Part shown: piece after piece, positions 1 through 64,000 of the stretch
Layout: every line of letters begins with the position of its first letter
Numbering within the stretch: position 1 is the stretch's first letter
Origin: Crocinitomicaceae bacterium
GTDB taxonomy: Bacteria; Bacteroidota; Bacteroidia; Flavobacteriales_G; Salibacteraceae
Length of the DNA: 64,000 bases
Reading direction: 5' to 3'
NCBI GenBank assembly: GCA_002713215.1
Contig: PAVO01000020.1
Coordinates: 62,001 to 126,000 of the forward strand
The notes under the pieces: generated by a model
The model's database searches: none
Told to the model about the DNA's origin: nothing
What the model saw: the letters and a program-made list of their open reading frames with translations, nothing else
Position numbers and translations under genes: made by a program

Positions 1-432
1 AATTCTTGCATCTCCGCCAAAATCCTGTTTTCGTGTCCACCAGTTATTTACAGGATCATATTCGTAGCATTGTTTAGTTGATTTGGAATTAAAATCTCCA
101 CCGGTTATGATATAACCTTTTCCATTTATAGATAATCCAACTGCGGCCCATTTTCCGTTGCCAGGAAAAAAAGCTTTTTGACTCCAATTTCCTACAGGAT
201 TTCCTTTCGAATCAACTCCATTGGTTTTGTCTTCCGGATCGAATTCCCAAAAATCCGATTGTGCACTACCTTGTGCATTGATTCCGGTGCCGGTATAAGC
301 TTTTTTACCAATTACAAAGGCAATGCCTGCGGCTCGATTAGTATTGTCAATGCTATCCTTTTGAATCCAATTTTGAGCAAGAACGGTAATCGATAAAAGA
401 ATGGAAAACAAGGAGAGAAAGGTGATTTTCAT
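1..432 (-). CDS. Kelch-repeat secreted protein (3' part cut by window edge)
   Basis: The reading frame is open from an ATG at 432 to the left window edge, so only the first 144 residues are seen. They begin with a signal peptide (MKITFLSLFSILLSITVLAQ). Kelch-like blades follow: segments with AGIAFVIGKKAYTGTG and GKGYIITGGDF, each followed by an aromatic-rich stretch (DFWEFDP, CYEYDPVNNWW). Kelch proteins fold as beta-propellers and usually bind proteins or glycans; no specific partner can be read from this sequence. It is transcribed divergently from the gene at 696, with a 263-base gap between them. The C-terminus, which might carry a type IX sorting domain, lies outside the window. Confidence 0.8.
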   Translation of the reverse strand, partial: MKITFLSLFSILLSITVLAQNWIQKDSIDNTNRAAGIAFVIGKKAYTGTGINAQGSAQSDFWEFDPEDKTNGVDSKGNPVGNWSQKAFFPGNGKWAAVGLSINGKGYIITGGDFNSKSTKQCYEYDPVNNWWTRKQDFGGDARI

Positions 433-640
433 TTTAAGTAGTGTTTAATCAAACCATCGAAATTAGCTGGTGGAGAGGGCTTAATTACTTTAACTAAATT
501 CATTTATTAAATGAGTTAAAAAAGTGGGTGAACGGCATATGAAAAGCTATATAACATATCGTAAGGTAGTTTTGTAAACCTAACTATTATTCGATATTCT
601 TAAATTGATAGCTGATACAGCCTCATGATTTTAGATCATA

Positions 641-669
641 TTTGTTTTTGTCCTAAAATCCTATATTTG
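641..669 (+). promoter_or_regulatory. Bacteroidota-type promoter for the YaiO-like gene
   Basis: A -7 box TATATTTG (662-669) fits the Bacteroidota consensus TAnnTTTG exactly. A TTTG at 641-644 lies 17 bases upstream, where the -33 element is expected. Transcription would start near 675, giving a leader of about 20 bases before the TTG start codon at 696. Confidence 0.5.
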
Positions 670-695
670 AGTTTTAGGTAAAAACGTATAAAGTA

Positions 696-2765
696 TTGAT
701 TAGCAATAGAATATATTTTATTTTCTTCGTAATATGGGGCTTGCTATCTGCTGAATTCGCCTTTGCTCAGGAAATTCCGGCAAAGGAAACCCCCTATTCA
801 AGAGCTCGTCGACTTGCTTTTAATAAGGAATACAGCGCATCGCTTCAGATTTGTGATTCTTTCTTAACCCAGGTTCCGGACAATTATGATTTTGAAATGC
901 TCAATGCCCGCGTATTATCCTGGGACGGGCAGTTGGTTGAATCAGAAAAGAAGTGTCAATCTTTAAACGGCAAGTATCCGGATTCAAAGGAGGTGTATGT
1001 GCACTGGATTACCGTAAACCGTTGGTTGGAAGATCATACCAGTGCTGCGGATATTGGTAAAAAGGCACTTGCAAAATTTCCTTCTGACCCTGAATTAATG
1101 TATCAACTTGGAAAGGAATATGGAGCCTTAAGCAAGTTTGACGAAGGTTTTGAACTTTGCGATTCACTGCTCCAAATGAATAAAAAGGTTGATGATGCCT
1201 TTAAATTGAAGATAGACCTATTGCTTCAAACCGAACAATACGATTCTGCCATTACCATTTGCGATAGTTTAATTCAGGTTAAGCCCGGCGACAATGGCTT
1301 ACGATTATTAAGAGCTAAAGGAAAGGCATGGGATAAACAATACGATGCTTCAAGATTGGACATTGATACCATTTTCGACTCCGAAGTAGAGCATTTGGGA
1401 GCTCATCATTTAAAAACGAACACCTATTTGTGGCAACCCCAAAATGATAGTGCCATATGGAGCGCTGATTCAGGGTTGCAATTTCACAAAGAAGATTTGG
1501 TTTTGAAGGTAATGATGGCCAAGGCTTATTTACGGTTAGATTCTTTTCCTCCATGCGATTCAGTAATTGGGATTGTATTAAATGAAGATACGGTACACTA
1601 TGGAGCCTGGGCGGTTAATTTAAATTCTCGATTGGCCCAGGAGGATTTCGATTCAGTAATAGCTGCTACTGATAAATTGGGCACTATTTATCCCGGAGAT
1701 GAAGAATTCAAAAGGCTTCGGGTTATTGCCCTGGCTGGAAAAGAAAAGTATAAGGATGCCATAGAAACCATGGCAAACGATGTCAGTGAAGTTGATAGCA
1801 TGGACGAGAGTTCAAAGGTGCTATACACCAAATTGCATTATTGGGACGGTCAAAATACCAGAGCATTGGACTTGTGTGATCGGTTTCTGGAACAAGAGCC
1901 CGAGAGCGTTGGCTTACTTACCATAAAAGCCATTATTCAAAAAAGCAGGTACGAAAAAGAACCTGCACTTGCTACCATTGATGAAGGGCTGGCCATAGAT
2001 CCTTCGAATCAGGAATTGATGGATTTGAGGGTGGAAGTGGAGGAAATGAACCTGAATGAGCTTGGAGGCTGGTTAACTTATGACTTATACAGCAACTCGG
2101 TTGATCCATCAGGTGATAGAAAGGCAATTACCTTGGAGTATCTCAGAAGAATAAAACGTCATGTAATTCTGGGTAGACTCACCGTAGCCAACCGATTTGA
2201 TAGTACCGGTATCCAGGGAGAAATTGATTTTTATCCGACCATAACGGATTGGATGTATCTGTATATAAACCTGGGAGCGTCCAACCTGTGGTTATTTCCA
2301 GAGTATCGGGCTGCACTGGAGCCTTACTTCGCTTTGCCATATAAATTGGAAGCTTCTATCGGTGTTCGATACATGCACTATCCGGGAAACGGTGTTGTTA
2401 TCTATACCGGATCGGTAGGTGCTTATCCAGGCAATTTCTGGTTATCATTTAGGCCTTTTATAACGTTTACCAACAATGGGGTTAATCAATCATACAATGC
2501 AAAAATCAGGCGGTTCTTTAAGACTCCAAAATCATACTTGGAGTTAAGTGGTGGTTTCGGTGCCTCACCTGATAATACCTACCTGGACCAGGCCTTCGAC
2601 CAGGCAGTTGATTCCCAGTCCTGGAATATCGGAATCACCTATCAGCAAAAATTAGGTAAGAGTTTCTATGGAAAAGTATTCTTCATTTTCGACCAATACT
2701 ACCCGGAACAAGTTCCCGATTTCAATATTTTCAGCAGTAATCTTGGCCTTTGGTGGATGTTCTAA
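696..2765 (+). CDS. TPR protein with C-terminal YaiO-family outer-membrane beta-barrel
   Basis: 689 residues. A signal peptide (about 1-25, ending FAFAQ) is followed by tandem TPR-like helical repeats to about residue 455; the recurring ICDSLL/LCDSLL segments mark the units. The last 230 residues are a YaiO-type beta-barrel with alternating aromatic strands and a terminal Phe, as expected of outer-membrane proteins. TPR plus beta-barrel is the layout of exopolysaccharide export proteins such as PgaA and BcsC. The TTG at 696 is the only reasonable start because an in-frame stop lies at 675. The gene leads a likely operon with the HEAT and GT2 genes, so I infer a role in exporting the polymer made by the GT2 synthase. 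Confidence 0.8.
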   Translation: MISNRIYFIFFVIWGLLSAEFAFAQEIPAKETPYSRARRLAFNKEYSASLQICDSFLTQVPDNYDFEMLNARVLSWDGQLVESEKKCQSLNGKYPDSKEVYVHWITVNRWLEDHTSAADIGKKALAKFPSDPELMYQLGKEYGALSKFDEGFELCDSLLQMNKKVDDAFKLKIDLLLQTEQYDSAITICDSLIQVKPGDNGLRLLRAKGKAWDKQYDASRLDIDTIFDSEVEHLGAHHLKTNTYLWQPQNDSAIWSADSGLQFHKEDLVLKVMMAKAYLRLDSFPPCDSVIGIVLNEDTVHYGAWAVNLNSRLAQEDFDSVIAATDKLGTIYPGDEEFKRLRVIALAGKEKYKDAIETMANDVSEVDSMDESSKVLYTKLHYWDGQNTRALDLCDRFLEQEPESVGLLTIKAIIQKSRYEKEPALATIDEGLAIDPSNQELMDLRVEVEEMNLNELGGWLTYDLYSNSVDPSGDRKAITLEYLRRIKRHVILGRLTVANRFDSTGIQGEIDFYPTITDWMYLYINLGASNLWLFPEYRAALEPYFALPYKLEASIGVRYMHYPGNGVVIYTGSVGAYPGNFWLSFRPFITFTNNGVNQSYNAKIRRFFKTPKSYLELSGGFGASPDNTYLDQAFDQAVDSQSWNIGITYQQKLGKSFYGKVFFIFDQYYPEQVPDFNIFSSNLGLWWMF

Positions 2766-2785
2766 ATAATATATGGGAATTCTAT

Positions 2786-3868
2786 ATGGCGCAGGATTTT
2801 GCCAATCGATTTATTTCGGCAATTATCGTGTTTCTCATTGTCATGTCCCTGCTGCTGCTATTGGGGATTTTAATCAGTAGAACCCTTCAAAACCGATGGG
2901 AAAAAAGGGAAGAGCATTGGCATGCTGTTTTTCAGGAATTATTGGTACAGTTGCTGTTTGATCCCGAATATGCCAGAGGCGGTAAGAAATACAAAGATGT
3001 AGTCATTAAATACAAAGCCAATAAGCTGGATTGGATTGCACGTAAAACGCTTATCGAGCAAATGATGGAACTTCACAAGGGAGTGAAAGGTGACAGCGCT
3101 GTTATTGTAAAGCAGTTTTATCGGGATATTGGTTTGGTTAAGTTTCAGGAAGAAATGATAACCCGTGGACCATGGTATAAAAAAGCTCAGGCGTTCAGGA
3201 TTTATTCCGAATTTGCCGTGATTGAAAAAGTAAAACTGATTGAGAAGTTTGTTGACCATCCCAATAAAGTGTTGCGGTCTGAAGCCCAGTACGCGGTGGT
3301 TTCTATACTAGGAGCAGAAGGGTTGAAATTCGTCCCAAAACTAAAATCTCCAATCAGTGAGTGGGAGCAGTTGGTATTGCTGGAAAAACTGGTAAAGTTT
3401 AAACCGGAGGACATTCCTAATGTATTGAGTTGGCTCGATTCCAAGAATGACTCGGTGGTGATTTTTGCCACTAAAATTATTCATCAGTTTAGGTTATTCG
3501 ATGCTCAGAATAAATTACTCGAATTACTTGACCATAAAAACCTGGAAGTGGTAAAACACTCCATTGAGTGTATGGTTCGTATCGAATTTAAAGAGGCTTG
3601 TCCTGTTCTTAGAGAAAGGTACCAGGAGTCTATCGATGAAATAAAAATAAAGATATTGGATGCCTTGTCCCGATTGGGAGATGCGAGTAACCTAAACTTT
3701 TTTAGAGAAGAAATTGAAACCAGTGAGAAGTTTTCTATCGCCATGGGAGCCGCAATGGCATTGCGGGTTCTTGGTGGAGATTCTATACTCAGATTATTAA
3801 ATAACACAGAATTAAAATACCCAAAAGGCAATGAGATTGTTAAGCATGCTCTTGACAAAAGAATATGA
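2786..3868 (+). CDS. Membrane-anchored HEAT-repeat protein
   Basis: About 360 residues if the ATG at 2786 is used. In-frame TTG 2750 and GTG 2753 starts would overlap the preceding gene and add 11-12 residues with no signal character. After a short start (MAQDFANRF) there is one transmembrane helix (about 10-32, rich in I/V/L), a basic stretch, then helical repeats of HEAT type to the end. HEAT solenoids are protein-interaction scaffolds. The gene lies 20 bases after the YaiO-like gene and overlaps the GT2 gene by 38 bases, so the three are probably translated together. I infer a scaffold coupling the inner-membrane synthase to the outer-membrane porin; no catalytic motif is seen. Confidence 0.7.
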   Translation: MAQDFANRFISAIIVFLIVMSLLLLLGILISRTLQNRWEKREEHWHAVFQELLVQLLFDPEYARGGKKYKDVVIKYKANKLDWIARKTLIEQMMELHKGVKGDSAVIVKQFYRDIGLVKFQEEMITRGPWYKKAQAFRIYSEFAVIEKVKLIEKFVDHPNKVLRSEAQYAVVSILGAEGLKFVPKLKSPISEWEQLVLLEKLVKFKPEDIPNVLSWLDSKNDSVVIFATKIIHQFRLFDAQNKLLELLDHKNLEVVKHSIECMVRIEFKEACPVLRERYQESIDEIKIKILDALSRLGDASNLNFFREEIETSEKFSIAMGAAMALRVLGGDSILRLLNNTELKYPKGNEIVKHALDKRI

Positions 3869-6101
3869 CCTAGATTCGACGTTTTGGGATTTTGTAGTTG
3901 AAATATTCTACAACGTTCTGTATGTCTATTCGGTGAGCATCATGGTAAGCTACCTGGTGTTATCGTTGGTGTCTTTTTTGGCCGTTAAGAAATACCTGCA
4001 CAAGAACAGTTTTGTTGACTACCGGGACATTTTAAATACTGACATTGCTCCTTCTGTTAGTCTGTTGGCACCGGCATATAATGAGACCGAAACTATAATT
4101 GAAAACATCCGATCGCTCCTGTCTATCCATTATTCCAATTTCGAGGTTATTGTAATTAATGATGGAAGTAAGGATGATACACTGGAGAAGTGCATCGAAG
4201 AATACGAACTGGAAAAAGTTGACTTTGCTGTAAACTACGAGATTGAGACCAAGGAGATCCGAGGGATTTATAAATCAAAAAACAGGGCTTTTAATCAACT
4301 TATTTTCATCGATAAGGAAAACGGAGGAAAATCCGATGCTCTGAACGTGGGTATAAATGTTTCTTCCTATGACTACATTACTTGTATTGATGTCGATTGT
4401 GTACTCGAGCAGGATGCCCTATTAAAACTCATGAAACCTTTCATGGATGAGAATGAAAAGGAAGTGGTTGCAACCGGTGGTGTAATTCGAATTGCGAACA
4501 GTTGTGTAATTGAAGACGGCCAGTTGCTGGAAGTGAAGGTGCCTAAAAATTTTGTGGCCCGATCGCAGGCACTGGAGTATATCCGTGCTTTCTTACTGGG
4601 TCGAATGGCCTGGAGCCTCATGGATGGATTGATCTTGATTTCCGGTGCGTTGGGCGTATTTCAGAAAAAGACGGCAATAGCTGTGGGTGGATATGACACC
4701 AAAACCGTGGGTGAAGATATGGAATTGGTGGTGCGAATGCGTCGCTACATGCTTGAAAAAAAGAAGAAATATACGGTTGCTTTTATTCCCGATCCGCTCT
4801 GCTGGACGGAGTGTCCCGAGAGTTGGACCATGCTGGGCCGACAAAGAAATAGGTGGACACGTGGAACCATTGAGACCTTATGGAAACATAGGGGCATGTT
4901 CTTCAATCCCAAATACAAACTGTTGGGCATGCTTAGTTATCCCTATTGGTTTGTATTTGAATGGTTGGCTCCAATTCTTGAAGGTGGAGGACTTATGTTA
5001 TTCTTCTTGCTGGCTTTGGTTGGCTTGGTGAACTGGAGCTTCTTCATGTTAATGATGCTGTTGGTATTTGGTTTTACCATTACCTTTTCGGTGCTCTCCC
5101 TTTTAATTGAAGAAATTACCTACCACAATTACAAACGAAAGCGCGATATCCTCATGTTGCTTCGTATTGGCCTGTTGGAGCCATTTCTCTACCATCCTTT
5201 TATTGTTTACTCCGCTATTTTGGGTAACCTCGATTATTTGTTTGGGAAATCGAGTTGGGGAGAAATGACCCGAAAAGGATTTAGTGGTGAAGGTGCTAAG
5301 CGAATTCGAGTGGTTAGTGAAGTTAAAAATGTAAGCAAAGTTCCTAAAGTTAAGGCTTCATTAACTACCTGGGCTGCTGTTGCGGTAGCCGTATTGGGGG
5401 TGTTATTATATGTGGTGGTAGACCAGGATGCATTACTTACAAAAAATGAACTTGCCTTTAACCCAAAACTGGTTAACCTATTTACTCCGAATGAAGCACC
5501 TGCGAAAAAAGTAATTAAAAAGGAGCGTGAGATAATGGCCCGAACCATGAACAAGATGTTTAAGCCAATTGCTATCGAATCAAATGACTCCGCAACAGGT
5601 ATAGAAGCAGTGAGGGAACGATCTCAAACGGGAGCAATTTTAGTTGGTCATGCCGACTTGATTGATGAATCGGACGAGGGAAAAGAAGCGAAGGAAAAAG
5701 CAAAACCTGTAGCTGAGAAGAAGGAACCCAGCGCCTCCGCTGAAGCTACAGGCGACACGCGGAGCGCCTCCGCTAAAGCTGCTGGCGACACTCGGAAAAA
5801 AGAACCAAAGCCCAAGAAGACCAATGTGGCTAAAAAGGTGAAGTACTCCATGCCGGAGACCAAAACCAAACCTACCGATTATTATATAATTGGGGGAAGT
5901 TATGATCGATATGAACCAGCCTTGGAGTACAGGGACAAACTGTTGGAAAGTGGTTTTGGAAGGGCAGTATTAATTCGAACAGGAGGTAAGTATCGGGTTG
6001 CATTTGCGGTGTTTGACGATAAGGATCGCGCCAAAGATTACCTCATGAATATTCGGTTAAATGTCCATGCCTATGCCTGGATCTATAACTCTAAAAATTA
6101 G
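3831..6101 (+). CDS. Processive family-2 glycosyltransferase with C-terminal SPOR domain
   Basis: 756 residues. After an N-terminal membrane helix comes a GT2 catalytic domain with the motifs of processive synthases: NDGSKDD near residue 110, a DVD metal/UDP site near 187, GED near 293 and QRNRW (QxxRW) near 337. Membrane helices follow (about 360-430), then a single helix (about 510-530), a Lys/Pro/Ala-rich linker, and a SPOR-like domain over the last 75 residues (YYIIGGSYDRYEPALEYRDKL onward). Such synthases polymerise sugars and push the chain across the inner membrane. SPOR domains bind denuded peptidoglycan glycans, so the tail should be periplasmic. The start overlaps the HEAT gene; ATG 3846 is an alternative. 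The SPOR fusion is unusual for this family. Confidence 0.85.
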   Translation: MRLLSMLLTKEYDLDSTFWDFVVEIFYNVLYVYSVSIMVSYLVLSLVSFLAVKKYLHKNSFVDYRDILNTDIAPSVSLLAPAYNETETIIENIRSLLSIHYSNFEVIVINDGSKDDTLEKCIEEYELEKVDFAVNYEIETKEIRGIYKSKNRAFNQLIFIDKENGGKSDALNVGINVSSYDYITCIDVDCVLEQDALLKLMKPFMDENEKEVVATGGVIRIANSCVIEDGQLLEVKVPKNFVARSQALEYIRAFLLGRMAWSLMDGLILISGALGVFQKKTAIAVGGYDTKTVGEDMELVVRMRRYMLEKKKKYTVAFIPDPLCWTECPESWTMLGRQRNRWTRGTIETLWKHRGMFFNPKYKLLGMLSYPYWFVFEWLAPILEGGGLMLFFLLALVGLVNWSFFMLMMLLVFGFTITFSVLSLLIEEITYHNYKRKRDILMLLRIGLLEPFLYHPFIVYSAILGNLDYLFGKSSWGEMTRKGFSGEGAKRIRVVSEVKNVSKVPKVKASLTTWAAVAVAVLGVLLYVVVDQDALLTKNELAFNPKLVNLFTPNEAPAKKVIKKEREIMARTMNKMFKPIAIESNDSATGIEAVRERSQTGAILVGHADLIDESDEGKEAKEKAKPVAEKKEPSASAEATGDTRSASAKAAGDTRKKEPKPKKTNVAKKVKYSMPETKTKPTDYYIIGGSYDRYEPALEYRDKLLESGFGRAVLIRTGGKYRVAFAVFDDKDRAKDYLMNIRLNVHAYAWIYNSKN
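5730..5795 (+). repeat. Two tandem 33-base repeats inside the synthase linker
   Basis: The units at 5730-5762 and 5763-5795 are adjacent, in frame, and differ at four positions. They encode SASAEATGDTR and SASAKAAGDTR in the Lys-rich linker before the SPOR domain. At the junction GCGGAG and CTCCGC pair around a three-base loop. Local GC content is clearly higher than in the surrounding linker, as if a short repeat element had been inserted in frame. Confidence 0.85.
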
Positions 6102-6118
6102 AAATCTTAGGATTTCGA

Positions 6119-7390
6119 TTAATCAGCAAGAATTGCCTTCCCGTTATTAGTTACTCCAAGTACCTTACCGGTAAAGGTTTCTCCAATAAAAGGCGAATTT
6201 TTAGACTTCGATAGGTTGTTTTTAATCGAATATTCCCATTTGATGTCAGGGTCAAAGAAAGTTAGGTTGGCGTTGCTTCCTTCTTCAAGTTCAACCTGAT
6301 CCATCCCCAGCACTTTTCGCGGATTTATCGCCAGTTTTTCAACCAATACTTCAGCTGGAATCTTTCCTTTTAGCTTACTATTTAATAGGGGATAAACCGT
6401 TTGAATACCAATCATTCCATAGCTCGCGTTTTGGAATTCACAGGCCTTGTTTTCAATGTTCTGAGGTTCATGGTCAGAACAGATAACATCTACATTTCCT
6501 TTTAATACATGAGCAAGTAATCCCTTTCGGTCACTTTCTAATCGAATCGGAGGCTTAACCTTGTAGTTGCTGTCAAACTCTTCCAAACAGTCATCATTTA
6601 GCACCAATTGTGCAGCGCTTACGTCACAGGTTATGTCTAGTCCATCCTTTTTGGCATTTCTAATCAGGTCGGCACTTTTTGTACTTGATAATCCTGAAAA
6701 ATGAAGAATTCCATTGGTGTATCTGCTCAGGTAAATATCGCGGTTTACCCGAAGTTCCTCTGCTAAATGTGGAATTCCTTTTAATCCCAATCGGGTGCTA
6801 TTCTCACCCTCATTTACCTCAGCACTTCCGCTTATGTTTTCGTCATTGGGATGTGCGATTACACGTGCCTCAATTCCTTTTGAATACTCCAAAGCCAATT
6901 GCATAAACTTGGCGTTCTCTATTCCCGATTTATAATTCGAAAATGCTACCGCACCTGCCAGTTTCATATCGTACATTTCCGATAAGTCATCCCCCTTCAT
7001 TTGGTTCGACAAAGCGCCAATTGGGAAAAGGTCTACAGGATGTTTTCCATTCTTATTGACAAAGAATTCTATTCCAGCCCGACTATCCGTAGCCGGATGG
7101 GTATTTGGGGTAAGGCAAACGGCAGTAAAACCACCAGCAGCTGCCGCTTTTCTACCTGTTTCTATTGTTTCTTTTTCTTCGTAACCGGGTTCACAAAAAT
7201 TGGCTCGTAGGTCCATCCAACCGGGACTAACCTGTAGGTTTTTTGATTTGATTTCCTGAAATTTAGAACCTGGCTTTAGTGTTTTTCCTATCTCGACAAT
7301 TTTACCATTCTTAATATGTATGTCCAGCCTTTTACCGTTAAGTCGGTGACCGGGATAAACGATTTTAGAATTACGTAAAACCAAATCCAT
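6119..7390 (-). CDS. Dihydroorotase homologue lacking the HxH metal motif
   Basis: 423 residues from ATG 7390; a GTG at 7399 would add three residues. The amidohydrolase fold is clear: PGWMDLRANFCEPG, TPNTHPATDS, GLKGIPHLAEE, SDHEPQN and GMIGIQT line up with dihydroorotase blocks. In active enzymes the first block reads DxHxH; here both histidines are replaced (DLRAN), and the substrate-binding Arg of FREPG is Cys. The later positions AH, LHFSG and SDH are kept. It therefore looks like a non-catalytic paralogue of PyrC, comparable with the inactive DHOase-like subunits that support aspartate transcarbamoylase in other bacteria. Its ATG overlaps the stop of the BatA-like gene (TAATG), so translation is coupled. 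Convergent with the GT2 gene. Confidence 0.8.
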   Translation of the reverse strand: MDLVLRNSKIVYPGHRLNGKRLDIHIKNGKIVEIGKTLKPGSKFQEIKSKNLQVSPGWMDLRANFCEPGYEEKETIETGRKAAAAGGFTAVCLTPNTHPATDSRAGIEFFVNKNGKHPVDLFPIGALSNQMKGDDLSEMYDMKLAGAVAFSNYKSGIENAKFMQLALEYSKGIEARVIAHPNDENISGSAEVNEGENSTRLGLKGIPHLAEELRVNRDIYLSRYTNGILHFSGLSSTKSADLIRNAKKDGLDITCDVSAAQLVLNDDCLEEFDSNYKVKPPIRLESDRKGLLAHVLKGNVDVICSDHEPQNIENKACEFQNASYGMIGIQTVYPLLNSKLKGKIPAEVLVEKLAINPRKVLGMDQVELEEGSNANLTFFDPDIKWEYSIKNNLSKSKNSPFIGETFTGKVLGVTNNGKAILAD

Positions 7391-9411
7391 TATTTCCACA
7401 ATTTTATCAAAAGTATTTCAATTACTAACATGAGCAAGGCCAATACAATCATGTACTGCCACAGTTGTTTACCAAAGTTGAGGTCGTTTAGCGTTTTTCC
7501 AATTTTATCGAACGATTGATCATGGACAAATACATGGTCTTTTTCGCTTGCTATTTCGTTGAGTTCTTCCCGGCTATAAAAGTCAATGTTGCTTTCTTGC
7601 TGATCGTAATTAATGCCTAACGAATACTTGTGTTTGTCCGATTGTAGTAGTCGATAAAGGCCTGCTTGCTTAATTTGATCGTAAAACCAGATTTCACTGA
7701 CCAAACCCCGGTTTCGGACTTCAGGAATAAACCGTGTTTCATTTCCTTCAATTTCTAGTAGTTCATTTTGCTGGAGGTCTGAAGAAATGGTCATGTTTGG
7801 TGTGTTTCCCAGTGTGTGATATAATTCGGTATTGTTCATGTTGTAAATACCCATTTGAAAAAAAGTAACCACAAACAGCGCATGTTTACTAAAGTTGGAA
7901 AATGAGGCATTTTCTGCAATAGAGAATTGATACAATTTCCCTTTCCCGAAGTCTTGCTCCACCAGAAACGGTTTGCTATTGGCCTGACTTATGATTACCT
8001 TATAAGGCAATTTCCCAAGCATAATAGGGTAGTGCTGTTGAATAATGGGCATGGTAAATCCTGAGTTTTGCCCGTCAAAAGCATCTTTAAATAGCGGGTT
8101 TTCAAACTCCAATTCCAAAACGCTGGTCTTATTGGTATCCAAGCCAGCATAAGTTGATGCATTCAGGTCGAGCAAAAAGGAATTGAGCATTTGCGCATCG
8201 CCATTGTCGGGTGGAAAAATGGCTAATCGACCACCACCTTCTACCCAGTTTTTTAGATCACCCGATAGTGCAGTACTGAGATCAGAAACTCCATTGAGAA
8301 TGATCAACTGTTTTTGGTCGAGGTCGGAAAATGTAAATGAACCCGATGTTCTTTCCTCGTAGGTAAAGCTACTATCACCAACAAACAAAGATTTAAAGCG
8401 AGTACTGTCCTTTGAATTACTCACAACCAGAACATTACTCTTCTTAGGAATGGAATAGGAAAAATACAATCGATTGTCAAAGGAAATGGGGTAATCGTCA
8501 ATGGCAATTTCGCCTTCAATTATTCCACTTTGATCAATGGTATAGGAAAATGATTTTTGAATGGAACCATTGGCTGCCACATCAATATTAATCATTGACT
8601 TCTGAACTCCGTTTATTGATAGTCGAACAGGGTAGGAGATTAAGTTTTCCGAAGATCGGTTGGTAATTTTAAAATGCAGTTGTTCAGGAATCTGGGTTTT
8701 TCTTACCGGGTTATCAAACCAGCAACTATCTATCGATACATTGCTCCTGCTGTTTCCCTGGAGTGGTATCAGGTGAAACCGAATATTGGTGTCCTCTAAA
8801 AAGTTTAAACCGGTATTGTGTTTTTGAAAGTCGGAAATAAAGAATATCTCATCGGCTTGCGAACCATCTTTAGATTGCATGTCGCGTTGTGAATCATAAA
8901 CTTCTTGCAGTGTTTTACTCTGGCTCGATTCCTCTATTTCTGAGAGGTAAGAAAGCGCAGATTCTTTAGACAGCAAGCGCTTGGAATTTGCACTGGTCCG
9001 ATTGCTTATTATCCGATAATTAGTAGCCGGTGGGTTGGAGTTTATTATTTGAAAGGCATATTGTTTAGCTGTATTGAACAGTTGCCCATATACACCTATG
9101 TTATTCATGCTAAATGAATTATCGATAAACAGACTAACGTTTTTATGTTCCTTTTGTTTCTGGGAATTACCTACGGGTATAAAGGGTTGAGCAAATGCCA
9201 GCACCAGGAAGGAAATAAATAAGATTCTGGAAAAAAGAATGAGCAGGTGCTTAAGCCTTGATTTTGATTTCGTTTCTTCATCGACGTTTCGTAGAAAAGC
9301 CAGATTGGTAAAATAAACCTTTCTAAATCTTTTGAAATTAAAAAGATGAATGATTATTGGTATTGAAATCGCCAGTAGTGCGAAAAGAAATCCTGGATAA
9401 ACGAATTGCAT
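7390..9411 (-). CDS. BatA-domain (aerotolerance-type) membrane protein
   Basis: 673 residues from ATG 9411 (MQFVYPGFLFALLAIS); an upstream ATG at 9441 is possible but adds an atypical tail. It begins with the BatA N-terminal domain: a membrane helix, IPIIIHLFNFKRFRKVYF, then a second helix. Next is a von Willebrand A-like region whose MIDAS reads DNSFSM, then a long extracytoplasmic region of beta and Rossmann-like segments and a C-terminal membrane helix. BatA proteins of Bacteroides were linked to aerotolerance and often sit with MoxR ATPases; none is present here. It precedes and overlaps the dihydroorotase-like gene by one base. The role is not known. Confidence 0.75.
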   Translation of the reverse strand: MQFVYPGFLFALLAISIPIIIHLFNFKRFRKVYFTNLAFLRNVDEETKSKSRLKHLLILFSRILFISFLVLAFAQPFIPVGNSQKQKEHKNVSLFIDNSFSMNNIGVYGQLFNTAKQYAFQIINSNPPATNYRIISNRTSANSKRLLSKESALSYLSEIEESSQSKTLQEVYDSQRDMQSKDGSQADEIFFISDFQKHNTGLNFLEDTNIRFHLIPLQGNSRSNVSIDSCWFDNPVRKTQIPEQLHFKITNRSSENLISYPVRLSINGVQKSMINIDVAANGSIQKSFSYTIDQSGIIEGEIAIDDYPISFDNRLYFSYSIPKKSNVLVVSNSKDSTRFKSLFVGDSSFTYEERTSGSFTFSDLDQKQLIILNGVSDLSTALSGDLKNWVEGGGRLAIFPPDNGDAQMLNSFLLDLNASTYAGLDTNKTSVLELEFENPLFKDAFDGQNSGFTMPIIQQHYPIMLGKLPYKVIISQANSKPFLVEQDFGKGKLYQFSIAENASFSNFSKHALFVVTFFQMGIYNMNNTELYHTLGNTPNMTISSDLQQNELLEIEGNETRFIPEVRNRGLVSEIWFYDQIKQAGLYRLLQSDKHKYSLGINYDQQESNIDFYSREELNEIASEKDHVFVHDQSFDKIGKTLNDLNFGKQLWQYMIVLALLMLVIEILLIKLWK

Positions 9412-9489
9412 ATTCGAAGGCCAAAAGTAGCCAAATCTCAATTTCTCCTTAAGAATATCTGTTCTGAAATGTTATCAACTGTCAACGGA

Positions 9490-9569
9490 CTTTAACGAGG
9501 TGTTGTAACATAAAGCGGAGTATTTCTTCATTCCTGCGTAGTGAAGCGGAAACAGGAATGACGTTAAAG
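9490..9569. repeat. Nested inverted repeat in the 9412-9677 intergenic gap
   Basis: An outer pair CTTTAACG (9490-9497) / CGTTAAAG (9562-9569) encloses an inner pair CATTCCTG (9529-9536) / CAGGAATG (9553-9560). Both pairs are perfect. The sequence between them has repeated GAAGCGGA/AAGCGGAG words. There is no U-tract, so it is not an obvious terminator; a REP/MITE-like dispersed repeat or a degenerate cassette recombination site are options. The rest of the 266-base gap shows nothing else. Confidence 0.6.
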
Positions 9570-9677
9570 GGGTGCTGTATATATCCCTGCATTATTCTAC
9601 AGCACAGTTTAAACTAAATTGCGGTTGGATTTATTTGTAATCACCATCACAGCGTTGGCTCTTTCACATTTCTATTT

Positions 9678-11417
9678 TTGCTGAATAATTTGAAATCTAT
9701 CAAATCCCTAATTCCAATATTTTCCTGGCTGCCTTCTTATAAGAAAGAATGGCTAAAAGGAGATGTTTCTGCTGGTTTAACGGTTGGCGTAATGCTTATT
9801 CCACAGGGTATGGCATATGCCATGCTGGCTGGGTTACCTCCAATTTATGGGCTCTATTCAGCACTTCTTCCATTAATCACTTATGCCATATTTGGTACTT
9901 CCAGGCAATTGGCAGTTGGGCCGGTGGCGATGGATTCATTGCTTGTGTTGGCAGGCGTGGGAGCATTCGCTACGGTTGGAAGTGAACATTTTATTGAGGT
10001 AGCCATTCTCCTGGCATTGGTTGAAGGAGTTATTTTGATTCTGTTGGGCGTATTGAAATTGGGTTTTTTGGTCAACTTTTTATCTCATCCGGTAATTAGT
10101 GGTTTTACATCAGCCGCCGCATTAATTATTGGCTTCAACCAGTTGAAACATATCCTGGGAATCAGTCTGCCTTCAAGTAATTATTTGCATACCATCATTG
10201 TTTCAGCATTGGATGGTGTAGGTCAATGGAACTGGATTTCAGTTGGATTGGGAATTGCTGGGATTATACTCATAAAAGGGATAAAAAAAATCAACAGACA
10301 AATACCTGCTGCTTTGATTGCAGTAGTACTGTCAATTATAACAGTCTTTGTGCTTAACCTGGATCAAAACGGAGTAAAAATTGTTGGAGAAATACCTACC
10401 GGGTTACCGTCATTTCAGGTTCCGCTTTTTGATCTCGATCTAATCCAGGATTTATTGCCCATTGCTCTTACCCTGGCATTGGTAGCCTTTCTTGAAGCGA
10501 TTTCAGTTGCAAAGGCAGTACATGCCAAACATCGCGATTATGAAATTGATCCGAACCAGGAACTCAGAGCCATTGGATTGGCAAATGTCGTAGGTTCTTT
10601 CTTTCAGTCGTTTTCTGTAACCGGAGGTTTTTCCCGAACGGCAGTAAATGATCAATCGGGTGCCAGAACCGGGTTGGCATCGATTATTAGTGCCTTGTTA
10701 ATTGCATTCACATTGTTGTTTCTTACGCCCTTGTTTTACCATTTGCCCAATGCCATTCTAGCCTCAATTATTGTAGTAGCAGTGTCGGGTTTATTCGATA
10801 TAAAAGAACCCATTCGATTGTGGAAAACAGAAAGGCGTGATTTTCTTATGCTGATAGTTACTTTTTTTGCGACACTTACATTTGGTATTGCTAACGGAAT
10901 TGGTATCGGTGTGGCTATGAGCCTGGCATTGGTTACGTTCAAGTCGGCCTATCCGCACATGGCTCGGTTGGGGCAGATAAAAGGAACTCGTTATTATAGA
11001 AATGTGGGGCGTTTTCCTGAAACGGTCGATTTTCCTGATATGCTTATTGTTCGGTTCGATGCGCAGTTGTTTTTTGCCAATGCAGCGCTGTTTCGGGATA
11101 ATACATTAAAATGGGCAGCCCAAAAGCCAGATTTAAAGGTAATTGTATTTGATTTTCAGACGATTAATAATATAGATAGTAGCTCAATTAGGGTACTTAC
11201 CAATATGCTTTCTTTTTATAAAGAGCGAGGCATTGAACTCTATTTTGCTGGGGTTAAAGGACCAGTTAGGGATTGCCTAAATGCCGATGGATTTACGAAA
11301 AAGGCAGGCCTGGATTCATTTTTTATGAATGTTGCCGAGGCTAAAGAAAGCTACTATGGCGAATCAACCCCGGACAGCAGGGATTATTTATTTAGAAGTA
11401 CAGAAGGAGAAGGCTAA
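9678..11417 (+). CDS. SulP-family anion transporter with STAS domain
   Basis: 579 residues. The sequence GLTVGVMLIPQGMAYAMLAGLPPIYGLY is the classic SulP signature (the first 20 residues alone suffice to recognise it). It is followed by about a dozen hydrophobic segments (residues 30-440) and a cytoplasmic STAS domain (about 450-560; FDAQLFFANAALFRD and NNIDSSSIRVL). SulP proteins import sulfate or bicarbonate or exchange anions with H+ or Na+; the substrate cannot be told here. Family alignment puts the N-terminus at MLNNLKSIKSLIPIFSWLPSY, which requires the TTG start at 9678. The 3' end overlaps the convergent lipoprotein gene by four bases. Confidence 0.92.
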   Translation: MLNNLKSIKSLIPIFSWLPSYKKEWLKGDVSAGLTVGVMLIPQGMAYAMLAGLPPIYGLYSALLPLITYAIFGTSRQLAVGPVAMDSLLVLAGVGAFATVGSEHFIEVAILLALVEGVILILLGVLKLGFLVNFLSHPVISGFTSAAALIIGFNQLKHILGISLPSSNYLHTIIVSALDGVGQWNWISVGLGIAGIILIKGIKKINRQIPAALIAVVLSIITVFVLNLDQNGVKIVGEIPTGLPSFQVPLFDLDLIQDLLPIALTLALVAFLEAISVAKAVHAKHRDYEIDPNQELRAIGLANVVGSFFQSFSVTGGFSRTAVNDQSGARTGLASIISALLIAFTLLFLTPLFYHLPNAILASIIVVAVSGLFDIKEPIRLWKTERRDFLMLIVTFFATLTFGIANGIGIGVAMSLALVTFKSAYPHMARLGQIKGTRYYRNVGRFPETVDFPDMLIVRFDAQLFFANAALFRDNTLKWAAQKPDLKVIVFDFQTINNIDSSSIRVLTNMLSFYKERGIELYFAGVKGPVRDCLNADGFTKKAGLDSFFMNVAEAKESYYGESTPDSRDYLFRSTEGEG

Positions 11418-11857
11418 ATTTCTACACAGGTATAAGTACCTCCTGAAGAATCGCACTCGGCTTTCTGGGTAGTTTTGTAGTCGTCAATCTCCTCCCGGGT
11501 TCCACAGAAATACTTGCTTTCCGAAAAGGTGGCAGAACCTGATACAACTTTACATGTACAAGTTCCACAAGCTTTGGTTATGGCAATGGTTTTTGTTTCG
11601 GACTTACTATGCTTCTTATTCTTAACCTCTAATGTTACACTGTAGGTGCCAATAGCTGCATAGGTATGTTCGGGATTAACTATTGTTGAAGTTGTGTTAT
11701 CCCCAAAATTCCAGAGGTACTCGTCTTCGTTATCAGAACAATTACCGTCAAATTGTACCACCTGATTGCTTATACTAAACGTAAAACAGGCCTCTGGTTT
11801 TGGGGTACAATTAAACAGAAACAAGGAAAGAAAGGCAAAAGCAAGTAGTTTATTCAT
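11414..11857 (-). CDS. PKD-domain lipoprotein
   Basis: 147 residues from ATG 11857 (MNKLLAFAFLSLFLFNC). The lipobox LFNC predicts cleavage and lipidation at Cys17. One PKD domain follows (about 25-95: YLWNFGDNTTSTIVNPEHTY, then TYSVTLEV), and the last 50 residues carry seven cysteines, which suggests disulfides. PKD domains are beta-sandwich adhesion or spacer modules in surface proteins. The upstream ATG at 11896 would place the lipobox too deep. The function is unknown. Confidence 0.75.
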   Translation of the reverse strand: MNKLLAFAFLSLFLFNCTPKPEACFTFSISNQVVQFDGNCSDNEDEYLWNFGDNTTSTIVNPEHTYAAIGTYSVTLEVKNKKHSKSETKTIAITKACGTCTCKVVSGSATFSESKYFCGTREEIDDYKTTQKAECDSSGGTYTCVEI

Positions 11858-11928
11858 AATAAAAGCATTTGGTTCAGGAATCACTAAATTAAACAATAAT
11901 TAGAACCGCACTGGGTCATCAAAAAGGG

Positions 11929-12483
11929 CTAAAAACCTTTATTTAAACCAATGTTAAATCCAAACGCGTGTTTCATGTCGCTGGCAATCAGGCCGAAAAT
12001 ACCTCTGTATTTTTTTTCCTGTAAAAAGTAATTAATGCTTATACTAATCCCTAAGTTATTGTCTTTGTTAATTAGATGGGCGTATTCTACACCTAACCCA
12101 AGATTAACTCCACCCCAATTATTGCCAACCTCGGTTGTGTGTTCTCCCAATGCATAACCGATGTGACTAATCAGAATAAGGCTCACCTTTTCCTTCTGGA
12201 TAAGTGAGGAATAAACACCGGGAGCAAATAACAGGTAGTTAAGGTTGTCGAGGTTAAAATAGTGGACTTTTAATCCGACAAAAACTGGATCGGAGATTCT
12301 TCGTTGATAATCGATCTGGAATCCGGGACCCCAGGTTGCAGAGGATGAAGAGAAAAGAGTCTCGGCATTTACAATAGTGCCCCCAGACAATTTAATTCTA
12401 TTCTTTTCTACCTCTGACTGTCCATAAGCACAGCTACTGATTAGAATAAACAGATTTAGAATAACCAATGATAAAATCCTCAT
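11929..12483 (-). CDS. Small outer-membrane beta-barrel protein
   Basis: 184 residues with an N-terminal signal sequence (MRILSLVILNLFILISSCAYG) followed by alternating beta-strand segments ending in aromatic residues (FQIDYQRRI, VGLKVHYFNLDNL, GVNLGLGVEYAHL) and a C-terminal FNIGLNKGF. The pattern matches the small 8-strand porin-like barrels common in Bacteroidota. A Cys at the end of the signal region could instead make it a lipoprotein. No specific family is recognised. Confidence 0.6.
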   Translation of the reverse strand: MRILSLVILNLFILISSCAYGQSEVEKNRIKLSGGTIVNAETLFSSSSATWGPGFQIDYQRRISDPVFVGLKVHYFNLDNLNYLLFAPGVYSSLIQKEKVSLILISHIGYALGEHTTEVGNNWGGVNLGLGVEYAHLINKDNNLGISISINYFLQEKKYRGIFGLIASDMKHAFGFNIGLNKGF

Positions 12484-12615
12484 TTCACAACATTCGTTTC
12501 GGAAGCAGAAAAATACTTCTTGTCCAATAGGGTATTTGCTTTTTAATAAAATGCCAAAGCTTGTTAGTAAACCAAGGAAATGGAAAATGAGGCTATAATT
12601 TAAAGTTCATTTATT

Positions 12616-13011
12616 TCACCGGTCTTTTAACCGGTACATGAATTTAATCCCACTCCAATCCAGGTTAATGGATGCTACTTTGGTATCAACCAGTCCTGTT
12701 TCCAATCCATATTTTCTAACGTCGTTTGCGTTAATTTCACTGTATAACGACGAAGTTTTCTTAGGCCAGCTAATCCATAACATCCCATTCTTTTTTAGGC
12801 AGGGTATAGCTCGTTTTAAATGATCTTCCAAGTCGTTGGTTGTAGTTGCGAATAAGTGAATGAAGTCCATAGAAGTGCCATCAACCGTTTCGTCAATTAT
12901 TACAAATTCAGGAAAATCGGAAAAAAAGTCCGTATACATTTTGGGTGCGTTCAATACCAGAATTCTTGAATTGCCCTTAATACCCAGTTTCTGATAGAGA
13001 GGTCTTGACAT
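12616..13011 (-). CDS. DUF3052-like protein
   Basis: 131 residues without signal or membrane segments. It starts SRPLYQKLGIKGNSRILVLNAP and contains LWISWPKKTSSLYSEI and TGLVDTKVASINLDWSGIKF, the typical blocks of DUF3052 proteins (small Rossmann-like proteins related to methyltransferases in sequence pattern). The function of the family is not established. It leads a run of minus-strand single-domain genes. Confidence 0.7.
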   Translation of the reverse strand: MSRPLYQKLGIKGNSRILVLNAPKMYTDFFSDFPEFVIIDETVDGTSMDFIHLFATTTNDLEDHLKRAIPCLKKNGMLWISWPKKTSSLYSEINANDVRKYGLETGLVDTKVASINLDWSGIKFMYRLKDR

Positions 13012-13064
13012 GTATTTAATTTAAGCGGTATAGAAAGTCCGTTTCAGGTTGAGCTCTGTTTTAC

Positions 13065-13427
13065 TCATTTATTGTCTTGCAGTTGGATCCACTTTCTTAC
13101 AACAACTTCCAAATCTCCTTTACGGTTTTCAATTTCCTCCATACCGTCAAACTTTGCAGTTCTTGCTTCTTTTCCATCTCCTTGTAATAATCCGCTGTCA
13201 TCTCCAATCAGCGCACCCTTATGAAACATTAAGCTTACGTGTTTTTTTGCTTTAATGAAATAGGAAGCCATATTTCCCTTATACATAAATGTGGGAGCAC
13301 TCCATTTAATGGTTTCCTCCATTCGTTGGTCTGCGTTCAATATAATTTCTCTAACGCGCTGTATTTCTGCATTCAACGGATGAGACAGTTTTTCTAAGTA
13401 GTTGTCAACCTCTGGGTTTCTGTTCAT
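13065..13427 (-). CDS. DUF1801 (YdhG-like) protein
   Basis: 120 residues. NAEIQRVREIILNAD, EETIKWSAPTFMYKGN and KKHVSLMFHKGALI are the conserved blocks of the DUF1801/YdhG-YjbR-like fold. These small cytoplasmic proteins have no firmly assigned biochemical activity. The start lies four bases from the stop of the next gene upstream, so the two may share a transcript. Confidence 0.8.
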   Translation of the reverse strand: MNRNPEVDNYLEKLSHPLNAEIQRVREIILNADQRMEETIKWSAPTFMYKGNMASYFIKAKKHVSLMFHKGALIGDDSGLLQGDGKEARTAKFDGMEEIENRKGDLEVVVRKWIQLQDNK

Positions 13428-13430
13428 AAA

Positions 13431-14201
13431 TTACTTTTTTGTTCCCAATAAATAGAGTACCACTCCAGGTCCTGATTTCACCTTTTCTATTTCCCAATCG
13501 TAGGTTTCATAGCCTTCCAGTTCGTTAACCATATCTTTCATTTCCTGAACTGAATAGGTGCGTAAGGAAGAGACCACGCCATCCCATAAAACGAATAAGG
13601 GAAGTATGGGAATGAGGTAAGTGAAAATAATTCTTCCCCATTTAAACGGACGAATGAAGGGTGTTGTAAATAGTACAGTTATAGGAGAAAACAACATGGC
13701 CACAATGCTGGGAACACTTCTTTCCTGGCCTTCAAATACGGCAATTGAACTACCGGAATTAATGGCATTCTGCAAAATTAATTTAGCATCTCCAGGTCTA
13801 AAATGATGCAGGGATAAAAACTGCGTTCTTAACCCCTGCAATTCATTAGGTACATCTCGGGCATCAACCTGATTTTCAACATATTCGAAATTATCCGCCT
13901 GCTTTTTGGTGTACTCAAAAGCTGGAATATTAGGGTAGTAGTCGGTAAGTTTAATCTTTAAGTCTGGAACCTTTTTTCTCAATTCCGAATTCAACCAGAT
14001 TAATCCACCGCCGCCGCCTGAACCCAAATCAATGATTTGGGTTGTACCGCTCTTTTTAAGTCCTTTTTCCAGTACAGGAATAATGGGTTGGTACATTTTG
14101 GTTTTGTTGGATAGAAACTGTAAAAAGTCGGTTCCGTAATTCCTTAAGAAACCGGGAAACCATTGCTGATCTTCAAACTCAAATAAATGTATTCGTCCCA
14201 T
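13431..14201 (-). CDS. SAM-dependent methyltransferase-like protein with a hydrophobic insert
   Basis: 256 residues. The glycine-rich SAM-binding motif I reads IIDLGSGGGGG near residue 56, followed by an acidic/hydrophobic motif KIKLTDYYPN and the candidate catalytic region FLSLHHFRPGDAKLIL. Between about residues 160 and 200 there are hydrophobic stretches (VAMLFSPITVLFTTPF and IIFTYLIPILPLFVLW) that could attach it to the membrane. The C-terminal strand pair resembles the end of a class I methyltransferase fold. Substrate unknown. Confidence 0.65.
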   Translation of the reverse strand: MGRIHLFEFEDQQWFPGFLRNYGTDFLQFLSNKTKMYQPIIPVLEKGLKKSGTTQIIDLGSGGGGGLIWLNSELRKKVPDLKIKLTDYYPNIPAFEYTKKQADNFEYVENQVDARDVPNELQGLRTQFLSLHHFRPGDAKLILQNAINSGSSIAVFEGQERSVPSIVAMLFSPITVLFTTPFIRPFKWGRIIFTYLIPILPLFVLWDGVVSSLRTYSVQEMKDMVNELEGYETYDWEIEKVKSGPGVVLYLLGTKK

Positions 14202-14232
14202 CTCTTATTTGTGTGAACCTGTTTTGAGGACT

Positions 14233-14736
14233 CTAATTTAGGAACATCTTTAATTGAAGCAATATTCCATCTTCTGATTTATCGTTGTTCTCGATAGTAA
14301 AGTCACACGGAATCATTTTTTCCTGCACCCGTTGGTTAATTCTTTTTACCTGTTCGTCCGAAACATTAATGTGAATGGATTGATCTCGATTTTTAACCCG
14401 ATGCAGGCAGAGCTCTTCATCCGCTTTTACCTCTATGGTTTTTACCAAAAAGTCGTTTTTCAAATTAGTAAGCATACCGTTGAAATAGGGGGTTAATCCG
14501 GTAGACTCAAATACCACTTTGTCATTATGCGATAACTCGTTTCGGATTCCGTGTTCAATGGTGGTAAATACGTTTCTTAGATAATTGTCATCCTCTATGG
14601 AGCGGTTGTTTACAATTTGCTTGGCCCAATTTTCAACGCGTATGAATTTGATGTCAAAATTTTGATCGATTAAAGAACCAATAAACGACTTACCACTTCC
14701 TTTAGGGCCCAGAAGAATGTATACGGTTTGTTCCAT
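14233..14736 (-). CDS. P-loop kinase-like ATP-binding protein
   Basis: 167 residues beginning with beta-strand TVYILLGPKGSGKS, a textbook Walker A (GPKGSGKS, residues 10-17). A later segment RVKNRDQSIHI resembles the LID region of small P-loop kinases. The size and arrangement fit a nucleoside- or shikimate-kinase-like fold, but no substrate signature is seen. The start codon is three bases from the stop of the DinB gene upstream, so co-transcription is likely. Confidence 0.65.
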   Translation of the reverse strand: MEQTVYILLGPKGSGKSFIGSLIDQNFDIKFIRVENWAKQIVNNRSIEDDNYLRNVFTTIEHGIRNELSHNDKVVFESTGLTPYFNGMLTNLKNDFLVKTIEVKADEELCLHRVKNRDQSIHINVSDEQVKRINQRVQEKMIPCDFTIENNDKSEDGILLQLKMFLN

Positions 14737-14738
14737 TG

Positions 14739-15263
14739 TTATTGGTTCAAAACCCTTAAATACTTAATCCAGGGCCCTGCCTCATCTTTGTATTGTTTGG
14801 CCATAACCCTTGAAATTTGTCCAACGTGCCCTAGGTCGTGTGCTACCCAGGTGGCAATTAACTGGTCAAGTCGTACGGTGCCAAATTCAGGATGGATTCC
14901 CGTCAATGAAAATTCCTTGGGAGTAATGTTAAGTGCTTTTAATTCTTCCAGGTTGGAATGCCTTAATTCACTAAAGTTTTCGAGCATTTCTTCAATGGAT
15001 TTGTCCTGGTCTTCCTGCAATTGGGCAAACCGATCAAAGGGCCCAAATAGTTTATCTTCAGAGTCGTTTAGAATGATTTTGATTCGAACCATCCAATCGG
15101 TTTTTTCTCCAAAGATTAAATGCCCTAACACATCGTAAGGGCTCCAGGTATCCTTCCCTTCATTATTTCTAAGCCAGTTGTCGGATAATCCCGATAAATA
15201 GGATTTCAATACGATTGGCGTTCTTTCCAGAATTTCTATTGAATCACTCAGCTCAAAATTCAT
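14739..15263 (-). CDS. DinB-family four-helix protein
   Basis: 174 residues. The DinB/YfiT metal-binding pattern is visible: a first His in DVLGHLIFGE (about residue 47) and HDLGHVGQISRVM near residue 150, which supplies two more. The fold is a four-helix bundle binding a divalent metal; members include thiol transferases, but most are uncharacterised. No signal peptide. It is upstream of and nearly abuts the P-loop gene. Confidence 0.8.
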   Translation of the reverse strand: MNFELSDSIEILERTPIVLKSYLSGLSDNWLRNNEGKDTWSPYDVLGHLIFGEKTDWMVRIKIILNDSEDKLFGPFDRFAQLQEDQDKSIEEMLENFSELRHSNLEELKALNITPKEFSLTGIHPEFGTVRLDQLIATWVAHDLGHVGQISRVMAKQYKDEAGPWIKYLRVLNQ

Positions 15264-15367
15264 TTCTTATATAGGTATTGCATTCTAAGTTGCCCAAAAA
15301 TAGGATAAGTAAGTCCGAAATTATGCATAGATTTATGTAGGCGGTGGGTCAACTAACCGTCCGAAAC

Positions 15368-15985
15368 CTAAATTACAAATCCAACGAAGCTATAAGCTAG
15401 AATATTGGCTAATCCATGAGAAATCCACCCGGGAATAATGCTTCCATTTCCAATTTTTTCGTTGAGGTAAGTAGAAACATAAGCGCCTATTGATGGAACG
15501 ATAAATATTACTATCAGGAAAACCATATTGCTGGTGATCATGGAAAATAGTGCGGTATGAATGATTCCAAATATACATGCCTGAAGTAGGTTCCCTTTTT
15601 GGTAACCCAGTACTGCAATGAGTCGCTTAGCAATAAACCCTCTAAACAGAATTTCTTCTGCCAACGAGGTTTTGAAAACTGCGATTACCAGTAAGATAAA
15701 AATGGAGTCTATTCCAAGCCCCATTTGCCTGAACTTCCCTGTTATACTTGTTGGTTCTAACATAATTTCTTTGTACTCAACGCTGGTTATCGTTAATACT
15801 AACATAGGCATTGCAAAGAGCAAACAAGCTAGTATGGCCAGGTAATTTGCTTTTTTGGTGGATTTGGATAAACCCATGTAGGCAAAAAAACCTTTAACCG
15901 ATTTCTTTCTAATCAGGAATACCAGAAAAGGAATTAGGGTAAATCCTATTATTTGAACAATTGCACTAACGAATTCATTAATCAT
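15368..15985 (-). CDS. CPBP-family intramembrane glutamic protease
   Basis: 205 residues, almost entirely hydrophobic with about six membrane segments. The family signature is present: AEEILFRGF (EExxxR) near residue 105 and FGIIHTAL (a HxxxL-type motif) near 140. These Rce1-like proteases cleave within or next to the membrane; in bacteria they act in bacteriocin self-immunity and signalling, but the target here is unknown. Confidence 0.82.
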   Translation of the reverse strand: MINEFVSAIVQIIGFTLIPFLVFLIRKKSVKGFFAYMGLSKSTKKANYLAILACLLFAMPMLVLTITSVEYKEIMLEPTSITGKFRQMGLGIDSIFILLVIAVFKTSLAEEILFRGFIAKRLIAVLGYQKGNLLQACIFGIIHTALFSMITSNMVFLIVIFIVPSIGAYVSTYLNEKIGNGSIIPGWISHGLANILAYSFVGFVI

Positions 15986-16012
15986 AAAAGAGACACTATT
16001 CCTTAGTAAAGA

Positions 16013-16516
16013 TTATTCATCTAGCCTAACTGCATAAATCAATTCGTCCTCAAATCTATCCTTTTTCCAAATGGTGTTTTTTAAACGTGCTTCCAGAACG
16101 AACCCGTTTTTTTCCAGTACACGTTGAGATGCCTTGTTGGAACCATAGGGTCGAGCAAAAATTCGATTGATTGGAAATGTATTAAACCCGTATTCTACCA
16201 TTTCTTTTATGGCCTTGGATACAATTCCATGTCCCCATAACGGTTCGGCTAGCCAATAGCCAAGTTCCATATTCTTCTTATGAATATCTTCTTGCGGGTG
16301 AACTCCAATTCCACCACAGGCTTCTCCCCGAATTTCAATGGCAAAAATGCAGAGTGGCTCACCGCCTGAGGCATATTCAATAAACTTCTTACCAGCTTCT
16401 TCGGTGTAGGGATAAGGGAATTTGTCGGTCATGTTTTTCCCAATTTTCCAATTATTGGCGTACTTCACCAGGCTTTTTAAGTCAGTTGATTTCCAAGGCC
16501 GGAGTTTACATTCCAT
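16013..16516 (-). CDS. GNAT-family N-acetyltransferase (RimJ-like)
   Basis: 167 residues. The RimJ/RimL-type GNAT layout is clear: LRPWKSTDLKSLVKYANN at the start, GGIGVHPQEDIHKKNMELGYWL in the middle, the acetyl-CoA loop region GHGIVSKAIKEMVEYGF, then RIFARPYGSNKASQRVLEKN. It transfers an acetyl group from acetyl-CoA to an amine; the acceptor is unknown. Confidence 0.85.
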   Translation of the reverse strand: MECKLRPWKSTDLKSLVKYANNWKIGKNMTDKFPYPYTEEAGKKFIEYASGGEPLCIFAIEIRGEACGGIGVHPQEDIHKKNMELGYWLAEPLWGHGIVSKAIKEMVEYGFNTFPINRIFARPYGSNKASQRVLEKNGFVLEARLKNTIWKKDRFEDELIYAVRLDE

Positions 16517-16528
16517 TTTCTCTATTAA

Positions 16529-16879
16529 TTATTCTTCCTCAGACCAGATTGCCAATTCATTCCCTGAAGGATCAGCAAAATGAAATCGTTTACCACCAGG
16601 AAATGAAAAGATGTCTTTGGTAATTGTTCCACCACATTGGAGAACCTTATTCTTTATTTCTTCCAGATCTTTGTGGTACAGTACAACCAGGGCACCATTG
16701 ATCACTTTTTGATCCGTTAATTCAAACCCGCCTTCCAGTCCGCTTTCGGCAAATGCGGTATAGGTAGGACCATAATCGGTGAAAGTCCATCCAAAAGATC
16801 CGGAGTAAAAAGCTTTTATTTTCTCAAGGTCATTGGCTTTAAACTCTACGTAATTTATGTCATTATCTTTCATATTCAT
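16529..16879 (-). CDS. VOC-superfamily (glyoxalase-like) protein
   Basis: 116 residues. INYVEFKANDLEKIKAFYSG opens the first beta-alpha-beta unit and FHFADPSGNELAIW closes the second, the usual single-domain VOC layout with metal-ligand positions at Glu and His. The start codon lies inside the 3' end of the methyltransferase gene upstream (17-base overlap), so the two are translationally coupled. Confidence 0.82.
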   Translation of the reverse strand: MNMKDNDINYVEFKANDLEKIKAFYSGSFGWTFTDYGPTYTAFAESGLEGGFELTDQKVINGALVVLYHKDLEEIKNKVLQCGGTITKDIFSFPGGKRFHFADPSGNELAIWSEEE

Positions 16880-17669
16880 TTTTTTGACAGGTAATGAAGA
16901 GATAGTCGCCCAGGTCGTTTTCGTACCTGCGCATGACTTCCTTTACTTTCCTGGATTCAACATCGGCCTTTAGAATTGCCAACCCACTTTCCACCTCTTT
17001 TTGATTTGCCAGTAAAGAAAAGGAAGAAATTCCGTTCCGGATTTCTTCTCTAAAATATAGGGTAGGATCGTGCTTGCCACAATAGAGAAAGTGATCTTCT
17101 AAATCTGGTTTTACAAAGTAGGGTTCCTGCTCAACAATTTCCAGCTCCGTATTTTTTAAAGCATATTTAATTTTCTCCATGGATGGTAAAACGCTGATCG
17201 AATCATCGATCATGGTTGGGAAATAGTACTTCAGCCAGTAGTTGTTGGTTTGTTCGGGAAGTGTGGTAAAAAGAACCATTTTACCGTTCTTTTTAAGAAC
17301 CCGGTCTATTTCTTTAAATCCCTTACTCAAATTTTTCCAATGGTGAATGGTAAGGCTAACCAATACCCCGTCAACACTTTCATTATCCTGTTGAATGTGT
17401 TCGGCAGTTCCCAACTTCCATTCAATAGAAGAGTTTTTAATTCTAGCCTTATCCAGCATTGCCTCGGAAGGATCAACTCCAATAAACCGCAACCCCATTC
17501 CATTTAGGGTAGAAGTATAATTGCCGGTACCACAACCTACATCCAGGTAGATGCCATTTGGGTCGGTCTTTATAAACTGATACATTTCACTAGCCAGAAA
17601 TCCGTCCGCTTTACGGGTAGAATCGTAATCAATTCCAATGGTGTTGTATGTAGGGGTTTGAGTGTTCAT
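16863..17669 (-). CDS. Class I SAM-dependent methyltransferase
   Basis: 268 residues. Motif I is YLDVGCGTGNYTSTL (about residue 38), motif post-I FIGVDPSEAMLDKAR, and a later VDGVLVSLTIHHW matches the substrate-side motif of the Methyltransf_11 group (small-molecule methyltransferases). It overlaps the VOC gene by 17 bases. Substrate not predictable. Confidence 0.85.
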   Translation of the reverse strand: MNTQTPTYNTIGIDYDSTRKADGFLASEMYQFIKTDPNGIYLDVGCGTGNYTSTLNGMGLRFIGVDPSEAMLDKARIKNSSIEWKLGTAEHIQQDNESVDGVLVSLTIHHWKNLSKGFKEIDRVLKKNGKMVLFTTLPEQTNNYWLKYYFPTMIDDSISVLPSMEKIKYALKNTELEIVEQEPYFVKPDLEDHFLYCGKHDPTLYFREEIRNGISSFSLLANQKEVESGLAILKADVESRKVKEVMRRYENDLGDYLFITCQKNEYER

Positions 17670-17759
17670 TTTGCCAAATTAGATTACATTCAAAAATACG
17701 TGATCTAACGGTTTTGATAAAACGAGTTTCAGTCCATTTTAGCTTTTGGTAAATGCATT

Positions 17760-18524
17760 TTATCCATTCTGGTAATCATTTCCTAAAGCTTTCTTGAAAA
17801 TTTTTGTCAGTTTTCCTGCCAGAGTTTTATTCGATTTAGCTATCTCCTCAACCAATAATTGGGTACTTGAATTTAAAGATGTTCTTAGTTCTTTTACTTC
17901 TATCGCTTTAATTAAGGTTTTATCTAAATAGTTGAGTTCACTTTTAGGCAGTTGGTCAACTCCTCTTCCATGAGCAGATGGTAGCCCAAAACGCAAACAT
18001 TTTAGGGCAATAATGTGTTCCCGGAGATTACTAATCCAAAATTCAGCCTGCCATAGTTTTCCACGGTTTATAGATGAGTTAGCATGCATAACATGATGCC
18101 AGCCCCATCCCCTTAGTTTTTCAATAGAGGGATTCGGGAATTTTTTGTTTTCAAGGGCCCGTCCAAACAGCAGTCTGAAGTTTGGTGACTTAGGTCCATA
18201 TTCACTTTCAGGAATAACGGACAAATCTACCTCCAGGCCACTGGAAAATAAAAGCACACGGTATATTGCTAATGAATGTGGTACATCGAAATAGTGGATG
18301 ATTTCATAGTCCATTGATAGTAAGTCTGCCCATTTATCAAGAACCTTTTTAGGATTTATATCTCCCTTTATTCCAAATGATATGTCAAGATCAGACCATT
18401 TGTCTTGTTTGTCTGCTGCAAAGGAACCAACCAGGGCACCTCCAATTATCCTGTTATCCAATTGGCCAATTTGTACCAATTGATTATAAAGTGCCGTACG
18501 TTCTTCCTCTTTAAACAAGACCAT
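17760..18524 (-). CDS. Nucleotidyltransferase-fold protein
   Basis: 254 residues. The nucleotidyltransferase signature is GGALVGSFAADKQDKWSDLD (residues about 27-46): a GS followed by DxD carboxylates that would bind the metal and NTP. The C-terminal half is helical, resembling aminoglycoside-type adenylyltransferases, but resistance cannot be claimed. Its start is 25 bases from the GTTAACTAC sequence at the weak cassette boundary near 18549, so it may be the last cassette of the array to the right. Confidence 0.65.
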   Translation of the reverse strand: MVLFKEEERTALYNQLVQIGQLDNRIIGGALVGSFAADKQDKWSDLDISFGIKGDINPKKVLDKWADLLSMDYEIIHYFDVPHSLAIYRVLLFSSGLEVDLSVIPESEYGPKSPNFRLLFGRALENKKFPNPSIEKLRGWGWHHVMHANSSINRGKLWQAEFWISNLREHIIALKCLRFGLPSAHGRGVDQLPKSELNYLDKTLIKAIEVKELRTSLNSSTQLLVEEIAKSNKTLAGKLTKIFKKALGNDYQNG

Positions 18525-18551
18525 TAATTATTCGTTTAATTGTAGTTAACG

Positions 18552-19202
18552 CTATAACTTTTGTCGTGCGTTCGTTTTTTTTTCAATTATCATTTTCAGA
18601 TCAGAGTAAAGGTAAGCTCCCGCTATAGCCATTGCTCCAATTCCTGCTCCTTGTGATTTCCAATTCGCAGGATTGAAAATCATGTAAACTCCAAAACCAA
18701 TAAGAAACAAACAGAATGGATAAGCAAAAAGTCGAATTATTACTTTCTTAAAAGTCCATTCTTTTTCATGTGTCTCTATTTTCTCTTGAATTGCAACGCC
18801 TTTCTTGACCTCTATAAGGTTCTTGAGAAAAGTATCAATATTTCTGTTATTCCAACCGAATGAGACGACAGAACTCCACTTGTTTGGGTCGCAAATACTA
18901 TTCAATAGAACTCGGTCTTTTTCTTTGATTATTGTAATCATTTCACCCCAACTATCTGTCCAATTCCAAGGACGATAGGCTCGGAATATTTTCTTGTCGT
19001 TAAGTTCAATTTGCCATTCGTATTCTTTGACAGTCCTATTAATGGCTTCTTGAAACTCTTGGTCTGAGTATTCAACTTTTACTTCTCTAAGTCTCAGTCG
19101 TCTTTTTTGAATAAGGTAAAATATAATGGCAGGAATTGTCCATGGCCATGCTGTCGTAATGAGTTCTTCCGCAGTTCTCACTCCATCATAAGTGTCTGTC
19201 AC
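18552..19202 (-). CDS. Membrane protein of unknown function, 5' end probably lost to a frameshift
   Basis: 216 residues from a GTG at 19202. It has a membrane helix early (WPWTIPAIIFYLI), a soluble middle part with many Trp (RPWNWTDSW, VVSFGWNNR), and two C-terminal membrane helices (about 150-205). The GTG is an unlikely true start: the same frame continues upstream as FSGLTLFSLFEIYV, and 19203-19342 in another frame encodes a good N-terminus with another membrane helix. One extra T in the run of eight T (19238-19245, minus strand) would join them. The stop codon lies in the inverted repeat of the weak boundary at 18545-18571. No family recognised. Confidence 0.6.
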   Translation of the reverse strand: MTDTYDGVRTAEELITTAWPWTIPAIIFYLIQKRRLRLREVKVEYSDQEFQEAINRTVKEYEWQIELNDKKIFRAYRPWNWTDSWGEMITIIKEKDRVLLNSICDPNKWSSVVSFGWNNRNIDTFLKNLIEVKKGVAIQEKIETHEKEWTFKKVIIRLFAYPFCLFLIGFGVYMIFNPANWKSQGAGIGAMAIAGAYLYSDLKMIIEKKTNARQKL

Positions 19203-19342
19203 ATAGATTTCAAATAAGCTAAAAAGAGTTAGTCCTGAAAAAAAAGAATAAATAATACAATGAAAAAATGGTTAAGGATTTGCCACCAACTAAGTTTCAG
19301 CCGTTTTGTTTGTTTCATTATGTCAATCCATTCTCTCTTCAT
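19203..19342 (-). pseudogene. Out-of-frame 5' part of the 18552-19202 gene
   Basis: From ATG 19342 the minus strand reads MKREWIDIMKQTKRLKLSWW, continues with a hydrophobic helix (ILNHFFIVLFILFF), and stops just after the T8 tract at 19238-19245. The hydrophobic character continues in the other frame after the tract. The ATG lies 15 bases from the cassette core at 19357-19366, as expected for a cassette gene start. A sequencing error, a real mutation, or slippage on the T tract could explain the break. Confidence 0.6.
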
Positions 19343-19356
19343 TGGTTTTTTCACAT

Positions 19357-19492
19357 GACGCACAACGGTTTGGCTAAGAAACGTGCGGGTTTTGGAATAC
19401 GTCTCTGTCAGCGGAGAACGAAGTTTTGTTATGTGTATTAATGTTCATTTTACCTTGTCAGCCCGCATGTTTTCTTGGCCTTTGTTAGCGGC
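19357..19492. other. Cassette recombination site A (attC-like)
   Basis: The site runs from GACGCACAAC (19357-19366) to GTTAGCGGC (19484-19492). Its arms pair: GGCTAAGAAACGTGCGGG on the left with CCCGCATGTTTTCTTGGCC on the right, with a few mismatches and an unpaired base, around a loop of about 70 bases. The outer cores, CACAAC and GTTAGCG, are inverted. Long imperfect hairpins with bulged bases between AAC and GTT cores are the structure of integron attC sites, although the 7-base cores do not fit the classical GTTRRRY exactly. Confidence 0.6.
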
Positions 19493-19539
19493 ATACCTTT
19501 TTTCTCTGTTTGTTGTAGTAGGTTGTATCTGTATTCCAT

Positions 19540-20049
19540 TTATTCTTTTGTTTTTGTCTTGAGAAATAATGTCATAATTGCACCAATGATTGTATCTATA
19601 AGAGTTGTTACAATAATAAAGAAGCCAAATTGTATGAAACCACCATCAAAAATCTTTTTTGTCATAGCAAGTTCATCAGCAATTTGTTGAGGGGTTTTTC
19701 CTTCTGCAACAAGTTGACTTGTCTTGAATTGCATTGACAACTCTGCATATTCGGGGTTGATAATATTGGAATAAAGTGCGAACCATACCCCCTGAAGTAT
19801 CGCATAAAACAGAGAAATGAAAAATGCAGTTTTTAATCCTTGAATAAAAGTAAGATGTCCGTTGAGTATCTTGTTTCGCTTTTCTCTGATGCCAAAAAAC
19901 AGAATTACGAGCACAATTATTGCAATTATCGGCTGGGTATATTGTCCCATTTCCATATTCGTAGTATTAAAGCCGAGTAGATGTTCTGTTGTAACCCAAA
20001 TTATTAATGCTATTGCCGAGATAAACGAATATTTGATTTCTGTTTTCAT
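19540..20049 (-). CDS. DUF4199-like membrane protein
   Basis: 169 residues from ATG 20049 (MKTEIKYSFISAIALIIWVT). Four membrane helices are visible, and a short amphipathic insert ELAMTKKIFDGGFIQFG before the last one is typical of DUF4199 proteins of Bacteroidota. The function is unknown. It is the third gene in a cassette with the VOC and AraC genes, 19 bases after the VOC gene. Confidence 0.72.
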   Translation of the reverse strand: MKTEIKYSFISAIALIIWVTTEHLLGFNTTNMEMGQYTQPIIAIIVLVILFFGIREKRNKILNGHLTFIQGLKTAFFISLFYAILQGVWFALYSNIINPEYAELSMQFKTSQLVAEGKTPQQIADELAMTKKIFDGGFIQFGFFIIVTTLIDTIIGAIMTLFLKTKTKE

Positions 20050-20068
20050 TAATGTATTGTTGTTTAAA

Positions 20069-20479
20069 TTATTTTTTTTGTCCGAGTGAAAACCAATTTC
20101 CTGAATCGTCTTTGAATAACGCTTCAACACCGTAGAATTCTTCTTTCGGAGCTTTGGTGAACTCAACCCCTTTTTGTTTCAACTCTTCATAGGTAGCAAA
20201 GATGTCCTTGCATTCAAATACTCCAAAACCAAATGTTCCTTTCTTTACAAGGTCACGCATTTGTTCTGCGGTTTCTTTTGTGAACATCATTCCGCTTGTA
20301 ATAGCCATAAGAGAAATTTCTAAGTCAGGCTGTTCAGGTGGACAAACTGTAAGCCAACGGTCCCCTTCTTCCATTGGTGCGTCAGTGTGAACTTTAAATC
20401 CGAGCTTGTTTACATAAAACTCGTAAGCACTATCTTGATTCAAGACGTAGATGCTAACATGGTTCATTTTTGTAATCAT
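20069..20479 (-). CDS. VOC-superfamily (glyoxalase/dioxygenase-like) protein
   Basis: 136 residues. MNHVSIYVLNQDSAYEFYVN begins the first half and ALFKDDSGNWFSLGQ ends the second; the lengths fit one VOC domain. It sits between AraC and DUF4199 genes in the same orientation, a common combination in Bacteroidota accessory DNA. The reaction is unknown. Confidence 0.82.
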   Translation of the reverse strand: MITKMNHVSIYVLNQDSAYEFYVNKLGFKVHTDAPMEEGDRWLTVCPPEQPDLEISLMAITSGMMFTKETAEQMRDLVKKGTFGFGVFECKDIFATYEELKQKGVEFTKAPKEEFYGVEALFKDDSGNWFSLGQKK

Positions 20480-20529
20480 TGCATTTGTTATTTAGTGTTT
20501 ATAATGAAGTAAAAGTCCGCAATGATTTA

Positions 20530-20985
20530 TTACATCACTTCTTCAAAATTGCTTTTTTGAGTCCAACCGTTTTTGTCTGCGAAACAACTGGGGACAAATT
20601 TCAGGGGAGTTTGCAAAATTTGCTTTTTAATTTGTTGCTGTTGTGTCAAATAAGCAGACGGTGTTAGGCCAACAATACGTTTGAAAAGTCCGCTGAATGA
20701 ACTTAAACTTTCAAAACCCACAGAGAAGCAAACATCTGTCACAGGAATGTCTGTCCGTAAAAGTTGCATTGCTATTTCAACACGCACATTTATTAGGTAT
20801 TGGTGCGGTGTCTTACCGTAAATCCTTTTGAACTGTCGCAGGAAATGAAATTTTGAAAAGTATGATTCGTCAGCGATGTCATCAAGGTTAATGTTGTCTG
20901 CGTAGTTGGTATCGATGAAAAGTTTTGCCTGAACTATTCGTCTGTATAGATAAACTTTTGGATATGTATTGTTTGTCTGTCTCAA
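20530..20985 (-). CDS. AraC-family HTH regulator
   Basis: 151 residues. The double helix-turn-helix of AraC proteins occupies residues 15-115: INLDDIADESYFSKFHFLRQ, FKRIYGKTPHQYL, and PVTDVCFSVGFESLSSFSGL with the FKRIVGLTPSAYL end motif. There is no N-terminal sensor domain, so it may act with the VOC protein as a separate sensor or respond to level alone. The start is a TTG at 20985, 23 bases after the cassette core GTTAGCGGCA; it is the first gene of the cassette. Confidence 0.85.
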   Translation of the reverse strand: MRQTNNTYPKVYLYRRIVQAKLFIDTNYADNINLDDIADESYFSKFHFLRQFKRIYGKTPHQYLINVRVEIAMQLLRTDIPVTDVCFSVGFESLSSFSGLFKRIVGLTPSAYLTQQQQIKKQILQTPLKFVPSCFADKNGWTQKSNFEEVM

Positions 20986-21008
20986 GTTACTCTATCGTTT
21001 TTTTTGGT

Positions 21009-21230
21009 TGCCGCTAACGTTCTGTGGCCATGAGAAGTAGGCGTGAAGCAGTAAGTGGCGCGTGGGCCAAGTATTCATTCCTATTGCGTTTTGGTTGTCG
21101 CGTGCAGGCACCAACACACATACTGCCCGTGGCAGACTCTTCGGAACTCGGGTATGGGTTATTAAATTTCATTCGTTTCAAATTTACAACAGACCAGCCT
21201 ATTTCTCATTTGGCCATTGTTAGGGTTAGT
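21009..21230. other. Cassette recombination site B (attC-like)
   Basis: Left core GCCGCTAAC (21010-21018) and right core GTTAGGG (21219-21225). The arms TGGCCATGAGAAGTAGGC (from 21025) and GCCTATTTCTCATTTGGCCA (from 21197) are complementary except for one mismatch and two extra bases. The 130-base loop has no gene. The left core is the exact complement of the GTTAGCGGC that ends site A, 1.5 kb away. Confidence 0.65.
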
Positions 21231-21246
21231 ATTTGTTTCATTTTCA

Positions 21247-21900
21247 TTAGAAAATACCCCTTGCTTTTAATACACTATTTTTTTCAAGTAGGAAGAGTTC
21301 CCTAGGGTAGAAACCCATCAAACATTTGGCACTATCTCCTACAATTTCGTAATAGGGTTTTGGAAATCGATTTGCAATTTGTTCCTTATCTTCAATCATA
21401 CTTATGTCTATATACTCCGGTTCTTCAAGATCGAGAGGAACAGGCTCAATAATTTTTCCTTCGTTTTTAATTTCATTGTAGTTTGTTCTGCATTCTGCAA
21501 AGCGCCCGTCAGTTGTTTTTTTTACTTCTGACCACATTCGATATTCTAACTCCAAACCGTGTTTTTTCTTATTCATAAATAAAAGGGCATATTCAGGGAA
21601 GTCATAGAGTGGAAGATGACTATAGACTATAAATTTCACCGTTTTTTCTTCGGAGAATCCATAAACTGGTTTCAATATTTTAAATTTAGCTACATATTTT
21701 CTATGAAAAAAACGCCATTCGGGCAATAAGCGATTTCGTTGCTTAAAGAATATTTTTTCTCCAACGAATACGAATAGTTTTACTGAATCAGGTTCCTCAT
21801 TTTCTATCGCCGGAAGAATTGAATCCTTTGGAATACCCGAATTGGAACAAAAAGAAATTACCGAATTAAATAATAAATATGTAATTACTAGTAGCCTCAT
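21247..21900 (-). CDS. Secreted protein of unknown function, single-gene cassette
   Basis: 217 residues with a signal-like N-terminus (MRLLVITYLLFNSVISFCSNSG). A Cys at residue 18 gives a weak lipobox (ISFC). The rest is soluble with charged and aromatic segments (FFHRKYVAKFKILKPVYG, VKFIVYSHLPLYDFPEY) and a Cys pair later; no domain is recognised. The ATG is only four bases from the core GTTAGGGTTA, and the stop is 17 bases from site B, so gene and cassette are nearly the same length. Confidence 0.65.
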   Translation of the reverse strand: MRLLVITYLLFNSVISFCSNSGIPKDSILPAIENEEPDSVKLFVFVGEKIFFKQRNRLLPEWRFFHRKYVAKFKILKPVYGFSEEKTVKFIVYSHLPLYDFPEYALLFMNKKKHGLELEYRMWSEVKKTTDGRFAECRTNYNEIKNEGKIIEPVPLDLEEPEYIDISMIEDKEQIANRFPKPYYEIVGDSAKCLMGFYPRELFLLEKNSVLKARGIF

Positions 21901-21904
21901 ATAT

Positions 21905-21970
21905 TAACCCTAACGGCCCCGCTATGAAACGTATCCCGAAGGGTATGTTTTATAGCGATTGTTGTACCCC
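21905..21970. other. Cassette recombination site C (attC-like)
   Basis: A compact 66-base site. Left core TAACCCTAAC (21905-21914) and right core GTTGTACCCC (21961-21970) enclose a strong hairpin: CGCTATGAAACGTATCCC (21920-21937), loop GAA, GGGTATGTTTTATAGCG (21941-21957). The stem has two G-T pairs and one bulged base. This size and shape are those of short integron attC sites. Confidence 0.65.
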
Positions 21971-22016
21971 GTTTTTATTTTTTTCTTTTCGTTTTTCTGT
22001 CCATGCGTTGGGAAAG

Positions 22017-22076
22017 ACACACTTATTGACAAGCTTGGGCTTGTGTGCTTGCCTTGAGCGGCTTGGCAATGTGTGT
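22017..22076. repeat. Second inverted repeat next to site C
   Basis: ACACACTTATTGACAAG (22017-22033) pairs imperfectly with CTTGGCAATGTGTGT (22062-22076). It lies between the last gene of the defence operon and site C, and could be the transcript end or part of an extended recombination site. It has no U-tract on the minus strand immediately after the stem. Confidence 0.4.
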
Positions 22077-22090
22077 GACTGTGTGTTGGA

Positions 22091-22330
22091 TTATTCATCA
22101 AACAATTTCCCGATTAAATACCCTATTAATGTAATTGCTCCAATAGCAAGTGCTGCATTTACAATTTCGTCTGAATTCTTTTTGTTTAGGTAGTCATTAT
22201 ATTGTAATTGAGTGATTTTACCACTCTCATACATCATACTCATAAACTCGTCTTTCTCCGCTTTGGTTGCTTGGTTGGCTTTCACTTTGTCTCCTAACAA
22301 TGAAAGCCTCTTGTAGTCTATGCTATTCAT
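22091..22330 (-). CDS. Small protein with C-terminal membrane helix, last gene of the defence operon
   Basis: 79 residues. A charged helical region (KANQATKAEKDEFMSMMYES, QLQYNDYLNKK) is followed by a hydrophobic helix (IVNAALAIGAITLIGYLIG). The first eight bases overlap the end of the upstream small gene. No family is recognised. The position after the RloC/PrrC-like gene in an unbroken co-directional run suggests a function with that ATPase, or an unrelated cargo. Confidence 0.6.
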   Translation of the reverse strand: MNSIDYKRLSLLGDKVKANQATKAEKDEFMSMMYESGKITQLQYNDYLNKKNSDEIVNAALAIGAITLIGYLIGKLFDE

Positions 22331-22565
22331 TATTATTGTTTTTAAAGTGATCGAAAACCTTATGTAACATTGGATAGAGTTGATTTAACTGGTCAATGGT
22401 TTGTTGCTGTAATTCATCCCTTTTCTCCAATTCTTTCATTTCTAGTTTTAATTCAGAGATTTCATCTTTAAAGCCATTTAATGTTTTAAAATGCCAATAA
22501 AGAAAACCGCCAATTGCAGAAATTGCAGCAAGGATTCCAAGTATTATTTGAAGTGTTTGACTCAT
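22323..22565 (-). CDS. Small membrane-anchored coiled-coil protein
   Basis: 80 residues. An N-terminal membrane helix (IILGILAAISAIGGFLYWHF) is followed by a heptad-like charged helix (ISELKLEMKELEKRDELQQQ) and NNNNE at the end. It starts nine bases after the RloC/PrrC-like stop and overlaps the next gene by eight bases. The layout resembles phage-type holin or spanin accessory proteins and many small membrane effectors, but nothing specific identifies it. Confidence 0.6.
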   Translation of the reverse strand: MSQTLQIILGILAAISAIGGFLYWHFKTLNGFKDEISELKLEMKELEKRDELQQQTIDQLNQLYPMLHKVFDHFKNNNNE

Positions 22566-22574
22566 TTTAATTGT

Positions 22575-24887
22575 TTATGAGACCGCTTTCAATAGTGAAT
22601 CGTAGTGGTCTTTATCATTGTTTTTTATAAGATTAAGTAAGTCAGAAACAGCATTCTCAATGTCACACATTAAATCGCTGTTAGTGATCATTCTTGTTAT
22701 ATCGTTTGAATGACTGAAATAATGAAACACCTTTAAAACCCTCTTTGAATTTTCAGACCCCCACAAATGGCTTGCTCTGTCATCAACTTTAGAGGACTCA
22801 TAATGCCCTGGTAAGCGAGAGTAGGTGTAAAGTTCAGTAAACCTTCGAACCGCATTTGGAATCCCCATCATGTCAGTTTCAGTTTTGGAAGCTGAACTGG
22901 AATTTTCGAAATGGTAGATTACATCAAACAAATAATGATACTCTGAAGAGTAATTTTTAAGTGAGTTAGGAAGTTGTGTAATTGTTGATTCCGTTTGATT
23001 CAATCGTTTTACGTAGTAATACAATTTCTTTTTAATCTTATTGCCATTGTGTTCAAAAAGCGGTGCATTCAGGTCTTTTCGCAGGAGACCAAAGAAATCA
23101 AAATTGTGAGTAGATATAAAAAGCTGTTTGCATTTCAATTCCCAAAATTTATCATCAGCCGACCTAGAAAGGAAGTACTCTTTTAAAAGAGCATTTACCT
23201 GAAAAATGTGATTACTATCTAGACTTGAAATTGGGTCATCGATATAGACAATTGTGTTTTCTATATCAGTGGTTTCATCAAGTTTTGTCAGGAAGTATGA
23301 AAAAGCAATTGCTGTTTTTTCACCTTCGCTTAAATGACGAGCTTCTTTATTGTTTCTAACTAATTTAAATCGCTCATTTTCTCCTTCTTTAAAGACTTTA
23401 ACCTTAACTTCTTTACGACCTAGAAATTTTTCAATATATGTGTTTAGCTGTTTTGCCCCAACTTGTGCCTTGCTAATGCTGCTTTCTAAATCTTCAATTT
23501 CGGTCTTTAATATTGGGATTTTGTCACTTAAAAGTTGTTTACGCCATTCTAGCCATATACTTAATTTGTCTTTTTCCCAAGGTTTGAATGCTAATATGAA
23601 TTCTGAAATGTAATGAGCTTTTACTTTTTCTTCGGCATCTTTTTTATTTTGAGCAAATTCAGCTGATTTTTTATTATGCTCATCAACAACGTTATTGTAC
23701 TTCACTTTTAGTACTTCAACAGATTCATAGTTGGTGTTAATAGTTGAAAAGTCTGTAATTGGTTTAAATGGTTCGTCAAACTTTGATTGTATCAAGGTTG
23801 CAAACTTGTCAATCTCGGAGTTGTAATCATCTACTGCCTTTTTTAAATCAGTAGAAAATGAATCAAGGTTAATCCATAGTTCAGTATAAAAGGAACTTTT
23901 TTCAAGAGTAGGGTATGTTAGCTTAGATTCAATAACTTCCTTTTTCAAGGCAATTAGTTTAATCTTATGCTCTTTTAAATCCTTAGAAAAGTGAGCCATT
24001 AATTCCTTTGTGCGTTCTTCATCAATTTCGTTTCCGCAATACTCACACTTGTCTTTACCATTGTTAATTGTTTCAAATCCTTTTTCTACCCAATCAGCTA
24101 CATCTGGATTGTCAACGAAATATTGAATAATCTTGGAAAATTCAGGAATAGAATTGAGCAATCCCTTTGAATCCTCAATTTTCGTACTTAGTTGATAAAG
24201 AGGGTTGAACTTATCAACATCAAGTAGTTTATCAGATTCATTTTTAGTAGCCCAAGCCGTACTCTCTCTTAACTCATCTGTGGAAAGAACTTTTGCTTTA
24301 TAATGACCACTTTTAATTATTGGGTTATAATCCACTGTTGCATGGCTTACTGTGTAAGCCGATTGTCCATATTGCAATGCTGCTCTTATTTCTCTTGCTA
24401 CTTCTCGTAATCCTTGAGTTAATGAGTTAGCTAAAGTATTTAGTTGGTTATCAATTGAGTTTGCTTGAGCACCTGAAATGATTTTGTGGTATTTATCTAA
24501 TAGGTCTTGCTTTTTAGCTATTTGATCTAGGGCGTATTTTGATTCTTTTCCGACAATCAAAATAGGATTGAAAGCTTCTCCCTCTAAGTGAATATTATCT
24601 CTGACAAAATCTGAATTAAATATTTTGAACAGGAGTGGAGCTGTTGCAATATCAGAATGAGTGTATGAACCACCATCATAGTCTTCTATCTTAAAATCAC
24701 ATCCGTTGTAATAATTGTCTATTTCCTTATTCTCAAACGATTGAAAGATTCTTGAAATGGTTGTTTTACCTGAATAATTCCAACCATAAATAATATTGAG
24801 TTTGGCAAAGTCCTGAAAGTCTCCGTTTCGTTGATAGTCCTTGAAAACGCCAAAATCTTTAATATGGTTGATTCGTTTTATCATCAC
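22575..24887 (-). CDS. RloC/PrrC-like AAA ATPase, candidate anticodon nuclease
   Basis: 770 residues. ABC/SMC-type ATPase parts are split by a coiled coil: Walker A GWNYSGKTT (about residue 36-44), a coiled coil with CEYCG (about 277-281) that could form a zinc hook, signature LSEGEKTAIAF (about 515), Walker B IVYIDDPISSLDS (about 548) and an H-loop STHNFDF. This is the AAA_13 layout. The C-terminal part has RRFTE (R-x3-E, about 680) and FSHSND (about 720), matching the Arg-Glu-His triad spacing of the PrrC/RloC anticodon nucleases only approximately. RloC-type enzymes cut the wobble position of tRNA on phage attack. Its ATG overlaps the res stop by four bases. An ordinary OLD/AAA_13 nuclease remains possible. 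Confidence 0.75.
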   Translation of the reverse strand: MMIKRINHIKDFGVFKDYQRNGDFQDFAKLNIIYGWNYSGKTTISRIFQSFENKEIDNYYNGCDFKIEDYDGGSYTHSDIATAPLLFKIFNSDFVRDNIHLEGEAFNPILIVGKESKYALDQIAKKQDLLDKYHKIISGAQANSIDNQLNTLANSLTQGLREVAREIRAALQYGQSAYTVSHATVDYNPIIKSGHYKAKVLSTDELRESTAWATKNESDKLLDVDKFNPLYQLSTKIEDSKGLLNSIPEFSKIIQYFVDNPDVADWVEKGFETINNGKDKCEYCGNEIDEERTKELMAHFSKDLKEHKIKLIALKKEVIESKLTYPTLEKSSFYTELWINLDSFSTDLKKAVDDYNSEIDKFATLIQSKFDEPFKPITDFSTINTNYESVEVLKVKYNNVVDEHNKKSAEFAQNKKDAEEKVKAHYISEFILAFKPWEKDKLSIWLEWRKQLLSDKIPILKTEIEDLESSISKAQVGAKQLNTYIEKFLGRKEVKVKVFKEGENERFKLVRNNKEARHLSEGEKTAIAFSYFLTKLDETTDIENTIVYIDDPISSLDSNHIFQVNALLKEYFLSRSADDKFWELKCKQLFISTHNFDFFGLLRKDLNAPLFEHNGNKIKKKLYYYVKRLNQTESTITQLPNSLKNYSSEYHYLFDVIYHFENSSSASKTETDMMGIPNAVRRFTELYTYSRLPGHYESSKVDDRASHLWGSENSKRVLKVFHYFSHSNDITRMITNSDLMCDIENAVSDLLNLIKNNDKDHYDSLLKAVS

Positions 24888-27538
24888 TCAATCAATTGCC
24901 CTACTTTGTTTACCACCTTGTATTCTAATTCTTCAAATTCGTTGAAGTGTGCTTTACCACATTTGATTTTTAATTGCTCGTCCCCACTTAGTTTGGCTAA
25001 ATCAACTTCTGGTGTTCCTGTGTCTTTGGTTTCTGCAACAAAGTAGATTTTCTTATCATCTTCAAATACCAAAGCCCAATCTGGATTGTAGTTTCCAATA
25101 GGGGTAGGGATTTTAAACCAATTTGGTAATTTGAAATAGAACTTGATTTGGTCGCTTGATTCACAATCCTTTGCAAACTTGCTTTCAACTCCTGAGTCTA
25201 ACGGAACAAACTCTTCGTAAATCGTTTTTGAAGTGTCGGTTACTTTAAATGAAAAATCATTTAAATAGACCTCTAATTCCTGAGCTTCAAAAAGAGCCAT
25301 TTCATATTCTTCACTTCCAATTTTTTGATATTTGATTCCATCAATCATCAAGTCATACAGAGTTCGTTTTATGGCTTGGGTTGTTAAGTCCAAAAACAAT
25401 TGTGGATTGATTAAAATATCTCCAATTCTGTCTGACTTACTTAGGATTTCTTGAATGGTTGAGCGAGTAAGTTCCGTTTTGCTTTGTATGTAACCTAAAA
25501 CATCTGGGATTTTCCAAGAGTAGCCGCCATAGGATTCCACTTTATCTCCTGCATACATGGTTTCAACTCCTTCATCAGTCATACTGATATTGACTTTCGT
25601 TGAGCGAATAGAAGGGGCTTTAATTTCGGGTAAGTCTTTAACTGATTTTGAAGCTAAAGTGATTAACTCGTCTGTTTTATAGTCAACTCGATAAGTAGTT
25701 TTCTTTTTTAGGTTTTCCCATATCTCCAAGAATTTTGGGTCTGCTTCAAATCCTTTTCGGTACTTGATTACAGTACGCTCTCGTTTGTTTTTAATTCTGC
25801 CTTTAAATTCAACTCCACAATCATCTTCAATTTCTTTCTGTAAAGTTTTGGCAAAGTCATCGTAAGATTCATTGGCAACTACAGTCAAGCGGTTTATGTT
25901 TTGGTCATAAGTTCTTTGACCTGTTTGGTCAACAGCTAAACGTAAGCCTCTGCCAATTTCCTGACGCTTTTTAACGTCTGATTTGGTTTCGTTTAAGGTG
26001 CAAATCTGGAATACATTTGGATTGTCCCAACCTTCTCGAAGTGCGGAGTGTGAGAATATGAATCGCAGTGAATTGTCGATATTCAATAACTTTTCTTTCT
26101 CTTTCATTATCAGACTGTATGTATCATTATCCGCTTTGGTTTCTCCCGAAGTATCTTTGAATTTGCCCTTTTTATCTTGTGAAAAATAGCCGTTGTGCGT
26201 TTCTTGAATAGTGAATTTGTCAAGCTCTTTAAAGGCGGGTTTTGAAATGTATTCTTGATAAATTTCTTCAAACCATTCGGCAAATTTTCCTCTGTGTGGA
26301 TTTCCTGCTGAATCGTAGTAACGATAATTGGCAACTTTGTCTATGAAGAATAGTGAAAGGACTTTTATTCCTTGTTTATTGAGTCTTTTTTCCTTCTTTA
26401 AATGCTCCTCAACCGTTTTGCGGATTTGGAATTTCATCACTTCATCGTCCAATCCACCTTGGCTATCGCCTTTGTACAATAAATTGCCATTAGATAATGA
26501 AATGCATTGATTGGTTACGTCTATTTCTTCAATAATGTAGCCATTTGAATAAATCTCTCGTTCCTTAGAAAGTTTGTACAAGTCATTGCCAACATTTACT
26601 GAAACTGATTTCTTTTTTACGCCTCCTGCCTCATTGATATTAATGGAAACTTTAGCGGTAACTTTTGTTTTTGTTGCTTTAATAGAATCAACTTGAACAA
26701 AGGCATCATTAAAAGCATTTTCTTCTACAATAGAATCTACCTCTATTTGCTTAACTAAACCTAAATCGTAGGCTTTTACAGGATTTAAGCTGTAAGTAAG
26801 ATTGTATTGGTTGCGGTGTGTTGCCGAGTAACGAAGTGTACAAAGTCCATTTAAGTTTTCAATTGCAGAAATACGTTTTTCGGTTTCCATGTTTTGTGGC
26901 TCATCCACAATTACAATGGGATTTGCTGATTGAATAAATTCAATGGGTTTGCGTCCATTAGCTCTGTAATGCGGTTGGTTGATTATGTTTTGGTCTTTGG
27001 CAAATGAATCAATATTGATTACCAATATTTCTATGTTGTTGTTGGTTGCAAAGCCTCTGAGTGTTGACACTTTAGCACTGTCGTACACTTGAAAATTGAT
27101 AGGGGAGTTATCGTACAGATTTTGAAAATGGATATGAGTGATTTCTAAATTCTTTAGTACCCCTTCTCGAATTGCCACCGAAGGCACTACGATTACAAAC
27201 TTTTTGAAACCATACAGTTTGTTGAGTTCATAAATGCTTCTCAAATACGCATAGGTTTTTCCTGTACCTGTTTCCATTTCTACAGAAAAGTGCATACCAT
27301 CTAACACCTTACTTTGTTCAATTTCGTTTTGTTCTTGAACCGATTGAAGGTTTTTTAGAATTTGCTCTTCTGACAAAACCAAGTTATTGCTTACGCTATT
27401 AAGCAGGTCTAATTTGCCTTCTTCTTTAAGGCTAAACTCCATTATGGAATCTTCTAAAGGTTGTCCTTCAAATAAATCGGTAATTGATTTTATAGCGTCC
27501 TGCTGATATTGCAGATTAGAATCAAACGTTAATTTCAT
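24884..27538 (-). CDS. res: Type III restriction endonuclease subunit Res
   Basis: 884 residues. Superfamily 2 helicase motifs are in order: Walker A METGTGKTY (about 88-96), DEPQN (motif II, about 212), YSATH (motif III), REGWDNPNVFQICTL (motif V, about 500) and RQEIGRGLRL (motif VI, about 528). The C-terminal nuclease has PDW...ETK (about 820-837), the PD-(D/E)xK site. Res with Mod moves along DNA and cuts when two unmodified sites are engaged. Length fits the family. Its ATG overlaps the KilA-N stop by one base (TAATG), and its end overlaps the RloC/PrrC-like start. Confidence 0.92.
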   Translation of the reverse strand: MKLTFDSNLQYQQDAIKSITDLFEGQPLEDSIMEFSLKEEGKLDLLNSVSNNLVLSEEQILKNLQSVQEQNEIEQSKVLDGMHFSVEMETGTGKTYAYLRSIYELNKLYGFKKFVIVVPSVAIREGVLKNLEITHIHFQNLYDNSPINFQVYDSAKVSTLRGFATNNNIEILVINIDSFAKDQNIINQPHYRANGRKPIEFIQSANPIVIVDEPQNMETEKRISAIENLNGLCTLRYSATHRNQYNLTYSLNPVKAYDLGLVKQIEVDSIVEENAFNDAFVQVDSIKATKTKVTAKVSININEAGGVKKKSVSVNVGNDLYKLSKEREIYSNGYIIEEIDVTNQCISLSNGNLLYKGDSQGGLDDEVMKFQIRKTVEEHLKKEKRLNKQGIKVLSLFFIDKVANYRYYDSAGNPHRGKFAEWFEEIYQEYISKPAFKELDKFTIQETHNGYFSQDKKGKFKDTSGETKADNDTYSLIMKEKEKLLNIDNSLRFIFSHSALREGWDNPNVFQICTLNETKSDVKKRQEIGRGLRLAVDQTGQRTYDQNINRLTVVANESYDDFAKTLQKEIEDDCGVEFKGRIKNKRERTVIKYRKGFEADPKFLEIWENLKKKTTYRVDYKTDELITLASKSVKDLPEIKAPSIRSTKVNISMTDEGVETMYAGDKVESYGGYSWKIPDVLGYIQSKTELTRSTIQEILSKSDRIGDILINPQLFLDLTTQAIKRTLYDLMIDGIKYQKIGSEEYEMALFEAQELEVYLNDFSFKVTDTSKTIYEEFVPLDSGVESKFAKDCESSDQIKFYFKLPNWFKIPTPIGNYNPDWALVFEDDKKIYFVAETKDTGTPEVDLAKLSGDEQLKIKCGKAHFNEFEELEYKVVNKVGQLIE

Positions 27539-28422
27539 TATTCAGGTAATTCGTTAGGGCTGTTTGAATCTAAATAAACATCGTCAGACGTTTTTTTGAT
27601 TGACTTTAAAAAGTCTTGCTTGTCCAATATTTCTTTTTGGTATTGAGCAATGTTGTAGAGCTTGTTAAAGCGATCTTGCTTGCTGAGCCCTTCTCTAATC
27701 ATATCCGCATTGGCAGATTCTAAATTAGATAGAACCGCCAATTCATTTATACTGGCAATATCTCTAAGGTTTTTACCTTCTAAAGTCAAATGGGGATTGG
27801 CTTCTCGCCATTGTTTGGCAGTACATTGAAACAAGGCAACATTTAATATGTCTGCTTCTTCTGCATACGCCAACCATTCCGTTTCTTTGGTGAAATTAGA
27901 TTCAGGAAGTATGTAATCTTTTACCGCATCGGTTTGAATGGTGTAGTTCACCTTGCTCAATACTCTTTTTACGTTCCATTCTAAGTTGTACTGGTTGTTT
28001 TCTACCTCTTTTAATCGTTGGTATTCCTTTACAATATAGAGTTGAAATACGGGACTAATCCACATTCCAAAGTTGAATGCAATATCCTTGTGAGCATAGG
28101 TTCCTCCATATCTTCCTGCTTTGGCGATAATACAAGTAGCATTGGTTTTTTCAATAAGGTCTTTTACACTTATTTTAAAAGCATTTGAACCTGCCGATTG
28201 TCTAATTGTGGCGAATTCGCCATAATTAAAATTAGGATTGTGCATTGACTCCCATGCAGAGATATAATCTAGTGTATTGGCATTTCGCAGCCAATCGCTG
28301 ATAAAAAACGAACCGTCTTTGGCTTTAATCATATCCGTCAGGCTGATAAAGTCATCCGAGTTGTGATCAACAATAGTTATGATATTGCCTTCTACTTCTA
28401 TTTTTTTGATTTTTGAACTCAT
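27538..28422 (-). CDS. KilA-N domain protein between mod and res
   Basis: 294 residues. The first 115 residues form a KilA-N domain (ISLTDMIKAKDG, FFISDWLRNANTLDYISAWE, GGTYAHKDIAFNFGMWISPV, LYIVKEYQRL), a DNA-binding fold found in phage and phage-defence genes. The rest has further helical segments (QCTAKQWREANPHLTLEGKN, LAVLSNLESANADMIREGLS) resembling ORF6N/KilA-C type extensions. It overlaps res by one base and lies 50 bases after mod, with a perfect palindrome in that gap. It could be a repressor of the res part, or a phage-DNA sensor; neither is shown. Confidence 0.85.
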   Translation of the reverse strand: MSSKIKKIEVEGNIITIVDHNSDDFISLTDMIKAKDGSFFISDWLRNANTLDYISAWESMHNPNFNYGEFATIRQSAGSNAFKISVKDLIEKTNATCIIAKAGRYGGTYAHKDIAFNFGMWISPVFQLYIVKEYQRLKEVENNQYNLEWNVKRVLSKVNYTIQTDAVKDYILPESNFTKETEWLAYAEEADILNVALFQCTAKQWREANPHLTLEGKNLRDIASINELAVLSNLESANADMIREGLSKQDRFNKLYNIAQYQKEILDKQDFLKSIKKTSDDVYLDSNSPNELPE

Positions 28423-28442
28423 ATTATCTTGCTCATTAATTT

Positions 28443-28466
28443 AAAGTGGTCGAATTCGACCACTTT
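28443..28466. promoter_or_regulatory. Perfect 24-base palindrome upstream of the KilA-N gene
   Basis: The half-site AAAGTGGTCGAA at 28443-28454 is followed directly by its exact complement to 28466. It lies in the 50-base gap between the mod stop and the KilA-N ATG. As DNA it is a good two-fold operator; as RNA it folds into a 10-bp or longer hairpin with a tight turn that could limit read-through from mod to res. KilA-N and the XRE regulator are both in the operon and either could bind it. Confidence 0.85.
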
Positions 28467-28472
28467 GGAAAA

Positions 28473-30497
28473 TCATATCGTTTTAAATTCTATTCCTGCA
28501 TCTTTCATTTGTAAAGAGGCGTTTGTTTTCAATTGGTCGTTGCCTTTAAAAAGCTTGTCTAAGGCAATTACTTTTTGTGGCTTGGTGGCAATTATAGCAT
28601 CAATGATTTCCTGATTGGCTTTTTCTAATATCAAAACCAACTCTCCATCATTTACAATGGTGAAGCCCTGAGCTTGTTGAAGACTGCTATTTAAGTCTTT
28701 CCCACTTTTAAGCAAAAGTTCATACACCATATTTTCAGTAGTAGCACTTTCAGCAACGGGGTCAACAAAAAGCTTCATTTGTTCTTCAAGAGCTTGCATG
28801 TCATTACCTGAAATTTGTTGCCATTGCTTAAAGTTGCTATCTGCTAATTTGAGAACTTTGAAGCCTAAGTCTTGATTTTTGACCGAAGTGTTTTTAAAAG
28901 TGGTGGTTTCAGTTTCTGTAGTGGTTTTAATAGAACTAATAGAATCAGTACCTAAATCTAAGCCAAGGATTTGTTGATTTTTCTTTGATTTTACTGGAAC
29001 AACCTTCTCTTTTTCTATTTCTTTAGCTGCTCGTCTAATGCGTTCTTTGGCAATATCTGCTATGGTTTTATAACCTGCTTTGTAAGCCTCACTTTTTTCA
29101 TCACACTTTTCTGGTAATTGAACACTAATACATTTTCTGTTACCGCCATCTTCGGCATTAAGTGCCATTACAGCATGAGCTGTAGTTCCTGAACCTGAGA
29201 AGAAGTCAAGAACATAAGAGTTGTTGTCAGAAGAAAACTTCATAAGTTTTTCAATCAAGAATGTTGATTTTGGAAAGCTCATTACATTTTTTCCAAACAG
29301 ATTTTTAATTTTTTGCTTGCCAAAATCATTATTTATTTCCTTATCCAACCAAATTGATTTTGGAAGTGTTCTTGCTGCTCTCCCATCTTCATCGAGTAGA
29401 TAATCTTTCCTGAAAACTCTAAAGTCGCTATCAGATTTTTCAGCAATAAGCAATTCGTTCTCATTTTTTACTTTGTCCTTTCCCCAAGTCCAACAAGTTT
29501 GCACTCCATCGGTTGTGTCAGGAAGTATTTCAATTGAATGTGTTTCAGATTTGTCTAGCGAAACTGTACCGTTTTTTGGATTAACGAACAAAGAGTAATA
29601 TAACTTAGGTCGAGTAACTGGATTAAAAGCTTGATTCCTATTTCTTAACCCGATTAGTCGATAGGCTCCTTTCCCATCCTCATCATCTCTGTTATATTCT
29701 TTTACCATTTTCCCCTCTTTCTCCAAGCCTTTCATGGAGTCAAGGTTTTCAGAGTTTTTAGTGTAGACCAAGATATGTTCATGTGTTTTAGCTATGAATT
29801 TATCTAAGTTTCTACCTCTTGGGTTTAATTGAACTGCTAAGGAAGCAATGTGATTTTCTTCTCCGAATATTTCATTCATTAATAGAATTAAATTATGCAT
29901 TTCATTGTCGTCAATGGACACAAAAATGACCCCATCTTGTTTGAGTAAGTTTTTGGCTAAATAGAGGCGAGGCATCATCATATTGAGCCAATTACTATGG
30001 TATTGTCCATTTTCTTTACTGTTCTTTTTGAACATACCGTCTTTTGTCATGTAGCCTTCTTCGTCTTTGTCGCCAACTCGTTTTTCGTATTCCGCTTTGG
30101 TTTCAGAGAATTTGTCGGGGTAAATAAACGAGTCGTTACCTGTGTTGTAAGGTGGGTCTATGTAAATCATTTTCACCTTACCGAAATAGCTTTTTTGTAG
30201 CACTTTGAGTACTTCTAGGTTTTCTCCCTCAATAAAAATATGTTCGGTTTCGTTAAAGTTTACGCTTTCGTCTTTGGCGGGCACTAGTGTTTTTGTGGTG
30301 GGTGCTTGCAACACTTTAAAGGCTTCACTTTTTCCTGCCCAATTGAGTACATAGCGTTCGTTCGAGAAGTTAATATCCTCACCAAGTGTAGCTTTTAGTT
30401 TTTCCCAATCTATTTTTCCTTCGGTAAATGCCTCAGGCATCACTTGTTTTAAAGCGTTCAGTTTTTCTTGTTCTGGTGTTAGACTTGCTCCGTCCAT
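28473..30497 (-). CDS. mod: Type III modification methyltransferase Mod (N6-adenine, beta class)
   Basis: 674 residues. The catalytic motif IV DPPYNTGN lies near residue 117 and the SAM-binding motif I DFFSGSGTTAHAV near 433; this order (IV before I) is that of beta-class adenine methyltransferases, as in Type III Mod. The recognition region is between them. The ATG follows the stop of the XRE gene without a gap. Mod both protects host sites and recognises the target for Res. Target sequence not predictable. Confidence 0.93.
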   Translation of the reverse strand: MDGASLTPEQEKLNALKQVMPEAFTEGKIDWEKLKATLGEDINFSNERYVLNWAGKSEAFKVLQAPTTKTLVPAKDESVNFNETEHIFIEGENLEVLKVLQKSYFGKVKMIYIDPPYNTGNDSFIYPDKFSETKAEYEKRVGDKDEEGYMTKDGMFKKNSKENGQYHSNWLNMMMPRLYLAKNLLKQDGVIFVSIDDNEMHNLILLMNEIFGEENHIASLAVQLNPRGRNLDKFIAKTHEHILVYTKNSENLDSMKGLEKEGKMVKEYNRDDEDGKGAYRLIGLRNRNQAFNPVTRPKLYYSLFVNPKNGTVSLDKSETHSIEILPDTTDGVQTCWTWGKDKVKNENELLIAEKSDSDFRVFRKDYLLDEDGRAARTLPKSIWLDKEINNDFGKQKIKNLFGKNVMSFPKSTFLIEKLMKFSSDNNSYVLDFFSGSGTTAHAVMALNAEDGGNRKCISVQLPEKCDEKSEAYKAGYKTIADIAKERIRRAAKEIEKEKVVPVKSKKNQQILGLDLGTDSISSIKTTTETETTTFKNTSVKNQDLGFKVLKLADSNFKQWQQISGNDMQALEEQMKLFVDPVAESATTENMVYELLLKSGKDLNSSLQQAQGFTIVNDGELVLILEKANQEIIDAIIATKPQKVIALDKLFKGNDQLKTNASLQMKDAGIEFKTI

Positions 30498-30698
30498 TTA
30501 TTGTAATTCTTTGCTATCTGTAAGTAATTCTTTGGCTTCTACATTCAAGATTTTTGCAATCTTGTACAGGTCTTCTAAACTTGGTTGTCGTCTGTTTTGG
30601 GCATAAGAGTTTACCATGTTGTAACTCTTTCCCATTTTTTCAGCCAACCACTTTTGTTTAATCCCCTTTTCTTCTAAAACCTCTTTTATTCGGTTCAT
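30498..30698 (-). CDS. XRE-family HTH regulator of the defence operon
   Basis: 66 residues, essentially one Cro/C1 helix-turn-helix (KQKWLAEKMGKSYNMVNSY, QPSLEDLYKIAKIL). It is the first gene in the operon and its stop directly precedes the mod ATG. Small controller proteins of this kind time methylase and nuclease expression in restriction systems; autoregulation is likely but no operator was identified upstream. Confidence 0.88.
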   Translation of the reverse strand: MNRIKEVLEEKGIKQKWLAEKMGKSYNMVNSYAQNRRQPSLEDLYKIAKILNVEAKELLTDSKELQ

Positions 30699-31075
30699 TT
30701 TTTGAATTGTTTAATGGACTTGAATTCTGATCGAGTCGATTTTTCATTTCAGTCAACTAAACTAATGATAATTATTTAATATCTCACTAAATGAGCATTA
30801 AAATCACTAGTGTGTCCGAGCGGATTGGGTAAATGAAAGCTCTTTTGGTTTTTTAGGGTTGAGTTTGTGCGGTGGTAAAAACCAAATGTGCTTGATTGTG
30901 CGGAGGGCTTTTTTTTAATGGGGTACAACTAGGGGATAAACGTAATAAACTAAAACCTTACTTTCTGATCTAAATTAATTATAACTTACAGTATATCAAC
31001 CATAAAAACGTTTGTACCCATTTGTAATGCATTGCAAATGGGTACAAATAGCTAGTAAATCAATCTAATACGTGG
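30699..31075. other. 377-base gap: defence-operon leader, cassette edge, terminator
   Basis: The left part is the untranslated leader of the XRE-mod operon (minus strand). GGGGTACAAC at 30920-30929 is the exact complement of GTTGTACCCC at 21961-21970, the far edge of the defence block. The stretch to 31003 shows no gene and no convincing attC-type stem. A strong hairpin at 31011-31048 ends the paaZ transcript. Confidence 0.6.
31003..31048 (-). terminator. Terminator hairpin downstream of paaZ
   Basis: TTTGTACCCATTTG (31011-31024) pairs perfectly with CAAATGGGTACAAA (31035-31048) around a loop holding AATGCATT. On the minus strand the stem is followed by ACGTTTTT, so it can act as an intrinsic terminator for the gene at 31076. 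Curiously the stem contains TTGTACCC, nearly the core of the defence cassette. Confidence 0.7.
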
Positions 31076-33118
31076 TCACTGTTCCAACTTCTTTACCATG
31101 GTCAAAATGGTAGCAATGGCAACTGTCTCACCAGTTTCATCGTAAACGTCAACCAGGAATTTTACAATTCCTTTGGCAAACTCTTCGTCATCCCTTTTTT
31201 CCTGATCTACTTTTTCTTTTACGGTGAACTTAACGCCGATAGTAGCTCCAGTATATACTGGTTTTACAAAACGACATTCTTCTAACCCATAATTAAGAAG
31301 AACCGGTCCTTTACCTGGATCAACAAAGAGTCCAGCTGCTGCGGAAAGAATAAAGTAACCATGGGCTACGCGCTCTTCGAATATGGTTCCGTCAAGCGAG
31401 GTAGTATCCGTGTGAGCATAAAAATGATCCCAACTTACGTTGGCAAAGTTTACAATGTCACCTTCAGTTATGGTTCGCTTGTGCGTCATAACCGTTTCTC
31501 CCACGTTCAACTCTTCAAAGTGTTTTCTAAATACATGTTTTCCGGGATCGAAAAACTTTCCACCTACTTGATATTGCTGTGTGATTTCAGTAATCGTTGT
31601 CGGGGAGCCTTGAATGGCAGTGCGCTGCATATAATGCATAACTCCTCTTTTTCCTCCCATTTCTTCACCACCGCCGGCTCTTCCAGGCCCTCCATGCGTA
31701 AGCAGTGGCATAGGTGAACCATGTCCGGTGCTTTCCTTGGCACAGTCAGCATTCAATACCAGGATTCGTCCGTGCATGTTAGCCGCACCCACCACGTATT
31801 CTCGGGCAACTTTGTCATCACCAGTAACAATGGATGAAACCAATGAGCCTTTACCCATTTGAGCCAGGGCAACCGCATCGTCGATGCTTTTGTACGGCAA
31901 AATAGAAGATACAGGCCCAAAGGCTTCCACTTCATGAACATCCGTTTTATTAAACGGATCATCGTTTCTAAACAGAATGGGAGAGAGGAATGCACCCTTG
32001 TCTTTATCTGCACCCATTACTTCAAAATTGTCGAGGTTGCCGTAGACAATTTCCTGAGATTGACTCAACAATTCAACTTTTTCCCGGACTTCTTCTACCT
32101 GGCTTTTTCCTGCAAGAGCACCCATTCTTACACCTTCAACCTGTGGATCTCCTAGTGTTGTTTTTCCTAGTGCCTTACCTAAGGCAATTTGTACATCTTC
32201 AGTAAGTTCTTCGGGTACGATAATTCTTCGAATAGCCGTACACTTTTGACCTGCTTTTACAGTCATTTCTTTTCGAACTTCCTTGATAAAAATGTCAAAT
32301 TCAGGAGTTCCCAGTTTAGCATCCGGTCCAAGTACCGACGAATTCAAAGAATCAGCCTCCATGTTAAAAGGAACTGCTTTTTCAATGAGGCGAGGATGAG
32401 CCTTGAGCATCATTCCCGTAGAAGCTGAGCCCGTAAAGGTTACTACGTCTTCTGACTCAACATGATCTAATATTCCATTAGCTGAACCACAAATTAATTG
32501 TAGGGCTCCTTCCGGAAGTATTCCTGAATCAATGATGTCTTTAACCATTAGTTCGGTTAAAAAACTAGTAAGAGTTGCTGGCTTGACCACAGCAGGAACA
32601 CCTGCCATTAAATTAACCGCCACCTTTTCAAGCATTCCCCAAATGGGGAAATTAAAGGCATTAATGTGAAGTGCAACCCCTTGTTTTGGTACCATAATGT
32701 GATGACCAATGAAAGTGCCTTCCTTGGAAAGGGGAACAGCATCGCCATCAACGTAGTAGGGGAGGTCCGGGAATTGCCGCCTTAAACTGGCGTTGGCAAA
32801 CAGGTTCCCAATTCCCCCTTCTATATCGATCCAACTATCAACCTTGGTTGCTCCCGTTGCCCAACTAAGTTCATAGTATTTTTTCTTTTTGCCGAGCAGG
32901 TGAAGGGCGAGCGCCTTAAGCATTAGTCCTCGTTGCTGAAAGGTCATTTTTCGAAGGGCAGGGCTTCCCTTTTCTCTTCCATATTGCAATACATCAGCAA
33001 AGTTTAGTCCGGTGCTACTCGCTGTAAATAATTGTTCACCGGTAATGGCATGATACAAGGCTTTCCCTTCGTCGTTTCCTTCTACCCAACTTCCCTGTAC
33101 GTAATTTTTTAATTTCAT
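31076..33118 (-). CDS. paaZ: Bifunctional oxepin-CoA hydrolase / aldehyde dehydrogenase PaaZ
   Basis: 680 residues, the normal PaaZ length. Residues 1-510 are an NAD(P)-dependent aldehyde dehydrogenase with FNMEADSLN (Glu base) and GQKCTAIRR (catalytic Cys, about 293). The C-terminal 150 residues are a MaoC-type hydratase with SWDHFYAHTD, keeping the Asp and His of the ring-opening site. In phenylacetate breakdown it opens oxepin-CoA and oxidises the resulting semialdehyde. No other paa gene is in the window, so it stands alone here. A terminator follows. Confidence 0.92.
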   Translation of the reverse strand: MKLKNYVQGSWVEGNDEGKALYHAITGEQLFTASSTGLNFADVLQYGREKGSPALRKMTFQQRGLMLKALALHLLGKKKKYYELSWATGATKVDSWIDIEGGIGNLFANASLRRQFPDLPYYVDGDAVPLSKEGTFIGHHIMVPKQGVALHINAFNFPIWGMLEKVAVNLMAGVPAVVKPATLTSFLTELMVKDIIDSGILPEGALQLICGSANGILDHVESEDVVTFTGSASTGMMLKAHPRLIEKAVPFNMEADSLNSSVLGPDAKLGTPEFDIFIKEVRKEMTVKAGQKCTAIRRIIVPEELTEDVQIALGKALGKTTLGDPQVEGVRMGALAGKSQVEEVREKVELLSQSQEIVYGNLDNFEVMGADKDKGAFLSPILFRNDDPFNKTDVHEVEAFGPVSSILPYKSIDDAVALAQMGKGSLVSSIVTGDDKVAREYVVGAANMHGRILVLNADCAKESTGHGSPMPLLTHGGPGRAGGGEEMGGKRGVMHYMQRTAIQGSPTTITEITQQYQVGGKFFDPGKHVFRKHFEELNVGETVMTHKRTITEGDIVNFANVSWDHFYAHTDTTSLDGTIFEERVAHGYFILSAAAGLFVDPGKGPVLLNYGLEECRFVKPVYTGATIGVKFTVKEKVDQEKRDDEEFAKGIVKFLVDVYDETGETVAIATILTMVKKLEQ

Positions 33119-33157
33119 ATTTTAAGTATTCTATGTTCTGAATATCTCTACCAGAAT

Positions 33158-33751
33158 TTATTTTATTTCTACAAATGCTTCCGCGTTAGTAAAGGCAGGG
33201 CATACATTTTCTCCCTTCCGATTTATATAAGTCCAGTTTTTACCATCTTTAACCCTTGCAATGTTGGGTAATACAAATCCTTTCTTTACAATAAACTGGC
33301 TTCCGAACATTCCTCCGGACTTCGGAATTCCATACTTGGCTTCCATCACCAATTCTCCTGATTCATTGTCAAATTTTTTGGCTCGAGCGTACTTGGTTTC
33401 GATGACAAGATTTCCGGAAGCGTCAACGTATCCCCATCGATCTCCCATCTTAACTGCAAACATTCCATTATTAAAATGGCCAATGTCAGTATATTTTATT
33501 TCTACAACTACATTTCCCTGCGCATCAATGGCTCCCCATTTTTCTCCTTTTTGAACCACTGCATACTTGTTTTCTTTGAAACTTTTTGCCTTTTGATAAA
33601 TAGGTTCTATAACAAACTCGCAAGAAGTATTTACATAGCCCCACTTACCATTTTGGTTAACAGCAGCAAGGTATTCCTGCGCATTTAACGAAGTTATCGT
33701 TAAGAGAACGATTAAAAGTGAACCGAATGCATATCTAATTTGTTGAATCAT
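33158..33751 (-). CDS. WG-repeat secreted protein
   Basis: 197 residues with a signal peptide (QIRYAFGSLLIVLLTITSLNA) and at least four WG (KWG) beta-repeats of about 25 residues: NGKWGYVNTS, GEKWGAIDAQG, GDRWGYVDASG and GKNWTYINRKG. Such proteins are common in Bacteroidota and their role is not known. It is upstream of paaZ on the same strand, with a 39-base gap. Confidence 0.85.
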   Translation of the reverse strand: MIQQIRYAFGSLLIVLLTITSLNAQEYLAAVNQNGKWGYVNTSCEFVIEPIYQKAKSFKENKYAVVQKGEKWGAIDAQGNVVVEIKYTDIGHFNNGMFAVKMGDRWGYVDASGNLVIETKYARAKKFDNESGELVMEAKYGIPKSGGMFGSQFIVKKGFVLPNIARVKDGKNWTYINRKGENVCPAFTNAEAFVEIK

Positions 33752-33865
33752 AGTTATTAAATTATTGTTGCGATAAGAATCGAAATTTACAATTAATTGA
33801 GATTAGTATCGAGGTGAGCATAGAAGTATTTTTATCTACCTTAGACGACTAAAATATACGAGTGA

Positions 33866-34573
33866 ATGGCTGCGAACGAGAGTAAACTTTGGTACCTGGA
33901 ACAGATCAATATTTTTAGGGATTTGAACGAGGAGGATTTGCATCGAATCGATCTGGTGACCAACATGAGGAGTATGGAAAAAGGGAAATACATATTTTTT
34001 CCGGATGATCCTTCAAAAGTGGTTTTCCTCCTAAAGAAAGGAAAGGTTAAAATCGGTAGTTTCAGTAACGACGGCAAAGAAATTATAAAGGCAATTTTGG
34101 AGCCGGGTGAAATTTTTGGCGAAATGGCCATTATGGGCCAGGAAAAAAGAAAAGACTTTGCCCAGGCATTAACAAACGATGTTCGCTTTTGCGCTATAGG
34201 CGTGGAAGAGATGCGGGAAATGTTAATTTCAAATCCGAAATTAGGCTTTGAAGTAACCAAAACCATTGGAGATCGACTGCAAAAAATTGAACGACGGCTC
34301 GAGTCTCTCGTATTTAAGGATGCCAGGCAACGAATTCTTGAGTTTATATTAAATAATGCATTGGAAAAAGGTATGACGGTTGGTTTTGGTCTTAAATTGA
34401 AGCATGAATTAACCCACCAGGACATTGCCAACCTTACCGCAACATCCAGACAGACAGTTACCATTATACTAAACGAACTAAGAGAAATGGAGCTAATCAA
34501 TTTTGATAGAAAAAGCATCCTGATTCACGACCTTAAAGAATTTAAAGAGGAAGTGAAAAAAGGTCAATCATGA
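33866..34573 (+). CDS. Crp/Fnr-family transcription regulator
   Basis: 235 residues. Residues 15-140 form a cyclic-nucleotide-binding-like domain (FLLKKGKVKIGSFSNDGKE, ILEPGEIFGEMAIMGQ), and 150-225 a Crp winged helix (LTHQDIANLTATSRQTVTII). There are no Cys residues in the positions needed for an FNR iron-sulfur cluster, so sensing is more likely a small molecule or redox by another route. Its stop overlaps the start of the next gene (ATGA), linking it to the thioredoxin-fold protein and lnt. Confidence 0.9.
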   Translation: MAANESKLWYLEQINIFRDLNEEDLHRIDLVTNMRSMEKGKYIFFPDDPSKVVFLLKKGKVKIGSFSNDGKEIIKAILEPGEIFGEMAIMGQEKRKDFAQALTNDVRFCAIGVEEMREMLISNPKLGFEVTKTIGDRLQKIERRLESLVFKDARQRILEFILNNALEKGMTVGFGLKLKHELTHQDIANLTATSRQTVTIILNELREMELINFDRKSILIHDLKEFKEEVKKGQS

Positions 34574-34845
34574 AGTATGAACTTTATGTAGGTGAAAATT
34601 GCCACGATTGTAAAAAAGTATGTAGAACAATTGTGGAAATGCGCCTTGATATCCCGGTTAAAAACATTGATAAGGGAGAAATTCCACCCATTGACCTCTT
34701 TATTTTCCCAGCTCTAATTACTACCGATGGTGATTTAAAGGCCTATGGAATGGACATTGTCCACTTTCTTAAAGATCAAAGAAATAAAGCCCCTCGACTA
34801 TCTATATTCCACCGTTTGATGAACTTTGTTCGCGAACATTGTTAA
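34570..34845 (+). CDS. Small thioredoxin/glutaredoxin-fold protein
   Basis: 91 residues. YELYVGENCHDCKKVCRTIV has the beta-strand plus CxxC redox motif (CHDC) of the thioredoxin fold, a third Cys close by, and a later FPALITTDGDLKAYG with the cis-Pro loop (IFPA). It overlaps the Crp gene by four bases and is three bases from lnt. I infer a redox partner for the regulator or a metal-binding protein; there is no signal peptide. Confidence 0.65.
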   Translation: MKYELYVGENCHDCKKVCRTIVEMRLDIPVKNIDKGEIPPIDLFIFPALITTDGDLKAYGMDIVHFLKDQRNKAPRLSIFHRLMNFVREHC

Positions 34846-34848
34846 TGT

Positions 34849-36417
34849 ATGGTCAAACTTCTAAGAAGTAACTGGTTTCTTTCAATCCTGTGTGCGTTGC
34901 TGTTAAAGCTTAGTTGGATTCCGGCTGACGTCAGTTTTTTATTTTTTGTTGCATTTATACCCCTGCTGCATTTATTGGTAAAACAGAAAAGGGTTCTGCA
35001 TTCCTTCTTGTATTCTTTTTTAACCTTCTTTCTCATATTACTACTGCTGCATATAGACTTTCTGCAATATGTTGAAGGGAAGAAGATTCTTTGGGTGGCG
35101 CTTGCATTTTTGGTGATTCCCTTCTTTTGGAGTATTCCGTCTTTTGTATTCAGTTATGTTCGAATAAAAAGAGGGATTAAATCGGCGCTACTGGTTTTTC
35201 CTTTTTTGTTTGTAGCACAGGAAGTCTTCCAGTATTACTGGGAGTTTCCGGTCACCTGGTTTCATTTGGGGTATGGAATTTCAAACTCGAACTGGTTAAC
35301 AGCGGGATACCCCTATTATGGTAGTGAAGGCGGTAGTTTCCTCATAATTGGAATCAATTGTTGTTTCTACTATTTATGGGCCGGTAAAAAGGCGGAAAGT
35401 AAATATTGGAAACGGTTGTCACCCCTGGTTTTATTGGTTGCTTTATTGATTGGGCCATTATTTTTTAGAATACCAGGCAAGCAGGGGAAAGAGATTAAAA
35501 TCGGTATGTTCCAGCCCTCTCATGAACTAATGGACTCTATTGGTGAAAATGTAGATGCGCAGGTTTCATTATTGGAAAGTATCTACGTTGACTCATTGAA
35601 AGGTTCTCTTGATCTTTTGATTTGTCCCGAATCATTTTTAGTAGAGGTAGAGAATAATCCAATTTTTACAAATTCCATTGATCGTAATAAGGTTATTCAA
35701 CGGCTTAAAAACTTAAGCACTAAAATTGATGCCCCTATTTTATCAGGGGCTATTCTTATCAAGCTATACAACTCAAAAGACTATCCTACCCCAAGCGCTA
35801 AGAAAAAAGAAGAGGGAGTGTATTACGATATCATTAACGGGTCCGTTTTTATAACACCCAATGGCAAGGTTGATTGGAAATCAAAGCAATGGCTTGTTCC
35901 TATGTACGAAGCCATTCCGTTTCATGGGCTAATCAATTCACTAAGCGACATCTTTGGAGCTGAAGTAAGGTTCAATAACACTTACGGTGTTGTCCCAACT
36001 TCAAGAGGATATAAATACAAAGATTTAAATATTGCAGCACCAATTTGCTACGAGAGCTTGTTTCCTAACCTGGTATCCTCATACGTAAGGCGCAGTACTA
36101 ACTTAATAGTAATATTAAGTACCTATTGGACCAGATCAGAAGTTCTTAAGCAAGGTTATACCAATCACTCTAAAATGACCGCTAAGAGCTTTCAGAAAAG
36201 CATTGCTTTTGCTGCGCTCGATGAGGAATCAGCCATCATTAACCAAAATGGCAATGTAATTCGTTCTAATGGAGAATTATTCTGGATTCAATATATAAAT
36301 TTAAGTGCAGGAGTAACTACATATGCTTTGATATCCAGATGGTTGTGGGTATGGATTACGATATCCTTTATTGTATTGTTTGTAATATTAATGCGTAAAA
36401 AAGGAGAGGAAAAGTAA
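34849..36417 (+). CDS. lnt: Apolipoprotein N-acyltransferase
   Basis: 522 residues. About seven membrane helices (to about residue 210) precede a nitrilase-fold domain. The catalytic triad is present: Glu in CPESF (about 259), Lys in SKQWLVP (about 344) and Cys in ICYESLF (about 399). Lnt adds the third acyl chain to lipoproteins in the inner membrane. A final helix closes the protein. The start at ATG 34849 follows the previous stop by three bases. Confidence 0.88.
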   Translation: MVKLLRSNWFLSILCALLLKLSWIPADVSFLFFVAFIPLLHLLVKQKRVLHSFLYSFLTFFLILLLLHIDFLQYVEGKKILWVALAFLVIPFFWSIPSFVFSYVRIKRGIKSALLVFPFLFVAQEVFQYYWEFPVTWFHLGYGISNSNWLTAGYPYYGSEGGSFLIIGINCCFYYLWAGKKAESKYWKRLSPLVLLVALLIGPLFFRIPGKQGKEIKIGMFQPSHELMDSIGENVDAQVSLLESIYVDSLKGSLDLLICPESFLVEVENNPIFTNSIDRNKVIQRLKNLSTKIDAPILSGAILIKLYNSKDYPTPSAKKKEEGVYYDIINGSVFITPNGKVDWKSKQWLVPMYEAIPFHGLINSLSDIFGAEVRFNNTYGVVPTSRGYKYKDLNIAAPICYESLFPNLVSSYVRRSTNLIVILSTYWTRSEVLKQGYTNHSKMTAKSFQKSIAFAALDEESAIINQNGNVIRSNGELFWIQYINLSAGVTTYALISRWLWVWITISFIVLFVILMRKKGEEK

Positions 36418-36451
36418 AATTTTGTACATTTACCCCGTTAGTTGTACTCCT

Positions 36452-38473
36452 GTGAGAATAAAGTATAACATAATTATCGCTTTATTTTGCTTTCTGATTC
36501 CTTTTGAACTGTACGCGGTTAAGGAGTATGATTGGGACGGGAGTTCTAGTACAGCATGGAATACTTCGGCCAATTGGGACCCTGCTCCTGGAACAGGTAC
36601 GGGCACTCGGGTATACATTGTTGGCGGGCCAGGAACTTATACAAACGCACCCAACATGAATGCGACCGCCACAATGGATATTGATTACCTAGATTTTAAA
36701 AACGGTGCTCAGGTTACTATAAGCGGAGGCTCATCCGATGTGGATAATGATATGGCTGTTTACAATGGTTCTGATGTGACTATTTCCGGAGGTACGCTTA
36801 CAATTGCTCAAGACTTACACATTTACGATGCTGGTTCTTCAGTCACGGTTTCAGGAGGGAACTTAGTTGTAACGGGAACTCTTTACCTGGGATTGCAACA
36901 TCCCAGCAGGAGTGATGGAACCAATGGAACGCCTACACTAACCGTTTCGAGCGGTAAGGTAACTTGCGGCAACTTGGTTTTTGATGATGCAGAGGGGGAT
37001 ACGCCTGCCCTGGTTATTAGTGGTGGTGAGGTGGAAGTTACCGGAGACCTGAGAAGTGATGGTGCTGACGTGGATATCACGATTAGTAGCTCCGGTTTGC
37101 TAGATATTAATGATGACCTGGAAATGGATGGTGGAAGTGATGATCTGACCATGTCCAATGGTACACTGACTTTAGCCGGAGATTGGATCAATACAGGGTC
37201 TACTTCGCTTACCGGAGGTACTATAACATTTGACGGTAGCAGTGCTCAACAGATTACTAACACATCAGGAGAAACGTTCTACAATTTTACGGTTAATAAC
37301 ACGTCTACCGGGATAACACTAAATGACCCGTTGAATATTACCAGCTCTGTAGTTTTCACTGATGGTGTAGTTAACACTACTTCAACCAATTATTTGAATT
37401 TTACGAATAATGCAACTGTTAGTGGAGCAAGTAGTTCAAGTTATGTGGATGGACCTGTTCGAAAAACAGGAGACGACGCATTTGTTTTTCCAGTTGGCGA
37501 TGGAGGGAATTACCAACCCCTTACAATCTCTGCTCCTTCAGGGGCTTCCGAGTATTTTACCGCTCAATACTATTATACTGACCCGAGCGCCATTTTCGGT
37601 TGGGGTTCTGGAATAATGGGAACTGGTTTAGATCACGCATCCACCAGGGAGTTTTGGCAATTAGACAGAAGTGGAAGTACCAATATCAATTTGACTTTGC
37701 CCTGGAATTCCAACAGTGGAAGTCTTACTGATTTAAGTAAATTACGACTTGTTCATTGGACAGGATCGCAATGGGAAGATTTAGGAGGAAGCATAACGGG
37801 AAATACTTCTGCAGGGACAATAACGGTTAATGGGGTTAGTTCGTACAGTCCATTTACTTTGGGCTCTACAGATTCTGCTTCAAATCCTTTACCGGTTGAA
37901 TTGATTCATTTTGAAGCAAGCGCTACAGGCGCAGGAGTGGTGCTCAACTGGAAAACGTCTTCAGAGATAAATTCAAGTCATTTTGTAGTGGAGAGAAGGC
38001 TTGTTGGGGGGCAGTTTGTTGAGGTCGGCACAGTAATGTCTAAATCGATAAACGGTACGTCCAATAAGCTACTTGAGTATGATTTTGTAGACGTAGAAAA
38101 ACATGTTTTGGTCTACTATCGTATCAAACAAGTTGATATAAATGGCCAAGTAGAATATTCGGGTGTACGATTGGTTGAACGAAACAATAATCGAGAAAAA
38201 AACGAATTCGTCCTTTCAAGTCTATATCCCAATCCGGTTTCTTCAGACCAGGGAATTAATATTGATTTAGATACGGATTACGATTTAAAAGGAGCGATGA
38301 ATGTTAAGTTGTTGGCAATGGACGGGCGGTTGATCTATCATGAAGAAATTGATTTCAAAAAAGGAAAACACAAAATTGATCTACCTAAAACAATTGCTCC
38401 GGGCAACCATATTATCTTTTTGAGTTGTCCCGAAATTGGATATTACGAGTCGGTAAAAGTGGTTATACGATAG
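36452..38473 (+). CDS. Type IX secretion cargo with repetitive beta-rich body
   Basis: About 673 residues from GTG 36452 (RIKYNIIIALFCFLIPFELYA signal peptide); a TTG at 36422 would add ten residues in front of it. The body has many short Gly/Ser/Thr/Asp-rich repeats (VTISGGTLTI-like units) typical of right-handed beta-helix or autotransporter-like surface proteins. The C-terminus has PLPVELIHFEASATGAGVVL and the sorting domain SLYPNPVSSDQGINI, expected for T9SS type A signals. The T9SS machinery itself is not in the window. Confidence 0.85.
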   Translation: MRIKYNIIIALFCFLIPFELYAVKEYDWDGSSSTAWNTSANWDPAPGTGTGTRVYIVGGPGTYTNAPNMNATATMDIDYLDFKNGAQVTISGGSSDVDNDMAVYNGSDVTISGGTLTIAQDLHIYDAGSSVTVSGGNLVVTGTLYLGLQHPSRSDGTNGTPTLTVSSGKVTCGNLVFDDAEGDTPALVISGGEVEVTGDLRSDGADVDITISSSGLLDINDDLEMDGGSDDLTMSNGTLTLAGDWINTGSTSLTGGTITFDGSSAQQITNTSGETFYNFTVNNTSTGITLNDPLNITSSVVFTDGVVNTTSTNYLNFTNNATVSGASSSSYVDGPVRKTGDDAFVFPVGDGGNYQPLTISAPSGASEYFTAQYYYTDPSAIFGWGSGIMGTGLDHASTREFWQLDRSGSTNINLTLPWNSNSGSLTDLSKLRLVHWTGSQWEDLGGSITGNTSAGTITVNGVSSYSPFTLGSTDSASNPLPVELIHFEASATGAGVVLNWKTSSEINSSHFVVERRLVGGQFVEVGTVMSKSINGTSNKLLEYDFVDVEKHVLVYYRIKQVDINGQVEYSGVRLVERNNNREKNEFVLSSLYPNPVSSDQGINIDLDTDYDLKGAMNVKLLAMDGRLIYHEEIDFKKGKHKIDLPKTIAPGNHIIFLSCPEIGYYESVKVVIR

Positions 38474-38513
38474 TTGCTATACCACTTAGCAGTCGGGCAT
38501 TAATTCTTGTTTT

Positions 38514-41500
38514 CTAGTAAACCATTATTTTGTTGGTTCTCGCTGGCATTTGACCGTTTGACCACTTCAGAACATAAACGCCTCTGGTTATTCCATATAG
38601 GGGTAAGATCGAAACCTCTCCCGATCCAATACTGCCGACTTGAGTGATTAGTTTTCCGCTTAAATCATATAATTTGAGTTCAATTTGGTTTGGCGTGGTG
38701 TTGTTAATGACCAATTCTTCGTTGGCATAGTAAGTTCGGATTTCAGGATCGGTATTTATTGATTCGATTGAAGTTGAGTTGGCATCGAGGACAATGATTT
38801 GCTTAAGCTGAGAATCTGTACATTTTCCCTGTTCAGCAATCAGTTCCAACTTGTATTTGCCAGACTCGGGGAAGGAATATGCTGGAGTTATATCAGAACT
38901 AAAAACAACGCCATTGGATTTCCAAATAAAGTCTGAGGCTCCATTGGATAAATTGCGTAATTGAATGTCTTCATGCGTCTGAACAGTGTCTCTAACTGAA
39001 AAATTAGCTACTACCTCCTCAGGTCTATTTATGCTTATTCCTTTTGAGTAAAGACCACATTCTTTGTTTGAATTCCCCCATTTTAGCTCATAGAAACCAG
39101 ATTTTAGGTCTGTTATCACACTCTTATATATGGAGCTGGTTTTTAATGTATCCTTTGCATTCTTTACAAGGTACCACGGTTTGGTTAATCCATCAAATTC
39201 AACCTCTAATTTTCCGTCTTCCGTATCGTAGCAGCTCAAATCGGATTTTTCCACCTTGATCAGGTTGTCATCGACATAAAAAGTAAAACGATTGGGAATT
39301 GGGCTATTTTTATCCAACCAAAAACGATAAGTTTCACCAACTTTTACCTCAATCGTTTTATTGGTTATATGATCCACTAATTTTAGACAACCATTAATAT
39401 TAGGTATTTGTTCAATGCTTAGTTCCATAGAATCCGATTGAAGGGTTTCCATAAACAGATCCACAGAGTTGGCAAGCATCACTTCAGGAACGGTATTTAC
39501 CTGGAGTTTAGTTGTATCAACCTTGAAGTACATCGAAGGAAATTCTGCAGGGTTTTTCATGCTGTAGGCATCGTATTCCGAGTCAAAGTTTTTCGTTGCT
39601 CGCTCATTGATATCTAAAGCAGCAGGGACATGCTTGTTGGTTCTTAGGTTTTCTAATCGAAGTCTAAGTCGTTTTTCTTCGACAGAGGATCTGGCAAAAT
39701 CAGTGCTTATGGTAGACTTATCCGTTTCGCTAAAAGTGATGGAGTTGGTAGCATTATTTACCCGAACGAAAAAACCTTGAAACGGGGCAATGATATCCTG
39801 GTCCGACAGTAAATTAGTGGCTACGTAAGCTCCGGAAGTTTGGCTGTATACATATCCAACGGCATTGACTCCGGTTTTACTTACCGAACTCCAATCGATA
39901 CTGGATGCGTAGGGGTTACCTACCAGGTGCCAGCCACCGCCAATACTACCATTGGTACTGGAATAACTAAGGTTATTTATACTTTGATTTCCCTGATTAG
40001 GAACGCCACTTACTTCAATGCTGTATGTGGGATAACTACTTCCACCGGAATAAAAAGTCATTGGGGTAGAATGGGATACCGTATTGGAAGATGACGTGGC
40101 AGCTTGCCAACCCGAGTTAAAATCAGAACCAGAAACCGCTGAAGATTCATTAAACGAATACGTTGAATTGTATCCTCCGGCAGAAGGTGTGGTAGATCCT
40201 GTAAATCCATAGGTGTGAATACCCCCAGTGTGAGTCGATGCATTGTATTGCAGATCAGTTATTGAACCTCCCTGAATTGGAAGGGAAAAAATACGGTACC
40301 CAATCGAGTTTCCCAGTCCATCTAGGTATCGCTGAACCCTAAGGTTTCCAATAACATTTCCTCCAACCTGTCCCAAATTAGCTGTTCTACTCGAATTGGA
40401 TTGAAGTATAATGTTGCCATTGGCATTCAGGGTTCCGGAATTGACATTAAGCAGATATTCAATGGTAATTGCTCCACTTTGAGCCTGAACCGTTGCCGAA
40501 GTCTTATCAACGTCCATTTGATAAATGGTTGTAGTACCATTTATGTACGAAGTTTCATCACCCGAAAAGGAAACAGTTCCATTTCTTCGGACAAGAGAAC
40601 CATCAAGGTTCAAATGCTTAAGCATATCGATATCGTAGTCATTGGAATTTAAATCAATTGTAGCTCCACTTTGAACAGTCAAGCTTTTTACGTGAACACT
40701 ACTGTCGAGGGAAACCGTATGTCCTGAAACAATAGTTACATCAACCTGGTAGGGAGGTACACAGTTGCAGTCCCAAGTAGAAGCATTTGTCCAGCTACCT
40801 GATGCAATGGACTTTACCGAAGAGATTTCTGATGCGACAATGGAAATTGTATCTGAGCTATATTGTTTGTTGTAAAAAATTACGTCACCAATTAAACCAT
40901 CCCAACCCGATCCACCGCCAAGGCCTCCACTGGTATTCTTGGGGCCCTTTCCGAGAATAATTTTTTGAACGTTTGCCAGCGGTCCGGCCACGGTACCGGA
41001 GGAGGAGTCATTCAATACCCCATCAATGTATACCTTTAATCGTTCGCCATCTTTCCAGACCAATGTAAGTACCTGAACATTGGTAGTTTGGGTGTTCGAT
41101 TGGGTTTCCACCTGGTTGGAAGAAGTGTTGCCGTTCATTCCAGTCTTTAGGAGATTAGTTCTGCCAGTATTAGCTCCTGATTTGTCGTACCTAAGGCAAA
41201 TTTTATCGTCAGTTCCATTGGGATTCTCAGAATCCATAAAACCATTGTCTGTATTGGTAACATCACTCTTTATGGTTATAAAAATTGAAAACTCATCCAG
41301 TCCATTAATGGAATCCCTAACAGCTGTATTTTCAAAGAAATCACCAGGGGTAAAATTTAAGAAGTACTTGTTGTTGAATGTGTCTAATACAGGTCGCCTT
41401 GCTGAATAGGAATTCGTAAAATTGAATCCGTTGCCCGAAATATCTCTCCATTCAGCCACATCGTCTCCAACCGTTGCCAAACCACCGCCGGCTGTGTACA

Positions 41501-41636
41501 ATGCGGTATCCGGACTAAGCCACAGAATAATGTTGGCAGAAGATCCGATTCCGCTTGGAGGATTGATGGCCAACAAGCTATTCGTATACAATAGGATTGA
41601 AGTCCATAACAAAATGACCTTCATCATTCTACCCAA
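38514..41636 (-). CDS. Type IX secretion cargo with LamG-like and PKD domains
   Basis: 1040 residues with an N-terminal signal (VILLWTSILLYTNSLLA). Residues 30-270 resemble a concanavalin/LamG-type domain (IILWLSPDTALYTAGGG, GLDEFSIFITIKSDV, LKVYIDGVLNDSSSG). A long beta-rich middle follows, a PKD-like segment near 910-960 (ITPAYSFPESGKYKLELIAE) and a C-terminal sorting domain (ELKLYDLSGKLITQVG, GVYVLKWSNG). It faces the other T9SS cargo tail to tail with a 40-base gap. Likely a surface or secreted protein binding polysaccharide; no enzyme motif is visible. Confidence 0.85.
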   Translation of the reverse strand: MGRMMKVILLWTSILLYTNSLLAINPPSGIGSSANIILWLSPDTALYTAGGGLATVGDDVAEWRDISGNGFNFTNSYSARRPVLDTFNNKYFLNFTPGDFFENTAVRDSINGLDEFSIFITIKSDVTNTDNGFMDSENPNGTDDKICLRYDKSGANTGRTNLLKTGMNGNTSSNQVETQSNTQTTNVQVLTLVWKDGERLKVYIDGVLNDSSSGTVAGPLANVQKIILGKGPKNTSGGLGGGSGWDGLIGDVIFYNKQYSSDTISIVASEISSVKSIASGSWTNASTWDCNCVPPYQVDVTIVSGHTVSLDSSVHVKSLTVQSGATIDLNSNDYDIDMLKHLNLDGSLVRRNGTVSFSGDETSYINGTTTIYQMDVDKTSATVQAQSGAITIEYLLNVNSGTLNANGNIILQSNSSRTANLGQVGGNVIGNLRVQRYLDGLGNSIGYRIFSLPIQGGSITDLQYNASTHTGGIHTYGFTGSTTPSAGGYNSTYSFNESSAVSGSDFNSGWQAATSSSNTVSHSTPMTFYSGGSSYPTYSIEVSGVPNQGNQSINNLSYSSTNGSIGGGWHLVGNPYASSIDWSSVSKTGVNAVGYVYSQTSGAYVATNLLSDQDIIAPFQGFFVRVNNATNSITFSETDKSTISTDFARSSVEEKRLRLRLENLRTNKHVPAALDINERATKNFDSEYDAYSMKNPAEFPSMYFKVDTTKLQVNTVPEVMLANSVDLFMETLQSDSMELSIEQIPNINGCLKLVDHITNKTIEVKVGETYRFWLDKNSPIPNRFTFYVDDNLIKVEKSDLSCYDTEDGKLEVEFDGLTKPWYLVKNAKDTLKTSSIYKSVITDLKSGFYELKWGNSNKECGLYSKGISINRPEEVVANFSVRDTVQTHEDIQLRNLSNGASDFIWKSNGVVFSSDITPAYSFPESGKYKLELIAEQGKCTDSQLKQIIVLDANSTSIESINTDPEIRTYYANEELVINNTTPNQIELKLYDLSGKLITQVGSIGSGEVSILPLYGITRGVYVLKWSNGQMPARTNKIMVY

Positions 41637-41687
41637 AATGTTTTAATGAATAAATCACAAATCCAATGTCTTGCTTAAGGTTGAATG

Positions 41688-41695
41688 CAAATGTA
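41688..41695 (-). promoter_or_regulatory. -7 box for the 38514 cargo gene
   Basis: The minus strand reads TACATTTG, an exact TAnnTTTG. It lies 52 bases before the ATG at 41636. No clear TTG -33 element is seen at the usual distance, so this is a weak call. Confidence 0.35.
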
Positions 41696-41853
41696 CAGGA
41701 GGGCAGATTCCGGAGAGGAGTATTGAACCTTAACCTACCAAATTTTCGATCAACTAATCCGTCGCAATAAGGGACTTACCAAAGTCGGTTAATCCAAGTT
41801 TTTAATTCCGGTATTGTGATTAAAACCGTAAATCATAATGGTGGTATTGAAAC

Positions 41854-41883
41854 TTGCAGCCTGAGTACTTCTGCTTACTTTTG
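41854..41883 (+). promoter_or_regulatory. Bacteroidota promoter of tpiA
   Basis: TTG at 41854-41856 and TACTTTTG at 41876-41883 with a 19-base spacer fit the -33/-7 consensus. Transcription would start near 41890, about nine bases before the tpiA ATG. Confidence 0.55.
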
Positions 41884-41898
41884 AATAAAATTTAATCT

Positions 41899-42654
41899 AT
41901 GGCCCAAAAAATTGTTCTTGGAAACTGGAAAATGAACTTAAATCTTTTTCAGGCAGAAGAATTACTAAACGACGTTGATCGACTCAAAAAGGAAGTACCA
42001 AAAGACGTGCAAATTGGGGTTGCTACTCCTTCAATCTATTTACATTCTGCCCTTAATATATTAACCGAAGGAAAAGTTTGGGTGGGCAGTCAAAATATTT
42101 ACCACGAACCTAATGGGGCATATACAGGAGAAGTAAGCGCGGATATGGTAAATTCCCTGGCCTGCCATTTTACCCTTATAGGACACAGTGAAAGAAGACA
42201 ATACTTTAACGAAAACAATGAACAGTTAAAAGCAAAAGTTAACCTGGCACTTGAAAATGATTTGATTCCCGTTTTTTGCTGTGGAGAATCATTGGAGCAG
42301 AGAAAGTCGGGCGATTACCTTGAGGTGATTAAATCACAGTTGGAAGAATCATTGTTGCATTTGGACAAAGGTTCGGTGAAAGGTGTTGTTATTGCTTATG
42401 AGCCAATATGGGCAATTGGAACCGGTGAAACAGCGAGTGCTGATCAGGCACAGGAAGTTCATCAATTTATTCGTTCTCTTTTAACCCAAAAATATGACGC
42501 AGAGGTAGCAAACTTAATTTCTATTCTTTATGGAGGTAGTTGTAATCCAACAAATGCCAGTGAGCTATTTCAGCAGAACGATATAGATGGAGGATTAATC
42601 GGCGGTGCTTCGCTCAAAGCAACAAATTTTATTGAAATTGCTAAGTCATTTTAA
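41899..42654 (+). CDS. tpiA: Triose-phosphate isomerase
   Basis: 251 residues, normal length. GNWKMNL carries the catalytic Lys, IGHSERRQYF the catalytic His, and AYEPIWAIGTG the catalytic Glu and hinged loop 6; YGGSCNPTNA is the phosphate loop. It interconverts dihydroxyacetone phosphate and glyceraldehyde 3-phosphate in glycolysis. prmA follows directly, with no gap. Confidence 0.97.
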   Translation: MAQKIVLGNWKMNLNLFQAEELLNDVDRLKKEVPKDVQIGVATPSIYLHSALNILTEGKVWVGSQNIYHEPNGAYTGEVSADMVNSLACHFTLIGHSERRQYFNENNEQLKAKVNLALENDLIPVFCCGESLEQRKSGDYLEVIKSQLEESLLHLDKGSVKGVVIAYEPIWAIGTGETASADQAQEVHQFIRSLLTQKYDAEVANLISILYGGSCNPTNASELFQQNDIDGGLIGGASLKATNFIEIAKSF

Positions 42655-43482
42655 ATGAATTACATAGAAGTTAGTATTTCCTTTGATCCGAAGAAGGTTG
42701 ATGGTGAAATATTGCTGGCCGAAGTAGCACAAATTCCCTTCGAAAGTTTTATCGAAAACGAAGGAGAATTACTTGGTTATATTCTTAAAAATGAATTTAG
42801 CGAAGCAGAACTTAAACTGATTCCGATAATCAACGAAAATCAACTGGAGGTTACCTGCAAGGAAATTCAACAAATCAACTGGAATGAGGAATGGGAAAAG
42901 AATTTCGACCCTATTGAAATATCACAGGAATGTGTGGTAAGGGCAGATTTTCATGAGAAATCAAAGAATTATAAATACGATATCAGAATTAATCCCAAAA
43001 TGTCATTTGGTACCGGACATCACGCAACTACTTCACTTATGTTGGCCCAAATGTTGGACCTGGACTTTAAAAATTCTTTGGCTTTAGATATGGGAACAGG
43101 AACAGGAGTGTTGGCTATTTTAGCAACCATGATGGGCGCCAACAATGTATTGGCCATCGACAATGACGAGTGGGCGTATAGAAATTCTGTTGAGAATGTA
43201 GCTTTAAACCACTGCACAGATAATATTGATGTGAAAGAGGGAGATGTTTCATTAATTGGTGGTCGGAAATTCAATTTTGTTTTGGCAAATATCAATAAGA
43301 ACGTCATTAAGGCTCAACTGTCTGATTATGTGGATTCCATGGAGCAAAATGCACTTATACTGTTAAGTGGAATACTGAAGGAGGATTGCGACGAAATTAT
43401 AGAGTTGGGAGAATCCCTTGGACTTACTAAGCTAGAGCAAAAGCAAAAAGACAAATGGTCTTTGTTGGTTTTTTCAAATTGA
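42655..43482 (+). CDS. prmA: Ribosomal protein L11 methyltransferase
   Basis: 275 residues. The N-terminal substrate-recognition domain is followed by FGTGHHATTSLML and ALDMGTGTGVLAILATMMGA (SAM motif I), then LANINKNVI, the NxN-type catalytic motif of PrmA. It trimethylates ribosomal protein L11. It starts immediately after the tpiA stop. Confidence 0.93.
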   Translation: MNYIEVSISFDPKKVDGEILLAEVAQIPFESFIENEGELLGYILKNEFSEAELKLIPIINENQLEVTCKEIQQINWNEEWEKNFDPIEISQECVVRADFHEKSKNYKYDIRINPKMSFGTGHHATTSLMLAQMLDLDFKNSLALDMGTGTGVLAILATMMGANNVLAIDNDEWAYRNSVENVALNHCTDNIDVKEGDVSLIGGRKFNFVLANINKNVIKAQLSDYVDSMEQNALILLSGILKEDCDEIIELGESLGLTKLEQKQKDKWSLLVFSN

Positions 43483-43516
43483 AAATCACAAGAATCAATT
43501 AATTTAGGAGATTCTA

Positions 43517-46500
43517 TTGAGGAATTTTTACCGCATACTAATCTTGTTTTTTCCACTAATCTATGGATTGTTGGGACATGCCCAGAAAGAACCTTTCTCT
43601 AGGGATTCGTTGGTTTTTATCGAAGAAATTGATGAAATATTTCAATTTGATAAATCCCGAAAAGCAGAGGCCAAGGAATTTATGGAGGGCTTTAGAACCG
43701 TGTGGCTGGGTGGTTTTCTGGATACCAATATTCGAAATGAGATTTATGACATTTGTGACAAAATGCGGGAGAAGAGAATGCTGCCTTTTCCTGAATACAG
43801 CTCTTATTTATCAGCTGTGGCCGCCTTTGTAATGTCCGGTCATGAGATTGAAAAATTTGATCGTTGGCATCGAGGCGTTGAGATTTTATTGGATGGAAGA
43901 AGTAAAAGGAAGTACACCAACTTTTTAGTTTTTAGCAGGCATTTGTTTGAGGAAAATGCCCTGTTTTATTCCAGTACCACCGTATGGAAGTCAACTTCAC
44001 CCTATTTTGAGATTTATTGGAAAGGAGAAGACGATCGGGGAGAGGCGATTGTTGAGATTGAGAGCCTTGACCTGGCATGCTACGCAAAACACGACAGTTC
44101 CTTCATTTGGGATACCAAAGGAACCTATTACCCCATGAAAAAATTATGGGTTGGAGAAGGAGGAGTGGTTAACTGGCATAAAGCTGGTTTTGAAGAGAAT
44201 CAGATTGTTGCACATGTGGGAAAATACAAGGTTGAAATGAATCGATCTGAATATTTTGCTGACTCTGCAGAATTTACGAATAAACTATATTTTGGGAATG
44301 CGGTGCTAATTGGAGAACTCAATGATAAGGTAATTGCCAACAACAAGGAAGATAGGTCTCATTACCCGAAATTTTCTTCTTACAAGGACAACTTAACCAT
44401 CAAAAACATTTTTCCAAAAGTGGATTATAATGGAGGGTTTAAGCAAAAGGGGGTTAGTTTCATTGGAATAGGATCTGACGAAAAACCAGCCTCTGTAATT
44501 ATCAATAGAAATGGTAAGCCATTTATTATGGCTTTTGCAGAAAGCTTTGTAATTCGTGAGAGTAAATTATTTGCAGATCCGGCGGAAGTATTCATTTTTT
44601 TAGATGGTGATACGGTATACCATCCGGGGGTGAATTTCAAGTTTGATAATGCTAAACGGGAATTGGATTTGTATAGAAATAAGGTAGGTAGGGCAAAATC
44701 TCCTTATTTCAATAAGTACCACGAAGTTGATATGTATGTAGAAGTAATGCAGTGGAACATAGATGGAAATATGATTCACATGGAACCACTAATTGGATCA
44801 ACACAACGGGACGCTATGTTTGAGTCCAGTGATTTTTATCAGGCTTATCGTTACGACGATCTTTATGGATTAGGTTACAAACATCCCTTGGTGCTACTCA
44901 AAAGGTGCGTTGCTCAATACGAAACAAGGGATTTGGAGTTGGAAGATGTGGCGCATTGTTGGAAGCTTCCGCCACTCGAAATCAAAAGAACCATGATGAT
45001 TTTGAGTAATATGGGATACGTCAGGTATAATTTTCATACCAACACGGTTCATGTGCAAGACAAAGCAATAAACTATGTGCTGGCCCGAGTAAAAAAAATC
45101 GATTATGACATTATTCAGTTTAAATCAAAACCTTCAAGAGGTACAAATGCGGATTTGAACCTCGATTCGATGTACATGCAGATTCACGGGGTGCCTAATG
45201 TATTGCTGTCAGATTCGCACAACGTAATATTATACCCCACCAATGGTGAGGTATTGCTTAAAAAGAACCGAGATTTTGACTTTTCCGGCGTTGTGGTTGC
45301 AGGTCGTCTAGAGTTTTTTGGGACGGATTTTAAATTCCACTATGATTCTTTCTACATTGAAATGCCTCATGTTGACTCGATGAGAATTAATGTGCAGACA
45401 GAAGCACTGGATGAAAGAACCGGTAAACCTAAAATGGCTCGTGTTCATACCGTTATTCAGCACATATCAGGAAGGTTGGAAGTTGATAAGCACACCAATA
45501 AATCCGGGAAAATTCCGGTTAAAAGATGGCCCGTATTTACTAGTTATGGTAATTCTTATGCATACTACGATAAACGTGAGCCCGGGGATGATGCTTCCAA
45601 CATTACTTATGATCAGAAAGAACTCTATTTTGAATTAGACCCGTTTAGTTTTGATAGTCTCGATAACTTCCAGAATTCAGCAATTGGATTTGAGGGAAAA
45701 TTCGTTTCAGGAGGAATATTTGAAGATTTTAGAGAAAAACTGGTTCTTAATGAGGAAAATATTTCCCTGGGATTCGTACATCAAACAGGCAATGAAGGGA
45801 AACCTATTTATGGAGGGAAAGGAACGTTTACAGCGGATATTCACTTGAGTAAGGAGGGGCTTTTAGGAGATGGTTATATCGATTACATAACCTCAATTTC
45901 GCAGTCAGAAAGATTTAAGTTTTACCTCGAACATGCCGATGCTGTTGTTCAGGAATATGTAATAGAAGAACAATACCCTGGACCACCGGAATATCCGGCG
46001 GCACAAGGCCAGAATTTGGATTGGCACTGGCGACCATATCAGGATACTATGCTGGTTTCCACTCAGGATTTTGGAACCCCCATTAACATGTACGATGGTT
46101 CGTCAACCTTCAAGGGGAAATTAATCTACAACCCAGATAGTTTGGTTGGTACCGGAGTAGGTGGCAAAAAGGGGCATTTTGAATTTGATAAAGCCATTAC
46201 TGAGTCCAATAATATTAGGTTTAAGTTTTTTGAATTCTTCTCTGATACAGCAGATTTTGCTTTAAAGATTGGAACTTTAGGTGAATTGGGTTTTGATACA
46301 AAAAACATGAGAGCACATGTAAGTTTTAAAGACAGGATAGGTCATTTCTGGGCCAATGGTGAATCTTCAGAAATTGTCTTTACAAAGAACCAGTACAAGG
46401 CTAAAATGGATGAGTTTACCTGGTTTATGGATGAAGATAAGGTGGATTTAACAGCCAAGAAAAAGCAGGTGAATCAGGGTGCAGGAGGTACTGTAGATAT

Positions 46501-48025
46501 TGAAGGGGCAAAACTGACCTGTATTAAAAAGCACCAGAAAGCGGCCCAGGATAGTCTGTATTTCTATAGTTCCAGTTGTAAATTCGACTTAAAAGAACAG
46601 ATTATTACTGCAGATGAAGTTAAGTTTATCAATGTGGCTGATGCCGAAATTATTCCGGATAGTGGAAGGGTTGTGATCTATAAGGATGCGGTAATAAAAG
46701 AATTTAAACGGGCTCAGATTGTAGCTAATCGAATCAATCGATTTCATAAAATTTATGATGCCGAGCTCGTTGTTAAGAACAAGATTGAATATTCTGGTAA
46801 AGGAAAATATGATTATAAAAACGGGTCAGATGAAGTTCAGGTAATAGAATTTCAGGATATTCACGTGAGCCCCCAGACCCAAACATTGGCCCATGGTCTT
46901 ATTGGTGCAGATGCGAGCTTTACTTTAAGTCCAAGGTTTAAATATAAAGGTGATGTTAATTTGGAAGCAGGTAAGGAATTGCTCGAATATGAAGGTACAA
47001 CTCAACTTGTACATGATTGTAAAATTGATAAACCCTGGATAAAGTTTAAAACAAACATTGATCCTACAGATGTGATGATTCCGATTGATTCACAGTCCGT
47101 TACTGAACAAGGGAGAAGAATCCATTCCGGTCAGTTAATGGGGAGTTTACCAGCTAAGGTCTATTCTGCTTTTGCATCTGAGTTATCTAAACCAACCGAT
47201 AAAGTTATGTCAATGGCAAAGGGAGTGCTTATGTATAATTCTGCTAGCAATGAATACAGACTTGGGGATGAACAAAAAGTTAATATACCTACGTTACTGG
47301 GAAATTATTTAACCTTAAACACCGAACAATGTGTTGTTTTTTATGAAGGTTCTCACACTTTTGGGTCGAATACCGGAAGGATCGAAGTTTCACCAGTAAG
47401 TACTATTCGCCACGTACTTAAAAACGATTCGGTTGTGCTTAATACATCCATGTTGGTTGATTTTTTCTTTGAAGACAAAGCCATTAAAATCATGTCTAAA
47501 GATTTTCAGGATGCAACCGATTATGAGCGTATCGATTATGAGAACCCAACTTATGTTTATGGTTTAAAAACATTGGTGGGAGAAACGCAGGGCGAGAAAA
47601 TTAGGGCAGATATCGCGCTTTTAGGAAAGGCTAAGAAGTTTCCTGCAGAACTAGAGAAACCGTTCTATTTTAGCAATATCAAGATGTATTGGAACCCACA
47701 AAAAATGGCTTTTCAATCCATAGATCTAATTGGTTATGGTAACTCTGGAAAAGGACAGGTAAACAAGTTGATAAAGGGGAATATTGAAATTAAGAAGAAA
47801 AGAAGTGGAGATCGATTTGCCATGTATCTTAAGGTAAATAAGACCGACTATTATTACTTTTCTTATGCCAACGAGGTGCTCGAAACAGTATCAACGAACA
47901 CTAAATATAACCTGGCAGTGAAAGAAGCTAAAAAGAACAAACAGGAAAGAACCAAGGGACAGGCGAAATTTAGGTTTGTACCAACTCAGACAACCAAGGC
48001 GGCGCAATTCTTGCGTCAGCTTTAA
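43517..48025 (+). CDS. Very large secreted protein of unknown function
   Basis: 1502 residues with a signal peptide (ILILFFPLIYGLLGHAQ). TTG 43517 is the start: AGGAG lies six bases upstream. The body is mainly beta-strand, with some OstA/LptD-like repeat character in the C-terminal third (FDLKEQIITADEVKFINVAD). Around residues 460-525 an odd soluble segment reads like a winged helix (LEDVAHCWKLPPLEIKRTMM, then MGYVRYNFHTNTVHV). No enzyme motif is seen and I do not recognise the family. It follows prmA by 34 bases and may share the tpiA transcript. Confidence 0.7.
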   Translation: MRNFYRILILFFPLIYGLLGHAQKEPFSRDSLVFIEEIDEIFQFDKSRKAEAKEFMEGFRTVWLGGFLDTNIRNEIYDICDKMREKRMLPFPEYSSYLSAVAAFVMSGHEIEKFDRWHRGVEILLDGRSKRKYTNFLVFSRHLFEENALFYSSTTVWKSTSPYFEIYWKGEDDRGEAIVEIESLDLACYAKHDSSFIWDTKGTYYPMKKLWVGEGGVVNWHKAGFEENQIVAHVGKYKVEMNRSEYFADSAEFTNKLYFGNAVLIGELNDKVIANNKEDRSHYPKFSSYKDNLTIKNIFPKVDYNGGFKQKGVSFIGIGSDEKPASVIINRNGKPFIMAFAESFVIRESKLFADPAEVFIFLDGDTVYHPGVNFKFDNAKRELDLYRNKVGRAKSPYFNKYHEVDMYVEVMQWNIDGNMIHMEPLIGSTQRDAMFESSDFYQAYRYDDLYGLGYKHPLVLLKRCVAQYETRDLELEDVAHCWKLPPLEIKRTMMILSNMGYVRYNFHTNTVHVQDKAINYVLARVKKIDYDIIQFKSKPSRGTNADLNLDSMYMQIHGVPNVLLSDSHNVILYPTNGEVLLKKNRDFDFSGVVVAGRLEFFGTDFKFHYDSFYIEMPHVDSMRINVQTEALDERTGKPKMARVHTVIQHISGRLEVDKHTNKSGKIPVKRWPVFTSYGNSYAYYDKREPGDDASNITYDQKELYFELDPFSFDSLDNFQNSAIGFEGKFVSGGIFEDFREKLVLNEENISLGFVHQTGNEGKPIYGGKGTFTADIHLSKEGLLGDGYIDYITSISQSERFKFYLEHADAVVQEYVIEEQYPGPPEYPAAQGQNLDWHWRPYQDTMLVSTQDFGTPINMYDGSSTFKGKLIYNPDSLVGTGVGGKKGHFEFDKAITESNNIRFKFFEFFSDTADFALKIGTLGELGFDTKNMRAHVSFKDRIGHFWANGESSEIVFTKNQYKAKMDEFTWFMDEDKVDLTAKKKQVNQGAGGTVDIEGAKLTCIKKHQKAAQDSLYFYSSSCKFDLKEQIITADEVKFINVADAEIIPDSGRVVIYKDAVIKEFKRAQIVANRINRFHKIYDAELVVKNKIEYSGKGKYDYKNGSDEVQVIEFQDIHVSPQTQTLAHGLIGADASFTLSPRFKYKGDVNLEAGKELLEYEGTTQLVHDCKIDKPWIKFKTNIDPTDVMIPIDSQSVTEQGRRIHSGQLMGSLPAKVYSAFASELSKPTDKVMSMAKGVLMYNSASNEYRLGDEQKVNIPTLLGNYLTLNTEQCVVFYEGSHTFGSNTGRIEVSPVSTIRHVLKNDSVVLNTSMLVDFFFEDKAIKIMSKDFQDATDYERIDYENPTYVYGLKTLVGETQGEKIRADIALLGKAKKFPAELEKPFYFSNIKMYWNPQKMAFQSIDLIGYGNSGKGQVNKLIKGNIEIKKKRSGDRFAMYLKVNKTDYYYFSYANEVLETVSTNTKYNLAVKEAKKNKQERTKGQAKFRFVPTQTTKAAQFLRQL

Positions 48026-48172
48026 TTCTGTAGTCAGGGCCACAACGATTCTAATTGCGTTGGTTTCCATTTGAAATAGGCGGTTAACCAATAAATATCT
48101 TGATTTAGCTGATATGTTGTTATTAACAGTTGATATTTAATTAGGTTCGTCAGATGAGTAAATTACCAATAC

Positions 48173-48201
48173 TTGAATTGCTAAATTGCAATTTAACTTT
48201 G
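48173..48201 (+). promoter_or_regulatory. Bacteroidota promoter of the 2164-residue gene
   Basis: TTG at 48173-48175 and TAACTTTG at 48194-48201, spacer 18, fit the -33/-7 consensus. The start of transcription would be near 48208, some 30 bases before the ATG at 48239. Confidence 0.5.
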
Positions 48202-48238
48202 GACTGTACAATTTGTTCGTCTTGGTATTAGGTTGATT

Positions 48239-51200
48239 ATGAGACTTTGGATCATATTGTCATTTGTTTTTTCGCTTACCTGTTTATGTGAATCAACGGT
48301 TTTTGCACAAGATTATAAAAACGAAAAACAATTAATTAAAGGAGCAAATGAGGCGTTTGTCAAAAATGATTATAAGACTGCGTTGCCTTTATTCTCTACG
48401 CTTGTAAGTAATTATCCAAAAGATCCGGGATACAATTATAAATACGGAGCGTGCTTGCTTTTTGCCAGTGGAGATAAAGAAAAACCAATAAAATACCTCC
48501 AGTTTTCAGTTAGTCAACCAGAAGTAGATCCACAAGCTTATTACTATTATGCAGTTGGTTTACATCTCAATTACGAGTTTAAAAAAGCCATCAAGTACTA
48601 CAAAAAATTCCAAAATAAAGGGAAGGACACCGAAGTAAAGGAGTTTGAAGTAGCAAATGCAATTGTTCAATGTGAAAATGGTACGACCTTATTAAAAACG
48701 ATAACAGACCTAATTGTTCTTGATAAGAAAGACTTGCAGGACGATGATTTTTACAAGGTGTACGATCTGACGGAATTTGGAGGACAAATTTTAGTTAAAC
48801 CGGATGATTTTCAATCGGATTACGAAAAAAAGAATGCCGTTAAGGATATTTTCTATTTCCCTAAAAATACGGAGAAGATATTTTTTGCTCGTCAGACCTC
48901 TAAAGAAGGAAGTAAGGATATCTATTATAAAATTCGAAATCCGGATGGAACCTGGTCTAAGTCCATTAGCATGGGCAAGCCTATAAATACCAAGTTTGAT
49001 GAAGATTATCCATTTATGCATCCTGATGGAAATGCACTCTATTTCGCCTCTAAAGGACATAATAGCTTGGGTGGTTATGATATTTTCGTATCCCGACTTG
49101 ACGCCCAGGGAAACTGGACCGCGCCAAAAAACCTGGATTTTGCCATAAATACCCCGGCAGACGATTATTTATTTATAACCGACATGAGCGGGGAAACGGC
49201 CTACTTTACATCCAATAGGGAAACACCTGCCGGAGAGGTTAGTGTTTATAGAATAAATATGGAGCGCGTTCCATTGGACTTTGCTTTTGTTTATGGAACC
49301 TTTAATTCTAATGAGACTAAGAAAGCCCACATTAAGGTAGTCGACGCCGAGACAGAGGATGTAATTGGAGAGTACGATACCGATGAAAACGGGAAGTATA
49401 AAATAAAGCTACCCAATCAAGGTAAATTCAACTTCATTGTAGATTATGAAAACAGTACCGTGGCCCATTCGGGTTTAGTTGAAATACAGGAGAGAGATGC
49501 GTTTAAGCCCCTAAAGCAAACCATGGAGGTATTGAATCAGGGAGCAGAAGATGAAAAGCTGGTCATCAAAAACCTAGTTGATGAGGAAGTGGAAGAGGAT
49601 GTTGAGCTAACGGCAGAATACCTTAAGAGTAAAGCAAAGCTTAAAGTAAATAAGGACAAGTTTAAGGATCGAAAGAAACCGAAACCGGAGTTGGTTGTGG
49701 ACGAAGAGCCTGAGAAAACTACACCGGTAGATACCACCGACCAAATTGCAAGTAACGAACCTGTTGACGTAGGCAAAGCTGCAACCTCAATAGCAGGGGA
49801 GAAAAGAATTGATGAAGTGACTTCTTCAGAAGGTCCCAGTTTGGTTGATCCAGGCAATTCAGATTCTTCAGGTGAACCAGGTACTTCTGTAAGCAATAAC
49901 GAGGGAGGTTCGGCCGGTGGTGGAGGTGCTTCTTCAGGTTCAGTAGGAGCGGCTGGAGCCGCCGGAGCCGCAGGGGTTTTGGCTGCGAAAAAACTAAAAG
50001 TTGAGAGTGATAACCCCGATAAAGAAGAAATTATATCCGTTACTTCGAATAACAAAGAGGCTTTAGAAAACGATGAAAAAGTCTACAATAAACAGGCAGA
50101 TCTATCCAGGAACATTGCTTCTATGTCTAGTGCCGAAGCAGCTCAGAAAAGAACCGAATCGGATAAGATATTAGCATCTCTAAATGTTTCAGGAGCATCT
50201 GTTGATGAAAACTCCGCTGAATATGAAGAAGCACAGCGGTTGAAAAACGAGGCTGATGCACTGGATCGCAAAGCTGAAACCAGCAATAAGATTACGGAGC
50301 AACTGGCTCAAAATGCTCAACGATCTCAAGATTTACAACTTGTTTCAGAAACTTATTCTTCTAAGATTGAAAATCAAAGTGATGTTAACACCAACCGGGC
50401 TACCTATGACGAATATGAAGGTAAGCTGGATGAGAATTTGAATAAGCAGACTGGTTTAGGCGAAATGCAGAAGGAGTATTTGGCGGCCTACGAGCAAAAG
50501 GATGTAGCCGCTAAAAATCAGCAGGCTAAATCTCAAGCAATGCAACAGGAAATTACTGAGATTGAAGAAGATATTGAACAAAAAGAAACTAAACTGGCTA
50601 GTGCTAAGGGAAAGGAAAAATCGGAACTTGAAAGTCAAATTGCAACTGATAAAGCAGATTTAGTAACCGAAAAGGAGAATTTGGCGCTGGAGCTGGAACA
50701 GACTGAGAAGTTAAATCAGGAAGCTGCTTTAGCCAAAGCTGATCTGGATGCGGTTGATGAATTAATAGCACAGTCAAACGAAGATGAGGAAATCGCTCAA
50801 TGGACCAATGATGTTAGTTATGTAGAATCTGTATCTCCAAGCGCCGGTTATGAGCCTGGAGCATCAGGTGGTAAATTAGCAGACGGTTCTAAGGGTTCGG
50901 ATTCGACTATTATTGATAATACAGGGTCAGGAGATGTTGAAAGTACCAATGAAAGTGATACTTCCTCCAAAGGAGATAACCTGGCATCGGAAAGTTCAAC
51001 CAGCAATACAGATGAAAATTCAACAATAGGTAGTGATAATGCCGGTTCTTCAGATGAAAATCAAACGGATAGTGAAAGTGATAGAGAGGTGAACTCAGAA
51101 GGTATGGAAGTAGTTAAGTCCACTTCTAATTCAACGGATGCTAGTTCCTCACAAGATGCAAATTCAGCTGATGGTAGTGCAAATTCAGGATCAAGTTCGG

Positions 51201-54200
51201 CCAGTAATTCAGGTACTAAGTTTGTTCAAACTGAAGCTGGAGTTGCTGTTGGTACTGCAGTAGCTGGTTCCGCTTCATCATGGAGTCCGGAAGATGTTAA
51301 TACGAATGAAGTATTTGATATTGCTTCCGTTGAAGATTTAAATGAGAATGAACTTGCGGTATTATTAGACAGCAATTCTGAAAAAGCATCTGCATTTAAT
51401 CCGGAAGAGACCAACGAAATGCTTACACGTTCTGACCAATCTGTGGGATCGATCAACAATTCGGGTTATAACAAAAAGTATATGGATCAATTCCTTGAAT
51501 TGATTGAAGATGAAGGATCTGAGTATGAAAAAGCGGTAAAAACTTATGTGATCAACGAAAGTTGGTTAATGGATATTGAAAAGGAATTAAGTTATCTGAC
51601 GGCCATTGAAGACGACGTACCCGAAGAATACCAGGATAATCTATTGGCGAGAATCAGTAATTTGGAAACACTTCAATCTTCCCGGTTTAGTAATACGGAA
51701 AGTTCACGTGAAAAAGTGCTTGATTTAGCGCAGGGCCAGGGAACAAGTGACGACTTAAAAGCGTTAACTGATCAAAGTAGGGGTGAGTTGAATGAGAAAC
51801 TGAATGCTGTACCTGGTGATGAAGAAACTGAGCAGGAAGGAGATCAGTTAGCAGCCAGCTCTGGTGAAGAAGAGGAACCCTCTTCAATCACCGGTGATGG
51901 TGAAACAGAATCGAATGTCGAAGGGCAAGACCTACAATCTTCATCGTCTGAGAATCAGGGCGAAGCTGGAGGTGACCTGGCTGAAAATACAGGTTCAGAA
52001 CCTGATAGTGATGCCGAGACGGCTAACACGCAAGGCAATGCCGAACAGGGTAATCTTGACGAAGAATCAGGGGCATCCTCTTCTGATGAGGGCGAAGGAA
52101 CTGGAGGAGATGAGTTATTAGCTGTTTCGGGGCAGGACAATACTAACGAGGGTGGAGGTGAAGATGAAACCGGTTCAAATCAGGGAAGTTCAGAAAACAC
52201 TGGTTCATCTGATAACCAAGGAAATGACACAGACAGTGACTTTGATGAAAGTGGTGCTGACGAGTCAGGTTCAACCGATGAAGACAATACCTCTAGTAGT
52301 TCACCATCCAATTCATTGGATTCAGAAAACGACCAGGGATCAACCGACTTAGGAGAAGAAAGTTCATTGAATAACTCTTCTGATAATAACTCGACCACTG
52401 ATAATACTGGTTCTTCCAGTGGGGATGGAGATGGGGCAGGTGCTACCGAAAGCGAAAATAACTCTGCTGACAACAATACGCCAGCTGGAAATGCTTCCAA
52501 TTCAAACACCGAAAATTCTTCGACCGATCAAGGTGGAAAAAGCAAACCCAAAACAGAGATTATTCCGGGAGAAAAAAGCGACCGTTTAGCTAAAGTCTTT
52601 ACCGCTCCTGAAAAATCAATTGATGAAGTTGTAGGTGGAAAAACAGAAAGTGCTTCAGCCGATAAAGAAGTTATTGATGCCGAAGTAAGTGAGATGCAAA
52701 CTACACTTTCTGAAAATGAAACTAAGCTGGCCTCTGCAAAAAGAAAAGAGCGAAAAACGCTGGGCCCGCAGGTTGAACAACAGAAAAGGGATGTAGCTGA
52801 TGCTAAAAACCAGCAAGAGATAGCGGAATACCGAATTGAAGCCCTGGCAAGAGCTGCAGATCAGATTATTGCACTGGAAGAAGGTGAGGAAAGAGAGTCT
52901 GAAAAAGAGGTGAAACGTGCCGAAACCTTAAAGGTAGAAGCAGAAGAGAAATTTGCTGCCGCTGATGCTCGTGAGGGAGAAAAGGCAAGAGGTAAAAAGA
53001 AGAAAAAAGCAAAAGCGGTGGACGTGGCTAACCTGAAAGGTGAGGGAGAAAGAAAGTTAGCGCAGGCAACCGCATCGGAACAACTAGCCGCTGAAATGGC
53101 CGAATTGGAAGACGAAGTGATTTACACGTATAAGAATACACCTGAGTCGCTTCCTGTTTCCAATAAACGTTTGAGCCAGGCAGAGATAAATAATATCAGA
53201 CAGACTCCTGAGTTTGCCAATTATGACGCTACCAGAAAAGAAGCTGCTGAGTATTACAAGAAAGCTCAGGTAGCTTATGTGGAAGCCGAGAAATTGGAGA
53301 ATGACAATAAGTCGAAAGAATCTGAAATTAAGAAGTTAGAAGCTGAGCTTGAGGAAGAGGGGGATGTTGACAGAATAAACGAGTTACAGACTAAAATAAA
53401 AGAGTTGAAGGATGCGGTTGTAGTTAATGAAGAAAATGCAGCGGCTTATGGAGAAGAATCCAAACGATTGTATAGCGAATACAATCACACGAATAACCAG
53501 GCGGTTAGGATGATTAAATCACAAGACCCACAATTGCAGGAAGACTTAGTGGCTTATGCGAATCAATTAGAGAATCAAGGGACGTATGCGGTTGCACCAA
53601 TTGCTGGAAGTTCATTGGATAAAGATGATCAGGAAGGTTACTCTCCAGATGCCTTTTCACGAGTGGTTAAAGGAATTGATGATTATCCTGCCGAACTTAC
53701 GGATGCCATTTTTGATATGATGGACTTTAATAAATCTTTGTACAACAGTGACAACCCAATTCCGGTCGATACCAAACTGCCTGGAGGAGTAGTTTACAAG
53801 GTGCAAATTGGGGCATTCAGAAACCCACCACCCGATGATGTTTTTAAAGGATTTGCGCCGGTACGAGGTGAAAATACAAGACCGGGTTGGGTAAGGTATA
53901 CGGCTGGATTGTTTACTTCTAAAGATCAGGCCAGGCTTAAACGAAACGAGATCAGAGCCCTGGGTTATGGCGATGCGTTTGTAGTAGCCTATAAAGATGG
54001 AAAACGAATTAGCTTATCTGAGGCCGACCAATTGATTGCAGAAGGTTATAAGCCAGATGTAAGTTCCGGGCAGCAAGGTTCATCTTCGACTGCTACCACT
54101 GCTGCTCCTGGAGAGGTTATTCCGGTCTCGAGTATACAAGGATTACTATATACCATTCAGGTCGGGGCATTTAGAAATCAGATTACTTCCGGTCAATTGT

Positions 54201-54730
54201 ATGGCATTACTCCATTAATCGAGTACCAACAAAATGGATTGTTTAAATATGGATCTGGAATTTATAACGATCGTCAGAAAGCGGAATCGGATAAATCACA
54301 GGTATTAGCAGCCGGAGTATCGGATGCATTTGTTACTGCCTTCTACAACGGCAAACGTGTATCTTTGAATGAGGCAATTCAAATAGCTCAGCAAGGACCT
54401 GGAGTATTTGCTAATGAAGCCCCGGTAAGTGTTGGCGCTGGATCGGCAGTTTCAGGAAGTATTGTATTCAGGGTTCAGGTAGGTGCTTATCGCGAGGAAG
54501 TTCCGTTGGATGATGCTAAAATAATTTTGAGTTTGTCCAATTTAGGGCTGGACGTACAGCAAAATGCTGATATGACCACTTACACAGTTGGACGGTATGG
54601 TTCGTATGAAGATGCTAAGCAGGTACAAGAGAGAGTTACCGGCCAGGGATTGAATGGTGCTTTCGTTGTAGCTTATGAAAATGGAGTTCGAATCGAAGTT
54701 CAGGAAGCTATTAGTAAATTAGGTCAATAG
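48239..54730 (+). CDS. Giant envelope protein: TPR, PD40 propeller, acidic linkers, three SPOR-like domains
   Basis: 2163-2164 residues from ATG 48239 (LWIILSFVFSLTCLCESTVF signal). Domains in order: TPR repeats to about 150; PD40/WD40-like repeats about 230-340 (FMHPDGNALYFASKG, YLFITDMSGETAYFTSNR); a CNA-B/CarboxypepD-like module about 350-420; a Ser/Gly/Asp/Glu linker; a long coiled coil about 590-850; acidic Ser/Asn-rich stretches about 870-1020 and 1190-1430; a second coiled coil about 1480-1770; and three C-terminal SPOR-like repeats (VYKVQIGAFRN, LYTIQVGAFRN, VFRVQVGAYRE). The front resembles the T9SS-associated PorE/OmpA-type proteins, but SPOR replaces OmpA. Likely an envelope scaffold binding peptidoglycan. 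Confidence 0.82.
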   Translation: MRLWIILSFVFSLTCLCESTVFAQDYKNEKQLIKGANEAFVKNDYKTALPLFSTLVSNYPKDPGYNYKYGACLLFASGDKEKPIKYLQFSVSQPEVDPQAYYYYAVGLHLNYEFKKAIKYYKKFQNKGKDTEVKEFEVANAIVQCENGTTLLKTITDLIVLDKKDLQDDDFYKVYDLTEFGGQILVKPDDFQSDYEKKNAVKDIFYFPKNTEKIFFARQTSKEGSKDIYYKIRNPDGTWSKSISMGKPINTKFDEDYPFMHPDGNALYFASKGHNSLGGYDIFVSRLDAQGNWTAPKNLDFAINTPADDYLFITDMSGETAYFTSNRETPAGEVSVYRINMERVPLDFAFVYGTFNSNETKKAHIKVVDAETEDVIGEYDTDENGKYKIKLPNQGKFNFIVDYENSTVAHSGLVEIQERDAFKPLKQTMEVLNQGAEDEKLVIKNLVDEEVEEDVELTAEYLKSKAKLKVNKDKFKDRKKPKPELVVDEEPEKTTPVDTTDQIASNEPVDVGKAATSIAGEKRIDEVTSSEGPSLVDPGNSDSSGEPGTSVSNNEGGSAGGGGASSGSVGAAGAAGAAGVLAAKKLKVESDNPDKEEIISVTSNNKEALENDEKVYNKQADLSRNIASMSSAEAAQKRTESDKILASLNVSGASVDENSAEYEEAQRLKNEADALDRKAETSNKITEQLAQNAQRSQDLQLVSETYSSKIENQSDVNTNRATYDEYEGKLDENLNKQTGLGEMQKEYLAAYEQKDVAAKNQQAKSQAMQQEITEIEEDIEQKETKLASAKGKEKSELESQIATDKADLVTEKENLALELEQTEKLNQEAALAKADLDAVDELIAQSNEDEEIAQWTNDVSYVESVSPSAGYEPGASGGKLADGSKGSDSTIIDNTGSGDVESTNESDTSSKGDNLASESSTSNTDENSTIGSDNAGSSDENQTDSESDREVNSEGMEVVKSTSNSTDASSSQDANSADGSANSGSSSASNSGTKFVQTEAGVAVGTAVAGSASSWSPEDVNTNEVFDIASVEDLNENELAVLLDSNSEKASAFNPEETNEMLTRSDQSVGSINNSGYNKKYMDQFLELIEDEGSEYEKAVKTYVINESWLMDIEKELSYLTAIEDDVPEEYQDNLLARISNLETLQSSRFSNTESSREKVLDLAQGQGTSDDLKALTDQSRGELNEKLNAVPGDEETEQEGDQLAASSGEEEEPSSITGDGETESNVEGQDLQSSSSENQGEAGGDLAENTGSEPDSDAETANTQGNAEQGNLDEESGASSSDEGEGTGGDELLAVSGQDNTNEGGGEDETGSNQGSSENTGSSDNQGNDTDSDFDESGADESGSTDEDNTSSSSPSNSLDSENDQGSTDLGEESSLNNSSDNNSTTDNTGSSSGDGDGAGATESENNSADNNTPAGNASNSNTENSSTDQGGKSKPKTEIIPGEKSDRLAKVFTAPEKSIDEVVGGKTESASADKEVIDAEVSEMQTTLSENETKLASAKRKERKTLGPQVEQQKRDVADAKNQQEIAEYRIEALARAADQIIALEEGEERESEKEVKRAETLKVEAEEKFAAADAREGEKARGKKKKKAKAVDVANLKGEGERKLAQATASEQLAAEMAELEDEVIYTYKNTPESLPVSNKRLSQAEINNIRQTPEFANYDATRKEAAEYYKKAQVAYVEAEKLENDNKSKESEIKKLEAELEEEGDVDRINELQTKIKELKDAVVVNEENAAAYGEESKRLYSEYNHTNNQAVRMIKSQDPQLQEDLVAYANQLENQGTYAVAPIAGSSLDKDDQEGYSPDAFSRVVKGIDDYPAELTDAIFDMMDFNKSLYNSDNPIPVDTKLPGGVVYKVQIGAFRNPPPDDVFKGFAPVRGENTRPGWVRYTAGLFTSKDQARLKRNEIRALGYGDAFVVAYKDGKRISLSEADQLIAEGYKPDVSSGQQGSSSTATTAAPGEVIPVSSIQGLLYTIQVGAFRNQITSGQLYGITPLIEYQQNGLFKYGSGIYNDRQKAESDKSQVLAAGVSDAFVTAFYNGKRVSLNEAIQIAQQGPGVFANEAPVSVGAGSAVSGSIVFRVQVGAYREEVPLDDAKIILSLSNLGLDVQQNADMTTYTVGRYGSYEDAKQVQERVTGQGLNGAFVVAYENGVRIEVQEAISKLGQ

Positions 54731-54734
54731 AAAA

Positions 54735-55022
54735 ATGATACAAATGAATTCAACAAATACTGAAGCAGAAGAGTTATTAGACGTTGATGTTTCAGAGAAA
54801 AAGAATAATTCGATTATTCTCTTCAACGATGAAGTCAATACCTTCGATTATGTAATTGAAAGCTTGATCGAGGTTTGTGATCATGATGCTATTCAGGCTG
54901 AGCAAGCTACTATTTTGGTACATTATGTTGGAAAATGTGATGTAAAAAAAGGAGACATGAATAAGTTAAAACCTTTGTGTGGTGAATTACTACGTCGGGG
55001 GTTGACGGCGGAAATTCATTAA
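54735..55022 (+). CDS. clpS: ATP-dependent Clp protease adaptor ClpS
   Basis: 95 residues. IILFNDEVNTFDYVIESLIE is the conserved ClpS entry, and the remainder (AEQATILVHYVGKCDVKKG, LRRGLTAEI) fits the small alpha/beta fold that delivers N-degron substrates to ClpA/ClpC. It begins four bases after the preceding stop and could be read through from it. Confidence 0.92.
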   Translation: MIQMNSTNTEAEELLDVDVSEKKNNSIILFNDEVNTFDYVIESLIEVCDHDAIQAEQATILVHYVGKCDVKKGDMNKLKPLCGELLRRGLTAEIH

Positions 55023-55078
55023 TAGATCCATTACATAAACCGTAAGGGAGTTTGTCCTGAATCAAAATACAAAGTGAA

Positions 55079-56854
55079 TTGAAACGGTATAGACTTTTCT
55101 ATTTTCTCTTAGCCTTGTTTTTTTTATTGGTTGCAATTTGGTTTGTAGCTATACCACTGGCTAACCTGGGAACTTCCCACCTTCGAATTATTGAAGCTAT
55201 AAACACCGATGAAGGTGATCTGCTTTGGTTGATGATCCAGGCATACCGGAATGGCAATTTTGACTTGGGTTCCAGTCCATACGGAATTCTGTATTACAAT
55301 ACCTGCTTGATTTTAACTTATATGCTGGGGTGGTTTACCCAAGTAACGGATACTCATATGATTGTTATTACCCGATTGGTCTCGTTTTTTGCATTAATAG
55401 GAACTTCTACCGTTGTGGCAAAATATGCGCATCGATTCAAAATGGGGCAATGGGGCTTGGTATTTATTCTAACCTTATTAGGAAGCCAGGTGGCTATTCG
55501 TTATGGGCTTATGTTGCATCCTGATATGCTTCAGGTGTTTTTTATTGCACTGGGATTGTATTGCATAGCGAGCTACATGGAACAGGCTAAACCGAAATGG
55601 ATCTTACTCGCGATGGTAATGGCAGGCCTGGCGTTTTCCTCAAAGTACAGCGGATTAATACTGTTACCGCTCATTGGTATTGCTCTACTTCTTAAATATA
55701 AGATGTATTACAAGACCATCCCATTAAATGTTATTCGAGCCGTAAATATCATTGGCTCGGCATTGATATTTACTAGCATTCAACTGTTATATGCAAGCAG
55801 TTTTGCTCCGTCTATTACTGAGGTGGGTTGGCTTTCATTTGTACTTACCGTTGGAACCATAATTTCGGTATTCGTTTTCGTTTTTCACGTTGCGTTAATT
55901 TTTAATCAACGTTTGTTTCAGAATGAATGGATTCGGTTTTTAGCCATTAAAGTCTTTTTGGCTTTTGTTATTGGATTTGTCTTTGGATTAACCTTCTGTT
56001 TTGCAGCCCCCCAGGGAATAATTGATCTTCAGTTTTTCTCTTCTTTTTTGGCCATGACCAACGAGCATGTCGATGGGTTTTGGTTCAGAGAGAGCAGTGG
56101 ATTTATTGGGTGGGTTGAAGAACTTCTTAAACCTAATGTTTTGAAGTTGTTCTGGTTTATTCTTGCTTGTTTTGGGTTAATATGGGCTCTGTTAAAAGGT
56201 CAAATTAGATTAAATAATTGGTTGGTTCCTAAGTTAATTCCGGCCTATTGGATCGTACTTTATTTTGCTGTCCTAACCTTTGGTGTTAATTCCAAATTTC
56301 CCCATTACCTGTTACCCGTTCTTCCTTTCTTATTTCTTTACGCAGGTTATGTGTTGTCACAGACCATTGAATTACTTCGGGCTAAGTTAGCTGAGAATAA
56401 ATTGGAATTGATTCATTTTGCCGTTTTTGGAATTCTGGGTGTTATCTTAAGTTACCAGGCTTTGAATTACAGGAATACCGAGGTAGCTAAATTTCAAAAC
56501 TCACCTCGAATTGCCATTGGAGAATGGATGGATGAAAACATTCAGGAAGAGATTTTTATTCTGGCTGATAAATACATTTATATTCCTCCAAGACAACGTT
56601 TCAAAGCCTTAACACTTTGGGGAATATCCAGCCAGGTAATAGAAGAAACCAATCCAGATTATTTAGCAATTCAATACGATATTTATTCGCAGTTTTTGGA
56701 CATTAATCGGGTTGATGAATATTTACATGGTAGAGAACTTTACCTGGATCGAAATCAATTGTATACCAAGCTGATTAATAATACACATCCCGGATATGAA
56801 CTGGTTAAGGACTTAGGAGAAAATAAACTTTACCGGAGGCGAGAAGCCAATTAA
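55079..56854 (+). CDS. GT39/ArnT-like membrane glycosyltransferase
   Basis: 591 residues, about 11-12 membrane helices. The first periplasmic loop has TDEGDLLWLM, the DE-type motif used by dolichyl- or undecaprenyl-phosphate sugar transferases (PMT/ArnT, GT-C fold); LMLHPDMLQVFFIALG and LAFSSKYSGLILLP follow. It moves a sugar from a lipid carrier to an acceptor outside the membrane; acceptor unknown. TTG 55079 is the only early start. A bidirectional terminator follows. Confidence 0.78.
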   Translation: MKRYRLFYFLLALFFLLVAIWFVAIPLANLGTSHLRIIEAINTDEGDLLWLMIQAYRNGNFDLGSSPYGILYYNTCLILTYMLGWFTQVTDTHMIVITRLVSFFALIGTSTVVAKYAHRFKMGQWGLVFILTLLGSQVAIRYGLMLHPDMLQVFFIALGLYCIASYMEQAKPKWILLAMVMAGLAFSSKYSGLILLPLIGIALLLKYKMYYKTIPLNVIRAVNIIGSALIFTSIQLLYASSFAPSITEVGWLSFVLTVGTIISVFVFVFHVALIFNQRLFQNEWIRFLAIKVFLAFVIGFVFGLTFCFAAPQGIIDLQFFSSFLAMTNEHVDGFWFRESSGFIGWVEELLKPNVLKLFWFILACFGLIWALLKGQIRLNNWLVPKLIPAYWIVLYFAVLTFGVNSKFPHYLLPVLPFLFLYAGYVLSQTIELLRAKLAENKLELIHFAVFGILGVILSYQALNYRNTEVAKFQNSPRIAIGEWMDENIQEEIFILADKYIYIPPRQRFKALTLWGISSQVIEETNPDYLAIQYDIYSQFLDINRVDEYLHGRELYLDRNQLYTKLINNTHPGYELVKDLGENKLYRRREAN

Positions 56855-56883
56855 AGGCTGGGGATAATGTAACAACGAAAAAT

Positions 56884-56912
56884 AAAAAAGGCGCCTTTTA
56901 GGCGCCTTTCTA
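56884..56912. terminator. Bidirectional intrinsic terminator
   Basis: AAAGGCGCC (56887-56895), loop TTTTA, GGCGCCTTT (56901-56909), with A-rich and T-rich flanks. It sits between the convergent GT39 and rplT genes and can stop both transcripts. Confidence 0.85.
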
Positions 56913-56934
56913 TAATAAGATATCGAGATATTTT

Positions 56935-57279
56935 CTACTTCACTTTATCAACTATCGCTTTGAAAGCTTCGGGGTGATTCATGGCTAAATCTGCTAAAAC
57001 CTTACGGTTTAAGTTTACATTAGCTGCCTTGGTTTTTCCCATAAATTGAGAATAAGACATTCCATTTACCCTGGCACCTGCTCCAATTCGTTGAATCCAA
57101 AGTGACCTAAAATTTCTTTTTTTCTGACGCCTGTCTCTGTATGCATAAGTCAATCCTTTTTCGATTGCATTTTTTGCTACAGTCCAAACATTTTTACGAC
57201 GACCAAAGTATCCTTTGGCCAATTTCATGAATTTTTTTCTTTTAGCTCTTGCGGCTACCGCATTTACTGATCTAGGCAT
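56935..57279 (-). CDS. rplT: 50S ribosomal protein L20
   Basis: 114 residues, normal length. Starts [20 protein letters not shown] and has the [20 protein letters not shown] block. It is the last gene of the thrS-infC-rpmI-rplT operon. L20 binds 23S rRNA early in assembly. Confidence 0.97.
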
Positions 57280-57376
57280 ATTTTAAGTTTTTTGAGTAGT
57301 TGTGAATTTCTGTTTCAAATTGCTTAGTTACAAATACTCGGGTTTAAACATTAGAACCTTCCACTCCATGTGGAAA

Positions 57377-57574
57377 TTATTTCATACACAATTGTTGCTT
57401 AATACTAGCTTCATCTGACTTATGAACCAAAGTTGAATGCGTAAGATTACGCTTTTGCTTTGTTCCCTTTTTAGTCAAGATGTGACTTTTAAAAGCATGC
57501 TTTCTTTTAATCTTACCAGAACCTGTGAGCTTAAATCGCTTCTTGGCACTGGACTTTGTTTTCATTTTCGGCAT
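57377..57574 (-). CDS. rpmI: 50S ribosomal protein L35
   Basis: 65 residues, normal length, [20 protein letters not shown] followed by the basic [15 protein letters not shown]. It lies between infC and rplT as in most bacteria. Confidence 0.97.
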
Positions 57575-57623
57575 GTTTTACACGTTTTTCGTTCAACACT
57601 TTTATCTCGATTCTTATTATATC

Positions 57624-58172
57624 CTATTTCTTCTTCGGAGTTAAGAATACAATCATTCTTTTCCCCTCCATTTTCGGCATTCCTTCTACATCGGCAATAT
57701 CAGATAATTCTGACGCCAATCGGAGAAGCAATATTTCGCCTTTTTCCTTAAACAATATCGTTCGCCCTCTGAAGAAAACAAAAGCTTTCAGCTTTGCTCC
57801 ATCTTCCAGAAACTTACGACCGTGCTTTAATTTAAACTGGAAGTCATGTTCGTCCGTATTTGGGCCAAACCTGATTTCCTTAAGAACAACTTTCTGCGCC
57901 TTATTTTTAATCTCCTTTTTCTTTTTCTTCTGCTCAAATAAGAACTTTTTGAAGTCCATTATTTTAGCAACAGGAGGCTTTGCAGTAGGAGCAATCTCAA
58001 CTAAATCTAGTCCCTCATCCTTAGCACGTTGAACGGCGATACTAGTAGCAACGACCTTGGCCTCTTCACCATCTACCACTAATCGTACTTCAGGTGCAGT
58101 GATTTTGTCGTTAATTCTTTGCTTTGGTTCTTCCCTTCTTTGAGGTTTAAACCGGGGTCTTCTTTTAGCTAT
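57624..58172 (-). CDS. infC: Translation initiation factor IF-3, apparent AUA start
   Basis: 182 residues. The C-terminal part (VLKEIRFGPNTDEHDFQFKL, FFRGRTILFKEKGE) and N-terminal part (RINDKITAPEVRLVVDGE) are clear IF-3. The reading frame upstream of the GTG at 58079 carries the conserved N-terminal 31 residues (AKRRPRFKPQRREEPKQ), so that GTG cannot be the start. An in-frame stop lies just upstream, and the only near-start codon at the right place is ATA (58170-58172), preceded by AGGA five bases away. Rare start codons on infC (AUU in E. coli) let IF-3 repress its own translation; AUA would serve likewise. Operon with thrS. Confidence 0.9.
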   Translation of the reverse strand: MAKRRPRFKPQRREEPKQRINDKITAPEVRLVVDGEEAKVVATSIAVQRAKDEGLDLVEIAPTAKPPVAKIMDFKKFLFEQKKKKKEIKNKAQKVVLKEIRFGPNTDEHDFQFKLKHGRKFLEDGAKLKAFVFFRGRTILFKEKGEILLLRLASELSDIADVEGMPKMEGKRMIVFLTPKKK

Positions 58173-58203
58173 GGCTGTCCTATTAAATTAAACAATGTGG
58201 AGA

Positions 58204-60144
58204 CTAAAACTCCTTTATCAATTCTTTTATTTCCTTATTTATCAAATCCACGAACGCTTCCGGTTTCATAGAACCTAAATCGCCGTGGCCTTGTTTTCTA
58301 ACCGATACTTCACCATTTTCTTTTTCCTTTTCGCCAATAATAAGCATGTAAGGAATTTTACTTAGCTCTGTATCTCTAATCTTTCTCCCAATTTTTTCCG
58401 AGCGATTATCTACATAACCACGCAGGTCATTTTGGGCGAGCAAAAGTAGAGTTTTTTCCGCTACATCATCGTATTTCTCTGAGATCGTGAGAATAGCGAA
58501 TTGATCAGGTGCCATCCACATGGGGAATTTACCTTCACAGTGTTCAGTAAGAATGGCCACAAACCTTTCCATAGAGCCAAAAGGAGCCCGATGAATCATG
58601 ATAGGACGGTGCTTTTTATTGTCACTTCCAATGTATTCCAATTCAAATCTTTCCGGTAAATTATAGTCAACCTGAATGGTTCCCAATTGCCATTTACGCC
58701 CAATAGCATCCTTAACCATAAAATCTAACTTGGGTCCGTAGAAAGCAGCCTCGCCATTTTCAATGGTTGTATTTAACCCTTTTTCTTCTGCTGCCTGAAT
58801 AATTGCGGACTCTGCTTTGTCCCAATTTTCGTCGCTTCCAATGTATTTTTCGGGAGTATCCTTATCCCTAAGGGAAATTTGGGCTTCATAATCATCAAAG
58901 CCCAAGGACGTAAATACGTACTGAACCAGGTCAATCACTTTTTGAAATTCTTCAATCAGTTGATCCGGGCGTACGAAGAGGTGTGCGTCGTCTTGCGTAA
59001 AACCACGAACACGTGTTAACCCATGCAATTCACCGCTTTGTTCGTACCTATATACCGTTCCAAACTCGGCATACCGCACCGGCAAATCTTTGTAAGACTT
59101 AGGGCTCGATTTATAAATTTCACAATGGTGTGGGCAATTCATTGGTTTCAATAAAAACTCTTCCCCATCTTTTGGAGTAGATATTGGCCTAAAGCTATCC
59201 TCACCATATTTTTCATAATGGCCAGAACATACATACAAATCCTTGTTACCTATATGCGGGGTCATAACAGGATCATAACCTGCTTTTATCTGAGCTTTTT
59301 TCAAAAAATCTTCCAATCGGCTTCTCAATGCCGCACCTTTAGGAAGCCAGAGTGGTAATCCTTGTCCAACTTTTTCTGAAAAAGTAAATAACTCCAATTC
59401 CTTACCCAATTTACGATGATCTCTTTTCTTGGCCTCTTCAAGCATTTCCAGGTATTCATCCAATTCCTTCTTTTTTGGAAATGTAATACCATATACCCGG
59501 GTCAATTGTGTTTTGGTTTCGTCACCTCTCCAATAGGCACCGGCAATACTTGTTATTTTAACCGCTTTAATGAACCCTGTATTGGGGATATGGCCCCCTC
59601 TACACAAGTCTGTAAAGTCGGAATGGTCACAAAACGTAATTTCGCCGTCAACCAGGTTTTCAATCAGTTCAACCTTGAACTCATTCCCTTCCTTTTTGTA
59701 CTTGGCCAGGGCATCTGCCTTGCTCACTTCCTTCATTTTGAACTCTGCTTTTTGCCGAGCCAGTTCGATAAAACGTTGTTCAATTTTAGGGATATCTTTT
59801 TCCGAAATGGAGTGTTCTCCAAAATCAACATCATAGTAAAACCCACTCTCAATGGCAGGACCAATGGTCAGCTTAACTCCGGGATATAGCTGTTCAAGGG
59901 TTTGAGCCAGCACGTGCGCCGATGAGTGCCAAAATGCAGTTTTTCCTTCGTCATTGTTCCAGGTAAAAAGTGTAAGCGTAGCATCCTCCGTAATTGGGGT
60001 GACAGATTCTACTGTATTTCCATTGACTTTTGCAGAAAGCACGTTTCTTGCTAATCCTTCTGAAATGCTTTTCGCCACTTCGATGGGTGTAATACCACTT
60101 TCGAATTCTTTTATCGAACCGTCGGGAAGCGTAATTTTTACCAT
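58204..60144 (-). CDS. thrS: Threonyl-tRNA synthetase
   Basis: 646 residues from ATG 60144, normal length. TGS domain ([14 protein letters not shown]) at the start, an editing domain with [17 protein letters not shown] and [11 protein letters not shown], class II motifs ([43 protein letters not shown]) and an anticodon-binding domain at the end. An upstream TTG at 60171 is not needed. First gene of the thrS-infC-rpmI-rplT operon. Confidence 0.97.
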
Positions 60145-60243
60145 TCTAACGTTAATTTTTTGAGCGCGCAAATATACTCAAGTCAGGGAGCATTTAAATT
60201 AATAAAATGCCTCGAATAAATGGGTGAAAAAGATTAGTAAATC

Positions 60244-61119
60244 CTACCTAATGGCAACAATTTGATCCCGAATAGTCTCAACCTTCCCCCTGATTTTGGC
60301 CAAATCATTAGGGTTAAGTATTATGCTATCTTCCATTTGTGTAACCCGAATGGAGTTGGTTAGCTCTTCAAATTCGTTTAACTGAATCTCCAGTGCTCTT
60401 ATTTCACTGGTTTTACTGGAAAGTTGGTCGAGTTGCTCATTAATATCGCCGAGCATATCCAGTTGGTTAGATAGATGTTCCATGGTTGCCGGTTCAACGG
60501 TATTGGAATAACTTGACTGCGAATTAAAGGCCAGGTAAGCACTCTCCACCCAGGCACCAGTATAAAATAGAATTGCTCTTTCCTGAATGCCATTTTTTCT
60601 AAGCGTAGCATCCAAATCTTCCTGAATGCTATAAACCATTTGTGTCATTGAATCCTGATTGCCTAAACTTTCTGTAAAATCCGTAGCCAAAACTTCGTAT
60701 TTAAATATTTCAGATAGCCCAATGTCGTGAGAAAGGGTTTGCATACTCATTAAATATTCCGATGCGCATTGCCCCATGTCGTTTAGAACACAATAACTGA
60801 GGTCTGCAGAATAGACTCCAAAGTTTAGTGCCTTTTGAGAATGGGTATGGTAGTTTTGATAGTTCAAGGCTGGGTTTGTAATGCCTGGAATGAATTTCAT
60901 TCCAGAGTTTTTGTAATTCTGGGCAAGTTCTACAGGCGAAGGAAATTCCAATACCTGGCTATCAACCAGTGTGATTTTTAAACGATAGTTTTCAAAGTCT
61001 TCAATGGCTTCCTGAGCTAAATCCTCCGTATTGATATTGTAGGTGGAATTTCCTCCTTCACCACAAGAGGGCAAAGAGATAGTAACTATCAAAATAGCAA
61101 GGAAAGCGGTTAATCTCAT
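60244..61119 (-). CDS. Lipoprotein, distant paralogue of the 61230 gene
   Basis: 291 residues from ATG 61119 (LTAFLAILIVTISLPSC); lipobox LPSC, Cys19. The body is helical and has ALNFGVYSADLSYCVLND, QERAILFYTGAWVESAYLAF and a C-terminal coiled coil. Corresponding segments in the divergent gene at 61230 are AIGFGAYAASFVYC and QERAILVSYMVAGGWVEGMK. No known family is recognised. Confidence 0.75.
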   Translation of the reverse strand: MRLTAFLAILIVTISLPSCGEGGNSTYNINTEDLAQEAIEDFENYRLKITLVDSQVLEFPSPVELAQNYKNSGMKFIPGITNPALNYQNYHTHSQKALNFGVYSADLSYCVLNDMGQCASEYLMSMQTLSHDIGLSEIFKYEVLATDFTESLGNQDSMTQMVYSIQEDLDATLRKNGIQERAILFYTGAWVESAYLAFNSQSSYSNTVEPATMEHLSNQLDMLGDINEQLDQLSSKTSEIRALEIQLNEFEELTNSIRVTQMEDSIILNPNDLAKIRGKVETIRDQIVAIR

Positions 61120-61229
61120 AATGTGTAAAAATACATTAGACGAAGATAGTAAATCCATTAATTACAATAATTTGTAAATTATGACCCCTTGAAAACAATT
61201 TATTGAATTATTTTGCGTGGCTATTTAGG

Positions 61230-62045
61230 ATGAAAATTTCAATCACCATTGGATTTGCCTTTACCTTTTTGTTACTAAGCTGTAATTTTATTGGTGAAGA
61301 TGAGCAAGTTGATACAGACGTTATTTTAGCAGATAGCGTATCGGATCGATTTACACATGAGTTGGGCACTGTTCGTAAGAATATAGAGCAGAGTGCTACT
61401 ATGTATAACCGACTATTTAAATTGAACTGTCCGTATAACCCCGAACTTCCATTACCAGATCAACGAGCTTATGACTTAACCTCTCAAAAGGCAATTGGTT
61501 TTGGTGCTTATGCTGCAAGTTTTGTTTATTGCGCATCTTATCAGCAAACTCAGCAGGCCACAAAATATTTGGACTTCATTATTCATCTATCTGAAGAGTT
61601 GGGAATAGCAGGGTCTTTTGACGAGGATGACCTGGTATTGCTTTTGTCTAACGACACCAGCGTAGATAAGTCGGCTACCTTAACACGTGTATATCTAAAA
61701 GCAACAGAACAATTGTATACCCAGGAGAGAGCAATTTTAGTGAGTTATATGGTTGCCGGCGGTTGGGTTGAAGGGATGAAAATGAGCTATGAAACCTGTG
61801 GAGATTATCTGGATAAGGATGGCATTCGGTTGGGAATCTACGATCAGACTTTTAGCTACTACAATTGCGTTAGAATATTAGAGACATTTTCTGAAGATGA
61901 AGAAGTGGCTACCTTGGGAGTTCGAATGAAGGAATTGCAACCCTTAATTGATAAGGTAGTTAAAACCCGGGGAGACATCGATGAAGAACTGTTTTCTCAG
62001 GTAAAAAGTGCCATCGCAATTCTTCGTGAAGAAATTCACAATTAA
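61230..62045 (+). CDS. Lipoprotein, distant paralogue of the 60244 gene
   Basis: 271 residues from ATG 61230 (KISITIGFAFTFLLLSC); lipobox LLSC, Cys18. All-helical body sharing spaced motifs with the divergent gene 60244. An upstream TTG at 61203 would add nine residues in front of the signal. The two genes are head to head with a 110-base gap, so they may be controlled together. Function unknown. Confidence 0.75.
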   Translation: MKISITIGFAFTFLLLSCNFIGEDEQVDTDVILADSVSDRFTHELGTVRKNIEQSATMYNRLFKLNCPYNPELPLPDQRAYDLTSQKAIGFGAYAASFVYCASYQQTQQATKYLDFIIHLSEELGIAGSFDEDDLVLLLSNDTSVDKSATLTRVYLKATEQLYTQERAILVSYMVAGGWVEGMKMSYETCGDYLDKDGIRLGIYDQTFSYYNCVRILETFSEDEEVATLGVRMKELQPLIDKVVKTRGDIDEELFSQVKSAIAILREEIHN

Positions 62046-62069
62046 TTTATCCGCATTTAAAAAGAATAT

Positions 62070-62077
62070 TATTTTTG
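62070..62077 (+). promoter_or_regulatory. -7 box in front of the tRNA-Pro locus
   Basis: TATTTTTG followed by CCG is an exact TAnnTTTG and lies 18 bases before the degenerate tRNA copy at 62095. It is probably the original promoter of the tRNA gene. It now precedes the broken copy and the GIY-YIG gene, not the intact tRNA directly. Confidence 0.5.
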
Positions 62078-62094
62078 CCGCCCGATAACGGATT

Positions 62095-62146
62095 CGGGAT
62101 GTAGCGTAGCCCGGTTATCGCGTCCCGCCATGGCGGGAAGGTCACA
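62095..62146 (+). pseudogene. Degenerate 5' copy of tRNA-Pro
   Basis: Bases 62095-62122 match the first 28 bases of the intact tRNA at 62396 with one change (G5 to A). The anticodon arm is replaced by a perfect 16-base palindrome, TCCCGCCATGGCGGGA (62123-62138). AGGTC and CA follow as in the variable region, then similarity stops where the T-arm should be. It cannot fold to a full tRNA. Confidence 0.8.
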
Positions 62147-62158
62147 AAACGTTAGAAA

Positions 62159-62410
62159 ATGGAAGTGTACATATTGTACAGTCGTTCTTTAAAACAACAT
62201 TATGTTGGACAGACACAAGATTTATTGGATCGAGTGAAGGTTCACAATGCAGGGCATGTAAAATCTTCGAAACGAGGAAGTCCTTGGGAAATCAAATGGC
62301 ATATCAAATGTGCTAATAGATCTGAGGCTATGAAATTGGAAAGAAGAATAAAAAAGAGAGGCGCAAGTCGTTTTTTAGAGGATATAAAGTATTCTCGGGG
62401 TGTAGCGTAG
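62159..62410 (+). CDS. Small GIY-YIG nuclease wedged in a tRNA-Pro gene
   Basis: 83 residues: one GIY-YIG (URI) domain. VYILYS and HYVGQT are the two name motifs, with catalytic Arg in DRVKVHN and Glu in KLERRIKKRG. It starts 13 bases after the degenerate tRNA copy, and its stop codon TAG lies inside the intact tRNA (overlap 62396-62410). Small GIY-YIG proteins of the YhbQ/UvrC-domain type are abundant in Bacteroidota. The placement between a broken and an intact tRNA suggests a mobile element that rebuilds its target tRNA. Confidence 0.9.
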   Translation: MEVYILYSRSLKQHYVGQTQDLLDRVKVHNAGHVKSSKRGSPWEIKWHIKCANRSEAMKLERRIKKRGASRFLEDIKYSRGVA

Positions 62411-62470
62411 CCCGGTTATCGCGCCGCGTTTGGGACGCGGAGGTCGCAGGTTCGAATCCTGCCACCCCGA
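62396..62470 (+). tRNA. tRNA-Pro (anticodon UGG)
   Basis: 75 bases without encoded CCA. Acceptor stem CGGGGTG / CACCCCG, D-arm GCGTAGCCCGGTTATCGC, anticodon arm CCGCG TTTGGGA CGCGG with anticodon TGG, variable AGGTC, T-arm GCAGG TTCGAAT CCTGC, discriminator A. All stems pair fully. The first 15 bases double as the 3' end of the GIY-YIG gene. Confidence 0.96.
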
Positions 62471-62475
62471 CTCAG

Positions 62476-62508
62476 AAGCCTGACACGAAAGTGTCAGGCT
62501 TTTTTATT
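62476..62508 (+). terminator. Intrinsic terminator after tRNA-Pro
   Basis: AAGCCTGACAC, loop GAAA, GTGTCAGGCTT followed by TTTTATTT, beginning five bases after the tRNA. Confidence 0.92.
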
Positions 62509-62510
62509 TG

Positions 62511-62861
62511 AACCAAGTCAAGCTTGCTTGAATGAAGGTGAAAATAAAAAAGACAAGAGCGACAAAGTCGGTCGGGCTTCGTATGTCTTTAAAATCCATT
62601 TCAGAATCACTAAAAGTAATCCTGCCACCCCGACAAAAGCCTTGCACTGTGGTGCAATTGGATTTTGAACCACACTTCAAGGGATCACTGACCAGAGGGA
62701 AGTGAATCCTGTCATCCCGAAAACCTTTGAAAGCCTCTATTTATGGGAATTTTCTTTTTATTATACTAACAAGATTTGAACCTACGGGCTATGAAGAATT
62801 TTAATCCTGTTTTCGGTAAAAAAGCAGCAGAAAGTAATTACTCTCTGCTGCCATAATGGTA
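62511..62861. repeat. 350-base gap with further copies of the tRNA-Pro 3' end
   Basis: AATCCTGCCACCCCGAC, the last 16 tRNA bases plus one (62455-62471), recurs exactly at 62618-62634 and with two changes at 62705-62720 (AATCCTGTCATCCCGA). The second copy is followed by another hairpin, TTGCAC-TGTG-GTGCAA, comparable to the real terminator. No gene is seen. The right end is the terminator of the protease gene. Confidence 0.7.
62815..62851 (-). terminator. Terminator of the HtrA gene
   Basis: GCAGCAGA (62824-62831) pairs with TCTGCTGC (62844-62851); the inner AGTAATTACT is also self-complementary. On the minus strand TTTTTTACC follows the stem. Confidence 0.8.
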
Positions 62862-64000
62862 TTATAGTCCTATCGCGTAAAAATATTCCCCTGGATAATC
62901 TTCATAAACCCCTTCAAGAAGAACTCCACCTTTCTCTTTCTCAAGTACAGCTAAAAGTTCTTTAACCGACCTAACATCTTTTCCGGCTGCTTTGGTTATT
63001 ATAAATCCTTCCTTTATATCAGTATGTTTCTTTAATTTACCTGCAAAGAGGCTCTTTACTTTAGCTCCTCCTTCGATCTCAAGTTTCTTTGCGGTTTTTT
63101 TCGGTATATCTTCAAACTCCGCGCCCAGGATATTAAAGACCTCATTACTTTCTTTTTCAACCAATTTGCTGTTTCCGTCTTCATTTTTCAATTCAACAGT
63201 AATCTCTTTATCATCACCATCTCGATGAATTGCCAATATAATTTTATCTCCTGGGCGATGCCTCCCAATCATTTCTTGAAGTTCGGGAGATGTTTTCACT
63301 TCTGTCTCATTTACTTTTAAGATAACATCTCCTACTTTAATTCCAGCTTCCCTTGCAGCACTCATTTCCAGGAGACTATCCACATAAACTCCTTTGGTTA
63401 TCTCCAATTCTTTCTCTTTGGCTAAATTCCCATCTACATCACGGATAAGTACACCCAGATAACCTCTTTGAACAACTCCATACTTTAATAAGTCTTCAAC
63501 TACTTTACCTACTATGTTTGAAGGAATCGCAAACCCATATCCAGAATAAGCCCCGGTAGGGCTTGCTATAGCAGTATTAATACCGACCAATCCTCCTTGT
63601 AAATTAACTAAGGCACCGCCACTGTTTCCTGGATTAATGGCGGCATCAGTTTGAATGAAAGATTCTATGGCCGATTTTTCTTTCAGTATATTAATGTTCC
63701 TTGCTTTTGCACTAACTATACCAGCGGTAACCGTTGAATTTAGATTAAAAGGATTGCCTACTGCAAGCACCCATTCTCCTACTTCTACTTCGTCGGAATT
63801 AATCATCTTGAGAGTAGGTAAATCTTTTTCTTTGATTTGAATCAAAGCAAGGTCGGTAGAAGGATCAGTGCCAACAACCACGGCTTTGTACTTTCGGTTG
63901 TCATGCAAGGTGACTTCAATGTCATCAGCGTTGTCAATAACGTGATTATTGGTAACAATATATCCCTCATTATTTATAATGACACCAGAACCAGTCCCTA
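62862..64000 (-). CDS. HtrA/Deg-family serine protease with two PDZ domains (5' end cut by window edge)
   Basis: The frame is open to the right edge, giving the last 379 or so residues. The trypsin-like triad is complete: His in VTNNHVI (about 63960), Asp in DPSTDLALIQ, Ser in GNSGGALV. PDZ1 begins near RGYLGVLIRDV, and a PDZ2-like domain ends the protein (EGGAKVKSLFAGKLKKHTDI). Do-family proteases degrade or hold misfolded envelope proteins. The N-terminal signal and LA loop are outside the window. Confidence 0.93.
   Translation of the reverse strand, partial: GTGSGVIINNEGYIVTNNHVIDNADDIEVTLHDNRKYKAVVVGTDPSTDLALIQIKEKDLPTLKMINSDEVEVGEWVLAVGNPFNLNSTVTAGIVSAKARNINILKEKSAIESFIQTDAAINPGNSGGALVNLQGGLVGINTAIASPTGAYSGYGFAIPSNIVGKVVEDLLKYGVVQRGYLGVLIRDVDGNLAKEKELEITKGVYVDSLLEMSAAREAGIKVGDVILKVNETEVKTSPELQEMIGRHRPGDKIILAIHRDGDDKEITVELKNEDGNSKLVEKESNEVFNILGAEFEDIPKKTAKKLEIEGGAKVKSLFAGKLKKHTDIKEGFIITKAAGKDVRSVKELLAVLEKEKGGVLLEGVYEDYPGEYFYAIGL

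Follow-up and report, generated by a model that had tools for sequence, protein, structure and literature searches.

An RloC-like protein encoded in a type III restriction-modification operon

The window analysed here, a stretch of 64,000 nucleotides from a Crocinitomicaceae bacterium, carries a type III restriction-modification (R-M) operon whose last gene, as judged from motifs and conservation, can be assigned with good support to the RloC family as a new member. Our preferred and probable explanation is that a type III R-M operon has been combined with a KilA-N gene and with an RloC anticodon nuclease that would be governed by its own internal DNA-break switch. Both the protein and its type III linkage belong to known kinds: the family has been described, and the published RloC definition and linkage already cover this case. 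The most useful new observation is that the type III chassis has two fixed exchange sites, one between mod and res and one directly after res.

Gene content and borders of the operon

Four genes follow each other on the minus strand of the window from position 30497 down to 22575: mod, a KilA-N gene, res and the gene for an AAA_13 protein, here called rloC. The type III DNA methyltransferase Mod (28473-30497, minus strand) has 674 residues and an N6_N4_Mtase domain, is recognised by the PADLOC MTase_III model (E 2e-176) and keeps its DPPY and FSGSGT motifs. The slot between mod and res is filled by a gene for a KilA-N domain protein of 294 residues (27538-28422, minus strand), which matches the PADLOC candidate PDC-S22 over its full length (E 2e-116); homologues of it are located within type I loci (L218, L219, L227, L231) and within a type III-like locus (L220). 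The restriction subunit Res (24884-27538, minus strand; 884 residues) is detected by PADLOC REase_III (1025 bits) and by the Pfam domain RE_endonuc (E 1e-33), and retains both the helicase motifs GTGKT and DEPQ and the endonuclease motif PD...E.K. With Mod and a helicase-endonuclease Res encoded in one operon and their catalytic motifs in place, the type III system is intact-looking. The initial annotation had listed mod, res and an RloC-like gene, whose co-linearity is confirmed by PADLOC, Pfam and motifs, but it had omitted the KilA-N gene between mod and res.

The rloC gene ends at 22575 on the minus strand and starts either with ATG at 24884 (769 residues) or with GTG at 24887 (770 residues). 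At the junction, the stop codon of res and the start codon of rloC lie within gagtgatgat. A four-base overlap (GTGA) had been proposed initially. Because the relatives of rloC begin at the residue matching the ATG at 24884 and not at the upstream GTG, the start is probably this ATG and the overlap one base (TGATG).

Nine bases after rloC lies an open reading frame of 80 residues (22323-22565, minus strand) with an apparent single transmembrane helix and a coiled coil. We considered it as a conserved partner of rloC and rejected it, as no homologue was found near other rloC genes; it may or may not belong to the operon. On its other side, the operon adjoins a conserved aldehyde dehydrogenase-like gene (31076-33118). 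The operon-side neighbours of this gene differ across the seven same-family genomes examined, which places the operon in a variable region. The rloC gene was absent from all 34 other same-family genomes searched.

Six invariant residues place the AAA_13 protein in the RloC family

The product of rloC matches PF13166 (E 2.4e-126), PADLOC PDC-S06 over its full length (E 1.2e-145) and, more weakly, the PADLOC PrrC model (E 1.1e-12). Both PDC-S06 and PDC-S22 are PADLOC catalogue entries of candidate defence genes, to which the library assigns no mechanism. Numbered from the GTG, the protein contains a Walker A motif (35-43), a CxxC motif (281-284), an ABC signature (520-525) and a Walker B motif (547-555), followed by a C-terminal HEPN-like domain (~640-770) with the triad R681-x3-E685-x40-H726 and S725 directly before the histidine. 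Taken by itself, the loose R-x3-E...H pattern is weak proof, because it occurs by chance once more in the same protein, at R511. The RloC assignment rests instead on the conservation of six residues: C281, C284, R681, E685, S725 and H726 are invariant in an alignment of 75 homologues with identities down to 20%, and the triad is likewise invariant in a 59-member alignment of the C-terminal domain. This invariance of the triad argues for catalysis.

RloC was defined by Davidov and Kaufmann through an Arg-x3-Glu-x36-52-His triad, often with a serine before the histidine, through a coiled-coil CxxC insert in an ABC ATPase, and by a length of 658-897 residues (PMC2610378). The window protein shows the triad spacing, the CxxC insert in its ABC ATPase and, at 769 or 770 residues, the size of this family. 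Compared by published description, the RloC proteins of Geobacillus kaustophilus and Acinetobacter baylyi likewise combine a Rad50-like ABC head, a CxxC hook and the C-terminal triad with its serine, and on both sides an R-M system of type I or III is occasionally linked (8/73). The window gene differs in its position immediately behind the res gene of a type III operon with an additional KilA-N gene. PrrC of E. coli, which belongs to the type Ic system EcoprrI, shares with the window protein the ABC ATPase, the C-terminal anticodon nuclease triad and the location in an R-M locus. However, PrrC proteins have 341-416 residues, possess neither a coiled coil nor a zinc hook, and are linked to type Ic hsd genes, whose products silence them; the window protein has 769 residues, bears the hook and is encoded in a type III locus.

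A PDB sequence search with the single RloC-like protein gave no match; a profile of the RloC family aligned in its hook region with two Rad50 zinc-hook structures, 6zff and 1l8d (E 0.003). The predicted full-length model (pLDDT 87.2) has long helices between the two halves of the head and matches Rad50 and SMC heads in the PDB. Lower in the list appears LmuB of Lamassu, an SMC/Rad50-like defence ATPase. Lamassu uses a separate protein as its effector, whereas in the window RloC the HEPN-like domain sits on the same chain as the ATPase.

The C-terminal 135 residues, modelled alone, are all helical (pLDDT 87.7), with R681 and E685 on one long helix and S725 and H726 at the end of another. A Foldseek search of this model against the PDB returned HEPN toxins and Csm6' among its first rows, the best E-value of 0.7 being not significant. 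In a re-alignment with VIA-align, HEPN proteins occupied the first 12 rows with HEPN toxins on top; their Z-scores of 7.6-8.7, compared with at most 6.5 for unrelated helical bundles, are suggestive, as is any Z of 8-9 for a helical bundle this small. Because Foldseek was not significant, the HEPN assignment rests on the VIA re-alignment and on the published family assignment (PMC3710099), and the model is suggestive of a HEPN-fold nuclease domain. Two elements of the initial annotation thereby stand: the AAA_13 ATPase with a CxxC and a C-terminal R-x3-E...SH pattern is present and invariant in its 75 relatives, and the predicted structure of its C-terminus falls, at the strength given above, in the expected HEPN effector class.

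Near-identical DNA was found in no E. coli genome, and none of the phage records covers 80% of the RloC-like protein.

Type III linkage of RloC arose several times

We inspected the genomic context of the 80 closest RloC relatives in GTDB genomes; at least 3 kb of flank on both sides was available in just 53 of these loci, which makes the following R-M linkage counts lower bounds. A type III res gene directly precedes rloC in four loci (L093, L097, L105, L110), and hook and triad are kept in all four. Type I loci hold a further four relatives (L066, L073, L081, L108), and Eco57I-like methylases adjoin four more (L092, L094, L102, L111). Other neighbours are an nSTAND3-Mrr gene, a PDDEXK gene, an HD-CE gene and a DUF4011 helicase, and most remaining relatives have no recognisable R-M partner. 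When 59 further rloC-adjacent genes were searched for missed R-M systems, one type II (CfrBI-like) system emerged, and type III Res was not found among the families listed for them. Four plasmid-borne RloC homologues with usable annotation had no R-M gene annotated alongside.

In the phylogenetic tree, the window protein clusters with unlinked genes, and its 28 nearest relatives are all unlinked. The distribution of type III linkage needs four changes. A single clade of type III-linked RloCs was rejected, as well-supported branches force at least three of these changes; the linkage was thus gained independently several times, at least three.

Several of the loci surveyed have an organisation of their own. 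The one at L093:3303-12289 is another operon of the order mod-X-res-rloC, X being a Schlafen/AlbA_2 protein where the window has KilA-N. At L055:10001-14440, RloC is fused in frame to an Mrr-nuclease/nSTAND3 protein, giving 1479 residues; in L045, L047 and L049 the latter has a gene of its own downstream. A conserved gene for a PDDEXK-like protein of 343 residues follows rloC within ~3 bases in five Bacteroidota loci (L067, L068, L069, L071, L101; cut by the contig end in L069), and its product is a candidate RloC partner outside R-M loci. An RloC-like gene annotated as hypothetical lies on a conjugative Klebsiella plasmid with OXA-48 (L191:9001-11304), where no R-M neighbours are annotated, and the same kind of gene is present on an E. 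coli IncX1 plasmid (L190). Split or frameshifted copies of rloC were found in L046, L063, L200, L201 and L214, which would be in keeping with a gene that is costly or toxic.

The type III chassis carries exchangeable cargo at two sites

For a survey of the chassis, 395 genomes were sampled from the phylum of the window; 68 of them encoded a relative of Res with an E-value of at most 1e-30, and the surroundings were inspected at 40 of these res loci. None of the 40 has rloC after res. Where mod lies upstream on the same strand (32 loci), at least one open reading frame separates it from res in 29, and the annotated contents of this slot vary: SLFN/AlbA_2 (L151), PDC-M19A (L152), GmrSD/HEC-06 (L154), PHP-SMC (L156) and PDC-M59A (L165). 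The closest chassis, L150, has a Res 87% identical and a Mod 61% identical to those of the window. Its first slot contains HEC-01A/HEC-01B, and the PADLOC HEC names presumably stem from work on defences embedded in R-M loci. Its second slot (L150:8907-12359) encodes a protein of 1150 residues, joined to res by a TAATG junction, that matches AAA_16 weakly and no PADLOC model, and is a possible new defence effector. Nucleotide homology between the window and L150 spans window positions 27542-24882, which is almost exactly res, and ends at its borders. As the L150 chassis bears other genes in both slots and the nucleotide homology is limited to res, the comparison gives direct evidence for KilA-N and RloC being interchangeable cargo of a single chassis. 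A literature search, which covered sources other than preprints, found no published description of such a two-slot architecture.

How RloC might be controlled within the operon

RloC cleaves tRNA at the anticodon and excises the wobble nucleotide, an activity switched on by linear DNA and ATP. In Geobacillus RloC, mutations of the triad abolish activity and a zinc-hook mutant is hyperactive (PMC2610378). In characterised RloCs, linear DNA elicits a response of the ATPase and mutations in the hook uncouple the nuclease; agents that break DNA activate Acinetobacter RloC in R-M mutants and R-M-deficient hosts (PMC3874168). Because the window protein keeps the zinc hook, we infer the same internal switch for it. 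By analogy, its own hook and ATPase would keep RloC off; binding of the head to free double-stranded DNA ends, together with ATP hydrolysis, would switch it on, and the active enzyme would then cut tRNA at the anticodon and stall translation for as long as the ends persist. In an infected cell, degradation of host DNA by the phage is one conceivable source of such ends, and the cutting of unmethylated phage DNA by the Res of this operon is another. Instead of silencing the second layer, restriction may thus help to trigger it. An overlap of one to four bases between stop and start codon would tie expression of rloC to that of res.

The strongest competitor, which we hold possible but clearly less probable than our preferred explanation, regards rloC as an insertion behind res that is carried on the res transcript and functions apart from restriction, its position reflecting cargo exchange in defence loci. 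The two readings share the identity of the protein and the internal switch, so that our confidence in one overlaps with that in the other, and the sole difference is the denial of functional coupling. Such independence agrees with the 28 unlinked nearest relatives, the absence of rloC after res at the other loci examined and the differing slot contents of closely related chassis. However, the repeated recruitment beside restriction subunits suggests some benefit of the pairing, and the stop and start codons of res and rloC overlap.

The initial annotation had instead favoured control as in PrrC, in which Mod-Res would bind and silence RloC until a phage anti-restriction factor disables Mod-Res and frees tRNA cleavage. 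This has a precedent in PrrC-EcoprrI (PMC2610378, PMC3874168), and it would suit the translational coupling implied by the overlapping junction as well as the position of rloC immediately after the restriction subunit in several independent lineages. We nevertheless judge it unlikely and do not retain it as first choice: the internal DNA-break switch of characterised RloCs works without R-M, and Acinetobacter RloC was neither silenced nor activated via its R-M system under DNA breaks (PMC3874168). Moreover, the hook that PrrC lacks is kept here, most relatives have no R-M partner, the nearest ones included, and a Res 87% identical adjoins different cargo, hence a dedicated Res surface for RloC is not evident. 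A type III partner is not special in itself either, as the initial annotation had implied, since reports of RloC genes linked to type I or III systems date back to 2008 (PMC2610378). The C-terminal domain might also not be a tRNase, acting as a HEPN RNase on mRNA or rRNA or being a catalytically dead structural domain. HEPN RNases do have varied substrates (PMC3710099) and Foldseek support for the domain is weak, but the R-x3-E-x40-(S)H arrangement fits the RloC definition and its full invariance speaks for catalysis. We hold this the least probable of the readings, by a small step.

Beyond our preferred explanation of an RloC with an internal switch, Res-made ends, or stalling or inhibition of Res, could switch on whichever effector fills the second slot of a standard two-site chassis, here RloC. 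We regard this generalisation as doubtful, although less so than control as in PrrC; if true, a single operon would connect restriction and abortive infection in series.

Implications

The novelty of an RloC in a type III operon is modest. RloC is among the few defence proteins that cut tRNA and have a sensor of DNA breaks built in. The operon of the window and the closely related chassis with other cargo offer a clean comparison for learning whether the nuclease is silenced by restriction, triggered by it or indifferent to it, and the exchange of cargo at two slots marks a place to seek new defence genes, such as that for the 1150-residue protein after res in L150.

Follow-up and report, generated by a model that had tools for sequence, protein, structure and literature searches.

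A GIY-YIG nuclease gene between a hairpin-plugged and an intact tRNA-Pro gene: an apparent family of very small mobile elements in Bacteroidota

The tRNA-Pro locus and its empty counterparts

The window (the whole stretch of DNA analysed, 64,000 nt) contains a complete tRNA-Pro(UGG) gene, a small open reading frame (ORF) for a GIY-YIG nuclease in front of it and, ahead of both, a broken copy of the 5′ part of the same tRNA gene (Table 1). An earlier note, made from the sequence alone, had read this order, and we find it as claimed at 62095-62471, together with the details that the last 15 nt of the ORF, among them its stop codon, double as the first 15 nt of the intact tRNA, that a -7 box remains before the broken copy, and that the anticodon arm of the broken copy has become a perfect palindrome. 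The box is of the Bacteroidota type. Because tRNA nt 1-28, the palindrome and nt 46-50 are consecutive, the anticodon arm (nt 29-45) has been swapped for another hairpin of nearly the same length. The two tRNA copies give a direct repeat (62094-62127 and 62395-62428, 91% identity, copies 301 nt apart).

Table 1. Features of the tRNA-Pro unit and its flanks, in window coordinates
Feature	Coordinates	Strand	Basis
-7 box TATTTTTG, promoter element belonging to the original tRNA gene; at present it precedes the broken copy	62070..62077	+	Sequence; motif also in empty sites L098-L100
Left piece of the broken copy (tRNA-Pro nt 1-28); differs from the intact gene by a single mismatch	62095..62122	+	Sequence comparison
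Hairpin plug TCCCGCCATGGCGGGA, perfect 16-nt palindrome replacing tRNA nt 29-45 (anticodon arm)	62123..62138	+	
Broken copy, right piece AGGTCAC; AGGTC is tRNA nt 46-50 (nt 46-53 matched in L015)	62139..62145	+	
GIY-YIG nuclease, 83 aa, single-domain; ends within the intact tRNA	62159..62410	+	ORF and Pfam
Intact tRNA-Pro(UGG) (anticodon TGG)	62396..62471	+	
Hairpin, then T run: probable transcript terminator	62478..62499	+	Sequence

The intact tRNA-Pro is 100% identical to the tRNA of relatives without the element, and its own genome has no further full-length match above 77% identity. Among 60 relatives and the own genome, G000, G021 and G002 alone have a partial tRNA-Pro match (nt 1-28 or 1-53) beside a full copy. 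The own genome (5.03 Mb) has a single instance of the palindrome pattern TCCCGCCNNGGCGGGA; the plug, being single-copy, is not one of its abundant repeats. Two more tRNA-Pro 3′ ends without ORFs lie behind the intact tRNA (62618-62634 and 62704-62721), the latter reading GAATCCTGTCATCCCGA, closer to the GGG isoacceptor; a tRNA-Val (L006) has a similar fragment behind it. Such fragments are possibly relics of T-arm insertions.

The window protein matches the Pfam GIY-YIG domain over residues 3-69 (E=1.2e-13); PF01541 is matched by all 31 members of our nuclease profile A1, and Y15, R25, H29, E61 and K65 are invariant across 31 relatives. A conserved domain with the catalytic Tyr, Arg and Glu residues, our test for membership of the superfamily, is thus present. 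Among solved structures the best sequence matches are minimal UPF0213 proteins (UPF0213 or stand-alone Slx1-like structures, PDB 1zg2 and 1ywl) and the structure-specific SLX1; a single-sequence structure model (mean pLDDT 76.3) supports no conclusion here. The window protein has no match in PHROG, and tblastn at E<=1e-5 gave none in either the phage or the plasmid collection, on which ground a phage or plasmid origin is rejected. Annotation as a defence gene is likewise rejected, its PADLOC matches being only weak (best E=0.0021). For other phyla, one contig scan with the window protein gave three loci (L011-L013), and the stretches fetched for them contain no tRNA.

A tRNA-Pro search matched 57 of the 60 relatives, and 29 tRNA-Pro(UGG) loci of relatives were inspected (the window excluded), 27 of them without an adjoining nuclease. 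Three of the 27 (L098-L100) are syntenic with the window: the two genes upstream in the window both have homologues there (44-49% and 56-61% identity over the best pieces), the tRNA is identical, and a partial copy is absent. Upstream they read TATTTTTG then GCCGCCCGA (GCAGCCCGA in L098), and in the window this motif precedes the broken copy. Since the promoter motif and the following sequence of the empty sites stand before the broken copy, it is the broken copy that occupies the original tRNA start. Comparison with relatives lacking the gene had been proposed in the earlier note, which held that an element inserted in the tRNA and restored the 5′ part that it displaced; the syntenic empty sites support that account. 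They meet an allele test (the element in some genomes, the same site empty in relatives) and, the upstream flank of the broken copy being the empty-site flank, a restored-target test (an insert carrying a part copy that restores the gene).

Both tRNA copies without the nuclease would, according to the same note, have refuted the account. Of the 27 nuclease-free loci one, L115, shows this pattern; its upstream copy is hairpin-plugged, lacks an ORF and resembles a relic. ORF-less copies with D-arm hairpins were seen both there (tRNA-Pro of G016, where the anticodon arm is also affected) and at L090 (tRNA-Arg of G026), and we regard the two as relics or non-autonomous forms. Eleven other nuclease-free loci have a downstream match to about tRNA nt 40-66; each of them has a tRNA-Arg, whose T arm we take the match to be, without verification locus by locus. 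The remaining two of the 29 (L114 and L126) have a related nuclease and a plugged 5′ piece; in L126 no ORF follows the plugged piece, and a second unit stands after the tRNA.

Distribution, plugs and target sites

The earlier note had also advised a search for other tRNA-GIY-YIG units in the genome, and two exist, at tRNA-Val(GAC) and tRNA-Arg(CCT). Among ten GIY-YIG matches in this genome, three are therefore tRNA units (Pro, Val and Arg), alike in their order of 5′ tRNA piece, palindrome, ORF and intact tRNA; the ORF of the Val(GAC) unit has an in-frame stop.

Matches to the window protein were found in the genomes of 33 of 60 relatives. In set 1 (relatives and own genome), which was obtained with the window protein alone, 53 of 80 distinct domains lie at most 420 nt from a same-strand tRNA, and none is beside an opposite-strand tRNA only. 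A profile search (E<=1e-6) of 247 Bacteroidota genomes from across the phylum found a nuclease relative in 161. Set 2 (L128-L217; 30 loci and 60 more regions) consists of the best matches to A1 among the matches listed; within these, a same-strand tRNA adjoins 89 of 121 distinct domains and lies farther off for 21 more, mostly members of tandem arrays. The tRNA share of set 2 is biased, because A1 was built from nucleases beside tRNAs. Over both sets, 142 of 201 distinct domains, from 89 Bacteroidota genomes, lie at most 420 nt from a same-strand tRNA, again with none by an opposite-strand tRNA only. For 33 of the 201 there is no tRNA in the stretch fetched, and several of these (array members or at contig ends) retain a plugged tRNA fragment. 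The count of 201 leaves out L001-L003, L008-L014, L044 and L150 (L014, L044 and L150 are duplicates; the own genome's other GIY-YIG genes are L001-L003 and L008-L010), domains below 100 nt and repeated loci of one genome; some loci are counted twice in the neighbourhood survey of set 2 and in the insert and broken-copy surveys (e.g. L145/L160, L147/L164, L152/L168).

A separate GIY-YIG clade (L004, L065 and the second gene of L051, at 1960-2160) stands 122-171 nt behind tRNA-Ala(GGC) with no plugged copy; it is included in the tRNA-neighbour counts, though we do not class it with units of this kind.

A two-piece partial copy of the cognate tRNA, separated from the intact tRNA by the ORF, is present in 123 of 151 regions; tRNA queries of the wrong isotype reach an equal score in 20 of 755 trials. 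The broken copy is upstream of the ORF in class A, as in the window, and downstream in class B; both polarities occur, and the palindrome is a systematic hairpin plug. Plugged or broken copies were found for 15 tRNA isotypes in 64 genomes. The insert between the tRNA pieces was measured without requiring a hairpin, and removal of repeats of the same tRNA and insert left 107 unique copies. A perfect end-to-end stem of length at least 6 is present in 56 of these (shuffled mean 2.79), and 40 inserts reach p<=0.01 in 300 shuffles; by eye, some of the other 51 have two hairpins (Ser, Pro-GGG) and some none.

Inserts fall in the D loop (after nt 21-23, with nothing lost), the anticodon arm (loop or whole arm swapped) or the T arm (loop or nearby), the arms being assigned by tRNA numbering. 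The plug site is typical of tRNA and clade and constant within a group across differing hosts: Asp/Gly plugs share one position in 10 copies (9 genera, 5 families), Met plugs one position in 8 copies (7 genera, 4 families), and Pro(UGG) units of both classes one common site (nt 27/28 and 45/46). The outer six plug pairs are kept in nearly all, with a variable loop; in the Asp/Gly copies they are Watson-Crick in 10, 10, 10, 9, 10 and 10 of 10, and one pair has gone from A-T to C-G by changes in both halves of the stem. Sixteen swaps of the anticodon arm have a single insert, usually a hairpin, in its place, with the same flanks on either side. The side that is dispensable for rebuilding the tRNA keeps 5-34 nt of tRNA beside the plug (56 copies, stem at least 6). 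The broken pieces have a mean identity of 98.8% to the host's own tRNA, which among 93 comparisons is the best match in 65, ties in 27 and is bettered by another genome's tRNA in one. Copies so nearly identical imply that transfer is mostly within species, or that the two copies have been corrected to each other.

Palindromes of the form TCCCGCC-N1..8-GGCGGGA are dispersed away from tRNAs in G047 (L218-L232) and G053 (L233-L236), some of them inside long reading frames and in repeated DNA with one or two copies. We regard them as a tiny dispersed hairpin family resembling the plugs; given palindromes of the same form away from tRNAs, the plug might not be exclusive to the element.

We counted 31 stretches with tandem runs (a figure that includes some loci twice); a run has 2 to 5 genes at distances of 250-520 nt. 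Repeated attack on a rebuilt tRNA would be expected to give such runs, and so would unequal crossing over. Mapped onto a 108-domain tree, tRNA identity needs 32 changes (77.0 for shuffled labels) and host family 52 (73.4 for shuffled labels); the labels are clearly clustered, and nuclease clades follow tRNA identity better than they follow host family. The domain tree has few columns and weak support, so that single clades are of limited reliability.

Targets other than tRNA genes also occur. In the genus g84, three of the eight genomes have a GIY-YIG ORF of this type within the gene for RNase P RNA (L195 1450-2144, L139 and L140, in G122, G111 and G220). It sits between GGGTAATCGC and AGGAAAGTCCGGAC, which places the insertion in the hairpin of helix P3, and in G122 a perfect 21-nt inverted repeat flanks it. 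No ORF was found in the RNase P RNA of the other five genomes of the genus, three of which have 33 nt between the landmarks; the loci compared include L243-L245. At L204 of G284 (1443-1830, ORF-strand coordinates) a unit precedes a gene that, from a motif, we take to be rfbB-like: a 5′ fragment of it reading MNKRIIVTGGAGFI is followed by the nuclease and then by the intact frame MNILVTGGAGFIGSN. Fragment and intact frame do not share a start, as though that of the latter had been brought by the element.

A proposed homing-type element and its rivals

From the architecture, the empty sites, the association of clades with tRNAs and the site-specific plugs, all of which we observe, we infer cleavage, homing and a function for the plug, and interpret the unit as a minimal homing-type mobile element of ∼300 bp aimed at tRNA genes; we put the probability of this at roughly two in three. 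A single-domain GIY-YIG nuclease would attack the D, anticodon or T arm of the tRNA gene that it targets, and every clade of these nucleases would favour one tRNA and, as a rule, one site. Repair from an element-bearing allele would then insert the nuclease gene and a copy of one tRNA part, leaving one full tRNA, which stands upstream of the gene where the 3′ part is carried (class B), downstream where the 5′ part is carried (class A, the window). The left-over half of the old target would stay beyond the ORF, with the hairpin plug interrupting, and probably marking or disarming, the target site. Since the ORF always lies on the tRNA strand, its transcription probably starts at the tRNA promoter, and tRNA processing would release it.

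The syntenic empty sites and their identical tRNA speak for a homing-type element, within what can be judged without experiment. So do the three units of the same type in one genome, the tandem arrays, the insertions at RNase P RNA and rfbB-like genes, the same-strand tRNA proximity, the cognate broken copies, the plug stems, the fixed plug positions and the clade-tRNA association. Against it stand the 51 of 107 copies without a simple stem of at least 6, the fit of the broken pieces to the host's own tRNA and not, as in fungal mORFs, to that of a foreign donor, the palindromes dispersed in G047 and G053, the 33 of 201 domains without a tRNA in the stretch, and the small size of the protein, which leaves no room for a separate DNA-binding domain. 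As to destruction of the site, the left-over copy is plugged there and a full intact tRNA is also present; since the latter retains the whole target, the site does not seem to be lost on insertion in the way known from classical homing.

This retained target would cease to be a problem if the nuclease acted on hairpin single-stranded DNA (ssDNA), which would spare the double-stranded intact tRNA gene; the plug would be its own recognition hairpin, and the element would spread by the cutting of ssDNA during replication or natural transformation. The Ssn family of Neisseria consists of small GIY-YIG enzymes that are site-specific ssDNA nucleases acting on hairpin ssDNA, and the Neisseria repeat that they target is a palindrome with TCCC..GGGA ends; we know of no Ssn nuclease in a tRNA-inserted mobile unit. 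The placing of inserts in stem-loop arms of the tRNA, conserved plug stems with varying loops, the 16 arm swaps between the same flanks, and minimal UPF0213 proteins and the structure-specific SLX1 as closest solved structures all fit such an enzyme. We nevertheless consider it a doubtful alternative, as biochemical evidence is lacking and the dispersed palindromes have no nuclease nearby.

Direct repeats and tandem arrays are also typical of duplications, and a resident, immobile GIY-YIG gene could have come to be flanked by tRNA pieces through ordinary segmental duplication. Syntenic empty sites, plugged or broken copies spread over so many isotypes and genomes, clades that track tRNA identity across host families, and site-specific plugs leave this very little room. 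We give still less credence to a mobile group I intron in the tRNA gene carrying a GIY-YIG homing endonuclease: GIY-YIG genes and tRNA genes are classic group I intron partners, and the window protein has a weak similarity to TIGR01453, below the family cut-off, but the tRNA is contiguous and complete, and the gene lies outside the intact tRNA except for the 15-nt overlap. An E-value scan of 61900-62800 for a group I intron gave no match, and an interrupted tRNA with a self-splicing core is refuted for the window. An integrative island at a tRNA att site was rejected too: no integrase gene separates the tRNA copies, the intervening 250 nt (62146-62395) having no ORF other than the GIY-YIG one.

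The homing-type reading has a broader form, which we advance only as a conjecture. It would make the units a phylum-wide class of smallest autonomous elements (∼300 bp, with one nuclease that is a catalytic domain only) that read DNA hairpins, invade hairpin arms in genes for structured RNAs (those of tRNAs and, within a single genus, one of RNase P RNA), exchange the natural hairpin of the left-over copy for one of their own, rebuild the gene and jump again; the rebuilt gene would still be a target, so that repeated jumps would produce tandem arrays.

Known systems and significance

The mORF elements of fungal mitochondria (Allomyces macrogynus atp6; Glomus atp6, atp9, cox2 and nad3) are endonuclease ORFs that insert with a copy of a gene part, replacing the displaced native part, which stays behind; the inserted part is 64-81% identical to a relative's gene, against 91-98% for the native part (PMC3630166). 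Like these, the tRNA units rebuild their target and leave the displaced piece. The mORFs concern protein genes, C-terminal parts, mitochondria and a diverged inserted part, whereas the tRNA units lie in bacterial chromosomes, mostly at tRNA genes, copy either end with hardly any divergence, contain a hairpin plug and encode a nuclease of ∼80-100 aa. Foreign origin of the restoring part, for which we also tested, is not borne out, the broken pieces matching the own tRNA at 98.8% on average; the element therefore works like an mORF without being classed as one.

The GIY-YIG homing enzymes of T-even phages are larger than the window nuclease. One T-even enzyme, SegB, is reported to cut in tRNA-containing sequence and to cause amplification of the segment, and the genes of SegB and other free-standing GIY-YIG homing endonucleases of these phages adjoin tRNA genes, as the window gene does; the SegB system is one of phage clusters, and the accessible portion of its description has no broken, plugged tRNA copy (PMC13096335). 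Selfish GIY-YIG enzymes (homing, restriction) derive from the UvrC lineage, and Slx1-like GIY-YIG proteins form a lineage separate from the homing enzymes and mostly vertically inherited, according to PMC1564403. The window protein has in common with UPF0213 and Slx1-like proteins a single minimal GIY-YIG domain; unlike the Slx1-like lineage, a protein of this type here sits in an apparent mobile element.

Within the literature on GIY-YIG genes with tRNA or target duplication (most subscription papers and preprints not covered), we found no such unit described, and this looks like an undescribed family of very small mobile elements. If so, single-domain GIY-YIG genes, easily dismissed as stray domains, would drive a widespread class of mobile element. 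It would become testable how a selfish gene survives in an essential single-copy tRNA gene without death of the host, whether tRNA arms are recognised as DNA structure, and why the intact site is tolerated. The family also offers many natural nuclease-target pairs from which the specificity of very small nucleases may be learned.
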